Assembly (NCBI RefSeq): GCF_001304615.2
Contig: NZ_CP032683.1
Span: 2,108,001 to 2,172,000 of the forward strand
Length of the DNA: 64,000 nucleotides
Direction of reading: 5' to 3'
Source: Methanosarcina flavescens
GTDB lineage: Archaea; Halobacteriota; Methanosarcinia; Methanosarcinales; Methanosarcinaceae
This document shows positions 1 to 64,000 of the stretch, one piece after another (within the stretch, counting starts at the first letter, position 1; every line of letters begins with the position of its first letter). The notes under the pieces are model-generated. The model was given only the letters and a program-made list of their open reading frames with translations, had not been told where the DNA came from and did not search any database. A program made the translations under genes and the position numbers.

Positions 1-1030
<1,030 letters not shown>

Positions 1031-2950
1031 ATGGACGGTTACAATATTTTCCTTATATTGCTTGCGGTCTACATAGCCGGGCTTGTATCGGTCGGCTGGT
1101 ATTTTAATAAAAAACAGAAATCTATTACTGACTTCTGGCTTGCAGGAAGGGGAATAGGGCCCTCTCCCCTTGGTTTTTCAGCTGCAGCTTCCTGGCTAAC
1201 AGCAGGCGGAGTTCTTGCAGTTATCGGGTATTTCATGCTTCAGGGAATGGGATCTATATGGGCTTTTGTAGCTCCGAATATCATTGCCCTGCTCGTAATC
1301 GCAGTGCTTGTGAAAAAGATTAAGAACTTGCCAGCAATTACACAACCCGAACTTTTAGAACAGCGCTATGGCAGTATAGTCAGATGGCCTATTGCCCTGA
1401 TTATCACGGTTGTAATGATTCTCTTTGCAGTTGCCGATGTTACAGGGCTTTCCCTGGTATTGCAGACATTCTACGGTCTTGATCCCTTTTATGCCGCAGC
1501 CATTGTTGCAATTGCAGTTTCGATTTACGTGACGCTTGGAGGACTATCTGCAGTTGTCTGGACGGATGTTATCCAGTTTGGCTTCCTCTCCCTTTTCATA
1601 ATAGTAATGGCTTTTGTTGCAGTAGGGACTGTGACAGATGGAGGGCTTCAGGTGCCTGCAATAAGCAGTTCCGAACTTTTCGGAAGCGTGTCAGGAGACT
1701 GGTGGAATCCTCTTTCAATCGGTCTTCCCATGGTACTAATTTTCTGCTTTGCTATCATTCCTGGCTGGATTATTGAGCAGGACCCCTGGCAGAAAGTCTG
1801 GGCAGCAAGGGATGCAAAATCTGCCAGTCTTGGAATGATTATAGGGTCACTTATGATCGCTGTGGTTTTCGCGGCATGTGCCGTAATTGCAATAGCCCTC
1901 AGTTACATTTTTCCTGATATAGCAGGTATGGGTTTCCCTGCAGGCATGTCCCTTGCAGAACCCGCACTTTTAGCCTTTGTAAGTGAACGTTTTGCCTCTG
2001 CACCAGCAGTGATAGCCCTCAGTGCAATAGGACTTGCAGCTGCTTCCATGTCCTGTGCGGATACATTTTCAACCTCAGGAGCCTCCTGTATCTCAAGGGA
2101 CATCTACCAGAGGTACATAAAGCCAGATGCTACAATGAAAGAAATGATGCTGGTAAACAGGGTCAGCGTACTGTTTATTATACTCGCTGCAACAGCAGGC
2201 TCATTCGTAATCCCCAATATCATAGATGCTATTCACATTGCAACTTTCATTGCAAGCTCTTCTTACTTCTTCCCGCTCATGGGAGGGCTGTACTGGAAGC
2301 GGGCCACCAAGGAAGGAGCCTTTGCAGGCATGGTAGTTGGTTTTACAGTTCAGGTAGCCCTTGTAGCTCTGGACCTTATAAAGACTCCACCTCTTGCTCC
2401 CAGCTATTTGGAAAGCATTCATCCCGTTCTGATGAACCACGGAGTTATCGTGGGAATGTCTCTCAGTGCAATCACTTTCTTCTTAGTATCTCTCATGACA
2501 AAACCTTCTAGCAGAGTAAATCTCGCACCCTTTTTTGAAGAGGAAGCAGAAGAGCTTGCCCGCTATGAGGCAAAAGATATCAATGAAAATGATCCTGAGT
2601 ACAGTGTTTTCCTCAAAAACCTGAATGAAAAAGTTACAGGAGAACGTGCTCATCTCCAGCTTAATCTCCGGGTCTCAGGAAGCCTTAGCTGGCACGAACT
2701 GGTAGATAAACTTAAAGCGAGTTCTCCAGCCTGGGTTACGCCTACAGGACTTGACACCATATACAGGCTAACTCATGGGGACATGCTTGCCTGTGTAGCA
2801 GTTTCCAGGGGAAGCGGAGAGCAAGATATCTGGCTCAAAGCCGAGCCAAGGCTTGAAACCGTGGGAAGGCAGAAAAGAGAGCTTTTCACTGCCTATGAAG
2901 AGCTGAAAAAAGTGCTTGGTCAGAAGAGTGTAAGTCTGGACTTTTATTAA
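1031..2950 (+). CDS. Sodium:solute symporter family transporter
   Basis: A 639-residue membrane protein of the SSS family (sodium/proline, pantothenate type), which couples sodium entry to uptake of an organic solute. The sequence has about 13 hydrophobic segments; early blocks DFWLAGRGIGPSP and SWLTAGGVLAVIGYF and the AASMSCADTFSTSGASCISRDIYQRY block are typical of the sodium-binding core. About 115 residues after the last membrane segment form a hydrophilic cytoplasmic tail. An upstream TTG at 989 would add 14 residues, but the ATG at 1031 follows GAAGG and starts at the usual place for the family. The substrate cannot be told from sequence. The 3' end overlaps the convergent isomerase-like gene. 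Confidence 0.85.
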   Translation: MDGYNIFLILLAVYIAGLVSVGWYFNKKQKSITDFWLAGRGIGPSPLGFSAAASWLTAGGVLAVIGYFMLQGMGSIWAFVAPNIIALLVIAVLVKKIKNLPAITQPELLEQRYGSIVRWPIALIITVVMILFAVADVTGLSLVLQTFYGLDPFYAAAIVAIAVSIYVTLGGLSAVVWTDVIQFGFLSLFIIVMAFVAVGTVTDGGLQVPAISSSELFGSVSGDWWNPLSIGLPMVLIFCFAIIPGWIIEQDPWQKVWAARDAKSASLGMIIGSLMIAVVFAACAVIAIALSYIFPDIAGMGFPAGMSLAEPALLAFVSERFASAPAVIALSAIGLAAASMSCADTFSTSGASCISRDIYQRYIKPDATMKEMMLVNRVSVLFIILAATAGSFVIPNIIDAIHIATFIASSSYFFPLMGGLYWKRATKEGAFAGMVVGFTVQVALVALDLIKTPPLAPSYLESIHPVLMNHGVIVGMSLSAITFFLVSLMTKPSSRVNLAPFFEEEAEELARYEAKDINENDPEYSVFLKNLNEKVTGERAHLQLNLRVSGSLSWHELVDKLKASSPAWVTPTGLDTIYRLTHGDMLACVAVSRGSGEQDIWLKAEPRLETVGRQKRELFTAYEELKKVLGQKSVSLDFY

Positions 2951-3806
2951 AACGGGGTTCTAATTGAACCTTGTTTATTTTTTGTAATTTTAGCTTTTTA
3001 AAGTTTAAGAGCGTTTTTAAGAGTTTTTTTCCGAAATAGAGATCATCGAGTGAGAATACCTCAAAATTATAGACTCCTTTGTATCCTGAAAGCAGTTTCA
3101 GGACTGTAAAGTCTGCACAGCCCTTTCCTGGAGCCATGTGCTCATCCCCATCGTATCTTTGTGTCCACTCTCCGCTGTTATCGTGCAGGTGGAGATGAAC
3201 TATGTACTTTTGCAGGATCCTAACAAATTCTCTGAGTTTTTCAGGATTACCTCCGCAGGTAAGGTTTGCATGCCCTATATCAAAGGTAGCCTTCAAGTAT
3301 CCGGAATTCACAGTTTCTATTGTCCGGGAAAGCTCCTCTGCCTTACAGCAAAAATTCGAAGGATCTGTATCTTCTTTGTTCTCAAGGCCCAGGATAACCC
3401 CGTAATCTTCAGCTACTGAGGCAAGCCTGCTCAGGTTTTCTATCATAGACGAGAACGATTTTTCCCTATCAGTCCCAATTCTGCCCGGATGCAGTACCAT
3501 AACAGGGGCTCCAGTCCGGTTTGCAAGTGCAATTGATTCTTCCATAAGGGCAAATTCCCTCTTGTCCATCTGTGCAGTATCTATCTGGAGAGCAGATGGA
3601 TATTTTGAATCTGCAGCCCAGTAAGGAGCATGAATTGTAACTGCAAGATTATAGACTGAAATTTCATCCAGTACCCTGTCAAGCTTTTCCTTTTCAAGTG
3701 TCAAATCGTCATAGACCCCAAGCTTGGGAATGTACAGCTCTATGGAATCAACATGTTCCTTTAAATTCCCAGGTGCACCGGCAAAAGATGAAGCTCCTAA
3801 TATCAC
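2886..3806 (-). CDS. Xylose isomerase-like TIM-barrel protein (sugar phosphate isomerase/epimerase family)
   Basis: A 306-residue product starting at GTG. It has the AP endonuclease 2/xylose isomerase-like barrel pattern: TIHAPYW near 58, VLHPGR near 105, GLENKE (Glu142), FDIGHANL (Asp176, His179), HLHDN (His208) and FEVF (Glu249), which together make the usual divalent-metal site. Family members isomerise or epimerise sugars or sugar acids, and some are endonucleases; the substrate here is unknown. The conserved barrel ends near residue 270; the remaining 36 residues are basic and unlike the family, and they are encoded by the segment that overlaps the 3' end of the convergent symporter gene by 65 bp. 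Confidence 0.75.
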   Translation of the reverse strand: MILGASSFAGAPGNLKEHVDSIELYIPKLGVYDDLTLEKEKLDRVLDEISVYNLAVTIHAPYWAADSKYPSALQIDTAQMDKREFALMEESIALANRTGAPVMVLHPGRIGTDREKSFSSMIENLSRLASVAEDYGVILGLENKEDTDPSNFCCKAEELSRTIETVNSGYLKATFDIGHANLTCGGNPEKLREFVRILQKYIVHLHLHDNSGEWTQRYDGDEHMAPGKGCADFTVLKLLSGYKGVYNFEVFSLDDLYFGKKLLKTLLNFKKLKLQKINKVQLEPRFNKSPDLHSSDQALFSALHRQ

Positions 3807-4584
3807 GCATTAAGCAAGGAAACTAAATATAAAAATTCTTTTCTGATCCCTGCAGTACTCAAACTGCGAGAAATCCTAAGAATAATTGTTCTGATTGAAG
3901 CCAGAATTAAAAGCCTGTGAAAATTCCCTCTTAAAGCTTACTCAGGCAATTTCATGCTCATAATAGGTAAAAACTAGCCAACATATTTATATATAAAAAG
4001 ATGTTATACGCATAACGATCTAAAATATTTCATAAATATTCTTTTAAAAAAGTATATAGTTTTCTTTAATGAAAATACTTTCTTCCAGCAAACAAACAGT
4101 ATTAAATAATTTATTGTTTATGATACTGGTAATATATATATTTTATACAGTAAATAAATGAAGAAGTTTATACAACTTACTATTTATGAAAATTAATAAT
4201 ATAAAAACAACACCGGACGAATTTATTAATATAAAAATAACAAATATTTTTTTACTAATTGATAAAAAAATTCACTTGTTACAATCGGAATCTTTATATT
4301 ATATTGAACGAAGTAAAATTTTTTTATTTATATAAATGTATGAATTTGTTTGTTTTACCCCACCCAACATGTCTTATAAAATTGATTGTATATTATATAG
4401 TCCTATAATAATATTTTAAAAGCCTACATATTTCGAAAGGTTTATGAATGATCCTCCCTAATCAAAAAATTAACGCGCGTCATAATCATATTTCTTTGTG
4501 ATGATATGGCAGACGATTTCAAAAAAATGTACAGCGTTTTTTGAATCCAATTATTACATGTAATAATAAAAAGGAGGAAAATAA
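3807..4584 (+). promoter_or_regulatory. Long AT-rich promoter and leader of the mtr operon
   Basis: A 778-nt segment with no convincing full gene. Several TATA-like tracts occur; TTGTATATTATATAG near 4386-4400 is the best placed and would give a leader of about 160 nt. The leader contains a five-codon ORF (4444-4461, ATG to TAA) and a 20-codon ORF (4501-4563) that ends in ATG TAA inside an 18-bp palindrome just before the mtrE ribosome binding site. A very strong AAGGAGG at 4571-4577 lies 7 nt before the mtrE ATG. The divergent promoter of the isomerase-like gene must lie at the left end. Confidence 0.55.
4550..4567. promoter_or_regulatory. Perfect 18-bp palindrome before the mtrE ribosome binding site
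   Basis: ATTATTACATGTAATAAT is a perfect palindrome with centre between 4558 and 4559, ending 3 nt before the AAGGAGG. It could be a protein-binding site or form a small RNA hairpin that affects access to the ribosome binding site. It also contains the stop of the 20-codon upstream ORF. Confidence 0.45.
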
Positions 4585-5499
4585 ATGGAACCACTCGTAA
4601 GCATGGGAGTGCTTGCATTAATTGGAGTGGCTGCGACCATTGCAGGTGTATCAGAAGACCTGGAATCGGATATAGGATCGCAGAGTAACCCCAACTCTCA
4701 GGTGCAGCTAGCTCCCCAGATGGCATATCCACACAGAATTTTTAATAAAGCCATTTCAGGTGAACCACCATCCAATGCTTTAATGTGTTCAATTGGTGCA
4801 GCCGTTGCAACAGTATTAATAAGTGTATTTACGCTATCTCCGCTCTTTGCACTGGTATTCGGTTCTCTCATTGCAGCATGCGTACATGGTACCTTTGCGG
4901 TAACTGCTACAATGGGCAGATGTGCCAGTCAGAGTCGGTTCAAGCAGCCGATTTATCTTGATATGATAAGATCCCACGTTCCAGCAATTATGGGATTTGC
5001 GTTCATAACGACCTTCTGTGTACTAGTGGTGTCGTATTTAATGACCGTAGTACTCGGACATCCCTTCCCGCTAGCCATGCTGGCCTTTATCTGGGGTATT
5101 ACTATAGGTGCGATAGGATCGTCAACAGGCGACGTTCACTACGGTGCAGAGCGTGAGTTTCAGCAGTTTGAATTCGGTTCAGGGCTGAACGCTTCAAACT
5201 CAGGAAACATTGTAAGATATGCTGAATCAGGGCTCAGGAATGGGTTTGATAACTCCTGGTTCTGTGCCAAGTTCGGAGGTCCTGTCACAGGGATTGCTTT
5301 TGGTATGACTGTATTCCTGGGAAGCTGGATAACCACTATTTTTGATCCTACACAGGGCCTGACAATAGGATGGCTCTCTGTTGCTGTAGGTGTTATTATT
5401 GTCCTTATTTTAATTATCTGGAACTGGAAGATCGAAGTTGCAGCCCGCAAAGCATTTGGGCCCTACAAAGAAGATAAAGCTGAGGAGGCTTCAGCATGA
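4585..5499 (+). CDS. mtrE: Methyl-H4SPT:coenzyme M methyltransferase subunit E
   Basis: First gene of the operon, 304 residues, preceded by a strong AAGGAGG. MtrE is one of the three large integral membrane subunits (C, D, E) that form the sodium-conducting part of the complex, which transfers the methyl group of methyl-tetrahydrosarcinapterin to coenzyme M and pumps sodium out. The sequence shows six or more hydrophobic spans, with the conserved cytoplasmic stretch [18 protein letters not shown] around residue 187 and a charged C-terminal tail. The stop overlaps the start of mtrD (ATGA). Length and order match known Methanosarcina operons. Confidence 0.97.
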
Positions 5500-6248
5500 T
5501 TGACGCTATCTTAGGAAATATCCTCTGGATAGCTTTCATTGTTATCGGTGGCGTTTTGGTCTCCTGGGGTGTCCACTTCGTGCCCGTAGGTGGTGCACCT
5601 GCAGCTATGGCTCAGGCGACAGGAGTCGGTACCGGTACAGTGCAGCTGGCAACAGGTGCAGGTCTTACAGGGCTTGTCAGTGCCGGGTTTATGATGAACG
5701 TAACGGACAACCTTGCCCTGATTGCTGCCTCAGGTGCAGTAGGAGCAATGATCATGATCGCTGTGACCATGATTATCGGTACCTGGGTCTATGTTTATGG
5801 TGTAGGTGTTGTGCCTTCTTCCGCAAAAGTAAAGACTGACCCTATAACAAAGTACAGACAGGATATTTACGTGTCTCAGGGTACAGAGGGTCACGGGATT
5901 CCTACTGTCAGTTTTGTGAGTGGAGTCATCGGGGCTGCTCTTGGTGGGCTCGGAGGATCCTTGGTTTATTATTCACTCATTGAAGTAGGTGTGAATGCTG
6001 GGCTGGAACGTGTCGGTGTTACCACTGCAGTCACAGGGAACTCACTTGTAGCACTTGCAGCAATATTTGCAATAGGCATTTTCTTAGTGAACGCTGTAAT
6101 TCCATCCTATAACATAGGAGGTACAATTGAAGGGTTCCATGATCCGAAATTCAAGAAATGGCCGAAAGCGGTTATTTCTTCCCTCATAGCATCAATACTG
6201 TGTGCTATCGTGGCTGTAATTGCAATCGCAGAGCTTGGAGGTATTTAA
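5496..6248 (+). CDS. mtrD: Methyl-H4SPT:coenzyme M methyltransferase subunit D
   Basis: A 250-residue, very hydrophobic integral membrane subunit of the Mtr sodium pump, with about six spans and the loop [20 protein letters not shown] near residue 105. It overlaps mtrE by 4 nt and is followed after one base by mtrC, indicating translational coupling. GAGGAG lies before its start inside the end of mtrE. Confidence 0.97.
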
Positions 6249-6249
6249 A

Positions 6250-7053
6250 ATGTCTGTAGGCGGAGCAGGAGGAGAAGCTAAAGGCGGATATCCTGCACAA
6301 ACAATAATGGCTCTGGGTATAGTCGGTGGTCTAGTCGGAATTTACCTGGGTCACATTGCACCTTCGGCGTATTCCTTCTTCGGAGGCATTGGAGCAATCT
6401 GTGCAACTGTCTGGGGTGCTGATGCAGTTAGGCGTGTTGCAAGCTATGGGCTTGGTACAGGCGTTCCATCAATTGGTATGCTAGCTCTCGGTATGGGTAT
6501 TGTAGCAGCTTTATTCGGGCTTTCCATAGGAGGCATTGCAGGGCCCATAGTTGCTTTCATTGTAGCAGCAATTATAGGTGCCGTTATTGGTGCCCTTGCA
6601 AACAAGGTAATCGGCATGGGTATCCCTATTATGGAACAGGCAATGGTAGAAATTGCAGGTGCTGGTACTCTTGTAATTCTCGGTTTGAGTGTAGTTATTG
6701 CCGGGTCGTTCGAGTATGCTGCAGTTATCGAAAGTGTTATTGCAACCGGATACATTGCACTGATCTTTATAATAGGCAGTATGGGAATACTTCATCCTTT
6801 CAATGCCAGCCTGGGACCTGATGAGAAACAGGACAGAACCCTCATGCTTGCTGTTGAAAAAGGAGCTATTGCGTTAGTTATTACAGGCTTTGCGTCTTCA
6901 CTCCATGAAGGGCTGCTGACGGCTAGCGTAAACATGCTTGTAGGAATTATCATCTGGTATGTTGCCTTCAGCAAGCACTACGCGCTTATTAAAAGAGATG
7001 CGCATGCAGTGGTTGGAACCGGTCTGCTTCCAAGTGCGGAGGAATTGCAATGA
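6250..7053 (+). CDS. mtrC: Methyl-H4SPT:coenzyme M methyltransferase subunit C
   Basis: A 267-residue integral membrane subunit of Mtr, with seven or so hydrophobic spans. The ATG at 6250 is chosen over an earlier in-frame ATG at 6220 because it directly follows the mtrD stop, has GGAGG upstream (6237-6241), and yields the usual N-terminus ([17 protein letters not shown]). Its stop overlaps the mtrB start. Confidence 0.97.
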
Positions 7054-7376
7054 GCATTGTTCGTATAGCTCCCGAGATAAACCTGGTCATGGATACGGAT
7101 TCTGGAGCCGTCACACAAGAACGGAAAGACTCGATTCAGTATTCCATGGAACCCGTCTTTGAGAGAGTGGACAAACTGGATGCAATTGCAGATGACTTGG
7201 TGAATTCTCTTTCACCCAGCGAACCGCTCCTTAATTCCTGGCCAGGCCGTGAGAACACCTCCTACAAGGCAGGAATTTACTCTAATGCCTTCTACGGAAT
7301 CGTTGTGGGTCTTGCCTTCAGCGGACTGCTGGTCCTAATCATATATATTACAAGATTGATGGAAGGGGTGGTGTAA
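7050..7376 (+). CDS. mtrB: Methyl-H4SPT:coenzyme M methyltransferase subunit B
   Basis: A 108-residue subunit with a soluble N-terminal part and one C-terminal membrane span ([21 protein letters not shown]). MtrB is a small anchor-type subunit of the complex. Start overlaps mtrC by 4 nt; GGAGG precedes it. mtrA follows after one base. Confidence 0.96.
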
Positions 7377-7377
7377 A

Positions 7378-8100
7378 ATGGTAGAGAAGAGAGAACCAGC
7401 CCCAGGATGGCCTATCCTGAAAGGTGAATATGAAGTAGGCGATGTTAAGAACTGTGTACTTGTAATTACCTGTGGTTCACACCTTCCAGGAAAGCCAATT
7501 CTTGATGCAGGAGCAGCCATTACCGGATCATGCAAAACTGAAAATCTTGGTATTGAAAAGGTAGTTGCTCACATTATCTCAAACCCTAACATCAGATACC
7601 TGCTTGTCACTGGTTCTGAGGTTAAAGGGCACGTTACCGGACAGTCGATGTTAGCCCTCCATGCAAACGGTGTAAAAGATAACAGGATTGAAGGAGCAGT
7701 AGGGGCAATTCCATATGTGGAAAACCTGAATGCTGAAGCAATTGCTCGCTTCCAGGAGCAGGTTGAGGCTGTCGATCTGATCGATACCGAAGATATGGGC
7801 GCTATCACCGCCAAGGTAAGAGAACTCGCCTCAAAAGATCCCGGTGCCTTTGACGCAGAACCAATGATTGTGGAAATCAGTGAGGAGGGCGAAGAAGAAG
7901 AAGAAGGCGGCGTTGTAAGACCGGTTTCCGGTGAAATTGCAGTTCTTCGCAGCAGGTTGAAGGCAATTGAAGCCCGAATGATGGATATAGGAAACTTGAA
8001 TAAGTTCCACTCAGGAGTTCACGCAGGAAAGATTGAAGGCATCATGATAGGGTTGACAGTGACCATATCCCTGCTTGGATTATTACTGCTAGGGAGGTAA
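7378..8100 (+). CDS. mtrA: Methyl-H4SPT:coenzyme M methyltransferase subunit A (corrinoid protein)
   Basis: A 240-residue subunit that carries the cobamide cofactor which accepts the methyl group before transfer to coenzyme M. The soluble domain has the block TGSEVKGHVTGQ; His85 is at the position of the lower cobalt ligand of the family. An acidic linker (about residues 164-180, many Glu) follows, and the C-terminus is a single membrane span. The corrinoid genes cbiD and cbiE later in the window serve the same cofactor. Confidence 0.97.
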   Translation: MVEKREPAPGWPILKGEYEVGDVKNCVLVITCGSHLPGKPILDAGAAITGSCKTENLGIEKVVAHIISNPNIRYLLVTGSEVKGHVTGQSMLALHANGVKDNRIEGAVGAIPYVENLNAEAIARFQEQVEAVDLIDTEDMGAITAKVRELASKDPGAFDAEPMIVEISEEGEEEEEGGVVRPVSGEIAVLRSRLKAIEARMMDIGNLNKFHSGVHAGKIEGIMIGLTVTISLLGLLLLGR

Positions 8101-8105
8101 CGTAA

Positions 8106-8321
8106 ATGTCAGAAGAATATGATAAAGGCGTACCAATGGTGCTTGCTCCTCAGATGGGCGCAATTGATGCTACTGTTGAGAGCATTCGATATAGAGCACA
8201 ATTGATTGCGAGAAACCAGAAGCTGGATTCCGGGGTTATGTCTACCGGAATAATTGGCTTTGCAGCAGGTTTCCTCTTTTCACTGCTGATGGTCGTTGTA
8301 CTCCCAATACTGGTCTGGTGA
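8106..8321 (+). CDS. mtrF: Methyl-H4SPT:coenzyme M methyltransferase subunit F
   Basis: A 71-residue subunit with a hydrophilic N-terminus related to the N-terminal part of MtrA-like helices and one C-terminal span ([21 protein letters not shown]). GGGAGG precedes the start. It is the small membrane-anchored partner in the complex. Confidence 0.94.
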
Positions 8322-8332
8322 GGTGAAGAAAT

Positions 8333-8551
8333 ATGGATGGAAAAGCACCAGCAGCGTTTGTAGAGCCAAGCGAGTTTAATGAAGTAATGAAAAGGCTCGA
8401 CACGATTGATGAAAAGATTGAGTTTGTCAACAGTGAAATTGCGCAGAGAATTGGAAAGAAAGTAGGAAGAGATATCGGAATTCTGTACGGCGGAGTTATT
8501 GGCCTGCTGCTCTTCCTGATCTATGTCCAGATATCATCAATGTTCATATAA
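8333..8551 (+). CDS. mtrG: Methyl-H4SPT:coenzyme M methyltransferase subunit G
   Basis: A 72-residue subunit with a charged helical N-terminal half (residues 10-40, heptad-like) and a C-terminal membrane span. GAGGTG precedes the ATG. Position between mtrF and mtrH and length fit the family. Confidence 0.94.
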   Translation: MDGKAPAAFVEPSEFNEVMKRLDTIDEKIEFVNSEIAQRIGKKVGRDIGILYGGVIGLLLFLIYVQISSMFI

Positions 8552-8564
8552 ATGAGGGATCAAA

Positions 8565-9515
8565 ATGTTCAAGTTTGACAAGAAACAGGAAGTTTTTGAA
8601 ATCGGTGGAGTTAAGTTCGGCGGACAGCCGGGCGAATACCCAACCGTATTAGTCAGTACCATGTTCTATGCAAGACACAAGATTGTGACTGACGAGGACA
8701 AGGGTATTTTTGACAGAGCAGCCGCAGAAAATCTCTGGAACACCCAGGTCTCACTGAGCGATGAAACTGGGCTCCCCTATGTAAACCAGATTGTAGGAGA
8801 AACCCCTGAATCAATTAAGCGTTATATCGACTGGTTCGTCGAAATCGATGACAGGACACCTTTCCTGATTGACTCCTCAGCCGGAAACGTGCGTGCAGCA
8901 GCAGCTCAGTACTGTACTGAAATTGGTGTTGCAGACAGGGCAATCCACAACTCGATTAACGCAAGTATAGAACAGGAAGAAATCGATGCTCTCACAGATA
9001 GCGATGTAACAGCTGCAATCGTTCTGGCTTTCAACGCAACTGATCCGACCGTAAAAGGAAAGATAGATATCCTTGAAGTCGGCGGTTCCGGACAAACCAA
9101 GGGTATGCTCCAGGTCGCAAAGGAATGTGGAATAAAGTACCCAATTATCGACGTCGCAGCCATGCCTCTTGGTGCAGGTTCCGGTGCTACTATCCGCTCG
9201 GTACCCACACTGAAAGCAAGATTCGGGCTGCCAATCGGCGGTGGATACCACAACATGGCTTCTGCATGGGACTGGCTCCGCAAATTCAAGAAGACTCAGC
9301 CTGATCCAAAGGCAATCTACATGCCTTCAGACATTGGTACTAACCTGGTAGCTCAGATTGCAGGTTCGGACTATCTGCTCTACGGTCCTATCGAGAACGT
9401 CAACCAGATCTTCCCAGCTGTTGCGATGGTCGACATCATGCTCGGTGAAACTGCAAAGGAACTCGGCATCGAGATCGCAGATCTGGCAGACCACCCGGTA
9501 ACCAAACTGACATAA
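8565..9515 (+). CDS. mtrH: Methyl-H4SPT:coenzyme M methyltransferase subunit H
   Basis: The 316-residue soluble subunit that takes the methyl group from methyl-tetrahydrosarcinapterin and hands it to the cob(I)amide of MtrA. It has no membrane span and the pterin-binding TIM-barrel style sequence (FLIDSSAGNVRAAAAQY, HNSINASIEQEE, ILEVGGSGQTKGM, GLPIGGGYHNM). Last gene of the operon; followed by a hairpin terminator. Confidence 0.97.
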   Translation: MFKFDKKQEVFEIGGVKFGGQPGEYPTVLVSTMFYARHKIVTDEDKGIFDRAAAENLWNTQVSLSDETGLPYVNQIVGETPESIKRYIDWFVEIDDRTPFLIDSSAGNVRAAAAQYCTEIGVADRAIHNSINASIEQEEIDALTDSDVTAAIVLAFNATDPTVKGKIDILEVGGSGQTKGMLQVAKECGIKYPIIDVAAMPLGAGSGATIRSVPTLKARFGLPIGGGYHNMASAWDWLRKFKKTQPDPKAIYMPSDIGTNLVAQIAGSDYLLYGPIENVNQIFPAVAMVDIMLGETAKELGIEIADLADHPVTKLT

Positions 9516-9549
9516 ACGAATTGGAAAAACTAAAAGAGTCTCAGGACTC

Positions 9550-9587
9550 AAAGCAGAGGAAATTTTCCTTTGCTTTTTCTTATTTTC
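9550..9587 (+). terminator. Hairpin and T-tract after mtrH
   Basis: AAAGCA then GGAAA pair with TTTCC then TGCTTT (imperfect stem 9550-9576), followed by a T-rich run to 9587. It stands 35 nt after the mtrH stop. Confidence 0.65.
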
Positions 9588-10623
9588 TAAACTATTGTGG
9601 CTTTTTATCAAGCACTGGCATTTGTTCTCCTAACCCATCTGGCTTTAGTCTTCATGTATTTCTGCCGAATTTTTAGTTCTAATTAACTACTTTTAAATGT
9701 ACTTTCAGGCAAATTGGGAAATTCTGATTTATGTGAGCCAGAAACTATGCTATAAATGAACATAAAGAAAAAGACTGAAAAGATAATGAAAAGAAAATGA
9801 TACTAAAAGATCTACGTTATTTCTCAGGAGAAAGTCCCTGGCTGGCTAATTACTCCATCTGAACCTGCCAGGTACTTATGAATCCACTCCCAAACTCGCT
9901 TTCTGGGACTGTTATCGCCTTTGAAGATTGTGAGTTATCAGGGAAATCGTTATAACCTGTGAGTTTTTACTCCCGCACTCAGGCAGGAATTGTATCATCT
10001 ACTCCCAAATCCACAGTTTTTGTAAATGTCAACCTATGTCTTTGAGATTAAATTAGAGTAAATAATCATAGGCTGGACAAACTGTAAGAAAAGGGCGAAA
10101 TCAACAACACAATCTTCCAGGTTATAGCAGTCCGATTTATATACCAACCTTTTTAATGAACATGTTGTACACTGTCTTAACATATATATATAAAGAATTG
10201 TGAACCATTGTCATCTGTTTGCGGTTAGTTATCAAGTTTCTTGCCCGATATTAAAAGAAATCTTAATCTAAATTTGAAATTAAGACCATGTCTGAAAACT
10301 TGTGTCGAATTAACTCTTCAGTATTTATAATCACATAAATCATACGATACTCCGGGATTAATGGCTTCTCCTATGGAGTATGTTGGAACCTGTATTAACT
10401 CTAATTACTAAGAAATGATACTAAATAGAAAGGTTTAATATTTGGTAGCACTTACCAGTACCTAAACAGGGTTCTAAGTAAAAACTTTTAAGTTCACAGA
10501 ATATCTCATTGTAAAAGCGTTTTTTCTAGCTTTTAAACCGGAAGCCATAAAAAGTCCTGAACTTGCGGTCACCAAAACGGATCATAGCATAAAGAACCAG
10601 GAAACCGGGTATCGGGTGGAAAT
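9588..10623. other. Gene-free spacer between mtrH and the RHH-like gene
   Basis: About 1 kb with no supported ORF. A clear TATA tract (ACATATATATATAAAG, near 10178-10194) lies more than 400 nt before the next gene, which would imply a long leader or an independent short transcript. GGTGG at 10614-10620 is the ribosome binding site of the following gene. Two loosely similar ACTCCCAAA blocks occur near 9888 and 10001; I see no clear RNA fold. Confidence 0.4.
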
Positions 10624-11733
10624 ATGCTGATCAGAAAAAATATATCCCTGGATGATAAGTACCTTAAAAAGTTACAGCCCCTTCTAGATGCCAATAATGG
10701 GAATTTGAGCGCTGCAGTCAGGGATACTATTGAGATTGCGGATACAGCTCTTACATATCATAAAAGTATTGATGAAGCAATCCAATTTTTAAAAGAAACT
10801 CCTGCAAAAGAGGAGTTAAACGATACAATTCAGAGCGGAGAAAATATCGTTATAAATAAAACAATGCTTGAATGGTTATTCAGGTGTACGAAAGGCAGGC
10901 TCACTGATGAAGAGCTTGTTAATGAACTCATCAATCCGTTTGAGATTCACGATATGAAGCAGCTTGAAGATCACCTTAATAGGGTTTCAAGAAGCTATCA
11001 CTGGGCAATTCGGACTTCAATAAAGTGTGAAGATATTAATAATCCTGAGTCTGCACTGGTAATTATTTCCAATTCTACTGTACATAGCAGAGACTTTTTT
11101 GCCCAGCTGGTGGCTCATTTCCTTTCCAAGTGGAAACAGCTCGATGTTGAGCATGTTTTCAGAAGATCAAACTCGACCCAGATTTCTTTCAGAAGGAACT
11201 CCTCTACCTCCTCGAACGAGACTATGCCCGGAATTCTGAAGCACTTTGGGTACCTTGATATTTTATGCAGAGAGCTGGACGAAAATACCGAGTTCTGGAC
11301 TCAGCTAATGTATACTTATAACGTTGAAAGGTTTAATCTCGTGACTCTTCATAGGAACCAGTTTGAAGTTTTTGCAACCGGGGAAGTTCCAAACCCTACA
11401 AAAATCCTTGAGCGCTTATGTAAGCAGTCTGTATGTGATATGGCCCTTCCGGATTTACTGGTTCATTTCAGGAGAATGTACCTGGCAACTCAACTTGCCA
11501 AGAATATAGAGATTTCCCTTGAACCCGGAAACGAGTCAGTAACCATCTACCATGACTTCAAAGATGAAAGGGTTATCCGCAATCTTGTTGCATACTTCTC
11601 GAACATATTCAGGGAAAACGGCACACCTTTTGAGACATCCTCCTATTCAAGCATGATCGAATTCCGATTCTTTCAGGAACGAAAACATGATAGTCTGGAC
11701 CCCTATCTGATGGAGGATGACAGAAGACACTGA
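10624..11733 (+). CDS. Protein with ribbon-helix-helix-like N-terminus, function unknown
   Basis: A 369-residue product I do not recognise as a named protein. The first 45 residues (KNISLDDKYLKKLQPLL, then NLSAAVRDTIEIAD) follow the strand-helix-helix pattern of CopG/Arc-type DNA-binding domains, so it may be a regulator. The rest is soluble, with a helical section around 85-130 (LTDEELVNELINPF) and a mixed C-terminal part rich in Ser, Arg and Phe; no enzyme motif is evident. It stands alone between mtr and rtcB, with a long spacer upstream. A role in controlling the neighbouring mtr operon is possible but nothing in the sequence shows it. Confidence 0.6.
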   Translation: MLIRKNISLDDKYLKKLQPLLDANNGNLSAAVRDTIEIADTALTYHKSIDEAIQFLKETPAKEELNDTIQSGENIVINKTMLEWLFRCTKGRLTDEELVNELINPFEIHDMKQLEDHLNRVSRSYHWAIRTSIKCEDINNPESALVIISNSTVHSRDFFAQLVAHFLSKWKQLDVEHVFRRSNSTQISFRRNSSTSSNETMPGILKHFGYLDILCRELDENTEFWTQLMYTYNVERFNLVTLHRNQFEVFATGEVPNPTKILERLCKQSVCDMALPDLLVHFRRMYLATQLAKNIEISLEPGNESVTIYHDFKDERVIRNLVAYFSNIFRENGTPFETSSYSSMIEFRFFQERKHDSLDPYLMEDDRRH

Positions 11734-11947
11734 AAACCTTAAAAGAAAATATTAAGGAATATATACTGAAGAGATCTCTGAGAGAGCATTAATGGAAGAA
11801 ATACCAATAGAGAGATATTAAATAGAGCATTAAAGAAATATTTGAAGAAATCAGAAAGTAAAAACTTCAGCCTGAGCTAAAGTTCTCCCTAAATTTTCGA
11901 TGTCTAATGCCTGTCATTATATGGCTTACTGCTTTTCGTTATCTAAT

Positions 11948-13450
11948 TCAGCCTTTTGTAACCCCTAAAGGAAGAACTCTTGCGACCTTACGGGCAATGC
12001 CAAGCTCATGTACGACATTTACCACCTCACTGCTGGATTTGTATACGCCTGGAGCTTCCTCTGCAATCACTGATGGATGCGCGGCTCTTATCGTAATGCC
12101 CTGAGCCTCAAGGTTGTCTTTTACGTTTTGTCCGCGGAATTCTTTCTTTGCTTGTGCTCTGCTCATTACTCTTCCTGCTCCGTGGCAGGCGCTGCCGAAA
12201 GAGATATCCATAGCCTCTTTCGAACCGCATAATATAAAGGATGGAGTTCCCATGCTTCCTGGAATCAAAACTGGTTGCCCTACATCCCTGTACACGGCAG
12301 GGACTTCAGGATGTCCTGGAGGAAATGCCCTTGTTGCCCCTTTTCTGTGTACATACACTTCTTTTTTCTTGCCGTCCACGGTATGTTCTTCAAGTTTTGC
12401 TACATTGTGAGCAACGTCATAAAGCAGGTTCATGCCCAGGTCTTCAGCGTCTCTCCCGAATACATTTTCAAATGATTCCCTCGTCCAGTGCGTGATCATC
12501 TGACGGTTTGCCCACGCATAATTTGCAGCGCAGAGCATAGCCTTAAAGTAGTTCTGAGCTTCCCTTGACTGGGCAGGGGCACAGGCAAGCTGTTTATCAG
12601 GAATCTCAATCTTATGGTCCTTTACAGCCTTAGAGAGTTCCTTTAGATAGTCAGTACATATCTGATGCCCTGCACCCCTTGACCCGCAGTGAATCATTAC
12701 AGTGACCTGACCTTCTTCAAGCCCGAAGGTTGAAGCCATTTCTTGATCATAGATTTTATCGACATACTGAACCTCAAGGAAATGGTTGCCGCTTCCTAGC
12801 GTTCCTAGCTGAGGTTTACCCCGGTTTCTGGCTTTCGTACTTACATGGGAAGGGTCAGCACCTTCCATATACCCGTTTGCTTCACAATATTCAGTATCAG
12901 CTTCCACACCATATCCAGCTTCCACAGCCCATTTTGCACCCTCAAGAAAAGCACAGTCAAGCTCCTTATCTGAAGCCCTGAACCGACTTTTGGAACCAAC
13001 ACCTGCGGGAATATTCTTAAAAAGCTCGTCGGTTAATGTCTTTATGTTAGGAATTACCTCCTCCTTCTGAAGTTTGGTACGAATTAGCCTTACTCCGCAG
13101 TTGATATCAAAACCAACCCCTCCAGGGCTGATGATCCCTTCTTCCATGTCAAAAGCCGCTACTCCCCCAATGGCAAAACCATATCCAAGATGGGCGTCAG
13201 GCATTGCCATGGAATATTTCTGGATGCCAGGGAGAGTTGCCACATTTGCAATCTGGTCAATAGTCCCGGGTTCAATCCCATCGAGTAAGTTTTCGGATAC
13301 AAACAGGCGGCCTGGAACCCGCATATTAGGGATATGTCCAATAGGGATTTCCCAGTTATTTTCGGAAAGCTTCCTGACCATATTCCTTACATCCCCCTTC
13401 GCATATTCTGTGCTTAAATCGTCAATAGCTATATCTTCGCTCTCTGCCAT
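11948..13450 (-). CDS. rtcB: RNA-splicing ligase RtcB
   Basis: The 500-residue GTP-dependent ligase that joins 2',3'-cyclic phosphate and 5'-hydroxyl RNA ends, the archaeal tRNA-splicing ligase. The full set of manganese ligands is visible: Asp115 and Cys118 (FDINCG), His223 (GNHF), His254 (HCGSRGAGHQ) and His348 (DVAHN). His423 in ACHGAGR is the guanylylated residue. No intein interrupts it. GAGGAG precedes the ATG. The activator archease lies directly upstream in the same direction, 345 nt away. Confidence 0.96.
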   Translation of the reverse strand: MAESEDIAIDDLSTEYAKGDVRNMVRKLSENNWEIPIGHIPNMRVPGRLFVSENLLDGIEPGTIDQIANVATLPGIQKYSMAMPDAHLGYGFAIGGVAAFDMEEGIISPGGVGFDINCGVRLIRTKLQKEEVIPNIKTLTDELFKNIPAGVGSKSRFRASDKELDCAFLEGAKWAVEAGYGVEADTEYCEANGYMEGADPSHVSTKARNRGKPQLGTLGSGNHFLEVQYVDKIYDQEMASTFGLEEGQVTVMIHCGSRGAGHQICTDYLKELSKAVKDHKIEIPDKQLACAPAQSREAQNYFKAMLCAANYAWANRQMITHWTRESFENVFGRDAEDLGMNLLYDVAHNVAKLEEHTVDGKKKEVYVHRKGATRAFPPGHPEVPAVYRDVGQPVLIPGSMGTPSFILCGSKEAMDISFGSACHGAGRVMSRAQAKKEFRGQNVKDNLEAQGITIRAAHPSVIAEEAPGVYKSSSEVVNVVHELGIARKVARVLPLGVTKG

Positions 13451-13795
13451 GATTGATACTCCCTGCTCCTCTATATTTTATGAATATAATTCTGGGACTA
13501 TTAATTTACCTTCTGTTTCCTGAATTTCTGCAAGTTATTTCTGAAACGTAATCTGGATACATTGTGCAAGGCTGGATTAAGGCTACATTGATTTTTGAAA
13601 ACGCAATGATATTATTATTTCAATATAACAAAATCGGTCTAAACACGATTGAATGAGCTCAGGACTAGATAACTAAACTTGAGACCTTGTAATGCAGAAT
13701 AGGATAATTCACATACATGAAGCTATGCATAGTACAGAAGAACTGGAGGAAAAATAGCCAGTTACCGGCGGATAAGGGAGAAAGTTTCTGCTCGC
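13451..13795. other. Spacer between archease and rtcB
   Basis: No gene is visible. On the minus strand ATTCATAAAATATA (about 13475-13488) is a TATA-like tract close to the rtcB start, so rtcB may have its own promoter beside read-through from archease. Confidence 0.4.
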
Positions 13796-14242
13796 TTAAA
13801 TATCCACAACGACTTGAACCTTCCAGCCATCGTCGATTTTTGTTATTTCCAGCTGGTTATAAGTAACAGCCTTGATTTCGGTCTCAAAGGGATGGCTTTC
13901 GGGATAGTACTCTTCGCCAAGTGCTTGAGCTGTTATCGAGTATTCACCGGCTTCTTCCTTAATTTTCTCAACTTTAAATTCCCTGAAAACAATCTCATCA
14001 ACTTCAAATACATATAAAAGTTCGGAAAGCCAGTCAACAAGCAGGGATTCCAGGTCAGGTGCTTTGAGAAAAATTTCTTTTTGGGTTTCTCCAGAGACCT
14101 GCCCTGTATCAATCATAACATTGAACATAGCGAGAGCCGAATTCTCAAACATTTCTTCCAGGGACTTCCCATAAGCTATGAACTTGATATCTGCGGTATG
14201 TTCCAGATATTCATATTGTTTTCCTTGAGATGGCATAGTCAA
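13796..14242 (-). CDS. Archease, RtcB activator
   Basis: A 148-residue protein with the archease pattern: YEYLEHTADIKFIAYGKSLEEMFENSALAMF at the N-terminus, DLESLLVDWLSELLYVFEVD in the middle, and KAVTYNQLEI..VVVDI at the end, the last Asp being part of the metal-binding site. Archease promotes RtcB guanylylation and turnover. It sits upstream of rtcB on the same strand, as in many archaea. A Met two codons downstream of the first is an equally possible start. Confidence 0.93.
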   Translation of the reverse strand: MTMPSQGKQYEYLEHTADIKFIAYGKSLEEMFENSALAMFNVMIDTGQVSGETQKEIFLKAPDLESLLVDWLSELLYVFEVDEIVFREFKVEKIKEEAGEYSITAQALGEEYYPESHPFETEIKAVTYNQLEITKIDDGWKVQVVVDI

Positions 14243-14352
14243 GTATTGTGCTTTTGTGTACCTTAAACTATTCGCTGCAAAAACCTGTGTAGATCAGAAG
14301 AAATTTATAAATCAGGAAAAATTGAGTTTACGAAATTTTTTAAAAAGTACTT

Positions 14353-14964
14353 TCAGTCTAATTTCTTCCAGATATAAAGAATTCTCTGAATAGCTGTTAT
14401 GTGGCTGGTTACAGCAATCAGGATAACAGCCCAGCCAAGGATCGGAAAACCTGCAATCGGGGATGAAAAGGCAAAGTTTCCGAAAGCTGCAAGAATTACG
14501 ACTACAAGCCGGTCTGCCCTGCCCATTATCCCTCCATAATATCTCCCTAGATTGAGCGCCTGAGCCTGGGTTCCTAGATAGCTGGTAAGCTGTACTCCCA
14601 CAATTGCCACAACCCCAACCTGCCAGGGGACATAATCTGCAAAAAAAATGCTGCAGATTATAAAGACATCCGAGTAGCGGTCGATAACGTGATCCAGAAA
14701 ATCGCCCCTGGGAGTAGCCCTATTTGCCTTTCGTGCAATTACCCCGTCAAGGGCATCAAAAATCGAGTTAAAGATTACCAGAAAGCCTGCCAGCAGGACG
14801 AATTCTCTGGATGCAGGTGAGTAGTAAAAACTAAGACCTGCAAAAAATGCACAGATTAGGGAAGCTATGGACACTGTATTGGGTGAGACCTCATATCTAA
14901 CGAAAAATTCTGCCAGTGGTTCGATTACTTTTGAGGCAAAAGGTCTCAGGGTATTAAACGTCAT
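14353..14964 (-). CDS. CDP-alcohol phosphatidyltransferase family membrane enzyme
   Basis: A 203-residue membrane protein with the family motif DG-x2-AR-x8-G-x3-D-x3-D at residues 71-97 (DALDGVIARK...GDFLDHVIDRYSD). Such enzymes displace CMP from a CDP-activated lipid with an alcohol headgroup; in archaea they make archaetidyl-inositol phosphate, -glycerol phosphate or -serine. About six spans. The headgroup is not decidable, though size fits archaetidylinositol phosphate synthase. A paralogue occurs at the right end of the window (63297-63881). Confidence 0.85.
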   Translation of the reverse strand: MTFNTLRPFASKVIEPLAEFFVRYEVSPNTVSIASLICAFFAGLSFYYSPASREFVLLAGFLVIFNSIFDALDGVIARKANRATPRGDFLDHVIDRYSDVFIICSIFFADYVPWQVGVVAIVGVQLTSYLGTQAQALNLGRYYGGIMGRADRLVVVILAAFGNFAFSSPIAGFPILGWAVILIAVTSHITAIQRILYIWKKLD

Positions 14965-15172
14965 GGTACTCGAGATTCTTCCTTTAGGTGATATCGTAAT
15001 AGAAAACTGCCTGAAAAACAGGCATCTTATTTTGTTAAGTATCCCGGTTTGGATCTGCTTATTTATATTGTTTCTGTGTTTACCTGTTTTTTATATTTAT
15101 ACTTAAGGCTGTGTGGTTATCCGCTCATTCACTAGATAAGCTTACTTATTTTTTTCTTTTGCTCTTATGCAA

Positions 15173-15781
15173 TCATAAATAGAAACGCGGATCAAACGAG
15201 CGCTCGTTTGGCTTACTTATTTTTTCCCCTGTTGCCGCACGATCGTACAGGTACTTAACTTTACAGGAGTGTTCAAGCTGCGTGGTTATGATATATGCAT
15301 CTCCGAGTGTTCTCCCGATTGCAAATGTACCGTGACTGTAAACTATAGCGCCTCTGTATCTTGAGAGTGCGTTTGCAAGATTCCCTGCAAGCTCGCGGCT
15401 GCCTATGCCTCCTCCTACAATCGGGATCTCCCCGAGGAAATACTGCCCTTCGCTGTCCACAGGCGTAATTTTTCCCTCAGGGCCTGCGAGCAGGGATTCA
15501 ACAACCGAATAAGCAGAATGGGCATGAATAATTGCAAGCGCTGAGGTCTGCCTGTAAATCTCCCTGTGTACGACAGCTTCGGAAGATGCAATTATATCAA
15601 GGGAGGAAGTGTCCTGAATATCAACTTCAACAACATTGTTTTCTGTAATTTCATCAAGTGCCGCCCCTGTCCGGGTAATAAGCATCCTGTTTCCAGCCCT
15701 GATACTTATATTTCCAAAGTTTGACTCGACAAGCCCGTGTTCGACCAGCTTGCGCCCATATTTTGCGATTTCCTGCCACAT
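15173..15781 (-). CDS. Class II aldolase/adducin family protein (fuculose-phosphate aldolase-like)
   Basis: A 202-residue protein from the Met at 15781. Family features: ESNFGNISIR near 20, ITRTGAALDEI near 36, Glu68 (SSEAVVHREIY), zinc ligands His86 and His88 (IIHAHSA) and His150 (YSHGTFAIG). Class II aldolases use zinc to cleave sugar phosphates such as fuculose-1-phosphate. An earlier in-frame ATG at 15907 adds 42 hydrophobic residues not found in the family and covers what looks like the promoter (TCTATATACC just upstream of 15781), so the shorter form is preferred. Near its 3' end the coding strand contains an 18-bp perfect palindrome (15193-15210). Confidence 0.8.
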   Translation of the reverse strand: MWQEIAKYGRKLVEHGLVESNFGNISIRAGNRMLITRTGAALDEITENNVVEVDIQDTSSLDIIASSEAVVHREIYRQTSALAIIHAHSAYSVVESLLAGPEGKITPVDSEGQYFLGEIPIVGGGIGSRELAGNLANALSRYRGAIVYSHGTFAIGRTLGDAYIITTQLEHSCKVKYLYDRAATGEKISKPNERSFDPRFYL

Positions 15782-15958
15782 TTTAAGCGGTATATAGACC
15801 AAGAACGCCATAAGGCTTATGTACTTATTCTTCTGAAGTCCGGCAAAAAGAAGAAAATAACTCAACTTAAACATGACGGAAGGCTTTTGGAAAGGGAAAC
15901 CTGCCATAAAGTTTATCTGTGAGTATTGTATTTAGATAAATCGCAGCATTTACAGTTT

Positions 15959-16032
15959 GCCTCGTTGGCTCAGCCCGGTAGAGCGAGTGACTTGTAATCA
16001 CTAGGTCGCGTGTTCGAATCACGCACGAGGCT
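15959..16032 (+). tRNA. tRNA-Thr (anticodon TGT)
   Basis: Seven-base acceptor stem GCCTCGT pairs with ACGAGGC (16025-16031). Anticodon stem AGTGA/TCACT encloses loop CTTGTAA with anticodon TGT, reading ACA. T-arm GCGTG-TTCGAAT-CACGC is canonical and the discriminator is T, as usual for archaeal tRNA-Thr. No intron; CCA is not encoded. Confidence 0.96.
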
Positions 16033-16280
16033 TCTTATTAACCTTATAATTCCTCTTTTTCTTATCCGATCTTGGTTTCTAACAATTTTTCTTTGTTTTC
16101 TTACGATCTGTGCCACTTTCTCATGTGACTTCTTTGCAATTTATGGCATCTCCCACATGACCTTTAAACCTGAATTATCTTTGAGCCTTTCTCGCAGTTC
16201 ATATTCGCGTCCCATGCTGTAAAAAGTGTTAACAATTTGGTGGACAGACAATTTATTAAACATAAGTGATTTTATTTAAT

Positions 16281-16342
16281 TGGGGAATCTACTATGAACA
16301 AAATTAAAATTGGGGAAATTCACTATGAACGAGATTAAAATC
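16281..16342 (+). repeat. Tandem duplication of the peroxiredoxin translation start
   Basis: Two copies of a segment of about 31 bp lie in tandem: AATTGGGGAATCTACTATGAAC followed by AAAATTAAAAT, then AATTGGGGAAATTCACTATG and CGAGATTAAAAT. Each copy includes a GGGGA ribosome binding site and an ATG (16294 and 16325). The first ATG opens only 14 codons and stops inside the peroxiredoxin gene in another frame; the second starts the enzyme. Confidence 0.75.
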
Positions 16343-16783
16343 GGGGATAAAATTCAGGACTTCACATTAAAAGACCAGAGCCAAAAAAAAGTTCACCTTT
16401 ACGACTTCGCTGGTAAGAAAGTACTTCTATCATTTCATCCGCTTGCCTGGACAAGTGTGTGTTCTGAACAGATGAAATTGCTTGAAGAAAACCACGAGAT
16501 GTTCGACAGGTTGAACACAGTTGCCTTTGGCATAAGTGTCGATCCCGCGCCATCGAAAAAAGCCTGGGCACGGGAACTGGGAATTACGCACATCAAACTT
16601 CTTTCGGATTTCTGGCCTCATGGGGAGGTTGCCAGAAAATATGGAATCTTCAGGGAAAAAGAAGGAGTCTCTGAGAGGGCTAACATAGTTATCGATGAAA
16701 ATCAGAAAATCATATTTCTCGAAGTATATCCTGTGCGTGAACTTCCTGATATGTCAAAGATCGCAAAAGTTCTGGAACAGTAA
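16325..16783 (+). CDS. 1-Cys peroxiredoxin (AhpC/TSA family)
   Basis: A 152-residue thioredoxin-fold peroxidase that reduces hydroperoxides. The active site PxxxTxxC is PLAWTSVC with peroxidatic Cys46; there is no other cysteine, so it must be regenerated by an external thiol. The N-terminus IKIGDKIQDFTLKDQ is typical. Start chosen at the second ATG of a duplicated start region; a TTG at 16310 is less likely. No partner reductase lies next to it. Confidence 0.88.
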   Translation: MNEIKIGDKIQDFTLKDQSQKKVHLYDFAGKKVLLSFHPLAWTSVCSEQMKLLEENHEMFDRLNTVAFGISVDPAPSKKAWARELGITHIKLLSDFWPHGEVARKYGIFREKEGVSERANIVIDENQKIIFLEVYPVRELPDMSKIAKVLEQ

Positions 16784-16979
16784 GATACAGGATCGGCTCT
16801 GAAGAATAAAACAGTAACAGGAAAAGTAAACAATAGATGACAGGGCAATAGCAGGAAAAATGAATAATATTGGGGTAGTCAGAAAACTAATCAGAAAACT
16901 AATTAGCTCAATATTCCTAAAAGGTTACATTTTCAATTTTATTTTAAACCTTATTATTTAATTTTCAATTCGATCTGAG

Positions 16980-17939
16980 TCAAGCATTCCTTAACTCTGT
17001 GTCGATTCCATCAAAGAGTTGTCTCAGTGCTATGCTAAGCCTGCGGACCTCCATCTGCCAGATTCTTTTGCTAACCTGTATATTTCCTCCAGCTTTGACA
17101 GCTGCCACCCATGCGTATTTTCTGGCAATTTTCTTGTTATCTGAAGGAGAACGGAAAGCTTTTCCGGTCTTCTCGTTGCTGTACTTCTCGTTAATAAGGA
17201 ACTCGTATATCTCCTGAACCCTCTCAAGTAGCTCTTTTTCACTTTCAGTGCCCGATGCTCCAAATAAAACAAGGTTCCAGAGGCGGAACTGTACATTATG
17301 AAGTTCAGTGGAAAGTTTATTGGAGGTTGAGACTTCCAGTATCTTCCTGAATTCAAGATAAATGTCCGTATTTCCGAAACCTGAAGGCAGGATATTCCCA
17401 AGTGAGATCATAACATGAATGCACTCGTGAAAAAGAATTCTGGCTATCAGAAATTCAACTCTTTCCTGCAAGTTCCAGAATTTGCTTACGAGAGCCTCAT
17501 CCCAGAGCTGATAAGGGTTAACAATGATTATGGACCTGTAGATAATCCTCTTTTCTTTCTTTGATACCAGGCGTTTGGGATAAAGAGTCATTCCCAGCAT
17601 TTTTCCGAAAAACTGAACCCTGACAGCCAGGTCCCAGCAGTATTCCCATCCTCCTGAGTTTGTACACTTTACCCTGTAGTAGTTTCCATCAAAGTGAACT
17701 TTCTCAAGCAGCCGGTACATATCTTTACTGTGTACCCTGATTAATGATTTTACCCTGGATTCACGATAGATCCTAAGGTCAAAATAAGGCGCATTCGGGA
17801 TAGAAGGAGAAGGTAAGTTACCGGTTGGCGTACTTAGATCCTGGAATCCGTAAGCCCATAGCAAATTTGAGTCGCTGTTCCAAACATTGACCTCATTCTC
17901 AACTGGTCTGGCCTTCCTTTTCATTGAATCCCCTCGCAC
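16980..17939 (-). CDS. Uncharacterised protein with HExxH motif
   Basis: A 319-residue soluble protein that I cannot place in a named family. In the middle it has RILFHECIHVMI, an HExxH signature (His171, Glu172, His175) inside a predicted helix, as in zinc metallopeptidases; a third ligand such as Glu near 205-212 (IYLEFRKILE) is plausible but unproven. The N-terminal 120 residues include Trp- and Tyr-rich strands (GGWEYCWDLAVRVQFFGKM), and the C-terminus is helical and basic. No signal peptide, so an intracellular role. Start could also be the Met at 17924. Confidence 0.6.
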   Translation of the reverse strand: MRGDSMKRKARPVENEVNVWNSDSNLLWAYGFQDLSTPTGNLPSPSIPNAPYFDLRIYRESRVKSLIRVHSKDMYRLLEKVHFDGNYYRVKCTNSGGWEYCWDLAVRVQFFGKMLGMTLYPKRLVSKKEKRIIYRSIIIVNPYQLWDEALVSKFWNLQERVEFLIARILFHECIHVMISLGNILPSGFGNTDIYLEFRKILEVSTSNKLSTELHNVQFRLWNLVLFGASGTESEKELLERVQEIYEFLINEKYSNEKTGKAFRSPSDNKKIARKYAWVAAVKAGGNIQVSKRIWQMEVRRLSIALRQLFDGIDTELRNA

Positions 17940-18042
17940 AAGATACCCAATAGGATATTATAACTAAAGATATATAAAAATTGACCAATATGCAGCAAAG
18001 AATTGAAATAAAGGTTTACCCCGGCTCAGAAAGGTAAAACCC

Positions 18043-18786
18043 TCATTTATTTTCGCCTTTTTCATTGAGATATCCACAAATCGGACAATTATTTAGCTTT
18101 GAAAGTGAAATTTCAGTGAAATTCCCTGACAGCCCATTCCAGAATAGAAGACGACCTTCCAGAAGCTTCCCCTGCCCTGTCAGAAATTTAATTGCCTCAT
18201 TTGCCTGTATGGAACCGATGATGCCTGGAGTAACTCCTAAAACCGGAAATACTTCCTTCCTGGAGATGCGTGGAAAAATACAGTAAAAGCAGGGGGTTTC
18301 CCCAGGTATTATCGTTGTTACCTGTCCGTCATAGCCTGTAACTGCTCCATGAATTAAAGGGATCCTTCTTTTTATGGCAAGCCTGTTAAGCATGTGTCTA
18401 GTTTCAAGGTTATCAAGTGCATCAACTATAACGTCACACTCAGGAACCAGGACTTCGAGATTTGATTCGGTAAGCATCTCTGCTATGGTTTCAACCTTAA
18501 TATCCGGATTCATGGAAAGCAATTTTTCCTTTGCTGACTCTACCTTAAGCCTTCCAATGTCCTTCTCATGATGCAGGAACTGCCTGTTTAAATTGCTTGC
18601 CTCAACGAAATCAAAATCCGCAAGGATTATTTTTCCGACCCCGGCTATTGCGAGATAGGTGGAAATCGGACTTCCCAGCCCGCCTGCCCCGGCAACAAGT
18701 ACTCTTGCATTCTTCAATCTTTCCTGCCCTTCTTCTCCAAAAAGAAGGATTTGCCGGCTGTATTTTTCACGTTCGAGATCATTCAT
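18043..18786 (-). CDS. MoeB/HesA/ThiF family adenylyltransferase (E1-like)
   Basis: A 247-residue enzyme that adenylates the C-terminal glycine of ubiquitin-fold sulfur carriers. Visible are the N-terminal RQILLFGEEGQ, the ATP-binding GAGGLGSP (33-40), DFDFVEASNLNRQ (57-69), and two zinc-binding pairs, Cys166/Cys169 (CFYC) and Cys234/Cys237 (CPIC). No cysteine lies between 170 and 233, where thioester-forming relatives have the catalytic Cys, so it may work by adenylation only, as in MoeB. In archaea this serves molybdopterin, thiamine or SAMP-type conjugation; which one is unknown. A 16-bp tandem repeat lies just upstream of its start. Confidence 0.85.
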   Translation of the reverse strand: MNDLEREKYSRQILLFGEEGQERLKNARVLVAGAGGLGSPISTYLAIAGVGKIILADFDFVEASNLNRQFLHHEKDIGRLKVESAKEKLLSMNPDIKVETIAEMLTESNLEVLVPECDVIVDALDNLETRHMLNRLAIKRRIPLIHGAVTGYDGQVTTIIPGETPCFYCIFPRISRKEVFPVLGVTPGIIGSIQANEAIKFLTGQGKLLEGRLLFWNGLSGNFTEISLSKLNNCPICGYLNEKGENK

Positions 18787-18804
18787 GCAAGGACTTCCGG
18801 AGTA

Positions 18805-18980
18805 TTTATTAATCTAAGTATTGATTACTTTAAATATTGATTAGTTTGAGTATTGATTAGTTTGAGTATTGATTAGTTTGAGTATTGATTAGTTTAAATA
18901 TTAATTAGTTTAAATATTGATCAGTTTAAATATTGATCAGTTTAAATATTGATTAGTTTAAATATTGATTAATCTCTAAG
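18805..18980. repeat. Tandem repeat of a 16-bp unit, about 9 copies plus degenerate ends
   Basis: Nine in-register 16-bp units run from 18821 to 18964, variants of TTGATTAGTTTGAGTA and TTGATTAGTTTAAATA; a degenerate unit lies on each side. The array begins 34 nt upstream of the E1-like gene and occupies its expected promoter. Unit identity is high, suggesting recent expansion by slippage. Confidence 0.9.
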
Positions 18981-19411
18981 TATGGAATAACTCAAGATTT
19001 TTCTATTTTATATATGACTTCCTGTTTTTCGTCAGCAGGAGTACTTTTATTTCAGGTAAATTTGAGTATTCATTGATGAACGACTTTCTAACGCATAACT
19101 TCTTCGGGTGGTAAAAGGAAGAACAGGAACTTTAATCTGTTGGGTACCAGAATGGCGCACGGAATCCAATAAAATCTGGACTTGAGGACTAAGGCAGAAA
19201 GATATATCACTGAGAAGAAACATAACCAGCAGGCATATTGGTGGCAGGGGCAATAATTTTAGAAAAATTAATTAAGGCACGGCCCATAAAAATAAAAAGT
19301 TCATTTTTAACATTATTTTGACCGGCTATCTCAATTCACTGTTGTAGCAGCTTTCTTGCATACTATAGACAAGATGCCGAAGAAGAAAAATCTACAAAGG
19401 TTCTGGAGTTT
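18981..19411. other. Spacer upstream of the MoxR-VWA pair
   Basis: No supported gene. GGAG at 19402-19405 precedes the ATPase start. AT-rich tracts near 19000-19010 (TTTTATATATGAC) and 19265-19320 could hold promoters for either direction. Confidence 0.35.
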
Positions 19412-20926
19412 ATGAGAGTTCTTGATTTAAAAAATACAATTATTAATATCAAACAGGAGTTTTCAGAATATTTTAAAGAACGGGATGCTGAAATCAATGG
19501 GTCTCTTCTTGCACTCCTCTCCGGTGAACACGTCCTCTTACTGGGGCCTCCTGGGACTGCAAAGACCCTGCTTGCAAATAAAATCTGTGAAACCATTGAA
19601 GGGGGGAACTTTTTCCATTATCTTCTGACCCGTTTTTCGACGCCTGAAGAGGTGTTTGGACCGCTTTCCCTTAAGGCGCTTGAGAGGGACGAATTCAGCA
19701 GGCGGATAGAGGGCTACCTTCCAACTGCCCATATAGCCCTGCTTGATGAGATCTTCAAGGCAAACAGCTCCATCTTAAACAGTCTGCTGACTGTGCTAAA
19801 CGAGAGGAAGTACCATAACGGCAAGGAACTTGTGGAGGTGCCTCTTTTTTCCGTTTTCGGGGCTTCAAATGAGCTGCCTGAAGAAGACGAAAGCCTCGAA
19901 GCGCTTTACGACCGTTTTCTGTTCAGGTACAAGGTGGATTATATTCAGCATGAGGAGAACCTTGAAGATCTTATCTTTAAAAACACCGATGATTTCGTAC
20001 CCTATACAAAACTCAGTATAGAAGACATAAGGGAAGTCCAGAGACGTGCAAGAGATCTACCGGTTGACACCGAAGTTCGGGCAGTTATAAAGGCACTCAG
20101 AAGAGAACTTAAGAACTCCAATATTTTTGTCTCAGATAGACGCTGGAAGAAAATTGTGAATATTCTCAGGGTAGCCTCAGTGGTAAACGGGCATTCCAGC
20201 GTAAACCGAATGACAGCAGTCCTGCTACAGCATATGCTCTGGGATGTGCCTGAACAGAAGGAAGCGATCAGGAAGATCATTCTGGATAGAGTTGTATCAG
20301 GGGGTACGGATACAGGCAAATTAAAACTTGATATTCTTGACCTGAAAAATTCCATCTACAGCTGCCTGCAGCAGGAACTCCCAGATCTCGTAACCTGTAA
20401 CAAATGCTATGAAGAAGACCGCAAGACAACAGGCGGCCTGAAAAGTTCAAGGTTTTCAGGAGCCAAGATACCGAGAAACCTCACATTTGACAATGCCCTC
20501 GACCTGCTGAAGCATCATACCGAGTTCCCAACTCACACTTACAGCTTCGGGCTTGGCTACAGCAATCTGAACAGCTCTCTGAATTTCGAATCTCTGGCAG
20601 AGCAATTCCGCAGGAAATACGGATTTGAGTTTAAGATTAGCCTCGATTACGGTGATAAGAAACTCTATGAAAGAGAGTACGAAAATCTGGAAGAGAAGGT
20701 GAACTATTTCAGAAGGCAGATTCAGGAAGAGGAAAAAGTGCTTGAGAACACATTAAGGGAAAACATCTGGATCTCAGAGCAGGACAGCCAGGAAATTCTT
20801 ATGAAATACCGCTCGAAAAACACGGATATTTACGAGATTGTAGGCACTTTGAACGAAATCCGGCTTCTGCTGGAAAAACCCAGGATATTTGATGTTGCCG
20901 TTGAAAAAGCAGGAGAAGTAGCCTGA
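19412..20926 (+). CDS. MoxR-type AAA+ ATPase (RavA-like)
   Basis: A 504-residue AAA+ ATPase of the MoxR branch. Walker A is GPPGTAKT (45-52, Lys51), Walker B LLDE (Asp112, Glu113), and RFSTPEEVFGPLSL near 76 is the MoxR/RavA hallmark; FGASNELPEED is sensor 1. After the ATPase core (to about 300) comes a helical C-terminal extension with a CNKCYEED pair and a coiled-coil-like part (about 425-455). MoxR ATPases act as chaperones that load metals or remodel complexes together with a VWA-domain partner, and such a partner follows here. E. coli RavA has the same order and a similar length. Confidence 0.85.
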   Translation: MRVLDLKNTIINIKQEFSEYFKERDAEINGSLLALLSGEHVLLLGPPGTAKTLLANKICETIEGGNFFHYLLTRFSTPEEVFGPLSLKALERDEFSRRIEGYLPTAHIALLDEIFKANSSILNSLLTVLNERKYHNGKELVEVPLFSVFGASNELPEEDESLEALYDRFLFRYKVDYIQHEENLEDLIFKNTDDFVPYTKLSIEDIREVQRRARDLPVDTEVRAVIKALRRELKNSNIFVSDRRWKKIVNILRVASVVNGHSSVNRMTAVLLQHMLWDVPEQKEAIRKIILDRVVSGGTDTGKLKLDILDLKNSIYSCLQQELPDLVTCNKCYEEDRKTTGGLKSSRFSGAKIPRNLTFDNALDLLKHHTEFPTHTYSFGLGYSNLNSSLNFESLAEQFRRKYGFEFKISLDYGDKKLYEREYENLEEKVNYFRRQIQEEEKVLENTLRENIWISEQDSQEILMKYRSKNTDIYEIVGTLNEIRLLLEKPRIFDVAVEKAGEVA

Positions 20927-21024
20927 AACTGATAATTCTCTGAGAAACAGAGATAACTGAAATAAAGTCTCTTAAAGCTCATGAAAATCTCTTAAGTATG
21001 GAGATTTTTCGGAAAAGGAGAAAT

Positions 21025-22791
21025 ATGCAGGAATTAAAAAGTCGAAAGGAAGGTTTCGAAGGCATCTCGGGGCAAAGCTCATCTTTATCATTCAGCCATG
21101 CTTTTAATCCTTCCACAATATTAAATATTGAGCTAAGGGGCGTTTTGGCAACTCCAAGAAAAATCCCGAGGCAAATTAGGGAGGAAATAGCTGAAATTCT
21201 TGTTTACGAGTTATTCTTAGAGGATGGATACAAGATAAAAGATGAAAAGCTATTTATTAGCAAATTCGGAGCTTTTTATCCGATCCTTCTAGGTTTGAGA
21301 GATTTCAGGGTCTGGAACGAAATAAAAGCTCTTGCTGGAACTAATCCCCTTGCAGGCGTTTTTATTCTTAGAGCCCTGCTTGAGGAACTTTTTACACTCC
21401 TGGATAATTATGGAACAAAAGAATCAAAGTTCTCAAAAAAGTCTGCAAAAACGCTCGAAAGAAGCCTTAATGCTCTAAGAAACCTGATCGATGAAACTCG
21501 AGCCGTATGGGAAAGAAACAGAATAACAAATGCGGAGAATAATTTCCGACTGCAGGAAAATCTGGATGTGCCCACTCGACAGGCAATTGAAAACGGAAAA
21601 CAGGAGTACGCTTTCAAACAGGAAAAATCTATCAAACAGGATAACTCCTTCAAACATGAAAAATCCCTTGAAGACGCTGAGTACGAGATCAGAAAAAATC
21701 CATATCAACAGGCTGGAAAAGCTGCGGGGTCCGAGAAACTCGCCTCAACGACTCTGAAGTTCATGTCATCAGAACAGGCAGGAGAGGCACTGGAGTCTGT
21801 TATAGAAGAGAGCGTGGTTGCAAAGCTTGAAGAGCTTATTCCTGTTCTTGAAGACCATCTCGAAGTACTCGAGATTCTTTCAATGCTCTTTCCGGGCAGA
21901 ACCTGGGATCACTCCTTGAGGGCTCTTCACAGGGAATATTTCGGAAACCTTGAGAAATATGCCTCAATTCTCAGGAAGAGTTCCGATCTTCACAAGATTC
22001 TTGAACAGGTAGGCAGGATAGAACTTGAATATGGCTCAAAAAAGATGAACCTCTCACCGTACAGTAGAAGCGAGGTTCACTCGGTTACCTTTTCAGGCGA
22101 TATCCAGACCTTGCTACCGGCAGAAGCCGTAAAGCTGAAAAATCCTCTCCTGAGGCGTAAATTCTATGCTGATATGCTTGAAGGAAAACTTCTCACGTAC
22201 CAGTTAAAAGGGGAAAACTGGAACTCGGATACTGCAGGAAAAAAGAGAAAAGGGCCTGTGATCGCTCTGGTAGATACCTCGGCATCAATGCGGGGAGGCC
22301 CCGAGCTTCTTGCAAAAGCCGTGCTTCTTGCAGTAGCAAAAAGAATGCTGAAGGAAAATAGAGACGTTAAAGTAATTCTCTTTTCCTCGAGGTGGCAGAC
22401 TGTTGAAATCGAACTTACAAATAAAAAGCGTATGGGCAAAGAATTTTTGGAGTTCCTAAAATTTACTTTCGGCGGCGGCACCGATTTCAATACTGCACTT
22501 CACGCAGGTCTCAAAACTATGAAGAATGAAAAAGCCTTTGAGGGAGCTGATCTTCTTTTCCTTACCGATGGAATTTCCGAACTTTCAGAGAGACCACTTA
22601 TCCGAGAATGGAATGAGATAAAAGCCACAAGAAGAGCCCGGATATTTTCCCTGATAATAGGAAACTGTGATGCTGGCGGACTGGAACAGGTTTCTGATCA
22701 CACATATCTCGTAAAAAACGCCGAAAATTGGAATGTTGGAGAAAGCCCTGCAAGTTTTGTGAAAGCTATAAGTAAACCCTACAGGTTTTAA
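21025..22791 (+). CDS. VWA-domain protein, partner of the MoxR ATPase (ViaA-like)
   Basis: A 588-residue protein with a helical N-terminal region of about 400 residues and a C-terminal von Willebrand A domain. The metal-dependent adhesion site is complete: DTSAS (Asp417, Ser419, Ser421), Thr486 (GGGTD) and Asp515 (LTDG). This layout is that of ViaA, the RavA partner. The ATG at 21025 is chosen because AAGGAG lies 7 nt before it; an ATG at 20998 in the same frame has none. A hydrophilic insert around 170-240 has repeated Lys/Gln/Asn-rich segments (KQEKSIKQDNSFKHEKS). The spacing to the ATPase gene is about 100 nt, so they are probably co-transcribed. Confidence 0.83.
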   Translation: MQELKSRKEGFEGISGQSSSLSFSHAFNPSTILNIELRGVLATPRKIPRQIREEIAEILVYELFLEDGYKIKDEKLFISKFGAFYPILLGLRDFRVWNEIKALAGTNPLAGVFILRALLEELFTLLDNYGTKESKFSKKSAKTLERSLNALRNLIDETRAVWERNRITNAENNFRLQENLDVPTRQAIENGKQEYAFKQEKSIKQDNSFKHEKSLEDAEYEIRKNPYQQAGKAAGSEKLASTTLKFMSSEQAGEALESVIEESVVAKLEELIPVLEDHLEVLEILSMLFPGRTWDHSLRALHREYFGNLEKYASILRKSSDLHKILEQVGRIELEYGSKKMNLSPYSRSEVHSVTFSGDIQTLLPAEAVKLKNPLLRRKFYADMLEGKLLTYQLKGENWNSDTAGKKRKGPVIALVDTSASMRGGPELLAKAVLLAVAKRMLKENRDVKVILFSSRWQTVEIELTNKKRMGKEFLEFLKFTFGGGTDFNTALHAGLKTMKNEKAFEGADLLFLTDGISELSERPLIREWNEIKATRRARIFSLIIGNCDAGGLEQVSDHTYLVKNAENWNVGESPASFVKAISKPYRF

Positions 22792-22887
22792 TTTCTCTGA
22801 GTTTTAATTTTCCGAAAAATTTAATTTCATGAGATTTCGGGTTCCAGGGGATTTTTAGATATCCGTCCTTCGTATCTTTGTTATTAT

Positions 22888-23617
22888 TCAGCGCCCTCGC
22901 TTGAGAATTTTCTGCAGACCTTCTGCGAAATCCTCCAGGTCTTTTCTTGCTGGGGTTTGATGCCTGGATATACTCGACATGACTGCAAAAGCTGCCCGTT
23001 TACTCCGGCTGGCTCCTTTGAGCAATCCGATTTCGATCATTGCAACTATCAGTTCGGAAATGATTTTGCGGTCTCTCGGACTCAGGGTATTCCACTTTTT
23101 ATTGAGCTTTTTCGAAGAATCTATTGTTGACTCTTTTCCTTCAGACGCTATTGAAGAAGCCATTGAGGAAGCGGTTTTTGAGGCGCTTACTATGTGCTTC
23201 CTTCCGTAGGAAGCTGTTTCCAGAAAAATTTTGAGAGCATCCTTTGAGATTTTTTATTCTTGCTCTTTGATTTATAGGGGTCTCCTCTCCCGACGCATCC
23301 CGGAAATTACTTTCAGAACCTCTGCTTTCCAGAATTTTACGAACTTCCTCAAAGATCTCTGAAATTTCCTCACGCGATCTTGTTCTAAGGTACTCTATGA
23401 AATTTTTCAATGTCTCTGAATCAATTGATTCTGAACCCAGTTCCGAAGATGAATCCGGATTACGGGAAAAATCCTCATCTATCTCAACAAAATCAGCATC
23501 AATTATAGGGCTGGACCCAAAAGGAGATTCGTAGAATAAAGCCTTTCTGGATTCCGATTTCTTCCTTACTCTGAAACCTGCATCTGAAAGTCTGTAAAAT
23601 ACTTTCTCTTTAAGCAA
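22888..23617 (-). pseudogene. Uncharacterised soluble protein gene with a single-base frameshift
   Basis: Two overlapping reading frames seem to be one gene. The upstream part (23617 down) reads MLKEKVFYRLSDAGF and on to RARIK; the downstream part reads KDALKIFLETASYGRKH, then a long helical section to the stop at 22888, and this frame has protein-like sequence well before its first ATG at 23163. Removing one base from the A6 run on the coding strand (T6 at 23250-23255) joins them into 242 codons, and the total length then is an exact multiple of three. The product would be soluble and charged; function unknown. It faces the MoxR-VWA pair convergently. The break may be real decay, slippage or a sequence error. 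Confidence 0.7.
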
Positions 23618-24040
23618 GAAAAACGCACTCCTTCATGAAAACAAATGACTTCCTTCTTAAAACAAAAAATTTTGTTTGCTCGGAGTAATTCGTATTTCAA
23701 GTAACTTTAGTATCAACTCGCTGTTACATATATATTAATTTAATTATCTCGATCTTAATCCAGTTGATTATTAGTTACTTATAAAAAGCTTAACTTTGAG
23801 ACATGACACATTTTCTGCTCCTCATTTTACTAAAGTTTAAACTTCCATATCTGGCAGGCAAAGCTAAAATCGAGATAATAATTAACCAGATTTTAAAAAA
23901 AATGTATTTTAAAGTATGGAAAATGAAAATAAAGCTTTTTAATCTCTTTATTTTCTTAAGATAACTTCAAATCAATTCGTAGTTTAGGAAATTATTTTAT
24001 AAGTTCCATGCCTTAGTAAACAATATGCGAGGTAAAAAAT
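23618..24040. promoter_or_regulatory. Divergent promoter region
   Basis: No gene visible. ACATATATATTAATTTAATTA (about 23725-23745) is a TATA-like tract usable in either direction; AAATTATTTTATAAG near 23989-24003 suits the secreted-protein gene on the right. GCGAGG at 24028-24033 is its ribosome binding site. Confidence 0.4.
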
Positions 24041-25414
24041 ATGAGTATACTGGATACTAAGGCATTAAAAGGAATAGTATGTGGGCTTCTTATTATAGCG
24101 GGAATTTCTATTGTCTGTGCAGGAGCAGGAAATGGAGATACTGCCGTGACTGCAAAAGAAGACGTACAGCCAAAAGTCGGGGCAAGCATTGAATCATCTT
24201 CGATTTATATCGCGGATTATTTCCCCGAATTTGAAAAGATCAAGATTGATCCGGCTTACAAATACCTGGAACTTGAACCCGGAGACAGTGATAACTTTAC
24301 CGTAACTGTCGAGAACCGGGACAATAAGACAATTGAGTTAAAACCGGACCTTATAATTACTCCTTATACTGAAAATTTCATGGATGAAAACTGGACGATT
24401 ATAAGTCCCTCTGAGAAGACCCTGAAGCCTGGTGAAAAGCAAGAGTTTCAGGTAAAAGTTAGCATACCTGAAGACGCCTACCTTGGAAACTATGCTGCAC
24501 TCATTGCTTTTACGGAAAAGGTGCCTGATAGGGATGTAGCTGGCTATTATCCTAATTTCCCGGGCACGATGCAGCTGAATATACAGGTATGGGTCAGGCC
24601 TTCAGTCCAGATTCTTACACCTTATGTAAATGACCTTGTGGAAGCCGGGAAAACTTATACTTACGAAATAAAACTCAGGAATACAGGCGATAAAGACATT
24701 GCAATTTCTCCTGAGCTTACCAGAGAGGGAGGTATAATTTACGCTGAAGACGTGGTTTCCTCTACAGGAATGCCGAAGCAGACTTTTGGAGATGATGCAA
24801 TAAGTGTGGAAGCTCCTGAAAAAATAAAAGCCGGACAGACAGCTGTCATCGAACTTACACTTGCGGTTCCGGCTGACGCAAAGGGCAGCTACAGCGGCAG
24901 TCTTGATCTAAATATTGACGACCCCGGGATTCGTGATTATGAGGAACTGGTTTCCCTGAACTTCCGCATCCTACCGGTTCCTGAAGAACCTTATGAGAAA
25001 ATTTTTGAAGCCGAAACAGATGGACCCATCACCCTGGAAATTAAAGCTTATCAGTATGGGTACGGTCTTTATACAACCGGAGGAAACAGGGATCTCACGC
25101 CTTCTTTTAACGTGAGTCTGATTGATCCTTCAGGAAATGAGGTCACTCCTACCCTTGTAAACACAAAATACAGCGGCTCGATAAACATAGTGGATGACAC
25201 ATTTCCTCAGCCGCCGTATCCTATTCCGTACATATACTCAAGAGCTGCAGGCGGTATGGAGACCTATAACCAGGGGAATTATCAGGGAGGAGCTACAACC
25301 TTTGTGAATACCTATTCTGCTCCCGGAGCTGCGGGAGAATGGACACTCTCAATCCTTCCCAGAAATACTGAGAATTTTGAGTATACAGTGACAATCGGAG
25401 CTGCTGAAGAATAA
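24041..25414 (+). CDS. Secreted protein with immunoglobulin-like repeats (NEW3/COG1470-like)
   Basis: A 457-residue exported protein. Residues 1-28 form a signal peptide (LKGIVCGLLIIAGISIVCAGA). The mature part has at least two beta-sandwich repeats with the motifs YLELEPGDSDNFTVTVENRDNK, LKPGEKQEFQVKVSIPEDAYLGNY, AGKTYTYEIKLRNTGDKDI and AGQTAVIELTLAVPADAKGSY, which resemble NPCBM-associated NEW3/CARDB modules of archaeal surface proteins. Several N-glycosylation sequons are present. There is no C-terminal membrane span. A role in the cell envelope is an inference. It stands alone with its own promoter. Confidence 0.75.
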   Translation: MSILDTKALKGIVCGLLIIAGISIVCAGAGNGDTAVTAKEDVQPKVGASIESSSIYIADYFPEFEKIKIDPAYKYLELEPGDSDNFTVTVENRDNKTIELKPDLIITPYTENFMDENWTIISPSEKTLKPGEKQEFQVKVSIPEDAYLGNYAALIAFTEKVPDRDVAGYYPNFPGTMQLNIQVWVRPSVQILTPYVNDLVEAGKTYTYEIKLRNTGDKDIAISPELTREGGIIYAEDVVSSTGMPKQTFGDDAISVEAPEKIKAGQTAVIELTLAVPADAKGSYSGSLDLNIDDPGIRDYEELVSLNFRILPVPEEPYEKIFEAETDGPITLEIKAYQYGYGLYTTGGNRDLTPSFNVSLIDPSGNEVTPTLVNTKYSGSINIVDDTFPQPPYPIPYIYSRAAGGMETYNQGNYQGGATTFVNTYSAPGAAGEWTLSILPRNTENFEYTVTIGAAEE

Positions 25415-25992
25415 GCAGCTTCTTGCTTTTTTCTTTTAATTTCAGGCACTATTGACAGGATAAGAGTCCAGATTTCTATTTAATTCCTGAAAACACGGAA
25501 GCCTCAAATGGTTTTAGGGGTTTTGATAATTTAAGAGTTCAGATCGATTGAGGATTCTAACAGTTTAGACTTTTGAGACTTTCTCAACCCTTTTTTTCTT
25601 AATCGTTTAATTATCCTTACCTCTTTTTACCGAACTTCTGTAATATATAGAAATATAGTTCAAGAGCAAATATAACTAGAGCCATAGTAACTGAAGCCAT
25701 AATAACTGGAAGCCATAGTAAAACTCAACAACTATTATACTGGTTAATATATAATTTGATTAGGGCACAATATTCGGGATTCCGGAAAAAGTAGGGTGCA
25801 AAGTGTCAGTGCAGGCATACTTCATCATATAATAAAGATAGTAAACCCGAAGGAATAAAATAGTCTGAGGATAAGATGAGGCTTAGATGAGGCTTTCATA
25901 CGATATAGAAATAATCTATACTCTCACAGGATAAAGAGAAATTTATAATATCTTAATTTTAGTTCCATATTTTTGCTGGAGGTAAGAAAAAT
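25415..25992. other. Spacer upstream of aconitase with short direct repeats
   Basis: No gene visible. Three imperfect copies of a 15-bp unit (GAAGCCATAGTAACT and variants) lie in tandem at about 25679-25725. A TATA tract (GGTTAATATATAATT) is at 25742-25756, which would leave a leader of about 210 nt before aconitase. GGAGG at 25978-25982 is the aconitase ribosome binding site. Confidence 0.45.
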
Positions 25993-28797
25993 ATGAGAGA
26001 TGGTCCGGACCCGTATGGGGTAAGAGATACTATTGAAACAGCTACCGGAAGTGCTAAGATCTACAGATTGAGTAAACTGGAAGAAAGGGGTTTTGAGGGA
26101 ATTTCCCTGCTCCCTTACTCCATAAGGATACTGCTGGAATCCTTGCTCAGACATGCGGACACTGAAAAGCGTTTAATAACCGCTGAGGATGTGGAGGCTC
26201 TTGCTCGCTGGAATCCTGAAAATGTAAGTGGTAGGGATATTCCGTTCATTCCATCAAGGGTAATTATGCAGGACTTCACAGGCGTTCCGGCTGTAGTAGA
26301 CCTGGCAGCACTCAGATCGGCAATGCAACGTCTGGGAGGCGATCCTTCAAAAATAAACCCTGTAATTCCTGCTGATCTTGTCATTGACCATTCCGTCCAG
26401 GTTGATTCTTATGGTACGGCTTATTCCCTTGAGGAAAATGAGAAAAAGGAGTTTGAGCGCAACACGGAACGTTATTCCGTCCTGCGCTGGGCACAGAAAG
26501 CTTTTGACAATTTCAGAGTTGTGCCCCCTGGAAGAGGAATCATCCATCAGGTAAATCTTGAATATCTGACCCCTCTTGTGCATCTTAAGGAGGAAAATGG
26601 GGAGCTATCGGCATTTCCTGACACCCTTGTAGGGACAGACTCCCATACAACAATGATTAACGGGATTGGAGTACTCGGATGGGGAGTCGGAGGCATAGAA
26701 GCCGAAGCTGTAATGCTCGGACAGCCTTATTATATGCCTGTGCCTGAGGTAGTGGGCTTCAAACTCTACGGAAAACCTGCACAGGGCGTCACTGCTACCG
26801 ATATTGTCCTGACAATCACAAGAATCTTGAGAGAAGAAGGAGTTGTCGGCAAATTCGTGGAATTTTACGGTCCAGGATTAAACTCGCTGAGCCTTCCGGA
26901 TAGGGCGACAATCTCCAATATGGCTCCAGAATATGGGGCAACCCTTGGAATTTTCCCGCCTGATGCCGAGACTCTCGACTACCTGAGAAGGACGGGCAGA
27001 AGTGAAGAACAGGTTGACCTTGTGAAAAAATATTTGGAAGCCCAGGACCTTCTTTACTCAGTTTACAAGCCCGATCCTGTATTCAGCCGCACCCTGGAAC
27101 TTGATATGAGCACTGTAAAGCCCTGCCTAGCAGGCCCGAAACGCCCCCAGGATCAGCTATTTTTTAACGAAGTACCTGGGAACTTCCGTGAAATTATGCG
27201 ACAGACCTTCGCCCGAAAGAAGGAATCAGGCCTTGAACTTTCCAGAGACCCTGCTTACCAGCGCTGGATAGGAGAGGGAGGGACACCTGTAGAAGAACCC
27301 GAGATTCCTGGCATAGAAGAGGAAATAGTAGAGTCTCAAGAGAAATCTTTCAGGGTAACACATGGTTCTGTGGTAATCGCAGCAATTACTTCCTGTACCA
27401 ATACCTCAAACCCTTCAGTTCTGATAGGAGCAGGGCTGCTCGCAAAAAAGGCTGTCGAAAAGGGACTGCACGTAAAGCCTTTTGTAAAAACAAGCCTTTC
27501 CCCTGGCTCAAGAGTGGCTACGGAATATCTGAGAGCTGCATGCCTTTTGCCCTATCTTGAAGCCCTGGGTTTCCATCTGGTTGGTTACGGCTGTACAACT
27601 TGTATAGGAAACAGCGGACCTTTAACTGAAAGCGTTGCTAGAGAAATTCAGGAAAATGACCTTACTGTTGCAGCTGTACTCAGTGGAAACCGAAACTTCG
27701 AAGGGCGGATTAATCCTCTTATAAGGGCGAACTACCTGGCATCTCCGCCTCTTGTTGTCGCTTATGCAATTGCAGGTACTGTGAATATCAACCTTGAGAG
27801 CGATCCCCTTGCTTATGACCCCAACGGACGGCCTGTTTATCTCAGGGATATCTGGCCTTCAGAGGAAGAAATTAGAGAGGTTGAAAAGAACAGCATCAAA
27901 CCTTCAATGTTCGAAAAGGAGTATTCCGGCGTTCTGGAAGGTCCAGAGCTCTGGAGAGAACTGGAGGTTCCATCAGGGACCCTTTATGACTGGAATCCGA
28001 TGTCCACATATATTCAGGAGCCTCCTTATTTTGTGGATTTCCCGCTTACTTCGCCTTCGCCGGAAGATATAAAGAACGCAAGGATCCTCGCTCTTTTCGG
28101 GGACAGCATTACCACGGATCATATCTCACCTGCGGGAGACATTCCTGCAGATAGTCCTGCAGGCAGATACCTGATCTCTTGGGGTGTGAGCCCTGAAGAC
28201 TTCAATTCCTATGGATCTCGCAGAGGTAATCACGAGGTTATGATGCGCGGAACCTTTGGGAATATCCGGCTCAGGAACAAGCTCGTGGACAGGGAAGGAG
28301 GCTGGACTTTATATCATCCAAGGAAAGAGGATTTCCCGGAGGAAGCTTGCGGAGGAATCCCTATTTTTGAAGCAGCTATGCTTTATGCAGAAAATAATAT
28401 TCCTCTGATAGTTATAGCAGGAAAGGAGTATGGGACAGGCAGTTCCAGAGACTGGGCAGCCAAAGGTACATTCCTGCTCGGAGTAAAAGCCGTTATTGCC
28501 GAATCTTTTGAGCGTATTCACAGAAGCAACCTTGTAGGCATGGGAGTTCTTCCGCTGCAGTTTAAAGAGGGCGAGAATGCCGAAACTCTGGGACTCACAG
28601 GAAAGGAGAGCTATGATATTCTGGGCATTGAGTTCCTGGAGCCTCACGGAGAGCTTACAGTAAGGGCAAAAGACGAAAATGGAGTAGAGACTCTGTTCCA
28701 GGTAATCGTGAGGCTGGATTCGGCTGTAGAGATAGAATACTACAGGAACGGCGGGATTTTGCATAAGTTCCTGCGGGATTCGGTGAAGAAAAAATAA
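25993..28797 (+). CDS. acnA: Aconitate hydratase (AcnA/IRP type)
   Basis: A 934-residue aconitase that converts citrate to isocitrate. The three cysteine ligands of the 4Fe-4S cluster are present: Cys468 (ITSCTNTSNPS), Cys534 and Cys537 (GCTTCIGNSGP). The swivel domain includes FGDSITTDHISPAG and EYGTGSSRDWAAKGT. With citrate synthase just downstream, it belongs to the partial oxidative branch that Methanosarcina uses to make 2-oxoglutarate for glutamate. Isocitrate dehydrogenase is not in the window. Confidence 0.96.
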   Translation: MRDGPDPYGVRDTIETATGSAKIYRLSKLEERGFEGISLLPYSIRILLESLLRHADTEKRLITAEDVEALARWNPENVSGRDIPFIPSRVIMQDFTGVPAVVDLAALRSAMQRLGGDPSKINPVIPADLVIDHSVQVDSYGTAYSLEENEKKEFERNTERYSVLRWAQKAFDNFRVVPPGRGIIHQVNLEYLTPLVHLKEENGELSAFPDTLVGTDSHTTMINGIGVLGWGVGGIEAEAVMLGQPYYMPVPEVVGFKLYGKPAQGVTATDIVLTITRILREEGVVGKFVEFYGPGLNSLSLPDRATISNMAPEYGATLGIFPPDAETLDYLRRTGRSEEQVDLVKKYLEAQDLLYSVYKPDPVFSRTLELDMSTVKPCLAGPKRPQDQLFFNEVPGNFREIMRQTFARKKESGLELSRDPAYQRWIGEGGTPVEEPEIPGIEEEIVESQEKSFRVTHGSVVIAAITSCTNTSNPSVLIGAGLLAKKAVEKGLHVKPFVKTSLSPGSRVATEYLRAACLLPYLEALGFHLVGYGCTTCIGNSGPLTESVAREIQENDLTVAAVLSGNRNFEGRINPLIRANYLASPPLVVAYAIAGTVNINLESDPLAYDPNGRPVYLRDIWPSEEEIREVEKNSIKPSMFEKEYSGVLEGPELWRELEVPSGTLYDWNPMSTYIQEPPYFVDFPLTSPSPEDIKNARILALFGDSITTDHISPAGDIPADSPAGRYLISWGVSPEDFNSYGSRRGNHEVMMRGTFGNIRLRNKLVDREGGWTLYHPRKEDFPEEACGGIPIFEAAMLYAENNIPLIVIAGKEYGTGSSRDWAAKGTFLLGVKAVIAESFERIHRSNLVGMGVLPLQFKEGENAETLGLTGKESYDILGIEFLEPHGELTVRAKDENGVETLFQVIVRLDSAVEIEYYRNGGILHKFLRDSVKKK

Positions 28798-28835
28798 TAT
28801 GCTACAATACTAAAACTATACGCGGAGAACTCTTT

Positions 28836-28886
28836 AAAAGGTTCCACAAGCTTTACACAAAGCTTTTTATTTTTTGGAACCTTTTT
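28836..28886 (+). terminator. Nested hairpin after aconitase
   Basis: AAAAGGTTCC (28836-28845) pairs perfectly with GGAACCTTTT (28876-28885), and inside it AAGCTTT pairs with AAAGCTT. T-runs lie within and after it. It is 38 nt past the aconitase stop. Confidence 0.6.
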
Positions 28887-28978
28887 AATCAATAAGAAAC
28901 AAAGTTATTTTAATCATCTTACTTGTTTTGAAAAAGACAGCGTTCTGAAGACAATAGTTTTTAAACTTAATATTACTA

Positions 28979-29098
28979 GGCTCTGTAGAAATCCTCTGAA
29001 ATAACCAATCTTAACAAATTAAAACTGAATTGCCTGATTCAATTTTGCTGAGAACTTTAAGTCTATTAATGACGATTAAGTAGGTTTTCTACAGAGCC
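28979..29098. mobile_element. MITE of 120 bp with 13-bp terminal inverted repeats and 8-bp target duplication
   Basis: The element begins GGCTCTGTAGAAA and ends with its exact complement TTTCTACAGAGCC. It is flanked on both sides by the identical 8-bp sequence TATTACTA (28971-28978 and 29099-29106). It has no coding capacity, so it must be moved by a transposase elsewhere. GGCTCTGT ends with 8-bp duplications recall IS6-like elements, but the parent family is an inference. It sits between aconitase and citrate synthase. Confidence 0.88.
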
Positions 29099-29332
29099 TA
29101 TTACTATGCAATTTAGAGCCGCAGCTTATTTAAGATGGAATATAATTATAAAGCTCTTGAGATACAATTTCAACAAATTTAATATACTTATTCGATATAA
29201 TAGGAATGCATTGTCACCCTATTTTTGGGTCCTATAAGGCCCTTCGTGTTAAACTCTTCCATGTATAAGCAGAGGATTCCCCAAACTTCAAAGTTTTTTG
29301 AAAATCCTCTAGGCATAACTGTGAGGTAGAAA

Positions 29333-30400
29333 ATGAGTAAAAATATAAGTTTCATTGACGGGTTGGAGGGCATTCTGAAGTACAGGGAGATAGACATTAA
29401 CCAGCTGGTTGAGCTTCCTTATGATGCAGTTTCCTATCTGCTTATCCTGGGAGAACTCCCTGGAGATCAGGAACTTGCCGAATATTCAGCCCGCCTGCAT
29501 GGGGAACGTGAGATCAACAGGGAGGCGATTGATGTTATCCGTATGTGCAATCTCAGCATTGACTCTATAGAAGCGCTGCGTACAATCGTTTCTTTCATAT
29601 CACAGTTCGATCCGGATATTAACGACAACTCTCCTGAAGGAAATATGAGAAAAGCCATACGGTTAATTGCCAAGATTCCAACCATAGTTGCTGCATATCA
29701 TAGAATTGCAAATGGGAGAGAACCCGTGCCTCCTGACCCCTCCATCTCCCATGGAGCTAACTTCCTTTACATGATAAAAGGAAGCAAACCAAGTGATTTG
29801 GAAGCTGAGGTCATGGAAAAAGACTTTATCCTCAGCGCTGAACACGAACTAAATGCATCTACTTTTTCTTCAAGAGTTACTGCCTCTACCCTTTCTGACC
29901 TCTATTCTGCTGTTGTTTCCGGACTCTGTACCCTTAAAGGCCCTCTGCATGGAGGGGCGAGGGCAGAAGTTATGGCCATGATTGAAGAGATCGGTTCCTC
30001 GGAAAACGCAGAAAAATTTGTTCTTGAGAAAGTTGCAAATAAAGAAAAGATCATGGGTTTCGGGCACCGCGTATATAAGACCTATGATCCAAGGGGCAAG
30101 GTGTTCAAACAACTCTCCAGGCAACTTGCAGAGGCAAAAGGGGATATGCACTGGTATGAAATAGCCGAGGCAATAGAAAACACAGTCCTCCGCGAGCTTG
30201 TAGAGAAAAAAGGGAAGCCAATCTACCCCAATGTCGATTTCTATTCGGGAGTTATTTATAAGTATTTGGATATTCCCCCTAAACTTGCAACATCCATTTT
30301 CGCAATCGGCAGGGTCTCCGGCTGGATAGCTCATTGCTTTGACCAGTATGAGAAGAAAAGGATCATAAGGCCCAGAGCTTTCATGCTTGATGAATGTTGA
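29333..30400 (+). CDS. gltA: Citrate synthase
   Basis: A 355-residue short-type citrate synthase, condensing acetyl-CoA and oxaloacetate. Active-site residues are visible: His171 (SAEHELNAST), His206 (GPLHGGA), His245 (GFGHRVYKTYDPRG) and Asp302 (YPNVDFYSG). Length fits archaeal and Gram-positive forms. GAGG lies before the ATG. It follows aconitase in the same direction, though a terminator-like hairpin and a MITE now lie between, so it may depend on its own promoter (TATTATATTCC-like tract near 29140-29152 or AATATACTTATTCG near 29180). Confidence 0.95.
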   Translation: MSKNISFIDGLEGILKYREIDINQLVELPYDAVSYLLILGELPGDQELAEYSARLHGEREINREAIDVIRMCNLSIDSIEALRTIVSFISQFDPDINDNSPEGNMRKAIRLIAKIPTIVAAYHRIANGREPVPPDPSISHGANFLYMIKGSKPSDLEAEVMEKDFILSAEHELNASTFSSRVTASTLSDLYSAVVSGLCTLKGPLHGGARAEVMAMIEEIGSSENAEKFVLEKVANKEKIMGFGHRVYKTYDPRGKVFKQLSRQLAEAKGDMHWYEIAEAIENTVLRELVEKKGKPIYPNVDFYSGVIYKYLDIPPKLATSIFAIGRVSGWIAHCFDQYEKKRIIRPRAFMLDEC

Positions 30401-30602
30401 GATAATTTTTTGGTCAGGCGAAACCGTTCCCTAAACCGTTGTACTGCGACCGTTGCGCCGGTTGATCACCAACTGTTGCGCCACTTGACCACGCCGACCA
30501 CGCTGTTTTAGTTAAAGCATGGTTTGATCAAACTCTTTCTGCAAAAGTTTTCGGTCAAGCTTTTTTTGAAAAGGCTTGTGGTCAAGCAATTTGTTAAATG
30601 GT

Positions 30603-30630
30603 TGTCAGACAATCTTTTTATTATCTGACA
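30603..30630. promoter_or_regulatory. Inverted repeat upstream of the mevalonate-pathway trio
   Basis: TGTCAGA (30603-30609) and TCTGACA (30624-30630) flank TTTTTATTA, which is the likely TATA region; the ATG follows 22 nt later, so the transcript may be leaderless and the repeat an operator. The spacer from 30401 also has several GGTCAAGC and GACCACGC words of unclear meaning. Confidence 0.4.
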
Positions 30631-30652
30631 GCTTTTTGATATCCAGATACCC

Positions 30653-31927
30653 ATGAGTTTTAGAGCTTTTATCGACCAGTTAAAGGAAAATGGAAGACTG
30701 GTAGAGATTTCTCAGCCTGTTTCTCCGAGGTTTGAAGCTTCAAGAATTGCAAAAACTGCAAAGAGCCCGGTTCTTTTCCATGATGTTTCGGGTTCGAAGG
30801 TCATCATGAACCTGCTTGGATCAAGAGAAGAACTGGCTTCAATGCTAGGAGTTCCTAAAAAAGAAATCATAAGGAGGCTTTCTGAAGTTTCTCCTGAAGG
30901 TGAGGTGAGGCTGGTGTCAGAATCTCCAACCCTTGAGGTTATAGAAGACGAGGTTGACTTGACAAAACTTCCTATCCTTACACATTTTGAAAAAGACGGA
31001 GCCCCTTATATAACCGCGGGGATTGTAGTTTCCGAGTACAGGGGTACAATTAATGCTTCCATTCACCGTCTTATGCTTGCAGGAAAAGATAAGCTCGCAG
31101 CCCGTCTGGTTCCTCCGAGACATACTTATCTACTGTATAAAAAAGCCGCGGAAAAAGGAGAACCTTTACCTGTTGCAATTGTGCTTGGCTGCGACCCTAT
31201 AATTATTTACGCGACCTCAACAAGGGTTCCTGTTGGGAAAGAATTCGAGTACGCAGCCGCCCTGAGAGGAGCCCCTGTTGAACTTTTTGAGTGCTCAAAC
31301 GGAGTAAAAGTTCCTCACTCGGAAATCGTGCTTGAAGGTTACGTTGATCCCGTGGAAATGGTTCATGAGGGACCTTTTGTGGACATTACGGGAACTTACG
31401 ACGTGGTGAGAAAAGAGCCTGTTATCCATATAACCCGAATTATTCATAGAAAAGACCCGATCTACCATGGAATTCTGCCAGCAGGCCCTGAACATCTCCT
31501 GATGATGGGGGTGCCTTATGAACCAAGAATCTACAGAGCTGTCGGAGAGGTCACTACCGTAAGAAACGTAGTGTTGACAGAAGGGGGATGCTGCTATCTT
31601 CATGCAGTCGTTCAGATCGAGAAGCAGACTGAAGGAGACGGGAAAAATGCCATTATGGCAGCCTTTGCAGCTCACACCAGCCTTAAACATGTGGTGGTTG
31701 TGGACGAAGATATAAATATTTTCGACCCGAATGATGTTGAGTTTGCAATTGCCACGAGGGTCAAAGGGGATATGGATATTCTTATTATTCCTAATGTCCG
31801 GGGCAGTTCCCTGGACCCGCGAGGAGCTTCTGACGGAACGACCACAAAAGTGGGAATTGATGCAACAAAGGTTCTTACCGAAAAAGAAAATTTTGAAAGG
31901 GCAGTAATTCCCGAAGTTAACGAGTGA
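30653..31927 (+). CDS. UbiD-family decarboxylase, trans-anhydromevalonate 5-phosphate decarboxylase
   Basis: A 424-residue UbiD-type enzyme, which uses prenylated FMN to decarboxylate unsaturated acids. Family blocks include SFRAFIDQL at the start, NASIHRLMLAGKDKLAARLVPPRH near 135, KVPHSEIVLEGYVDPVEMVHEGPFVDITGTYD near 220 and TEGGCCYLHAVVQI near 310. It is directly followed by both subunits of aconitase X. In the archaeal mevalonate route shown for Methanosarcina mazei, this pair of enzymes turns mevalonate 5-phosphate into isopentenyl phosphate by dehydration then decarboxylation. Context makes this function very likely rather than ubiquinone or aromatic acid metabolism. The flavin prenyltransferase it needs is not in the window. 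Confidence 0.92.
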   Translation: MSFRAFIDQLKENGRLVEISQPVSPRFEASRIAKTAKSPVLFHDVSGSKVIMNLLGSREELASMLGVPKKEIIRRLSEVSPEGEVRLVSESPTLEVIEDEVDLTKLPILTHFEKDGAPYITAGIVVSEYRGTINASIHRLMLAGKDKLAARLVPPRHTYLLYKKAAEKGEPLPVAIVLGCDPIIIYATSTRVPVGKEFEYAAALRGAPVELFECSNGVKVPHSEIVLEGYVDPVEMVHEGPFVDITGTYDVVRKEPVIHITRIIHRKDPIYHGILPAGPEHLLMMGVPYEPRIYRAVGEVTTVRNVVLTEGGCCYLHAVVQIEKQTEGDGKNAIMAAFAAHTSLKHVVVVDEDINIFDPNDVEFAIATRVKGDMDILIIPNVRGSSLDPRGASDGTTTKVGIDATKVLTEKENFERAVIPEVNE

Positions 31928-31933
31928 ATCTCA

Positions 31934-33142
31934 ATGTATCTTACAAAAGAAGAAGAACAGATCCTGAATGGAGAAGCAGGGGAGACTCTAAGGCAGGCTA
32001 TCGGGATCCTGGTAACCCTTGGAGACATTTACGGTGCAGACCGGCTCATACCAATTAAAAGCGCACAGATTGCAGGGGTTTCTTATAAAACTATAGGCGA
32101 CGCAGGTCTTGAATGGATTTCAGACCTCCAGGGCAGGGTTAAGGTTCCTGCGATCCTGAACCCTGCAGGGATGGATCTGGAAGACTGGGAAAGGCTAAGA
32201 ATCTCTCCCGAGTTTGCGGAAAAACAAAAGTTGATTATCCAGGCATATGCAAAATTGGGAATTCGCTGCGAATGTACATGCACGCCTTATACCCTTGAGG
32301 GCTTTGACACTGGTTACGGCGATCATCTGGCATGGAGTGAGTCGTCAGCTGTTTCTTATGCAAATTCCGTGCTTGGAGCCAGGACAAACCGTGAAGGGGG
32401 ACCATCAGCCCTTTCTGCGGCGCTTCTAGGGAAAACTGCAAATTATGGGTTCCATCTGGACGAAAATCGTGTGCCTGAAATCTCAATTCATGTAGAATCT
32501 CCACTTAAAGGATCGGATTATGGTGCACTCGGGTATATAGCCGGTAAACTTGCAGGAAGCAGAGTACCCGTTTTTCATCTCAGAACTACCCCCGACGCAG
32601 ATGAATTGAAAGCGATTGGAGCTGCAATGGCAGCTTCAGGGGCAGTTGCACTTTACCACGTGGAAGGAGTCACGCCCGAGATTCGCAGGCTGAATTTTGA
32701 AGATCCTGAGGAAAAGATAACTATTGAGAGAAAGCAGCTTGATGAGGTTTATGAGACCCTGACTAAAGTTACCAGAGAGCCCGAACTGATAACTATAGGG
32801 TGCCCTCACTGCTCGGCAACTGAACTCGAAAAGGTAGCCAAACTCCTGAAAGGAAAAACTGTTTCGAAAGAACTCTGGATCTTTACTTCAAGGGAACTTG
32901 TAAAGCACTATCCTGAGTATATAAAGACTATTGAAAAAAGTGGAGCTAAAGTCGTCTGTGATACCTGTATGGTAGTCTCTCCTGCTACCAACCGATATTC
33001 CTGCGTTATGGTAAACTCAGGGAAAGCTCTTGCTTACGTGCCAGGGATGTGCGGGGCTGAAGCCGTATATGGAAATATGGAGATGTGTATTGAAGAGGCA
33101 GTCGGCGGCAGCACAGCAAAGAAAGAAGGTGGTTCCCATTAA
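31934..33142 (+). CDS. Phosphomevalonate dehydratase large subunit (aconitase X catalytic domain)
   Basis: A 402-residue protein of the aconitase X family (DUF521). It dehydrates mevalonate 5-phosphate to trans-anhydromevalonate 5-phosphate. Conserved blocks are MYLTKEEEQILNGEAG, CECTCTPYTLEG near 113, WSESSAVSYANSVLGARTNREGGPSAL near 132, and cysteines GCPHCSATE (288-296) and VCDTCMVVSPATNRYSC that supply the iron-sulfur cluster. It begins 6 nt after the UbiD-type gene and overlaps the small subunit, so all three are one transcription unit making isoprenoid lipid precursors. Confidence 0.93.
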   Translation: MYLTKEEEQILNGEAGETLRQAIGILVTLGDIYGADRLIPIKSAQIAGVSYKTIGDAGLEWISDLQGRVKVPAILNPAGMDLEDWERLRISPEFAEKQKLIIQAYAKLGIRCECTCTPYTLEGFDTGYGDHLAWSESSAVSYANSVLGARTNREGGPSALSAALLGKTANYGFHLDENRVPEISIHVESPLKGSDYGALGYIAGKLAGSRVPVFHLRTTPDADELKAIGAAMAASGAVALYHVEGVTPEIRRLNFEDPEEKITIERKQLDEVYETLTKVTREPELITIGCPHCSATELEKVAKLLKGKTVSKELWIFTSRELVKHYPEYIKTIEKSGAKVVCDTCMVVSPATNRYSCVMVNSGKALAYVPGMCGAEAVYGNMEMCIEEAVGGSTAKKEGGSH

Positions 33143-33581
33143 ACTTAAAGGCAGGGCAATCTCCAGAGGATGTGCAAAAGGGGAAGTACTGCTTTCCAGA
33201 GACCCTATTTCCTTCCTTGGAAGTATAGACTCGAAAACCGGGGTCGTAGTTGAGGAAAATCACGCCCTTGAAGGAAAATCAATTCAGGGTAAGGTTCTCA
33301 TTTTTCCTCACGGAAAAGGCTCTACAGTTGGCTCATATGTTATGTATCAGCTGAAAAAAAACGGAACTGCGCCTGCAGCAATAATAAATCTGGAAACTGA
33401 ACCTATAGTTGCAGTTGGAGCCATTATTTCCGAAATCCCACTTGTTGATATGCTCGAAAGAAACCCTTACGAAGTATTAAATAATGGAGATCTTGTTCTG
33501 GTTAACGGAAATGGAGGATATATTGAACTTATTAAACCGGAGGCAGGTAAAACTGAAATGAGCAAGACTGAAAACATGTAA
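33129..33581 (+). CDS. Phosphomevalonate dehydratase small subunit (DUF126)
   Basis: A 150-residue swivel-domain protein; LKGRAISRGCAKGEVLLSRDP, FPHGKGSTVGSYVMY and NGNGGYIELI are typical of DUF126, the small subunit of aconitase X. The GTG at 33129 gives the family N-terminus and follows AGAAGG, overlapping the large-subunit gene by 14 nt; an earlier in-frame ATG (33030) would read through that gene and add 33 unrelated residues. The last residues (TEMSKTENM) are unlike the family. Confidence 0.88.
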   Translation: MVPIKLKGRAISRGCAKGEVLLSRDPISFLGSIDSKTGVVVEENHALEGKSIQGKVLIFPHGKGSTVGSYVMYQLKKNGTAPAAIINLETEPIVAVGAIISEIPLVDMLERNPYEVLNNGDLVLVNGNGGYIELIKPEAGKTEMSKTENM

Positions 33582-33700
33582 AACTGAGAGCAGGCAAATT
33601 AAAAAGTTAATCCGCAAAATGAAAATGATGGTTCAGTTCTAAAAGCTGAAAATGAATAAACCTGAATATTAAATCTTAAGCTGGGAGTAGGAACTCCAAA

Positions 33701-34813
33701 ATGAACCGGGAAAACCACAAGAAAGATAGAGGAAAATTCAACGCTGAGGAAACAGTTTCGCGTTTATATCCTTTTATAGTCAGAGTATTTGACGTGTATG
33801 AGATCCAGAACTCCGGAGAAACCCTTTATTTCTACGGAACTCCTAGAGTCGATGCTGAGACTCTCACCGGGGAACTCTGGGAGCCTTTACAACACTTTGG
33901 GTTCGAATGTGTGCTGAAGTACGAGCTTGGGGAGTATATACTGCTGGTCTCTCCTGAAAAGAAGGCAAAGGAAAAAATCTGGCTAAATCTTGTCCTTTTT
34001 ATAACGACTTTTTTTACAACCATGGTTTGTGGAGCCTGGATGTTTGGAGTAAACCTTGAAGAAGAACCTTTCCAGCTTTTCCAAGGATTATCTTTTACAC
34101 TTGCGATAATGGCGGTTCTCGGTTCCCATGAGATGGCTCACTATGCTATGGCCAGGTATCATGGAATGAAGGCATCCCTTCCGTATTTCATTCCTTTTCC
34201 CACTTTCATTGGCACTATGGGAGCGGTGATCCGCTACAAAGGACCTGTGCCCAGCAGGAAAGCGCTTTTCGACGTGGGAATCGCGGGGCCTCTGGCAGGT
34301 CTGCTTATGTCAGTTGCTGTTACTATTATAGGGCTTAACCTTGAGATGCCAGCAGTAAAACCCCTTCCTGATTCTATGATGTTTGATCTTGGGTTGCCTC
34401 CTCTTTTTGTATTTATCCAGACTCTTGTCGGAGCTACAGGGCAAAATCTGCATCCTGTAGCTTTTGCGGGTTGGGTAGGAATGTTTGTAACCCTGCTTAA
34501 CCTTCTTCCGGCAGGGCAGCTTGACGGCGGGCACATCCTCAGGGCAATGATGGGAAAAAAAGCTGAAAAAATCTCATTTCTTATGCCACGTATCCTGTTC
34601 CTTACAGGGATTTATGTAATTTACTGGCTGAAAGAAGACGGTGCTATATGGATTTTCTGGGCTCTTTTCCTTTGGGTTTTTGCAGCAGCAGGGCATCCTT
34701 CCCCTCTGCATGACAAAGTAGAACTTGACAAAAAACGCATCCTTCTAGGGATCATTACCTTTATCCTGGGATTTCTTTGCTTTACTCTGATCCCCTTTAA
34801 GCCGATTTCCTGA
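33701..34813 (+). CDS. Site-2 protease-like membrane metalloprotease (M50)
   Basis: A 370-residue integral membrane protein with a soluble N-terminal domain of about 90 residues. The zinc site is HExxH at 143-147 (SHEMAH), with the third ligand Asp275 in LLPAGQLDGGH; PYFIPFPTFIGTMGAVIRYK is the usual block between. About seven spans. Site-2 proteases cut membrane-bound factors within the bilayer. It carries no PDZ domain. The substrate is unknown and the neighbours (isoprenoid and radical SAM genes) do not suggest one. Confidence 0.88.
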   Translation: MNRENHKKDRGKFNAEETVSRLYPFIVRVFDVYEIQNSGETLYFYGTPRVDAETLTGELWEPLQHFGFECVLKYELGEYILLVSPEKKAKEKIWLNLVLFITTFFTTMVCGAWMFGVNLEEEPFQLFQGLSFTLAIMAVLGSHEMAHYAMARYHGMKASLPYFIPFPTFIGTMGAVIRYKGPVPSRKALFDVGIAGPLAGLLMSVAVTIIGLNLEMPAVKPLPDSMMFDLGLPPLFVFIQTLVGATGQNLHPVAFAGWVGMFVTLLNLLPAGQLDGGHILRAMMGKKAEKISFLMPRILFLTGIYVIYWLKEDGAIWIFWALFLWVFAAAGHPSPLHDKVELDKKRILLGIITFILGFLCFTLIPFKPIS

Positions 34814-34850
34814 AAAAAGACCTGAAATTTTAGAAAACGGAGGAAAAATA

Positions 34851-35975
34851 ATGGACGTACACTTCCGGTACAACAAGAAGAACTCTTACAGCTTTGCAGT
34901 CCTTTCTCCTTTACTACCGGAAGCCGGTTTTGTAGACAAGCCTGTAAACGGAATAATGATCTACAGTTTTACAACACGCCAGGCAGCAAGAGTTTTCATG
35001 GAAGTGAAAAATGCAGGCACGGATTCGATTTTCATCGCAGGAGGCCCCCACCCTTCAGGGGCTCCGGAAGAGACGCTTGAATATTTTGACTATGTTGTGA
35101 TTGGGGAAGGAGAGGAAACCCTTCCGGAACTTGTAAAAGTAATCCAGGAAAGGAAAAATCCAGGAAAAGTACCTGGCATTGCATACAGAGATAGAGAAAC
35201 GGGTTCAGTTGTTATAACTCCGAAAAGAGCCTATGCAAATCTTGATTCCTATCCCTGTTTCAATCCTGAGAAACTCCGGGCTCCGATTGAAATTAGCAGG
35301 GGGTGCCCCTGGGGTTGCAAGTACTGCCAGACTCCCAGGCTTTTCGGAAGAGAAGTAAGGCACAGAAGCATAGATTCCATTGTAAAAAACGCAAGGCATT
35401 ATAATGACCTCCGCTTTATAGCTTCCAATGCTTTTGGCTACGGAAGTAATGGGATCCATCCAAGGTTTGATAAGGTGGAGAAATTACTTTCGACACTTTA
35501 TAAACTTCCTGATAAGAAAATCTTCTTCGGGACATTCCCTTCTGAGGTGCGTCCGGAATTTGTGACTGATAAGTCGGCTGAACTTGTGAGGACGTACTGC
35601 GCAAACGATACACTTAGCCTTGGGGCTCAGTCCGGCAGTGACCGAATTCTAAAAGAGATACGAAGAGGACATACCGTGGGTGACAGCATTTCAGCAGTTG
35701 AGTGCTGCCTGGAGCATGAAATTATCCCTGCAGTTGATTTTATCTTTGGTCTTCCCACTGAGACCGAAGAAGATCAGGAAAAAAGCCTTGACCTTGTCCG
35801 CTGGATCTGTAAGAAAGGAGGCACGGTAAGAGCCCATTACCTTACTCCTCTGCCAGGCACTCCATATGAGTCGGCTGTTCCGGCAGAGGTTAGTGACCGT
35901 GTAAGGCGAGAACTCGGAAAATTTGCCCTCAGCGGCAAACTCACAGGATATTGGGAGAAACCATTCAAAGTCTGA
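34851..35975 (+). CDS. Radical SAM protein with B12-binding-like N-terminal domain
   Basis: A 374-residue protein. Residues 1-100 resemble a cobalamin-binding domain (IFIAGGPHPSGAPEE, YVVIGEGEET) although a DxHxxG motif is not evident. The radical SAM cluster motif CPWGCKYC gives Cys152, Cys156 and Cys159, followed by SLGAQSGSDRILKEIRRGHT and FIFGLPTETEEDQ. It looks like the archaeal TIGR04013-type group of unknown reaction. GGAGG precedes the ATG. The gene follows the M50 protease by 37 nt and could share its transcript. Confidence 0.82.
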   Translation: MDVHFRYNKKNSYSFAVLSPLLPEAGFVDKPVNGIMIYSFTTRQAARVFMEVKNAGTDSIFIAGGPHPSGAPEETLEYFDYVVIGEGEETLPELVKVIQERKNPGKVPGIAYRDRETGSVVITPKRAYANLDSYPCFNPEKLRAPIEISRGCPWGCKYCQTPRLFGREVRHRSIDSIVKNARHYNDLRFIASNAFGYGSNGIHPRFDKVEKLLSTLYKLPDKKIFFGTFPSEVRPEFVTDKSAELVRTYCANDTLSLGAQSGSDRILKEIRRGHTVGDSISAVECCLEHEIIPAVDFIFGLPTETEEDQEKSLDLVRWICKKGGTVRAHYLTPLPGTPYESAVPAEVSDRVRRELGKFALSGKLTGYWEKPFKV

Positions 35976-36020
35976 AAAAAGTCAAATTAAGGAGATCAAA
36001 AAAGTCAAATTAAGGAGATC
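35975..36020. repeat. Perfect tandem duplication of 23 bp at the end of the radical SAM gene
   Basis: Two identical 23-bp units (35975-35997 and 35998-36020), each AAAAAAGTCAAATTAAGG plus AGATC. The first unit starts on the last base of the stop codon. Confidence 0.9.
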
Positions 36021-36949
36021 AGGTTAAGTCGGTATCTTGAATCACGGTATCGGCTTTGAAACCAGACCTCATCTCTGATTCGTAAACTTCCTGGGAACAA
36101 TTTGCACAAGTTATTTATTTTAGAGATATTCCGCATATGTTGTTTGTTTCTGATCTGTCAGTATCCTGGCTATCAACTCCATTAACCTGAGTTCGGATTC
36201 AGGTCAGTATTTTTTCTACTTTTTTCCAGTTTGTATTACATCTTAGGATATGCTTTACTCACTCCTCAATTTTTACTGAATTTATATCCTCCAAATTAAT
36301 TTACTGGTCTTTCACTTTTTTGATCTTGTATTTTCGATCGATCTTGTGTTTTTGATCTATCTGGTCTTTTCGATTGATCTTGTACTACCGGCTGTTCTTT
36401 TAGTCAAACAGCATTTCGAGTTCTTTGTATTTTTTCAGTATAGTGCAACGTTTTGAGCTTAGGAGGCTTTCATACTGACATACTTATATAATAAGGGAGG
36501 ATTCTTCGTTTTTAGTCCCATTAGTAATACTGCAATCAATGTATTTATAATTTGTTGCTACGAATTTCAAATTAATACTTACAGGTCGACAGTTAATCTG
36601 CAAAATTGAGCTCTTCCGCCTGAACCATATTTTGGAAGTATTCGTTTCTTTCCTCAGGGATACAGAAGATAATTTGTTAACTTTCAATCTTGCAGGTTAA
36701 AAATATTTTTAGGGCTGTTAAATGCCTAATAGAACTTCCGCTATCCATATTGACAATATGGGTCATCCACATTAGCTGTATGGGCTGTCTATATTGGCTA
36801 ATGGGCGCAGAGCACACATACCAGTAAGTCTGTGAAAAATATAAAAATAAGACGGTACAGCTTTTGATGTAGCTGTTTTCCGTGGTGCTATGCAGTTAAT
36901 TTGAATCTTTATTCTGGTGTTTTGCAGATCAGTTACAGAGTTATTCACT
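36021..36949. other. Convergent spacer with hairpins and GATC-rich repeats
   Basis: No supported gene between the convergent radical SAM and glmM genes. ACCTGA/TCAGGT (36185-36204) followed by T-runs is a possible terminator. Degenerate copies of GATCTTGTATTTTCGATC occur at 36318-36393. CCATATTG/CAATATGG (36745-36761) and CATTAGC/GCTAATG (36770-36803) form hairpins side by side, perhaps the glmM terminator on the other strand or a short RNA. Confidence 0.45.
36185..36220 (+). terminator. Hairpin with T-runs after the radical SAM gene
   Basis: ACCTGA (36185-36190) pairs with TCAGGT (36199-36204) over an 8-nt loop; ATTTTTTCTACTTTTTT follows. It is 210 nt past the stop, so assignment is tentative. 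Confidence 0.4.
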
Positions 36950-38308
36950 TTATTCGGGGGCTGAGGCTTTTTCCGCTCTTATAACCATTTGCAAGCCTTC
37001 TTGCATGAGTTCCTCGGCTCTTTCCTGCTTTTTTGCTTCGGCAAAGATCCGGAAAATCGGTTCCGTGCCTGAGGGGCGAATGAGAACCCAGCCATCTTCG
37101 TACCAGATCTTAATTCCATCAATAGTATCCATCTTATATCCAAGACCAGAGGCTTCGTTTTTTACTATTTCCATCGTGGTATGGATATTTACAGAGGGAA
37201 TTTTGGTTTTTGCGTTAAAATAATGAGGCACACTTTTAGCAAGTTCGGAAAGCCTGTTTCCTTTTGCCAGAATTTCAAGGATTTTGGCACAGGTCATTGC
37301 ACCGTCCCTACAATACTGATGTTTGGGGAAAATAAGGCCTCCATTGCCTTCACCTCCGAAAACCGCACCTACTTCCATCATTTTTCGGGCGACATTGATT
37401 GAGCCAACCGCTGTCCAGTAAAGTTCAACTCCTGCGTCTTTTGCTACATCAGCCATGCGTTGCGAAGAGCTAACAGGAGTTACTAAAGGACCTTTTTCAC
37501 ATTCAAGCATATATTTTGCCATCATAGCAAGCAAAACTTCCTCATTTAGAAATTCGCCATTCTCATCTATGAAGACTATTCTATCCGCATCCCCATCGTG
37601 GGCAGCTCCGAAATCGGCTCCAGTCATCTTCACAAGTTTGGAGAGCTCGGTTAAAGCATCGGGCGTAGGTTCAGGATTTCGCCAGGGGAAAATCCCATCG
37701 GGTTGAGCTCCAAGAGTCAGCACATTGCACCCCAATTCCCTGAGCAGGAATGGAAGAGTTAGCGAACCGGCTCCGCAGCCGGTATCAATAACTACCTTTA
37801 ACCTGCGGCTACGGATAGTTTCGGCGTCTACCGAATTGATAATGTTTCTGATATAGTAATCATTGGCTCCAGAATCAGTTCTGAAACTGCCGGTCTTTTC
37901 CCAGGATACAATAGAATATTTCCCTGAATAGTAAATTTTTTCAATTTCTTTTTCACCATCCCTGGGAAATTCCGTGCCATCACCGGCAATTAATTTAATC
38001 CCGTTATATTCTCTTGGGTTGTGGGAGGCGGTAATAACAATCCCTGCATCGGCATAGTCGCGCACATAAAACTGAATAGAAGGAGTAGGTAAAGTTCCCA
38101 CATCAATTACATTCAAACCTGTTGAAAGAGCCCCGGCAATTGCAGCGGATTTCAGCATCTGCCCCGAGATCCGGGTATCACAGCCTATAGCAACAGTGCC
38201 TTTCGAGCCCATATACGTACCAAGACTTCTAGCTAAATTGACTGCCAGTTCTGGATTTATATATTCGTTGGCGATACCACGTACACCGTTAGTTCCAAAT
38301 AATGCCAT
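36950..38308 (-). CDS. glmM: Phosphoglucosamine mutase / phosphohexomutase
   Basis: A 452-residue alpha-D-phosphohexomutase. FGTNGVRG at the N-terminus, phosphoserine loop TASHNP with Ser95, metal loop DGDADR near 240, and sugar-binding GEGNGG near 320 are all present, plus the C-terminal phosphate loop RPSGTEPIFRIF. In methanogens such enzymes convert glucosamine 6-phosphate to glucosamine 1-phosphate for UDP-N-acetylglucosamine; a phosphomannomutase role cannot be excluded. GGAGA lies before the ATG. Divergent from larE. Confidence 0.9.
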   Translation of the reverse strand: MALFGTNGVRGIANEYINPELAVNLARSLGTYMGSKGTVAIGCDTRISGQMLKSAAIAGALSTGLNVIDVGTLPTPSIQFYVRDYADAGIVITASHNPREYNGIKLIAGDGTEFPRDGEKEIEKIYYSGKYSIVSWEKTGSFRTDSGANDYYIRNIINSVDAETIRSRRLKVVIDTGCGAGSLTLPFLLRELGCNVLTLGAQPDGIFPWRNPEPTPDALTELSKLVKMTGADFGAAHDGDADRIVFIDENGEFLNEEVLLAMMAKYMLECEKGPLVTPVSSSQRMADVAKDAGVELYWTAVGSINVARKMMEVGAVFGGEGNGGLIFPKHQYCRDGAMTCAKILEILAKGNRLSELAKSVPHYFNAKTKIPSVNIHTTMEIVKNEASGLGYKMDTIDGIKIWYEDGWVLIRPSGTEPIFRIFAEAKKQERAEELMQEGLQMVIRAEKASAPE

Positions 38309-38580
38309 GTAAGGTCTCCTTCTTTGTGATTTGAGTGGATTATGCCATTGAGGCAGATTTGCTTTTTATTTGCAGCTATTATGGTAAACAAAGCTCAGCT
38401 TCTAATCAGAGCCTTTGCATAGGAATATTAAAACGATTTTAAAATGCTGCTTTTCCTGAAAATTCTAGAACCATGAAATATATTAAGTATTCAACACATT
38501 GATATTTTTTCCAATCATGTCAGGTAGCTGACTATAGGCTTGGCAAATACATATATCTTATTAGCTAAAATCCGTTACTA

Positions 38581-39411
38581 ATGGTTGCTGAAAAGATCGA
38601 ACTGATAAAGGAGGCTATAAAAGCCAGAGGAAGTGTGGTCGTTGCATTCTCAGGGGGAGTAGATAGTACGACTCTTGCAGCCCTTGCTTTTGAAGCCCTT
38701 GGGGAAAAAGCAATCGCCGTGACCATAGATTCCCCACTCTTTCCAAGGAGACAGCTTGAAACAGCTGTCAAGACTGCCTGTGAGATCGGAATTGAGCATA
38801 AAATTCTTCCTTTCTCCCAGTTGAGCCTTCCTTATTTTTCAGCAAATACATTAAATAGGTGTTATTTCTGTAAAAAAGCCCTGCTTGAAACCCTTCTGGA
38901 TTTCGCGGAAAAAGCGGGATACCACGTTGTGCTTGAAGGCACAAATTCCTCCGAACTGCAGGGAGAATACCGCCCGGGCTACAGGGCAGTACAGGAAGCG
39001 GGAGAAAAGATTTTTTCTCCTTTTATGGAATTTGATGTAACAAAAGAACAAATCAGGGAGATTGCGTCGAAGCTTTTTCTTTCAGCAGCCAGCCGACCTT
39101 CCGCAGCCTGCCTTGCTACACGTTTTCCTTACGGGCAGCCGATAACTGTCGAATCACTTCAGAAAGTCGAAAAAGCCGAAGATTTTCTCTTTTCCCTGGG
39201 TTTTTCCCAGTTCAGGGTCAGGATGCATGAATACCTTGCCCGGATCGAGGTGATTCAGGAGGAATTTGAGGATGTTCTGCGGAAAAGAGAAAAAATTGTG
39301 CGTCATTTAAAATCCCTGGGCTTTGACTACATAACCCTTGACCTTGAGGGTTTCCGAAGCGGAAGCATGGACGAGCCTTACATCCGGGAAAAAGAGATTA
39401 TAAAACGCTGA
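38581..39411 (+). CDS. larE: LarE-like ATP-dependent sulfur transferase, three-cysteine type
   Basis: A 276-residue PP-loop enzyme (SGGVDST at 24-30). LarE thiolates the nickel-pincer precursor of lactate racemase. Here Cys94 and Cys97 (NRCYFCKK) and Cys177 (SAACLATRF) are all present: the pattern of LarE forms that hold a 4Fe-4S cluster and transfer sulfur catalytically instead of sacrificing a cysteine. No larA, larB or larC lies nearby, so the sulfur acceptor may differ. CATATATCTT about 28 nt before the ATG acts as TATA box, implying a leaderless mRNA. Confidence 0.87.
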   Translation: MVAEKIELIKEAIKARGSVVVAFSGGVDSTTLAALAFEALGEKAIAVTIDSPLFPRRQLETAVKTACEIGIEHKILPFSQLSLPYFSANTLNRCYFCKKALLETLLDFAEKAGYHVVLEGTNSSELQGEYRPGYRAVQEAGEKIFSPFMEFDVTKEQIREIASKLFLSAASRPSAACLATRFPYGQPITVESLQKVEKAEDFLFSLGFSQFRVRMHEYLARIEVIQEEFEDVLRKREKIVRHLKSLGFDYITLDLEGFRSGSMDEPYIREKEIIKR

Positions 39412-39522
39412 GAGTCTCATCCTGATAAGATAAAGGGATTTTGTGAAATTAATCTGGGAAAAAATAAGCAATCGCGAGAAGATTAGAGAAAATCTAATTG
39501 TTAAACGTTTTATTGAAAAGAC

Positions 39523-39963
39523 ATGAAAGAAATTCTGATTCGAAAAGCTGGTAAATCAGACCTGCAAGAAATTCAGAGGCTTCTCTCAACTTATTTTCTC
39601 GATATGGAGGGGCTCAAAGCCGAGGATTTCTTTGTAGCTGAGATTGATGGACAAATTAGAGGATGCGCTGCTCTTATAATGTCTGGGTCTCAAGACAAGA
39701 GATTTCTGGAGCTTCATTCCATTGCTGTCCATCCCAACTTTCGGGGAAAAGGTATCGGAACCAGGCTTGTTAAGCGTCTCCTGACAACAATTGACGAGCC
39801 AGCCTGTGATCTCTATGTCAGGACGACTGCGCCCCAATTTTTTGAGAAGCTTAATTTCGAGAAAATTAAAAATCTCAAAAAGTTACTGCTCTGGGAAGAT
39901 TGCAAAATGTGTGAGCATTTTGAAAAATGCACGCAGTTCGCAATGAGATATTCCTGCAACTAG
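39523..39963 (+). CDS. GNAT-family N-acetyltransferase with C-terminal cysteine cluster
   Basis: A 146-residue acetyltransferase of the GCN5 type; the acetyl-CoA loop is HSIAVHPNFRGKGIGTRLVKRL (65-86). It resembles ArgA/PanM-like N-acetyltransferases. Past the fold there is a short tail with Cys127, Cys130, Cys136 and Cys145 (CKMC-x5-C), which could bind zinc or an iron-sulfur cluster. Substrate unknown. It follows larE by 111 nt on the same strand. Confidence 0.78.
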   Translation: MKEILIRKAGKSDLQEIQRLLSTYFLDMEGLKAEDFFVAEIDGQIRGCAALIMSGSQDKRFLELHSIAVHPNFRGKGIGTRLVKRLLTTIDEPACDLYVRTTAPQFFEKLNFEKIKNLKKLLLWEDCKMCEHFEKCTQFAMRYSCN

Positions 39964-40120
39964 ACTTTGATCTTAAGTCTTTATTTTCTGAGTTAAGTCT
40001 AATTGGCAATCCTTAATATAAAAAGTCTGATAATTCATGATTTTGAGGATAGGGGGAAAGCAATCTTACCAGAACTTGCAGGACGAAACATTATTTACGC
40101 AAAAGCACATGAGGCAGCAT

Positions 40121-40657
40121 ATGCTTACCCTTGGAATAGTAAATACCTATGATAAGATTAAAATTCTCGATGCTCACTACCGTGCAATTGCAAGAGCTGC
40201 TCCGATTTGCCATGCTTTTGGATTCCACCTTGCTCTTTATGATTTTCCTTTTAAAATGACTGCAGAAGAACTGGTAGCCTACGTGATGGAAAAAACCACA
40301 ATAGGGGAATCGGGAAGTTATCTAAAGATCCTTTATGAAAAGAACCACCTGTCGGTATCCGAACTTCCAAAAAAAGGTTTTCCATCCCATTTTGGAGAAA
40401 TCGTAATTACTACCTCAAAACCTAACCCAAAAAAGCAGGTTACACCCGTAAAAATCGCCGAAGAAGCCTTTAGAAACCGCTCTTTTCTATTTCTTGTAGG
40501 GCTGGGACACAAAGGGCTTCCGAAAGAACTTTTCGAGAGAGGAAAATATCATCTTGACATTACCGGCAAAGGCCTTTCTTTTGAGACCTGTACTGCAATT
40601 GGGGCAATTCCGGCCTATCTTTCAGGGCTCATGGCAAGTCTTGAAACTAAAAAGTGA
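40121..40657 (+). CDS. DUF531 family protein
   Basis: A 178-residue archaeal protein of DUF531, a family I recall as related to SPOUT-type RNA methyltransferases. Blocks: NTYDKIKILDAHYRAIARAAPICHAFGFHLALYDFPF at the start, TTIGESGSYL, FLVGLGHKGLPKELFE, and a C-terminal SFETCTAIGAIPAYLSGLM that looks like a knotted SAM-binding end. The Met at 40121 gives the family N-terminus and has GAGG 7 nt upstream; an in-frame ATG at 40037 adds 28 residues. Reaction unknown. Confidence 0.75.
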   Translation: MLTLGIVNTYDKIKILDAHYRAIARAAPICHAFGFHLALYDFPFKMTAEELVAYVMEKTTIGESGSYLKILYEKNHLSVSELPKKGFPSHFGEIVITTSKPNPKKQVTPVKIAEEAFRNRSFLFLVGLGHKGLPKELFERGKYHLDITGKGLSFETCTAIGAIPAYLSGLMASLETKK

Positions 40658-40769
40658 ACTCCCATTATAATATTTTGAAGTCGAGTACAGGAGAGTCACT
40701 TCAATCATTTACTTAAAATATTTGGTTTCGCTAAAAATTTTAAGATAATTTAAAAGAAATTCCGGAATG

Positions 40770-41111
40770 AATATATATTGCAACTGACAATTAGTACTTG
40801 TTGTGGGTAAGTACAACGCTTGTCGCGCTATTATGGGGTTTTTAGCCCAGAGGAAATAGAATTCCGGCTTGCTTTCAGGTTTTAATCCAGAAAAATCGAA
40901 GGGTTTGACCTTAATGCAGGTTTTTGTCTTCAGGGATTTAGAGAATTAATTTTACTGAAATTCGTTTGAAAGACTGGGAATTCTAACCTGCACTCAACGC
41001 CGCATGTGAAAAGGATGGGAACTTTAACCCGGATTGCAGGGCTCTCGTATCCAGAAGGACTAACTCTGACCCGCATGTAAGCGCAAGATTTGAAGAGACA
41101 GGAGGAAAATT
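40770..41111 (+). promoter_or_regulatory. Long leader, possibly structured, before the 52-codon ORF
   Basis: GAATATATATTGC (40769-40781) is a strong TATA box; transcription from about 40805 leaves a 300-nt leader. It holds GTACTT/AAGTAC (40794-40799 and 40814-40819), TGGG/CCCA around 40835-40851, and CCTGCA/TGCAGG (about 40987 and 41035), plus two similar CCGCATGT stretches (near 41001 and 41071). GGAGG at 41101-41105 ends it. A cis-acting RNA is possible; I recognise no known riboswitch class. Confidence 0.4.
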
Positions 41112-41270
41112 ATGAGTGAATTAAAGCACGAAAACAGGAAAAGAAACGGATATGGAAATAAGTGCCGGGAAAGCAGTTATCATTCTGTGGTAAAAGGCTG
41201 TACTGACAACCTGGACTCAGACGAATTAGACCTTTACCGCTTTATGATAGGCGGGATGCAGGGGAAATAA
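41112..41270 (+). CDS. Small protein of 52 residues, function unknown
   Basis: An ATG 6 nt after a full GGAGG opens 52 codons. The product is basic at the start (KHENRKRNG), has two cysteines (CRESSYHSVVKGC) and an acidic-to-hydrophobic end (LDSDELDLYRFMIGGMQGK). It stands 41 nt before the cysteine desulfurase-like gene on the same strand and is the first ORF after a strong promoter. No family recognised. The ribosome binding site and position make it more credible than a chance ORF. Confidence 0.55.
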   Translation: MSELKHENRKRNGYGNKCRESSYHSVVKGCTDNLDSDELDLYRFMIGGMQGK

Positions 41271-41311
41271 CCTGCACAACCTTTTTTTATTCCTCGTTCC
41301 TAAAAAGAAGC

Positions 41312-42493
41312 ATGTACGATGTATATGCGGTCCGTGAAGATTTCCCTGTTTTAAAAGAAGTCGTGTACCTTGATAGTACGGCAACTACTCAGACACCGAT
41401 ACCTGCAGTCGAAGCCATGGTCGAGTACTTTTACAGGTATGCTGGCAACCATGGGAGAGGTGCACACCGTTTAGCAAGGGAAGCTACAAATCGTTATGAA
41501 GATGCAAGGGAAACAGTTGCGAGTTTCCTGGACGCAGAGCCTTCAAAAACCGTTTTTATGAAAAATACCACTGAAGGTATAAATCTCATTGCAAACAGCT
41601 ATCCCTGGGAAGCTGGGGATCATATTATTACGACCCTGCTAGAACATCATTCAAATCTTCTTCCCTGGCTGCGCTTACAGAAAAAAGGCGTAAAAGTTAC
41701 GGTTATAAGTCCTGACAGCGAGGGAAAGATCGATATCTCTTCTATAGAGGAGGCTTTTACTGAGAAAACAAGACTGGTTGCCATAACTCAGGTTTCAAAC
41801 GTCTTCGGTTCCATTCAGGATGTAAAAAAAGTCACGAGACTTGCCCATCGAAATGGCATAAAAACCCTGATAGACGGGGCTCAGTCCGCAGGGCATATGC
41901 CAGTTAGTCTTAAAGATCTGGATTGTGACTTTTTTGCAACTGCAGGGCATAAAGGACTACTTGGACCGCAGGGCACTGGCGTACTTTATATTAAAGAACC
42001 AGATGTTCTCGATAGTGCCTCAGTGGGAGGAGGTACGATTTCGGATATTGAAGGGTGCACTTACGTACTGGAACCTTCTCCTGCCTGTTTTGAAGCTGGC
42101 ACTCCAAACATTCCAGGAGTTATAGCCTTAGGAAAAGCAGTCGAATATGTAAAAAAAATAGGAGTTTCGGAAATAGAGTCGCACGAAATAAAATTGTCCA
42201 CTGAAACTGCAAAAAGACTTTCCGAACTAGAGCATGTAGAGGTTTATGGGCCTGATGATAGGGCAGGAATAGTACCTTTTAATGTAAAAGGGCTTCATGC
42301 CCATGATGTTGCCCTGATTCTTGACCAGACCAGGAAAATCTGTGTAAGAAGCGGACATCACTGTGCAATCCCAATTGTACGTTTCCTGAAGGTGGACAGC
42401 ACTGTAAGAGCTTCTTTTGCATTATATAATACAGAAGAAGAAGTAGATATACTGGTAAATGCAGTTGCCGGCCTTAAAGCTCTCGTTTCTTAA
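41312..42493 (+). CDS. Cysteine desulfurase-like aminotransferase class V (SufS type)
   Basis: A 393-residue PLP enzyme. REDFPVLKEVVYLDSTATTQTP at the N-terminus, LEHHSNLLPW near 110, LIDGAQSAGHMPV near 188, Lys214 (TAGHKG) binding PLP, and Cys351 (SGHHCAIP) in the mobile loop are those of group II desulfurases that free sulfur from cysteine or act on related substrates. No SufBC or SufE neighbour. It follows a 52-codon ORF and a long leader, so its expression may be controlled there. No clear ribosome binding site precedes the ATG. Confidence 0.85.
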   Translation: MYDVYAVREDFPVLKEVVYLDSTATTQTPIPAVEAMVEYFYRYAGNHGRGAHRLAREATNRYEDARETVASFLDAEPSKTVFMKNTTEGINLIANSYPWEAGDHIITTLLEHHSNLLPWLRLQKKGVKVTVISPDSEGKIDISSIEEAFTEKTRLVAITQVSNVFGSIQDVKKVTRLAHRNGIKTLIDGAQSAGHMPVSLKDLDCDFFATAGHKGLLGPQGTGVLYIKEPDVLDSASVGGGTISDIEGCTYVLEPSPACFEAGTPNIPGVIALGKAVEYVKKIGVSEIESHEIKLSTETAKRLSELEHVEVYGPDDRAGIVPFNVKGLHAHDVALILDQTRKICVRSGHHCAIPIVRFLKVDSTVRASFALYNTEEEVDILVNAVAGLKALVS

Positions 42494-42738
42494 AAAAGCG
42501 TTTACAACCTTCGCATTTTTCTTATAACCATATTTCTTAATTTTATTATTGGTTTTTAATTCTGTTCTCAGTAAGAAAGAATATCCTCTGACTGTCTTCC
42601 TGACAAGAGACTCTTATAATACTTTTAACAAAAATCTGTACTTTGCTGCATGAAAGCTTATCATTCTTCACCTTATCATTCCCTACCTTCCCCACCAATA
42701 GTTAAGTTAATATTCATATAAAAATAATCCAAAGACAA

Positions 42739-43933
42739 ATGAATAATTTTTTGAAGTTGTTCTCTATTTGGAAGGGCTCTAAAAGCAGTGCAATTAGACA
42801 GGACTGCGATGCAGTCTCAGAGGTAATAGGTCAAATGTTAATGATGACTGTAGTAGTTTTGGCTTTTTCTGTAATAGCTCTTATGGTATATTCTGATGGC
42901 GGGGCTGGAATCCCGGAACATATTCCGCACGTCGACTTTTGTGAAAGTATTTATGCAGTTAACAATACTGTGCAGATTGTCCATGCTGGGGGAGAAGCTA
43001 TTGATAAATTCGCAATCAATATAATACTTTCCGGCAACTATGGGATGCCAGATGAGTTTAGCAGGACTTATAGTATGTCCGACTCCGAAGTTAAAATCCT
43101 GAAACCTGATGGAAAAGTCTCCATTGATGATGCTCTCTCTGATAATACTCTGACTCTTGGAGACCGCATAATAATTAATACTAAAGAAAGTAGAATTTCT
43201 CTCACCAGCAAGGATTCTATAGACCTGCTCATCGTGCACATACCATCTCAGCAAGTGATCCAGAAAACCGTACTCCAGCCAGTTCCAGTGAAAACTCTGG
43301 GTTGGATAACTCCTTATCCATATGGGAGTGTTTATGACAGTACTTTAGGGTGGTTACCCATGGAGCAGGTTGGAACAATAAATGATGGAGTTTTGTAGAA
43401 GCTCCTCTCCCAAATTCAGATTGGTACGAAGTGTATGAGTTTGGAATAGATGCGGATGAGATGGGTATTTCAGACTTTTCAAAGATCCTGTTAAAATAAT
43501 CTACTCATCTCATGACTGCAGCGTCGACAAGTTAGAACTGGAAGTATCTACTGATGGCTCTAACTGGACGCAAATAGCTTCTAATCATAGAGGTAATATG
43601 GGAGTGTACAAATATAAGGGTAATAAAAATAATAACGAAGATTATTTTCACGCGTGTATACTTGCTAATGTTACCTACACTCTCTATGACCCAACTGATG
43701 ATCAACCTGAGTATATAAAAAATACCGACGAGCTTGAAAAACTCCGGGTCAGGTTCTTAGCTTCTGGAAATGCAAACGAAAGCAGTGGAAAAACTGTTAT
43801 GATTGATTATGTGGGAGTTTACATAGAATATTCCGGGAAAACTCTGACTTATGAATTAGAGGTTGAGGCAGGGAGTAGAAAAAACTTAAAATTCTCCTTT
43901 TATTGTTCAAAAGATCTGAGGAACACTTTATGA
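42739..43933 (+). pseudogene. Archaeal pilin-like surface protein gene broken by two frameshifts
   Basis: The first frame (42739-43398) encodes a type IV pilin-like N-terminus: basic leader, CDAVSEVIGQMLMM and a hydrophobic helix, as in DUF1628/Pilin_N proteins cut by a prepilin peptidase. After GTINDGV the coding sequence shifts frame and continues as VEAPLPNSDWYEVYEFGIDA, then shifts again and continues KDPVKIIYSSHDC to the stop at 43933. One extra T in the T4 run at about 43391-43394 and one extra G in the G3 run near 43461-43463 restore a single frame of 398 codons, exactly a multiple of three. The gene precedes the secretion ATPase and platform genes. Real decay, slippage or sequence error are all possible. 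Confidence 0.75.
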
Positions 43934-44224
43934 AATAGTTTTCTAAGTTAATTGCCTCCTTACGCATTATCATAAGCTTCTTTAATCCGAAACAAGACCT
44001 GTTTTTCGGTATTTTCGCTTCCCTTATAGAAAGAAGTGTGATAAATTTCTTTTTAGTTAAGTCCGTTCACTCTTTCGACTGAGTATGTATTTTGAGGTAA
44101 GAATTTGATTGAGCTTTGATTCCAGAATCAACTCCTTAAAATATAATTATGCTGCCATGGAAAGTAGAAAGTTTTTAAAAGAGATTGAGCTTATATATCT
44201 TAATTAAAAAACGAGGGATGTTTC

Positions 44225-45916
44225 ATGGATGAAGTAAAACAAACGCTAGCGAAGAGTAAGTTTATTTCGGGGTTATTGGGGAAAAAAGGTGATTACACCT
44301 CCATTTCAGAGGTCATAAAGAAGGTTAAAGTTTACTTTGACAAGCCACTAAGAACTCTGCCAGCCTATGATCCTGAAAAGGATGGGCCTCTTGTAGATTT
44401 TATAGTGCCTGATGGATTCAAAGAAATCGAAAGGTACTGGCTTCAGGAGCCTTACAATTTTGTATCAATTCTGGAAGATCGCAGAACAAGATACTATAGA
44501 CTTATCGAACCTTCGCTTACAAAGTTTGAAAAAGAGATTCTTGAACGGATTTATGAAGATTTTCAGGATATCCTAGTTTTAGGCTCTACAAATTCTGTTT
44601 CCGAAAAGGATGCGTTTCTTGTGGATAAAGCTCTCTTCCTTCTTGAAAATTACAGGGCTGAAATCTCAAACGCAGCCCTTCATAAGATAATATATTATCT
44701 TAAAAGAAATATGTTAGGTTACGAAAAAATTAATCCGCTTCTTTATGATCCTTATATAGAAGACATTTCGTGTGATGGAGCAGATATCCCACTTTTCATT
44801 TATCATACAAAGTATCTCAATATTGAGAGTAATATTCATTTTAAAGACGAAGAACTTGATGCCCTTGTAGTTAAAATGTGCCAGTTGAATAACAAGCATG
44901 TATCTGTAAGCCAGCCAATTGTAGATGCAAGACTTCTGGAAGGATCGAGACTTCAGGCTATTTTAGGAAGGGAAATTACTCCTAGAGGCAGTTCTTTTGC
45001 CATCCGTAAGTTCAGGAAAGACCCCATTACTCCGATAGACTTGCTTAGCTATAAAACGTGTGATCTTGACATGCTAGTATATCTCTGGTTGGTCATTGAG
45101 AACGGTCACAACATTCTTTTTGCGGGAGGAACAGCATCGGGGAAAACTTCTATGCTCAATGCTACGTCCCTGTTTATGCCTTCAACAGCCAAGATAGTCT
45201 CTATAGAAGATACGCGGGAACTCCTGCTCTATCATAACAACTGGGTTTCCGGGATTGCAAGGCAGAGTTTTGCCAGAGACTCAACGGGAGAAATTTCCAT
45301 GTTTGACCTCTTGAAAGCTGCTCTCAGGCAGCGTCCCGATTTCATTATTGTGGGTGAAGTGAGAGGCAGTGAGGCTCTGACTCTTTTCCAGGCAATGTCA
45401 ACAGGGCATGCAACAAGTTCAACTATGCACGCAGGAGATGTGCAGACTGTTATAAACAGGCTTACGCACGAACCAATAAATGTACCAAATGTAATGCTGC
45501 AGTCTCTTGATGTACTCTGTATTCAAAAACAAGCATACATCGGAGAGAAAAGAGTTAGAAGAACCCAGAGTCTCGTGGAAATTCTTAATGTTGACCCTGA
45601 GACAGGGGATCTTGGCATAAATGAGCTTTTCAACTGGGAACCTTCTGAAGATTATTTCATCAAAGTGGGAGATTCCCACATCATGCAGGAGATTATGTAT
45701 TCTCGAGGTTGGGATACCACTCAGCTGAGAACTGAAATGGACAATCGAAGAAAAATACTGACATACATGTATGAAAAAAACATAAGGGACTATATCCAGG
45801 TATCTATTGTAGTCCAGGCATATCAGAGCTATCCTAAGATGGTTATGGAATGTATCGAGGACGATACCTTGCAGACTATGATAAAGGATATGGCTGCTCA
45901 AGAGGGGGGAGCATGA
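44225..45916 (+). CDS. Type II/IV secretion-type ATPase (archaeal pilus assembly)
   Basis: A 563-residue ATPase of the GspE/PilB/TadA/FlaI group that powers assembly of pilin fibres. Walker A is GGTASGKTS (301-309, Lys307), SIEDTREL is the Asp box, the Walker B region is PDFIIVGEVRGSEA, and the His box is STMHAGD. An N-terminal domain of about 200 residues precedes it. GAGG lies before the ATG and a TATA box (CTTATATATCTT) about 35 nt before. It overlaps the membrane platform gene by 4 nt (ATGA). Confidence 0.93.
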   Translation: MDEVKQTLAKSKFISGLLGKKGDYTSISEVIKKVKVYFDKPLRTLPAYDPEKDGPLVDFIVPDGFKEIERYWLQEPYNFVSILEDRRTRYYRLIEPSLTKFEKEILERIYEDFQDILVLGSTNSVSEKDAFLVDKALFLLENYRAEISNAALHKIIYYLKRNMLGYEKINPLLYDPYIEDISCDGADIPLFIYHTKYLNIESNIHFKDEELDALVVKMCQLNNKHVSVSQPIVDARLLEGSRLQAILGREITPRGSSFAIRKFRKDPITPIDLLSYKTCDLDMLVYLWLVIENGHNILFAGGTASGKTSMLNATSLFMPSTAKIVSIEDTRELLLYHNNWVSGIARQSFARDSTGEISMFDLLKAALRQRPDFIIVGEVRGSEALTLFQAMSTGHATSSTMHAGDVQTVINRLTHEPINVPNVMLQSLDVLCIQKQAYIGEKRVRRTQSLVEILNVDPETGDLGINELFNWEPSEDYFIKVGDSHIMQEIMYSRGWDTTQLRTEMDNRRKILTYMYEKNIRDYIQVSIVVQAYQSYPKMVMECIEDDTLQTMIKDMAAQEGGA

Positions 45917-47901
45917 TTTATACTGCTGTGGATAAACTTGCATACAGATACTTTGGAGATTTCTTTTACAAAAATAGAGAAAGCTTTAAAGATTTAAAAG
46001 TAAAGATACGCCAATCCCATATTTCCATGACAGTGGATCAGTACATGGCTTCTGCCTTAATGTATTCTATAATAGCAGGAACTGCTGGAGGTATTTTCGG
46101 CTTATCGCTGGGACTTAAAATTTTTGGTGATCCGGTTTCCCGCCTCAGCCTTTTCCTGAATTCTACAAATGCAGGTTATGCAGCAAAATATGTTTACCCT
46201 CTTGCAATTTTAACCGCTATTGTAGTGTTCATTATATGTTCTCTTATTGTTTTTTTTCTGGTATACAGTTATCCCTACTTTCAGTCAAATAACCGGCGAG
46301 CCTGTATAGATAAATCCATGCTTCCGTCAATAACCTATATGTATGCTCTGACGAAAGGAGGCATGTCGGTTTATGACGTGTTCAGATCCATTAACATGTA
46401 TACCCATATATTTGGTGCGAGTGCGGAAGAAATATCCTATATTGTGAGAGATATGGACTATCTTGGAAAAGACTTCATAAGCGCTCTCAAATCTGCAAAA
46501 GAACGTACCCCTTCAGATGTTTTTAAGGACTTTATTGACGGGCTAATCATTATTTCAAGCAGCGGAACCATTAATGAGTATATAAAAAGCAAGGCTGATC
46601 AATATCAGCATATGGCAGAACTGGCGAATAGAAGTCTATTGCAGAGACTTGATGTTCTTGCCGAAGTTTATGTGACAGCACTGGTTGCAGGTCCTCTTTT
46701 CATAATGGTGACCCTTGTTGTACTGCAGTTCTTCAAACCTGCTTCAACCCAGGTTCTTTACATGCTTATCTATGTAATATTGCCTGTTGCAACCCTGCTC
46801 TATTTGGTAATTCTCGATACTGTGGGAGAACTTTCTTTCAACCCTAAGAAAGGTAAGGTCTCCAGTTTTTCAATAAACCTTTCCGACATCCCGGAAATCG
46901 AGTCAGGGCTCACCAAAGAGAAGGAAGAAGAGAGGAGTAAGAAGTACAGGATGTACAGGCAGCTCTCTATTATCAAAGATATGCTGCTAAATCCCTACAG
47001 AACTCTTCGGGACGAACCAAGATACACGTTTTTTATTGCAGTTCCGGCTGGTCTACTTTATCTCACCAATCTTCCAGAAAGTATTGCAAATCATCTCAGT
47101 TTTAGCCCTCTGTTGAACATAAATTTTGACCATGTCAGTGAAGGTGCTATCAAGCTGGCTACCTCAGTTGATGACTATATTATTATCTTTACTATCATTC
47201 TCCTGATTCCCTTCATTATTTTTTATGAGATCAAAGTCTGGAGAATACGCAAGATAGATGAGAGGATGCCTGACTTTTTAAGAAATCTCTCCAGCATGAA
47301 CGACTCTGGAATTTTACTTGCGAATTCTTTAAAATTAATAGCAGAATCGAAAATGGGCATTTTAAGTAAAGAACTCATGAAGTTAAAGGAGGATCTATCC
47401 TGGGGTACTTCCACTTCAAGAGCTCTCATGAAGCTTGAGAACAGTATCAGAACAGCTTCTTCAAGCAGGATTATTCATATTCTGGTAAAAGCAAACGAAT
47501 CTACAAGTGACCTTACAAGTGTACTCTCTATCACTGCTGCACAGGCTAAGATCGAACAGGGACTGAAGAAAGAGCGCTCATCACAAATGGTGATCTACAT
47601 TGTCACTATCTATATATCCTTTTTTGTCTTCCTTTTCATAGTCTATATTCTGGCTACCGACTTCTTCCCGCAAACCGCCTCGTTCACAACTGCTTCCCAG
47701 TCAGGGGGAACCGGAGGAATAGGAAACAGCTATTTCAATATAGATGAATATAATATGCTCATGTTCCATTCAGCCCTGGTACAGGCTGTTACTTCGGGGC
47801 TTATTGCTGGAAAGATGGGACAGGGTTCTGCTTATCTGGGCCTGAAATATAGCGTCAGCATGGTGATAATTACTTATCTGGCATTTACTTACCTTGTTTG
47901 A
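45913..47901 (+). CDS. Type II secretion F/TadC-type membrane platform protein
   Basis: A 663-residue integral membrane protein with two GspF-like halves: helical cytoplasmic blocks near 130-210 (KGGMSVYDVFRSINMY, YLGKDFISALKSA) and 465-550 (LRNLSSMNDSGILLANSLKLIAES, LSWGTSTSRALMKLE), each followed by membrane spans; about nine spans in all. It is the inner-membrane partner of the ATPase in archaeal type IV pili. The ATG at 45913 follows AGGGGGG and overlaps the ATPase stop; an in-frame ATG at 45850 would read through that gene. Confidence 0.92.
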   Translation: MIYTAVDKLAYRYFGDFFYKNRESFKDLKVKIRQSHISMTVDQYMASALMYSIIAGTAGGIFGLSLGLKIFGDPVSRLSLFLNSTNAGYAAKYVYPLAILTAIVVFIICSLIVFFLVYSYPYFQSNNRRACIDKSMLPSITYMYALTKGGMSVYDVFRSINMYTHIFGASAEEISYIVRDMDYLGKDFISALKSAKERTPSDVFKDFIDGLIIISSSGTINEYIKSKADQYQHMAELANRSLLQRLDVLAEVYVTALVAGPLFIMVTLVVLQFFKPASTQVLYMLIYVILPVATLLYLVILDTVGELSFNPKKGKVSSFSINLSDIPEIESGLTKEKEEERSKKYRMYRQLSIIKDMLLNPYRTLRDEPRYTFFIAVPAGLLYLTNLPESIANHLSFSPLLNINFDHVSEGAIKLATSVDDYIIIFTIILLIPFIIFYEIKVWRIRKIDERMPDFLRNLSSMNDSGILLANSLKLIAESKMGILSKELMKLKEDLSWGTSTSRALMKLENSIRTASSSRIIHILVKANESTSDLTSVLSITAAQAKIEQGLKKERSSQMVIYIVTIYISFFVFLFIVYILATDFFPQTASFTTASQSGGTGGIGNSYFNIDEYNMLMFHSALVQAVTSGLIAGKMGQGSAYLGLKYSVSMVIITYLAFTYLV

Positions 47902-47923
47902 GCCTGTTTAGTTTAGAGAATGA

Positions 47924-47958
47924 AGGGCTTCATTCGGAAAGCCCTGTCTCACTTTTTT
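47924..47958 (+). terminator. Hairpin terminator of the pilus operon
   Basis: AGGGCTT (47924-47930) pairs with AAGCCCT (47939-47945) over an 8-nt loop; ACTTTTTT follows. It is 22 nt past the stop of the platform gene. Confidence 0.65.
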
Positions 47959-48014
47959 ATCTGCCGGAGCAAATGATGCTTCAAAATCATCTGCGTAGAA
48001 ATAAGGTTGCATAG

Positions 48015-48257
48015 AAAATAAAAGTCTGCGAACTGTTACATAAACTGAGCCCTATTAATGATTTCCTCGAAATAAGGGCAGTAATTTTAGCCAGTACAGG
48101 TAAAATATTTTCCCTTTTACAAAAACATGGAGTTCTAAAGCTAGAGGCCGATATCACTCCAAAAGGCATGAGAGCGTTTTTCGTTTATTCTTTTTTCATG
48201 CCAGTTCATAGCTTGGATCTACCAGACTTCGATTATAGAAGCATTTTCTTCATATGA
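48015..48257 (+). pseudogene. Possible gene remnant, 80 open codons without a start
   Basis: An open stretch after a TAG reads ELLHKLSPINDFLEIRAVIL and HGVLKLEADITPKGM, protein-like in composition, but has no start codon until near its end. No family recognised. It may be a decayed gene or chance. Confidence 0.25.
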
Positions 48258-48399
48258 ATAAAATAGTTTTAAATCTTTGACAAACTCAGGTTAAACAATG
48301 AGGAAGGAATCTGGACACAAACTTTTGAAGATTAGTGTAATGAGGAACCTTACTTTATTCCAACTATCGGTTAATCTACTTTTGATCACACTGTCTGGA

Positions 48400-48819
48400 T
48401 TATTCGTTATACAGGAGGCCTTCATTACCAATAAATTTTGGCGCACGTAAACTAGTTTTTGTTATCATCCGCTTTACTTCTTTAAACGTTCCAGAGTAAT
48501 CTGGACTCACACCTTCGATAACACTATCTCCCCTGATTCTTGCAATTGTCTTTATGCCGCAGTTAATATGCTCTTTTAAAACATGGTGAGTATAGTAGAC
48601 ACATGTCTTTCGGGTATCTTCGTCTATTTCTTTTGTAGGCTCAAATCCAAAATGTTCTCTGATAGCATCATCGGTTACAGGATATTGTTTGCCGGATAAG
48701 TTTTTAAGCTCTACAATAAGCGTATGTAACATCTTGTCATCCGGGGTTTCTTCGATCTTTTCAACTACTGTTTTTAGTTTTATCAAATTGGCTTTTTCTG
48801 TTTCTTCAGCAGTTGTCAT
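48400..48819 (-). CDS. Uncharacterised soluble protein, 139 residues
   Basis: Not recognised. The product starts with a charged helix (EETEKANLIKLKTVVEKIEE), then DAIREHFGFEPTKEIDEDTRKTCVYYTHHVLKEHINCGIKTIARIRGD, and ends in SLRAPKFIGNEGLLYNE. Two cysteines, no membrane span. GGAG lies 10 nt before the ATG, which supports it as a real gene. It stands alone between the pilus operon and an amidohydrolase. Confidence 0.6.
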   Translation of the reverse strand: MTTAEETEKANLIKLKTVVEKIEETPDDKMLHTLIVELKNLSGKQYPVTDDAIREHFGFEPTKEIDEDTRKTCVYYTHHVLKEHINCGIKTIARIRGDSVIEGVSPDYSGTFKEVKRMITKTSLRAPKFIGNEGLLYNE

Positions 48820-49105
48820 AGCAAATTATCTCCTGTAAAGATTCTCTAACACAATTTGTAGGGGTGCGACATATACCGATTTCTGAAAAGAAGACAACTC
48901 AGGACTTTCAAAAAGAATCATTTTTAGCAGTATTAATATCTTTAATATTCGTAATTAATTAAACTACTAACAGGTATAAATAAATTAGTGCGTAAGATAC
49001 AGGAATTATCATCGATAGATTTTATTTTCTCAAAAGCAATCTTTTTATAAGGATCTCTTTTGTCAATTCTCCAGATCAGTAACTTCTTGGTGTACAATAA
49101 CCATA

Positions 49106-50278
49106 TTATTTCTCTGCCTTATAAGCGATTTCACCATCTACCAAAACCATGTGAGTGGTAGAAAATGTATCAAATGGGTGACCATCCATAATGACAATGT
49201 CAGCATCCTTACCCTTTTCAATACTGCCAATTCTGTCATCTATACCCAGTATTTTGGCCGGATGTATGGTTATTGCTTTGAGAGCTTCATATTCATCCAT
49301 TCCATCTTTAACAGATAGCGCCGCGCAAAGAGCAAGATACTGAATTGGAATTACAGGATGGTCTGTCATAATTGCAACCATTATGCCATTTTTTGATAAT
49401 AACCCCGGATTTTTAAAACTTAAGTTTTTAAGCTCTATCTTTGTTCTTCCAGCGAGATTGGGTCCAATTATACATGGATACTTTTCTTTTTTAAGTTCAT
49501 CAAGCATCAAATATCCATCAGTTACATGCTCTAATGTAAGTTTCAGGTTGAACTCTTTGGCGATTCTAATTGCGGTATAAATATCATCAGCCCTGTGTGC
49601 ATGAGCTTTTAATGGGATTTCACCTTTCAGGACTGGAATCAGGCTTTCATACTTTATATTATATTCAGGTACTTCTTCATTTTTTGCAGCAGATTTCTCT
49701 TTTTTAGATATGTATTCAGCTGCCTTAAAAAGGACATCTCTTAACATAGCTGCTGTTGCCATCCGAGTTACTGGAGTCTTATTTTTTTCTTTATAAACTC
49801 TTTTTGGATTTTCTCCAAAAGCAATTTTCATTGCAACAGGTGCTTTAATTATCATATTGTCTATTCTTGTACCATAGGTTTTTATTGCAGCAAACTGCCC
49901 ACCAATAACATTAGCACTGCCTGGACCTGTTGCTGTTGCAGTTACCCCGGAGCTTAACGCCTCACTGAAACAAATATCGAGAGGATTTATTCCATCAATT
50001 GCTCTGAGATGTGGTGTCACAGGATCAGTATCTTCGTTACCGTCTGCTCCTTCAAAACCCATAGAATCTTCAAAAATTCCTACATGTGAGTGAGCATCTA
50101 TAAAGCCAGGGAAAACAAATTTACCAGCGACATCAATTATATCGTCTGCTTCTACGTCTTCTTCATTTATTGTGCCTATTTCTGCTATTTTATCATCCTG
50201 TATCAGTATGTCTGCATTTTCTAATATCCCAGCTTCTGACATTGTATAGATTTTTGCATTTTTAATTATTTTTTTCAT
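49106..50278 (-). CDS. Amidohydrolase (imidazolonepropionase-like)
   Basis: A 390-residue metal-dependent hydrolase of the amidohydrolase superfamily. Metal ligands His63 and His65 (FIDAHSH), a HAHR block near 223, LEHVTDG near 256 and Asp in MTDHPV near 312 are visible, with the usual beta-sandwich ends (GKDADIVIMDGHP). Relatives act on cyclic amides or ureides; the substrate is unknown. GGGGAGG lies before the ATG. The coding sequence is richer in A/T and lysine than its neighbours and reads more like a clostridial protein, so lateral transfer is plausible. Confidence 0.82.
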   Translation of the reverse strand: MKKIIKNAKIYTMSEAGILENADILIQDDKIAEIGTINEEDVEADDIIDVAGKFVFPGFIDAHSHVGIFEDSMGFEGADGNEDTDPVTPHLRAIDGINPLDICFSEALSSGVTATATGPGSANVIGGQFAAIKTYGTRIDNMIIKAPVAMKIAFGENPKRVYKEKNKTPVTRMATAAMLRDVLFKAAEYISKKEKSAAKNEEVPEYNIKYESLIPVLKGEIPLKAHAHRADDIYTAIRIAKEFNLKLTLEHVTDGYLMLDELKKEKYPCIIGPNLAGRTKIELKNLSFKNPGLLSKNGIMVAIMTDHPVIPIQYLALCAALSVKDGMDEYEALKAITIHPAKILGIDDRIGSIEKGKDADIVIMDGHPFDTFSTTHMVLVDGEIAYKAEK

Positions 50279-50402
50279 AAATATTCCCTCCCCTGATTAT
50301 AGAATTTATATTAGCTTCGATTAAATAAATTAATATAATTTCCTAGTAAAATATAAAATTAAATCTTCTAGAATGATGATAAAAGATAATAATCTAGAAA
50401 AA

Positions 50403-50548
50403 TCCTGGAACATAAGTGACGAAAATACAGATTCAGAAATGAAACCGGAAAATACACTGTCAGCCTGACAGTAAAGAACGAAATCGGGACAGATACGGAA
50501 AACAAGAAAAAATACATTTCAGTATCCAAAAAAGGAGCATTCGAGTAA
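50403..50548 (+). pseudogene. Remnant of a PKD-domain surface protein
   Basis: SWNISDENTDSE in one frame is followed after a shift and small deletion by NETGKYTVSLTVKNEIG, then TDTENKKKYISV and a stop. This is the second half of a polycystic kidney disease (PKD) repeat, common in Methanosarcina surface proteins (GNYTVSLTVTN consensus). No start or remaining gene is present. Confidence 0.7.
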
Positions 50549-50840
50549 AAATATAAAGAGGAGACTAATATAGCTCCTTTTACTCTTTTTTCCTGCTATT
50601 GAACCTATCCTGAAACTTACATCCAATAGATCCTGCAGTTGTAAGAATGAAGAATGCAAGAGGAAGAAAAGGTAGATCACTTGCATTAGTATAGAAAGAT
50701 TTGAAATCGGATATACTTTTAAAAATTAAGCCTGAAGCACCTTTCTGATATTAATTTCATCTTTATACCTTTCAAGAAAAAAATAAGTTTTAAGAAAGCT
50801 CAATGCAAATTTCTAATATTTCCGACGCATTAATATAATT
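50549..50840. other. Spacer with a hairpin and a small open stretch on the minus strand
   Basis: AGGAG/CTCCT with following T-runs (about 50559-50590) could be a terminator. On the minus strand 50580-50755 is open and reads FLPLAFFILTTAGSIGC, a membrane-like segment followed by basic residues and a stop, but no start codon is in frame. It may be another remnant. Confidence 0.3.
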
Positions 50841-52145
50841 ATGAGATTTTCACAACTGACTGCTGCAGCCTTCGTCCTGACCCTGGTACTCATTGCAGCC
50901 GGGTGTACGGATCCAGAAGAAACTCCTCTTGGAACAGTTTCGGAACAAACGTCTCCCTCCACAGTAGCTGCTCAAAATACTGTCACTGTATCAGGCCAGA
51001 ACCTTACCGTACATTTCCTGGATGTTGGTCAGGGTGACTCAATCCTCCTGGAGCTTGATGGAAAATTCATGCTAGTCGACTCAGGAGAAAGGGACCAGGG
51101 AAAAGTTGTCACAGCTTACTTGCAGAACCAGGGAATTTCAACACTGGATTATGTAGTTGCAACCCACCCACATTCGGATCATATTGGCGGTATGGATGAT
51201 ATTCTTAACAACTTCCCGGTAGAACATTTTGTTGACAGTGGATACCCTCATACTTCTAAAACCTATGAGAATATGCTGATCATTATTGATACGAAGGATA
51301 TTCCTTTTGAGGTAGTTCAGGCTGGTCATAAAATTGACTTTGACCCTGCTGTTGATATAGAAGTGTTAAATCCTGCAAGCATATACTCCGACGAGCTAAA
51401 TGAAAACTCCGTGGTTCTCAAAGTAACGTATGGCGAAACTTCGTTTTTGCTCATGGGAGATGCAGGTCTGGAATCAGAAGAATATATAATAGAAGCTGGA
51501 TATGATGTAGATTCTGATATTCTCAAGGTTGGACATCATGCAAGCAGATCAGGCAGTGGAAGAACCTTTATTTCAGCTGTAAGTCCTGAAGTAAGTATAG
51601 TCGAAGTTGGAGCAGGAAATGACTATGGGCACCCTCATGCCGAGGTTCTTGACAGGCTGCAGAAGGTCTCAACAGTATATAGAACGGATCTGGATGGCAC
51701 AATAGTAATTACAACAGATGGATCAACTTATACTGTAACAACTGAAAAAACCAGAAATACCTCCAGTAGAAATGAAGCTTACGCCTCTACAGATTCAACA
51801 GCAGAGGTACAATCCGAAGAATATGTGGATTCAAGCTCCACCGAACCAACCGTGTATGTGAGCGACCTGAATCTTCAGGACGAATGGGTTCAGATATCAA
51901 ACACAGGGGCTTCTCCCGTTTCTCTGAACGGCTGGAAGATTGAAGATGAAGGCAGTAAACACACCTATACGTTTCAGTCTTACACCCTGAATGCAGGAAC
52001 AACAGTAACTGTGTTTACCGGAAAGGGTGCGAACTCAGCTACTGAGCTTTACTGGCAATTAGACAACCCTGTATGGAACAACAATGGTGACACAGCATAT
52101 CTCTACGATGATAGTGGAAAACTTGTTTCAAAACTGGAGAGCTGA
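50841..52145 (+). CDS. Extracellular ComEC-like metallo-beta-lactamase lipoprotein with lamin-tail domain
   Basis: A 434-residue protein. Signal peptide with lipobox at Cys22 (LIAAGC), then a low-complexity Ser/Thr linker. The metallo-beta-lactamase domain (about 50-290) starts LTVHFLDVGQGDSILLE and has HPHSDH (His109, His111, Asp113, His114), GDAG and KVGHHAS; this is the ComEC/Rec2 C-terminal type, thought to act as a nuclease. After a Ser-rich linker, residues 335-430 (WVQISNTGASPVSLNGWKIED) form a lamin-tail (LTD) domain, often linked to nucleic-acid enzymes on the cell surface. A nuclease role for DNA scavenging is an inference. A DUF3006 gene follows after 2 nt. Confidence 0.85.
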   Translation: MRFSQLTAAAFVLTLVLIAAGCTDPEETPLGTVSEQTSPSTVAAQNTVTVSGQNLTVHFLDVGQGDSILLELDGKFMLVDSGERDQGKVVTAYLQNQGISTLDYVVATHPHSDHIGGMDDILNNFPVEHFVDSGYPHTSKTYENMLIIIDTKDIPFEVVQAGHKIDFDPAVDIEVLNPASIYSDELNENSVVLKVTYGETSFLLMGDAGLESEEYIIEAGYDVDSDILKVGHHASRSGSGRTFISAVSPEVSIVEVGAGNDYGHPHAEVLDRLQKVSTVYRTDLDGTIVITTDGSTYTVTTEKTRNTSSRNEAYASTDSTAEVQSEEYVDSSSTEPTVYVSDLNLQDEWVQISNTGASPVSLNGWKIEDEGSKHTYTFQSYTLNAGTTVTVFTGKGANSATELYWQLDNPVWNNNGDTAYLYDDSGKLVSKLES

Positions 52146-52147
52146 AG

Positions 52148-52396
52148 ATGAAGAACTTTAGAGAGAATTTCAAAGTTACCCTTGACCGCATAGAAGAAGG
52201 TAACGCAGTGCTGCTTGTAAGGGATGGTGAGTCAATAAAAATTAATATACCTCTTTTTTTGCTGCCTGCTGAAAGTAAAGAAGGTGATATTCTGGATATT
52301 ACCATCACCAGAGATGTGCAGGAGATTGAGGATGCTAAGGAAAGAGTATCAGGCTTGCTTGAGAAGCTTAAGAGTAAGAATCAAGGAACGAAATAA
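52148..52396 (+). CDS. DUF3006 family small protein
   Basis: An 82-residue protein; VTLDRIEEGNAVLLVRDGESIKINIPLFLLP then EGDILDITITRD matches the DUF3006 beta-rich fold, with a helical tail. The start is 2 nt after the stop of the ComEC-like gene, with GGAG in its last codons. DUF3006 genes commonly sit beside ComEC-like metallo-beta-lactamases, so the two should work together; function unknown. Confidence 0.82.
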   Translation: MKNFRENFKVTLDRIEEGNAVLLVRDGESIKINIPLFLLPAESKEGDILDITITRDVQEIEDAKERVSGLLEKLKSKNQGTK

Positions 52397-52515
52397 AACT
52401 GTTTATTAGATTTGTTTCTCTGATAATAGCTTGGGTTATAGTATTTGAATTGAGACTTTAAAGTATCTACTCCAGTCTACATATAAATTTGAGATAAGAC
52501 TCGCAAAAACAAGGA

Positions 52516-53100
52516 TTAAAATTTTTTATCTTCATCGGTAATCTCACGAATAACCCTGCAGGGATTCCCAACAGCGACAATCCCAGGCGGAATATCTTTT
52601 GTCACAACACTTCCGGCGCCGATAACGGCATTATCTCCGATAGTTACGCCGGGCAGTACGACAACATTGCCACCTATCCATACGTTGTTGCCGACTTTAA
52701 TCGGATGAGCATACTCCAGCCCTGCGTTACGACGCTCTGCGTCAAGCGGGTGTCCAGCTGTATAGAAACCACAGTTTGGAGCGATCATTACATTATCCCC
52801 AAAAATAACCTTTGCTGTATCAAGGATGATACAGTTGTGATTTGCATAGAAATTGCTGCCTATTTCGATGTTGTAACCGTAGTCGCATATAAATGGAGGC
52901 TCAATAAGAAAAGGACCTCCGATTTTGCCAAAAAGTTTCTGGATTAAAGCTTCCCTTTCCTCAGTTTTTGCTGGATGGAGTTGATTATATTCGTAGCAGA
53001 TTGCTTTACAATAAGCTCGTTCTTCGATCAGTTCTTTATCATACATTGCATTATATAATAATCCCCGAGCTGCTTTCTCTTTTTCAGTCATTTCAGGCAC
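52516..53100 (-). CDS. Maltose/galactoside O-acetyltransferase-like hexapeptide acetyltransferase
   Basis: A 194-residue trimeric acetyltransferase of the LacA/Maa group. The N-terminal helical part (TEKEKAARGLLYNAMYDKELIEER) is the maltose-acetyltransferase domain; the left-handed beta-helix follows with hexapeptide repeats, catalytic His117 (YTAGHPLD) and the end VGNPCRVIREI. It transfers acetyl from acetyl-CoA to a sugar hydroxyl. Start is GTG, with GGAGG 9 nt upstream. The length is normal. Solitary gene. Confidence 0.9.
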   Translation of the reverse strand: MPEMTEKEKAARGLLYNAMYDKELIEERAYCKAICYEYNQLHPAKTEEREALIQKLFGKIGGPFLIEPPFICDYGYNIEIGSNFYANHNCIILDTAKVIFGDNVMIAPNCGFYTAGHPLDAERRNAGLEYAHPIKVGNNVWIGGNVVVLPGVTIGDNAVIGAGSVVTKDIPPGIVAVGNPCRVIREITDEDKKF

Positions 53101-53131
53101 TATTGTTTCCCTCCTTAGTAAAATGGTAATT

Positions 53132-53183
53132 CTGTTTATTTAATTGCTCTTGAAGAACTGTTTATTTAATTACTCTTGAAGAA
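53132..53183. repeat. Tandem 26-bp direct repeat upstream of the acetyltransferase
   Basis: Two copies (53132-53157, 53158-53183) of CTGTTTATTTAATTGCTC plus TTGAAGAA, differing by one base. The second copy and the 60 bp after it are similar to 53915-53998. Confidence 0.85.
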
Positions 53184-53363
53184 CTGCTTAGTTGTAAACT
53201 TAAAATCACACAATTCAAAGAAAAATCTGACCTTAAAATAAGAATTAAAATATAGGAAAAGAAGGTTAAGCTGGAGATCAGAAATAGTGATTTGGAGTCG
53301 ATGAGCTACAATTCAATCTCCAGTATAACCTCAAGGTCATACCTTTTTACCTGGAATCATTGT

Positions 53364-53570
53364 TTACATTATTTTTCCAAAGATCATTGAGGATATTTTT
53401 ATCAGCACATAAGCTATTGGCAAAGATGCTAGAAACAAGTACAGAAAAAACCCAAGTGAGCGAAGACCTCTCATTATCCGAACTTCAATGCTGTTCCCCC
53501 CGCGAATTACAGCACCATCATAACCTATTGCGTTGTCAAACCGCCTGAAATATGGATCATTCTGTTTCAT
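53364..53570 (-). CDS. Small single-span membrane protein, unknown
   Basis: A 68-residue product with a soluble N-terminal half (YFRRFDNAIGYDGAVIRGG) and a C-terminal hydrophobic segment (LGFFLYLFLASLPIAYVLIK). GTGGGG lies 8-13 nt before the ATG, a TATA-like CTATTTATAGG at about 53643-53653 and a perfect 11-bp-arm palindrome just upstream of that support a regulated gene. Family not recognised. An overlapping plus-strand ORF lacks such signals. Confidence 0.45.
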   Translation of the reverse strand: MKQNDPYFRRFDNAIGYDGAVIRGGNSIEVRIMRGLRSLGFFLYLFLASLPIAYVLIKISSMIFGKIM

Positions 53571-53660
53571 GTATTTACCCCACTGTTTTTCTCCCCACTG
53601 TAAAGTTCTCTTTAATTTACTTTAATAGTAAATACAGATACTTCCTATAAATAGTTATCT

Positions 53661-53684
53661 TATTGAACTAATGTTAGTTCAATA
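53661..53684. promoter_or_regulatory. Operator-like palindrome upstream of the small membrane protein gene
   Basis: TATTGAACTAA, two bases, then its exact complement TTAGTTCAATA. It ends about 8 bp upstream of the TATA-like box, a position suited to a transcription regulator acting on the minus-strand gene. Confidence 0.55.
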
Positions 53685-54061
53685 GTGTTTCAGAGATATT
53701 GATAATACCAAATTAGTCAAATGGGTACAAAAAGCAGGCGAAATAGATGATACTGTCTCATTTACATATTGTTTTTGGTCTTCGCCACAACATCTATTGA
53801 GGAACTTTTCCAAAAATTATTTTTAAAGTTTTAATCAATAACTTTAATTAGTAGCTTCTTTATTTTCAGCCTTTAGAGAGGCTATTCCTTCAGGATAAGA
53901 GATAAGGCATGCATGTCTATTTAATGTCCTTGAAGAAGAGCTTAACTTCGAACTTAAAGTTTCACAACCAGAATCTAAATCCGACCTTGAAGCAAGACTT
54001 GAAGCACTAGAAAGCTCTATACACACTTAAAATCAGAAAATAAAAATAATAAAAATCAGAG
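53685..54061. other. Spacer with a decayed coding-like stretch
   Basis: No intact gene. On the plus strand from about 53909 the frame RHACLFNVLEEELNFELKV continues to a TAA at 54028-54030 but is preceded by a stop and no start; its DNA resembles 53158-53243. It may be the tail of a broken gene. Confidence 0.3.
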
Positions 54062-54135
54062 TGGGCCCGCTGAGATTCGAACTCAGGACCTCCGCCGTGT
54101 GAAGGCGACGTCATAACCATCTAGACCACGAGCCC
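54062..54135 (-). tRNA. tRNA-Val (anticodon CAC)
   Basis: On the minus strand GGGCTCG pairs with CGGGCCC (one G-U). Anticodon stem TCGCC/GGCGG encloses TTCACAC with anticodon CAC, reading GTG. T-arm CTGAG-TTCGAAT-CTCAG is canonical; discriminator A. No intron. Confidence 0.95.
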
Positions 54136-54455
54136 ATGAATTGAAATTGAAAATTAAGAGGGCTAAGCAACCATAAAATAGAACTTCCTATGTATAAGCT
54201 TATCGCTTGTTAATGATGCTCAGGGCTGCCTCCATGCGGTATGAAAGATTTTTTTTATATTTTACTCGATCTGATCCGGTTTTTATCCACGTTTTTTATC
54301 CACTGCCCAGCTTTTTTTTTCACGCCGGCTGAACCAGCATTAATAATCTAAGATTCTATCTGTTTTGCCGGAGAATTTTTCCTCAGTATCAATAAAGTAA
54401 ATAAGTAATAAATGTTAATAAATCTAAAGACATTAATTTCAGTAAAGGGTTATAA
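54136..54455. promoter_or_regulatory. Spacer between tRNA-Val and the prepilin peptidase gene
   Basis: No gene visible. It should hold the tRNA-Val promoter (minus strand) and the promoter of the peptidase gene; AAATAAGTAATAAATG near 54398-54413 is AT-rich, and AAAGGG at 54445-54450 is a fair ribosome binding site. Confidence 0.35.
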
Positions 54456-55220
54456 ATGATAGAAATCCTCAAAATTCTCTTCAGCATGCCTTTTTTGCTG
54501 TATTCATGTTATTCCGACCTTGAATCCCGCATGGTCTCAAATAAGGTCTGGAAATACATGCTTACAGCAGGCTCGATATTTATATTCTATGAGCTTTTTA
54601 CCGTGGGGATTTCATATCTTATGCAGCTTGTTTTTTCAGGAGTCATTGTTTTTACTGTCGTTTATATTCTTTTCCAGTTCGGGGCTTTCGGAGGCGGGGA
54701 TGCGAAGGGGCTGATAGTGCTTTCCATCCTTTTTCCGACCTACCCAGTTTTTAAGATCTCAGGAGAAATATATCCCCTTCTCGGGCTTCCGCCTGTGGGG
54801 CTTTTTACTTTTACGGTGCTTGGGAATGCTCTCCTGCTGACGACAATTGTCCCGCTAGGAATGTTCTGCTACAATCTCCTGCATTTCTCGCCCGAAATGG
54901 TCAAAAAACCGCTTTATATGTTCATAGGCTACAGGACTGAGATCTCTTCCCTGAAAAATAAGAAACATCTTGGCTTGCTTGAAAAATTTGAGCTTGACGA
55001 AACCGGAAGTCTCAAAAGAAGGCTCGCCCGTACAGGACTTAATTTCGATGCAGACCAGAAGCCTGAACTTGAAGAATACCTGAAAAAAGGGTTGATTGGG
55101 AGAGATATCTGGGTTACTCCAGGTCTGCCGTTCATGCTTTCAATTACAGCGGGCTTTATAACCGCTGTTATTTTTGGAGATTTAATCTTTTATACGGTTA
55201 TACACTTTATAACAGGTTAA
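54456..55220 (+). CDS. Prepilin/preflagellin peptidase (A24 aspartic membrane protease)
   Basis: A 254-residue membrane protease that removes the leader of type IV pilin-like proteins. Both catalytic aspartates are visible: Asp21 (CYSDLESRMVSN) and Asp82 (GGGDAKG, the GxGD motif). Six or so spans with a hydrophilic insert (about 160-225) before the last span, as in archaeal EppA/FlaK relatives. It probably serves the pilus genes at 42.7-47.9 kb. Confidence 0.88.
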   Translation: MIEILKILFSMPFLLYSCYSDLESRMVSNKVWKYMLTAGSIFIFYELFTVGISYLMQLVFSGVIVFTVVYILFQFGAFGGGDAKGLIVLSILFPTYPVFKISGEIYPLLGLPPVGLFTFTVLGNALLLTTIVPLGMFCYNLLHFSPEMVKKPLYMFIGYRTEISSLKNKKHLGLLEKFELDETGSLKRRLARTGLNFDADQKPELEEYLKKGLIGRDIWVTPGLPFMLSITAGFITAVIFGDLIFYTVIHFITG

Positions 55221-55299
55221 CAGGACAATTATCGTTCTCATTCGATTTAGCAACCTGCTGCTAGCCAGATTCAGTTTAAGAGAATCTCTTTTTAGAAAC

Positions 55300-55887
55300 T
55301 TACCTCTTCTGTACAACAAGCAGTCCGTAAAGCATTGTCTTAGGTACAGGCGGATTTTCAGGCGTGCCTCTTGCAATCCTTTCTTCAGGATAGCCCAGGT
55401 TTTCGCAAGTATAGAGTTCGGCTTCAATGCCCAGCTCTCTCAGGACTTCTGCGACCTCAAGCGAGCCGAAATTCTCATCCGGCAGAAGAAATATATTTCT
55501 TCCATTCTTCAATTCCCGGATTAGTTCGGCTTTTGCAGGCTCGGGGTCTCTGCCATGAGCTGTAATTGCACAGAGATTTGTCAGGTTCACCCTGGTACGC
55601 GCACAGGCTACCTGCATTGAAGAAATCCCCGGAATCACCTTATCCTTCTCCCCTGCAAATTTTCCGAGCCCTGAAAACATTGGATCACCTGTGGACAACA
55701 CAACTGCATCGGCTGGCAGGAGATGAAGCGATTTATAGTCCTTAATCGGTTTTGCTTCACAGTTAATGTATTTCTCAGCAATTTCAAGGGCTCTTTTTGC
55801 GCCATAAACCACAGAGGCTTTCCTTATGGCTTCTATTCCTTCTTCCGTGAGCATTCCCGGCCCAACTCCGACTCCTACCACAATCAT
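55300..55887 (-). CDS. cbiE: Cobalt-precorrin-7 (C5)-methyltransferase
   Basis: A 195-residue SAM-dependent methyltransferase of anaerobic corrinoid synthesis. GVGVGPGMLTEEGIEAI (4-20) and LSTGDPMFSGLG (63-74) are the SAM-binding blocks of the tetrapyrrole methylase fold. No CbiT domain is fused. It follows cbiD in the same operon (70 nt apart), with GGGGAAA before the ATG. Confidence 0.92.
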   Translation of the reverse strand: MIVVGVGVGPGMLTEEGIEAIRKASVVYGAKRALEIAEKYINCEAKPIKDYKSLHLLPADAVVLSTGDPMFSGLGKFAGEKDKVIPGISSMQVACARTRVNLTNLCAITAHGRDPEPAKAELIRELKNGRNIFLLPDENFGSLEVAEVLRELGIEAELYTCENLGYPEERIARGTPENPPVPKTMLYGLLVVQKR

Positions 55888-55957
55888 TATTTTTCCCCTT
55901 TATCTGTCTATTTTTAGCCTTTCCATTCTTTCGTTTTAATTTTTCAGTAATTCCTGC

Positions 55958-56977
55958 TTAACTTTCTCTTTTGCTGTCCATGAGGACCGAGCCATCCCTG
56001 TCAATTACCACGATTCTTGCACCCTTCCCTTTCTCTATAGCCATCTCGAAGGCTTCTTTCAGGCGTGGGTGTTCAGGCTTTTTCTCAAGCATCTCGACAA
56101 CAGTTGCATATCCGCTGCCTTCAAGCATATCAGGGTTTCCCCATTTAAGGACAAGACCGGGGAGCCCACAAATAATTACATCGCCAGAGGCATACTCAAG
56201 CCCTTCTGAAATCCTGCTTCCGACCATAACAACGGTGTAATCAGGGAAAAGCATATGGGAGTAGCGCATTCCTATCCTGCCTGTGGTCAGGACAACTTTA
56301 TCTGTGCAGCGGATAAGGTCTCCTTTCATCTCTCCAAGATGGTCATTCCAGGGCTCAACAAAACCCGTGCTCCCAAGTATGGAAATTCCGCCTTCCACAC
56401 CTATCTTGCTGTTCAGGGTTTCCTTTCCGATCTTTTCCCCATCCGGAATTGAGATTATAACCTCGGCTCCTTTCAAACCCAGTTCATCTACGGCTTCCTT
56501 CACTGCTGCCTTTATCTGTTCCATTGGCTTCGGGTTAATAGCTGGCTGGCCTCTTGGAACCTGGAGCCCGTCCCTTCTAACAATTCCTATGCCTTTTCCT
56601 CCGAGAATGCGGATTCCTTCGGATTCCCTGGCTTCGCCCACAAATTCAAGCCCCCGGGTAATGTCGGATTCGTGATCGTTCTGAATCTTTTTTACAACTG
56701 CACGCCCCTTTGAGGCTTCGCTGACCTCAAGCTGAGCTCTCAGTCCAACAGGAGTGGGGACGGACACGCTGTCAACTGTTTTCCTGAGAGAGAGAACAGC
56801 GGCTTTTGCAGCAGCACTTGCTGTGGTTCCTGTAGTGTATCCTCTTTTGAGAACAGATCCATCACTTAGAACCACAACCATCCCGGATGCTACTTTTTTT
56901 TCAAGTTCTTCCCTCGGAATGCCAGTGCGGAGAATCCATTCTTCAGGGATCTTGAAATTGTTAACAGGATCTATCAT
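55958..56977 (-). CDS. cbiD: Cobalt-precorrin-5B (C1)-methyltransferase
   Basis: A 339-residue Cbi[19 protein letters not shown] (43-60), [18 protein letters not shown] and [12 protein letters not shown] near 150, and [11 protein letters not shown] near 205 are the family signature. It methylates C1 during cobamide synthesis, needed for MtrA and other methyltransferases of this organism. A TATA box (ATTTATAATA) 25-32 nt before the ATG suggests a leaderless transcript for cbiD-cbiE. Confidence 0.93.
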
Positions 56978-57161
56978 GGAAGAATACTCGTAGGTTTTTT
57001 ATTATAAATGTATTGACGTGAAAATCAGAAAATATCTCAACTAATTTCCGGGGGAAGTCTTGCCGGACTTCATGAGGAAGATCACTGAGTTTCGTCAGAA
57101 GCTAAGCCTGAACCAATTAAAAACTAAAGAATTATAGAAAAAAAATGTATAGAAAAGAGGT

Positions 57162-57294
57162 GGCATCATTCCAGGATCGGGGGATTTGTTTTTCGGAAAT
57201 GGGGTTTTATCCTGGATTCTGGAACGATTGGAGGGCGTTCCTTTTGGGATTTTTGGGGGTTGGTGTGTGAAAAATAGCCTTGTGGAATGATGCC
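57162..57294. ncRNA. Candidate structured RNA with nested hairpins
   Basis: GGCATCATTCCA (57162-57173) pairs with TGGAATGATGCC (57283-57294): a perfect 12-bp outer helix. Inside, CCAGGAT (57171-57177) can pair with ATCCTGG (57209-57215), in part competing with the outer helix, and GGAACG (57221-57226) with CGTTCC (57236-57241). The segment is unusually G-rich for the spacer it lies in. It may be an RNA, or an element with inverted ends. Strand unknown. Confidence 0.4.
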
Positions 57295-57523
57295 TATTCG
57301 GATGCCAGAACTCGCCTGACACCAAGTACTACATCATAAGTTATGTTATATAAATGTATAGGAAACACAGAACATTTTTTAATATAAGAGTATGTCAGCT
57401 GATTATTGAAATTTCACTTATATGTTATCTGTATAATCTGTGTATATCAGGTTTATGATTATGTTTCTAACTCAACGGAGCAGGCGTCTCTTTAGAATCC
57501 AGTTAATTTACTTTAAAGTAATT

Positions 57524-59461
57524 TTACTGGATTCTTGCAAACATGCGGTCCAGTTCTCCTTTCGTAAATGTGATCACAGTTGGCCTGCCGTGAGGGCAAG
57601 AGTAGGGATTTTCAGCCTTTTTAAGCTGCTCTATGAGTTCCTCCATCTGCCCTGGGCTGCAGGCTGCTCCCGCTTTGATTGCAGCCCTGCATGCAAGGGT
57701 TTTGCAGACTCTCTCCGAGATTCCTGTATCCTTTTTAACTCTCCCTGAAGCTAGAAGATCAGAGACTACATCATGAATAATTTCCGAACCTTCGAGCCGT
57801 CCGAAAACCTCAGGCACGAAGGTAACCACATATGTATTATCGCCGAACTCTGAAATCCCGAAACCGTAGTCTTCAAGATAGGGAATATATTCTTCCATAA
57901 GCACTTTTTCTTTAGGGGTAAGATCTATTGTTATAGGTGTGATTAGTTCCTGCACCCTGGATTTTTTCATTCTCAGGATCTGCTCGTAGAGAATTCGTTC
58001 ATGAGCAGCATGCTGGTCAATAAGCACTAGGTCTTCCCCTTTTTCGGCAAGGATATACAGCCTAGAAACCTGCCCAATAACCCGCAAGTCTTCAAGAGAG
58101 TCCTTATTTATTTCCAGTTCGTTCCTGTTTTCAGGATTTCTATTATCCGGAATTCCCAGTATTCCATCCTTAGAGGTAAAGTCCAGCAGCCTTTCAGATT
58201 TTTTCAGTTTCCTTTCAGTATCTTTTACCGGATAGGAGTATCTTTCAGCTTTTTCTCTCAGAGCCCCACCGCTTTCAGGAAAGTTGGAGGTCCCATGAGT
58301 ACTTCTTGTCTTTCCGGTCACGATTTTTCCAAAAATTTCCGCAGCTTCTGAGACCTGTAATCTACCCGAAGATTCTGGAATTTCGAAGGTTTTTTGAATC
58401 CGGTCTCTTCTTTCTCTGATCTCGGTAACAAGATTACTTTCAGAAAGCACCTTCTCAATTGCAAGTGTGACCGCATCTCCAATCTCTTTTTCCCGGCTGA
58501 AGCGCACCTCGGCTTTACGGGGATGAACATTCACATCTACTTCCCCGGGATCAATATCAAGCGAAAGTACTGCCACTGGATAGCGTTCTTTTGGAATTCT
58601 GGTGTAATATCCTTCAAGGACAGCTTTATTGATAGCTCTTGAAATCACCGGACGGGTATTTACGAAAAAGAAAAGCTGGTCACTATCTCTTCGCGTGGTT
58701 TCGGGTTTTGAGATATATCCTCTGATCTCAAAGTCTTCTGTCCTGTACTCCAGGGGAAGCATTGAACGCGCTGTATCCGGTCCAAGCAGGTTTACAATAC
58801 TCTTAAAAGGGTCGTTTGAGCCCGCATTTCTTATGACTGGTTTTCCGTCACTCAGCAGGGTGAAAGAAATCTCCGGGTTTGCCAGGGCAAGACGCATGAC
58901 CGTATCGGTAATATGGGCAAGCTCGGTACGGTCGCTTTTGAGATATTTCTGCCTTGCAGGTGTATTGTAAAACAGGTCTTTTACATGTACAGCCGTGCCC
59001 GGAGCCGTGCCCGCATCCAAGGTTTCCAGTACTTTCCCCCCATGGATCACTATCCTGGTGCCTGTAATTTCTTCCTGCTGCCGGGTAAGAATTTCCACCT
59101 TTGCAACGGCTGTAATAGACGAAAGCGCTTCTCCCCTGAAACCCATCGTGGAAATAGTATTAAGATCTTCGATATACATGAGCTTGCTCGTTGCGTGCTT
59201 TTTATATGCGAGCAGGGCATCTTCCCGGCTCATCCCGCAGCCGTTGTCTCGGACAAGGATCGAACGTTTTCCACCTTTTTCAATTTCGATGCGGATATCC
59301 GTAGCTCTAGCATCGATTGAATTGTCTATTAATTCCTTTACTACTGATACAGGACGCTCTATTACTTCTCCTGCTGCGATTTTATTTATAGTATCTTTAT
59401 CAAGGATTCGGATTCTATTTCCCTGAACTTTTTCCTTCCCTTCAGGATATTCTTTCTTCAT
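57524..59461 (-). CDS. mutL: DNA mismatch repair protein MutL
   Basis: A 645-residue MutL. The N-terminal GHKL ATPase has ELIDNSIDARA, DNGCGM and KHATSKL; RPVIS and DVNVHPRKAEVRF lie in the second domain. After a charged linker (about 340-445) the dimerisation domain has DQHAAHERILYE, the endonuclease motif DQHAx2Ex4E, and ACRAAIKAG and CPHGRP near the end, so it should nick DNA as in organisms without MutH. GGAG lies 7 nt before the ATG. It follows mutS on the same strand. Confidence 0.96.
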   Translation of the reverse strand: MKKEYPEGKEKVQGNRIRILDKDTINKIAAGEVIERPVSVVKELIDNSIDARATDIRIEIEKGGKRSILVRDNGCGMSREDALLAYKKHATSKLMYIEDLNTISTMGFRGEALSSITAVAKVEILTRQQEEITGTRIVIHGGKVLETLDAGTAPGTAVHVKDLFYNTPARQKYLKSDRTELAHITDTVMRLALANPEISFTLLSDGKPVIRNAGSNDPFKSIVNLLGPDTARSMLPLEYRTEDFEIRGYISKPETTRRDSDQLFFFVNTRPVISRAINKAVLEGYYTRIPKERYPVAVLSLDIDPGEVDVNVHPRKAEVRFSREKEIGDAVTLAIEKVLSESNLVTEIRERRDRIQKTFEIPESSGRLQVSEAAEIFGKIVTGKTRSTHGTSNFPESGGALREKAERYSYPVKDTERKLKKSERLLDFTSKDGILGIPDNRNPENRNELEINKDSLEDLRVIGQVSRLYILAEKGEDLVLIDQHAAHERILYEQILRMKKSRVQELITPITIDLTPKEKVLMEEYIPYLEDYGFGISEFGDNTYVVTFVPEVFGRLEGSEIIHDVVSDLLASGRVKKDTGISERVCKTLACRAAIKAGAACSPGQMEELIEQLKKAENPYSCPHGRPTVITFTKGELDRMFARIQ

Positions 59462-59526
59462 TGCTTTACTCCGTCCAAATTAGAGAGGTTTTATCGGATA
59501 TCCTTTAATCGACCCTTCAATAAGCA

Positions 59527-59605
59527 GCTTTTCAGCTCATTGGGCTTATTCAGAGCCTTCTCAATCGAGTAATCTTTTCAGCTCATGAAGTTTATTCAGA
59601 GCCTC
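59527..59605. repeat. Direct repeat of the mutS 3' end
   Basis: A 33-bp segment at the end of mutS (59573-59605) is repeated 46 bp away in the spacer (59527-59559) with 5 differences. The spacer copy would encode KALNKPNELKS against EALNKLHELKR in MutS, so an older duplication of the gene's end. Confidence 0.75.
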
Positions 59606-62263
59606 TATTGGTGTCATTTCTTCCACATTCAACTTTTTCAGAGCAACTTCTACGGGACTGGGTCTGTTTTCCTCTAATTGGTTTCCACTGCTGCTTCCGG
59701 GATCAAAAAGCATCATCTGGGTATAACGTGTGGATGCTTTGCTTTTTCTCTTTTTCCCATTCTCGCCGCCTTCAGCTTCCTCAAGCACGTTTTCTCTTTC
59801 GAGTTCCTTAAGAATCTCATTTGCCCTTTCGATTACCTTTTCCGGGACGCCAGCAAGCCTTGCAACATGGATTCCGTAACTCCTATCTGTTGCACCTGGC
59901 ACGATCTTTCGCAGGAAGATAAGTTCGTGACCTTCTTCTTTTACTGCAATATGGTAGTTTTTAACCCTTTTCAGTTTATTTTCGAGCGATGTAAGCTGGT
60001 GGTAATGAGTTGCGAACAGTGCCCTCATTCCAACTCTTCCTCTATTATGCAGGAATTCCACAACGGCTTTTGCGATGCTGTATCCGTCATAGGTACTTGT
60101 TCCCCTGCCGATCTCATCAAGCAGCACAAGACTTCTTGGGCTTGCATTATTCAGAATATTTGCGAGCTCAATCATTTCTACCATAAACGTGCTTTGCCCA
60201 CTTGCAAGGTCATCAAAAGCCCCTATTCTTGTAAAGACCTGGTCAATAATCCCTATTGAGGCATAGGATGCAGGGACAAAGGAACCTGCCTGAGCCATAA
60301 TAGCGATAAGCGCAGTCTGTCGCATGTAGGTAGACTTTCCTGCCATGTTCGGGCCTGTTACCAGCAAAAACTGATTTTCCTTACAGTCCATTTCGGTGTC
60401 ATTAGGCACAAAGCCGCCAGATACTGTTTTCTCAACTACTGGATGCCTTCCGTCCCGTATAAGAATCCTGCAATCGTCAGTAAGCTGGGGCCTTATGTAA
60501 TTGTTAGTTTCTGCAGTTTCAGCGAGAGCTGCAAGGACATCAAGTGAACCTGTTCTCTCGGCAATCTCCTGAAGTTCTCTTGAATGGGCTGACAGTGTAT
60601 TCACGATTTCGGTAAAGATTTCATATTCGAGAGCTATAGCTTTTTCATTGGCAGTTAAGATAAGGCTCTCTTTCTCCTTGAGTTCTGGGGTAAAAAAACG
60701 CTCGGCATTTGCCATGGTCTGCTTTCTGATATAGTCTTCAGGCACCTGGCTGCTATTGGCATTGGTTACCTCTATGTAATATCCGAAAACCTTATTGTAC
60801 CCCACTTTAAGGGATTTTATCCCACTTCGTTCCCTTTCTTTCTGCTGAAAATTTGCAATCCACTGCTTGCTGCTGCTGGCGATATTCCGCAGCTCATCAA
60901 GTTCTGCACTGTACCCCGGCTTTATCATACCTCCTTCACGGACCGAGACAGGCGGTTCGTCAACAACTGCTCGGCCTATTGTTTCTGCCAGGTTTTCAAG
61001 TTCGGAAAATGATGCAAGTTCGACTGCAATCTCATTTAAAAGTTCAGACTTGACTGTCTCCATGAGGGAATCGCGGATAGGAGGCAGGACACCAAGTGAT
61101 TTTTTCAGGGCTACAAGATCCCTTGCATTTGAGTTCCCGTACACTATCCTGCCTACAAGGCGTTCTATATCCCTGACCTCGGAAAGCCAGCTCCGCAGGT
61201 CGTAGCGGAGCAGAGGATTTGCTGCCAGCTCTTCCACAGCATCGAGCCGAAGGTTGATCTTCTCTACGGAAAGTAGAGGCTTCAAAAGCCACTTTTTCAG
61301 AGTACGGCTCCCCATTGGTGTTTTTGTGCAGTCAAGAATGCGATAAAGGGAATTTGCGTCCCCCTCATCCCGTACGTTTTTTACAATCTCAAGATTCCGC
61401 AGGGTTACGGAATCAAGAATCATGAATTCGGAGTTTGAGTAGGTTCTCAATGTATTGATATGAGTAAGCTCCCTCATTTGCGTTGTCTGGGCGTATTCGA
61501 GAGCAGCCCAGGCTGAATAAATTGCAAAGCCAAGTTTCTCACAGCCCATGCCTTCAAGGGTTTCAACTTTGAAATGTGCTTTCAGTCGTTCTTCGGCTTC
61601 CTCGATTTCTGAAACCTGAGGAACAAACTCTTGCACAATAGTCTGAGCTTTCAGTCGGTCTGTAAGGTCGGAATTTCCATAAAGGGATGGAGGGAGGATG
61701 CATTCGGAAGGCCGCATGCGGGCAAGCTCGCTTAGAAGCTTTTCAAAATTTTCCGAGTCTCGAAACTGCGTTGTAAGGAATTCTCCTGTCGAGATGTCCA
61801 GAAAGGAGACTCCAAGTTCTATTTCTTTTTCAGCATTCCTGCTGGACTTTCCGATTTCCCGCCCTGCAACTGCCATCAAGTAATTGTTAGAGGCATCCGA
61901 AAACATGGAAGAATCAATTGCCGTGCCGGGTGTGACCACCCTGACAACCCCTCTCTTTACAACTCCCTTTGCCTGCTTCGGGTCTTCAAGCTGTTCGCAA
62001 ATTGCCACTTTGTACCCTTTATTTATTAGCCTCGGCAGATAAGTGTCAACTGCATGGTAGGGTATTCCTGCAAGCGGCATTCTCTTTCCGGACCTGTCTT
62101 TTCCCCGGGCTGTAAGAGTGATTTCAAGTTCTTTTGCAATAGTTTTTGCATCTTCTCCGAATGATTCGTAAAAGTCTCCCATACGGAAGAAGATCAGGGT
62201 GTCAGGATATGCTTGCTTGACTTCATAATACTGGCGCATTGCAGGGGTCAACGTTTCTTTCAT
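59561..62263 (-). CDS. mutS: DNA mismatch repair protein MutS
   Basis: A 900-residue MutS1. The mismatch-binding FYE motif occurs at RMGDFYESFGEDA (27-39); the ATPase has Walker A GPNMAGKST (Lys643), DEIGRGTSTYDG and ATHYHQLT; a C-terminal tail (EEMTPIEALNKLHELKRLL) matches the tetramer domain. It recognises mismatches and recruits MutL, encoded 99 nt downstream. Both are bacterial-type proteins, thought to have come to Methanosarcina by lateral transfer. GTGAG precedes the ATG. Confidence 0.97.
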   Translation of the reverse strand: MKETLTPAMRQYYEVKQAYPDTLIFFRMGDFYESFGEDAKTIAKELEITLTARGKDRSGKRMPLAGIPYHAVDTYLPRLINKGYKVAICEQLEDPKQAKGVVKRGVVRVVTPGTAIDSSMFSDASNNYLMAVAGREIGKSSRNAEKEIELGVSFLDISTGEFLTTQFRDSENFEKLLSELARMRPSECILPPSLYGNSDLTDRLKAQTIVQEFVPQVSEIEEAEERLKAHFKVETLEGMGCEKLGFAIYSAWAALEYAQTTQMRELTHINTLRTYSNSEFMILDSVTLRNLEIVKNVRDEGDANSLYRILDCTKTPMGSRTLKKWLLKPLLSVEKINLRLDAVEELAANPLLRYDLRSWLSEVRDIERLVGRIVYGNSNARDLVALKKSLGVLPPIRDSLMETVKSELLNEIAVELASFSELENLAETIGRAVVDEPPVSVREGGMIKPGYSAELDELRNIASSSKQWIANFQQKERERSGIKSLKVGYNKVFGYYIEVTNANSSQVPEDYIRKQTMANAERFFTPELKEKESLILTANEKAIALEYEIFTEIVNTLSAHSRELQEIAERTGSLDVLAALAETAETNNYIRPQLTDDCRILIRDGRHPVVEKTVSGGFVPNDTEMDCKENQFLLVTGPNMAGKSTYMRQTALIAIMAQAGSFVPASYASIGIIDQVFTRIGAFDDLASGQSTFMVEMIELANILNNASPRSLVLLDEIGRGTSTYDGYSIAKAVVEFLHNRGRVGMRALFATHYHQLTSLENKLKRVKNYHIAVKEEGHELIFLRKIVPGATDRSYGIHVARLAGVPEKVIERANEILKELERENVLEEAEGGENGKKRKSKASTRYTQMMLFDPGSSSGNQLEENRPSPVEVALKKLNVEEMTPIEALNKLHELKRLLD

Positions 62264-62363
62264 TTTTTACTCACTGTAAGTCTTGAATGTTTCTGTGTAA
62301 AGCTGTGAATTTTACAAAGAGTTCCGGGTATTTCAGGACTCCCTGAATACAGCCTTATCCTTA

Positions 62364-62402
62364 TCAGGGTTCCCTGAAAAATAGTTAGTACCCTTTGGTA
62401 CT
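62364..62402. promoter_or_regulatory. Two palindromes in the divergent mutS/zinc-ribbon promoter region
   Basis: TCAGGGTTCCCTGA (62364-62377) and AGTACCCTTTGGTACT (62387-62402) are perfect inverted repeats 10 bp apart. A TATA tract (TTATATATATTTAAC) at about 62441-62456 serves the plus-strand gene; the palindromes lie between the two starts. Confidence 0.5.
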
Positions 62403-62494
62403 TGATAGTTAGATGCTATATTTTTATTAAAATCATCCTTCTTATATATATTTAACAATTCGGTATTGCAAGCCGTCTTGAAGGAGGATTTGCT

Positions 62495-62710
62495 CTGGAA
62501 AGGGAAAAACTCATTGAAGTTTGCCCTGTATGCGGAAACGCAGATTTATACTATGAAGTTGGCGGGTATGCAGGCACAGTTTACCACTGCAAGGAGTGCG
62601 GGTATATAGGAGCTTTCGTTATTGAGGCTAATGAAGAGATGATCGAAAAAATTCGAGAGAAGTATAAACGTGAAAGAATAAGTGAAATGAGCAAAGATAA
62701 ACAAGACTAA
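62495..62710 (+). CDS. Small zinc-ribbon protein, apparently starting at CTG
   Basis: A 71-residue product with CPVCG (about 10-14) and HCKECGY (about 33-39), a four-cysteine zinc ribbon, then a hydrophobic strand and a charged C-terminal helix (EEMIEKIREKYKRERISEM). The ribosome binding site GGAGG (62483-62487) is 7 nt before a CTG, and no in-frame ATG, GTG or TTG lies near; earlier in-frame codons extend to an ATT only. Good TATA box upstream. Such small zinc ribbons are common in methanogens; function unknown. Confidence 0.65.
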   Translation: MEREKLIEVCPVCGNADLYYEVGGYAGTVYHCKECGYIGAFVIEANEEMIEKIREKYKRERISEMSKDKQD

Positions 62711-63031
62711 TAATATTTATTGATATTTCATAGTAGTGAATATATTTTTCTAAATAACTTTACATCCTACTAAATTTTTATAATTCAATTGAGTGATCTT
62801 TGGATTTCATATATTTTTTTAGAAAATGTAGATTGCTTTGTACCAGGAAGGATGCAATGTATGAAAAAAATTATTCAAAATTCTACATAAGGCTCCAAAA
62901 TCATACTCGAGCGGTGATAAAACAATTAAATGTTTGAAATTTAACTGTGGGCTAAAAAGCCAATAATATCGAGAATAATGTAGGACAATGAGTAAAGAAG
63001 TGTTAAAAATAAGATCTAATAAAAATTTTGG
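62711..63031. other. Spacer between the zinc-ribbon gene and tRNA-Pro
   Basis: AT-rich, no gene visible. Nothing beyond T-rich tracts (ATATTTTTCTAAATAAC, ATATATTTTTTTAG) that may end transcription. Confidence 0.35.
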
Positions 63032-63106
63032 TGGGGCCGCTGAGATTTGGACTCAGGTCGCAAGACCCCCAGTCTTGCAGGATGGACCAGGCTACCCTAC
63101 GGCCCC
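63032..63106 (-). tRNA. tRNA-Pro (anticodon GGG)
   Basis: On the minus strand GGGGCCG pairs with CGGCCCC; discriminator A. Anticodon stem CAAGA/TCTTG encloses CTGGGGG, anticodon GGG, reading CCC. The T-stem CTGAG/CTCAG is intact but the loop is TCCAAAT, with C where nearly all tRNAs have T55 (plus-strand G at 63050). Confidence 0.9.
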
Positions 63107-63296
63107 ACAGGGTAGGTTATACTTCTCAATGGCAAATCTCTTTCTTTGTTTGCCTCGTCAACTATTGTAATCAAATATGTAGTATAAATGAGTATCGGTA
63201 GAAGAAAGTCAAGATATTCTCTTTAACCTTTCTTCAGTTATAATTCGGAATTTACAGATGTCACTATTTCTGGCTTTTCTAACATTACCTGCGCTG

Positions 63297-63881
63297 TCAA
63301 GGTTTTTGAAAATCAGCTTCTGAAGCCTTGCTCAGTATACTTTTTGCCCGCAGGACTCTCTGGATAATGGTAATGTGGGAAAATACGGCTATCAAAACTA
63401 GAGCCCAGCCAAGAAAACCTGAAAGCCCTCCCAGAGCCAGAATAATCATCCTTTCCGTGCGTTCGGCAACACCGACAGACAGTTTCCGGCAGCCTGCGGA
63501 TTCTGCGCGGGCACGGGTGTAGCTTACAAGGAAGGAGCCAATCAGGGCATAGCCTGCCCATAGCCAGACTTCTATTTGCAGGATTGGAGAGAGAACAAGC
63601 CTGCCGTTAACCGCACCTGCGATTATCCCCAGGAACACTATGCCATCAGAGTAACGATCGCAAACCGAATCAAGCACGCCCCCAAAAGGTGTGATCCGAT
63701 CTTTTGCCCTTGCGACTCCCCCGTCAAGAACATCGAAGATCCCGCTGAAAAGGATCAGAAGCCCTCCCGCAAAAGGTTTTCCCAGAGTGAATGCTGCTCC
63801 TGCAGCCACGCTAACGGCAAAACCCAGTAAAGTAAGGGTATTTGGAGACAAGGGAATCAGGCAGGCAAAGGGTATTATCAA
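63297..63881 (-). CDS. CDP-alcohol phosphatidyltransferase family membrane enzyme
   Basis: A 194-residue membrane protein with DG-x2-AR-x8-G-x3-D-x3-D (VLDGGVARAKDRITPFGGVLDSVCDRYSD, about 52-80), the catalytic site of enzymes that make archaeal phospholipid headgroups; size suits archaetidylinositol phosphate synthase or a close relative. The N-terminus is uncertain: the only usual start is a TTG at 63881, while the frame continues upstream as FDELKNSARK, like the basic start of relatives, to a stop without an ATG. It is a paralogue of 14353-14964. Confidence 0.82.
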   Translation of the reverse strand: MIIPFACLIPLSPNTLTLLGFAVSVAAGAAFTLGKPFAGGLLILFSGIFDVLDGGVARAKDRITPFGGVLDSVCDRYSDGIVFLGIIAGAVNGRLVLSPILQIEVWLWAGYALIGSFLVSYTRARAESAGCRKLSVGVAERTERMIILALGGLSGFLGWALVLIAVFSHITIIQRVLRAKSILSKASEADFQKP

Positions 63882-64000
63882 TTTTCTTGCGCTGTTCTTG
63901 AGTTCGTCGAAGATTTATATCCCATCCTTTTGCCGACTACATATATAGCTACTTATATAATGATGATATCGTTGAACATTAGCTTATCTTTTTTGGAAAA

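Follow-up and report, generated by a model that had tools for sequence, protein, structure and literature searches.

A recently inserted 120-bp MITE with an IS5-family partner, and a possible second insertion sequence trace, in the acnA-gltA spacer of a Methanosarcina

The DNA analysed here (the window, a stretch of 64 kb) belongs to a Methanosarcina whose complete genome consists of one contig of 3,283,688 bp (3.28 Mb). It harbors acnA and gltA, coding for an aconitate hydratase and a protein of the citrate-synthase family, respectively; the spacer between them embeds a hairpin followed by a T-run, a 120-bp element, and a promoter-like block preceding gltA (Table 1). The ends of the element are perfect 13-bp inverted repeats, and the 8-bp target duplication around it is equally free of mismatches; a repeat search of the window also recovered the direct as well as the inverted repeat. 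A preliminary description had read it as a MITE devoid of a transposase gene, and its ends, duplication, and coordinates turned out to be exact; moreover, the ORF list of the window contains no ORF of at least 120 amino acids inside the element. When folded as single-stranded DNA, the MITE closes on its ends (z -3.7), which is expected for any element because of such inverted ends. The alignment of 23 MITEs (one row, L045, being in the wrong orientation) revealed no conserved RNA structure: only the terminal repeats and three adjoining pairs form, the covariation term is +0.24, and two-sided changes occur in none of 15 pairs.

Table 1. Coordinates of the features of the acnA-gltA region (positions in the window).
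Feature	Position	Strand	Evidence
acnA, aconitate hydratase	25993..28797	+	TIGR01341, 1347 bits (cut-off 945)
Hairpin then T-run 3' of acnA	28836..28885	+	z -5.0; covarying stem
Left target-site duplication TATTACTA	28971..28978	+	direct reading; single copy in the nearest relative
MITE, 120 bp	28979..29098	+	7 identical copies and 16 of at least 93% identity in its own genome
Left terminal inverted repeat GGCTCTGTAGAAA	28979..28991	+	same first 19 bp as the left end of the 1008-bp IS
Right terminal inverted repeat TTTCTACAGAGCC	29086..29098	-	direct reading and repeat search
Right target-site duplication TATTACTA	29099..29106	+	direct reading
gltA promoter-like block, conserved in the genus	29166..29205	+	CAACAAATTTAATATA resembles archaeal BRE/TATA; putative promoter
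gltA, citrate-synthase family	29333..30400	+	TIGR01800, 417.2 bits (just under the cut-off of 421.3)

The spacer was compared across 30 gltA loci, and the distance between acnA and gltA could be measured in 26 of them, our own among these; two loci without an acnA match (L093 and L107) and two falling short of the gltA start (L114 and L117) were left out. With no MITE in it, the spacer measures 403-433 bp in 24 out of 25 relatives, the exception being L115 (581 bp). The mean identity to our own spacer is 0.49-0.59 around the insertion, 0.99 at positions 29166-29185, and then 0.80-0.95 up to the gltA start. The hairpin, analyzed in 21 of the 26 spacer loci, has seven consensus pairs, two of them with two-sided changes; it likely represents the 3' end of the acnA transcript, where the archaeal polymerase would stop. 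Concerning gltA, its untranslated leader (29206-29332) is long and 80-95% conserved in the genus; no stable fold was obtained for it as a single sequence (z 0.02), and the spacer gave no Rfam match at E up to 1. The long spacer of the relatives, the acnA hairpin, and the conserved promoter-like block before gltA make the two genes look separately transcribed, with the MITE lying between the two units.

It had been proposed that the element affects the co-expression of acnA and gltA. In principle, the insertion might alter the expression of either gene by splitting a co-transcribed pair or by displacing an upstream regulatory site, since the putative gltA TATA element (near 29184) follows about 75 bp after it, and since the spacer is 535 bp long with it, against about 407 bp otherwise. 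However, a long spacer without any MITE is already the rule in every relative measured, acnA has a hairpin of its own, and the MITE occupies a stretch of the spacer that is not conserved: the 40 bp directly 3' of it are poorly conserved (0.49-0.56, against 0.80-0.99 from position 29166 on), and the conserved gltA block begins about 60 bp 3' of the MITE. The proposal is therefore not supported by these data, and we regard an effect on expression as unlikely.

The search of the host genome for the MITE retrieved 26 matches, 16 of which are full length with an identity of 93-100%, seven of these being identical to one another; older relatives of the element are also present beyond the 16 full copies. 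Furthermore, the 13-mer end, allowing at most one mismatch, occurs at 117 places in the genome versus eight for a reversed-pattern control. These counts, together with the seven identical sites and the 16 at 93% identity or more, indicate that the MITE is not a chance arrangement. An exact 8-bp duplication flanks 11 of the 16 full copies, whereas the other five (L005, L008, L010, L012, and L014) have none by themselves; copy L008 is located inside an IS fragment. Once the flanks of the 16 copies are joined, no stop-to-stop frame longer than 120 codons runs over the site except at L008 and L013, which lie in or beside IS sequence; the joined sites therefore look intergenic.

The same 13-mer also revealed the autonomous partner of the MITE. 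Among the matches listed, many exact 13-mer pairs are spaced by 1004-1008 bp, and they delimit an insertion sequence of 1008 bp with the same ends and the same 8-bp duplication as the MITE. The 18 copies that were read differ from their consensus at 0-6 positions, and 13 of them have an exact 8-bp duplication; the duplications of the MITEs and of the IS are alike AT-rich (19-22% GC, the GC content of the window being 42%). Such a duplication length recalls the ISH1 group of IS5. The frame of the IS has 313 codons, and its product belongs with the IS5 transposases, scoring 226 bits with the NCBIfam model NF033579 (curated cut-off 140) and containing, as a domain-level match, the DDE catalytic domain PF01609 (DDE_Tnp_1; 76.5 versus 23 bits). 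This transposase has 21 full-length matches in the genome, 20 of which are without stops.

The MITE and the IS have the same 13-bp ends and, on the left, the same first 19 bp; their interiors differ. In addition, four loci harbor hybrid elements with one MITE end and one IS end, three of which have a perfect 8-bp duplication of their own. At L005 (1357-1620), a 264-bp unit consists of a tandem pair of 72-bp IS right ends and, after it, a complete MITE, and the whole is flanked by the duplication GTAATAAG. A 281-bp hybrid, of which one end is of the MITE type and the other is an IS right end, is found both at L018 and at L019 (1501-1781), where it is flanked by TAAAATAA and GATAATAA, respectively; the different duplications at the two sites imply that it moved as a unit. 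L020 is similar to this hybrid, its flanks agreeing at only six out of eight bases. Finally, L013/L037 has an IS next to a MITE; the two share one target and lie among three copies of CTATATTT. The hybrid loci point to one transposase using the MITE and IS ends alike.

We thus consider it very probable that this non-autonomous MITE is mobilized in trans, and that the transposase comes from the 1008-bp IS5-family element, which has the same 13-bp ends and about 21 near-identical copies in the genome. A different transposase recognizing the same ends, now lost or escaping recognition, might instead be mainly responsible for its movement, given that, past the beginning of the A-run of the 13-mer, the right end of the MITE has AAACCTA and that of the IS AAATCCTTAA. 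This possibility appears quite improbable, though: among the matches listed, exact 13-mer pairs with IS-like spacing correspond to the 1008-bp IS or to MITEs and hybrids, the hybrids bear an end of that very IS, and outside it the IS5 model (NF033579) matches the genome only once and weakly (25.9 bits). That the MITE arose from the 1008-bp IS by a simple internal deletion, which would account for the shared ends and 19-bp left border, is very improbable and can be set aside, because the interior of the MITE aligns to the IS no better than shuffled sequences do (core score 14, shuffle average 14.9) and is a separate, old sequence, with 78% mean column identity across 23 MITEs from several genomes.

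The mobilization in trans by the IS5-family transposase is built on the ends, the duplications, the copies, the partner IS, the hybrids, and an empty site, all of which are observed. According to it, the DDE transposase would recognize the ends common to the IS and the MITE and would cut or copy the 120-bp element out; the element would then be joined to a staggered, AT-rich target of 8 bp, and gap repair would generate the duplication. The insertion between acnA and gltA took place after the split from the nearest sequenced relative, in a part of the spacer that is not conserved, where it is probably neutral.

As for the age of the insertion, the nearest relative (G028, 95% identical over the gltA side) has an empty acnA-gltA site, with a single TATAACTA and no MITE (L089). 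The joined flanks of 10 of the 16 copies, i.e., this site and nine others, align without interruption in the same genome (L001, L002, L003, L004, L006, L007, L009, L011, L015, and L016), and the remaining six, including L014, gave partial, IS-only, or no matches. The insertion had been called recent on the basis of its own sequence, and the empty site and the identical copies in the genome bear this out. Further copies in the host, a complete IS sharing its ends, and an empty site in a relative were all searched for and found. Elsewhere, G028 has two copies of the MITE and G017 one close copy. At the level of the genus, family matches were retrieved from 24 out of 30 genomes, our own included (23 of 29 relatives), and the transposase, at E up to 1e-40, from 15 out of the same 30; elements with this layout, 117-123 bp in length, are readily aligned with one another. 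In a family-level sample, 20 of 60 genomes gave a match, many of those outside the genus consisting of just 20-26 bp of one end. Among 29 named matching loci, 28 are from Methanosarcina and one from a Cloacimonadota MAG contig. Probing a contig collection, which may leave out our own genome, with the exact left half of the MITE did not retrieve any sequence.

The element is an ordinary, well-supported MITE with a partner of a known kind: it is short and lacks a transposase gene, has terminal inverted repeats and a duplication of fixed length, and is accompanied by dispersed copies and an autonomous partner with the same ends. In the sections of Kamoun et al. (2013; PMC3852290) dealing with the IS5-associated MITEs of Methanosarcina, elements of the same genus and with the same partner family are described in up to a few tens of copies, and their similarity to the partner is, as here, limited to the inverted-repeat borders, generally less than 20 nt. 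The IS5 MITEs in those sections are 140, 147, 185, and 252 bp long, with duplications of 0 or 3 bp and inverted repeats of 15-17 bp, whereas ours has 120 bp, perfect 13-bp ends, and an 8-bp duplication; this sets it apart from that IS5 list only, and it may be among the 26 earlier archaeal families (reference 5 therein). The TIME elements of Pseudomonas, as presented in the relevant part of PMC4133298, are also miniature, non-autonomous, and able to build mosaic mobile units, but they are bacterial and belong to the Tn3 family, while the present MITE is archaeal with an IS5 partner. A literature search for the end sequence of the MITE found no paper.

The spacer contains a second IS trace: when the region upstream of gltA was searched for in the genus, IS copies were also retrieved. 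The likeness extends over 29170-29207; positions 29170-29196 of the gltA promoter-like block match, in antisense, the starts of IS5 transposase genes, and share 27 out of 27 bases with an IS5 relic of another Methanosarcina (G016; L204). The 18-mer at 29175-29192 occurs exactly at 24 places in the genome, once at gltA and 23 times in IS transposase copies or fragments; no copy with one mismatch and four with two were found in the genome. The alignment of the block with the IS covers about 39 columns with a score of 51, reached by none of 1000 dinucleotide shuffles, and no DNA segment of the 64-kb window except the one at 48244-48352 matches the IS better. That segment is a true IS fragment, 109 bases from inside the IS5 transposase gene with 89% identity to the current IS. 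Moreover, read in reverse, the block encodes SNKYIKFVEI, corresponding to the N-terminus of the transposase; in a post hoc search of the six frames of the window, this peptide was the top match to an N-terminus profile (E 3e-5, the next being 0.26), built from eight typed peptides, three of them lightly edited.

The 27-mer is present within five mismatches in 28 of the 30 gltA loci, the other two (L114 and L117) falling short of its position, and within two mismatches in four loci of a sister genus. The conservation of the shared 18-mer inside the IS (0.84-0.91, versus 0.57-0.96 elsewhere in the element) is not distinctive and does not rise markedly above its surroundings, which speaks against a regulatory role common to gltA and the IS. 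We read the likeness between the block and the IS as homology, and infer from the sequences both the direction of transfer and the identity of the promoter; this suggests that the block is a domesticated IS fragment. On this basis, we tentatively advance, as a possible rather than a probable scenario, that the same IS5 lineage used this spacer twice: the conserved core of the gltA promoter in Methanosarcina and its sister genus would be a domesticated antisense transposase start, in which an outward promoter of the IS became that of gltA, the present MITE having inserted about 75 bp upstream of it. A literature search for archaeal promoters domesticated from IS elements found no relevant paper.

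Overall, these data depict an IS5-driven MITE that underwent a recent burst in a methanogen, and empty sites and natural hybrids tie this MITE to its transposase. The second IS trace of the spacer is more interesting than the MITE itself, in that a scrap of an IS5 transposase gene seems to have supplied the promoter region of a central-metabolism gene, a case in which promoter domestication in archaea may be put to the test.
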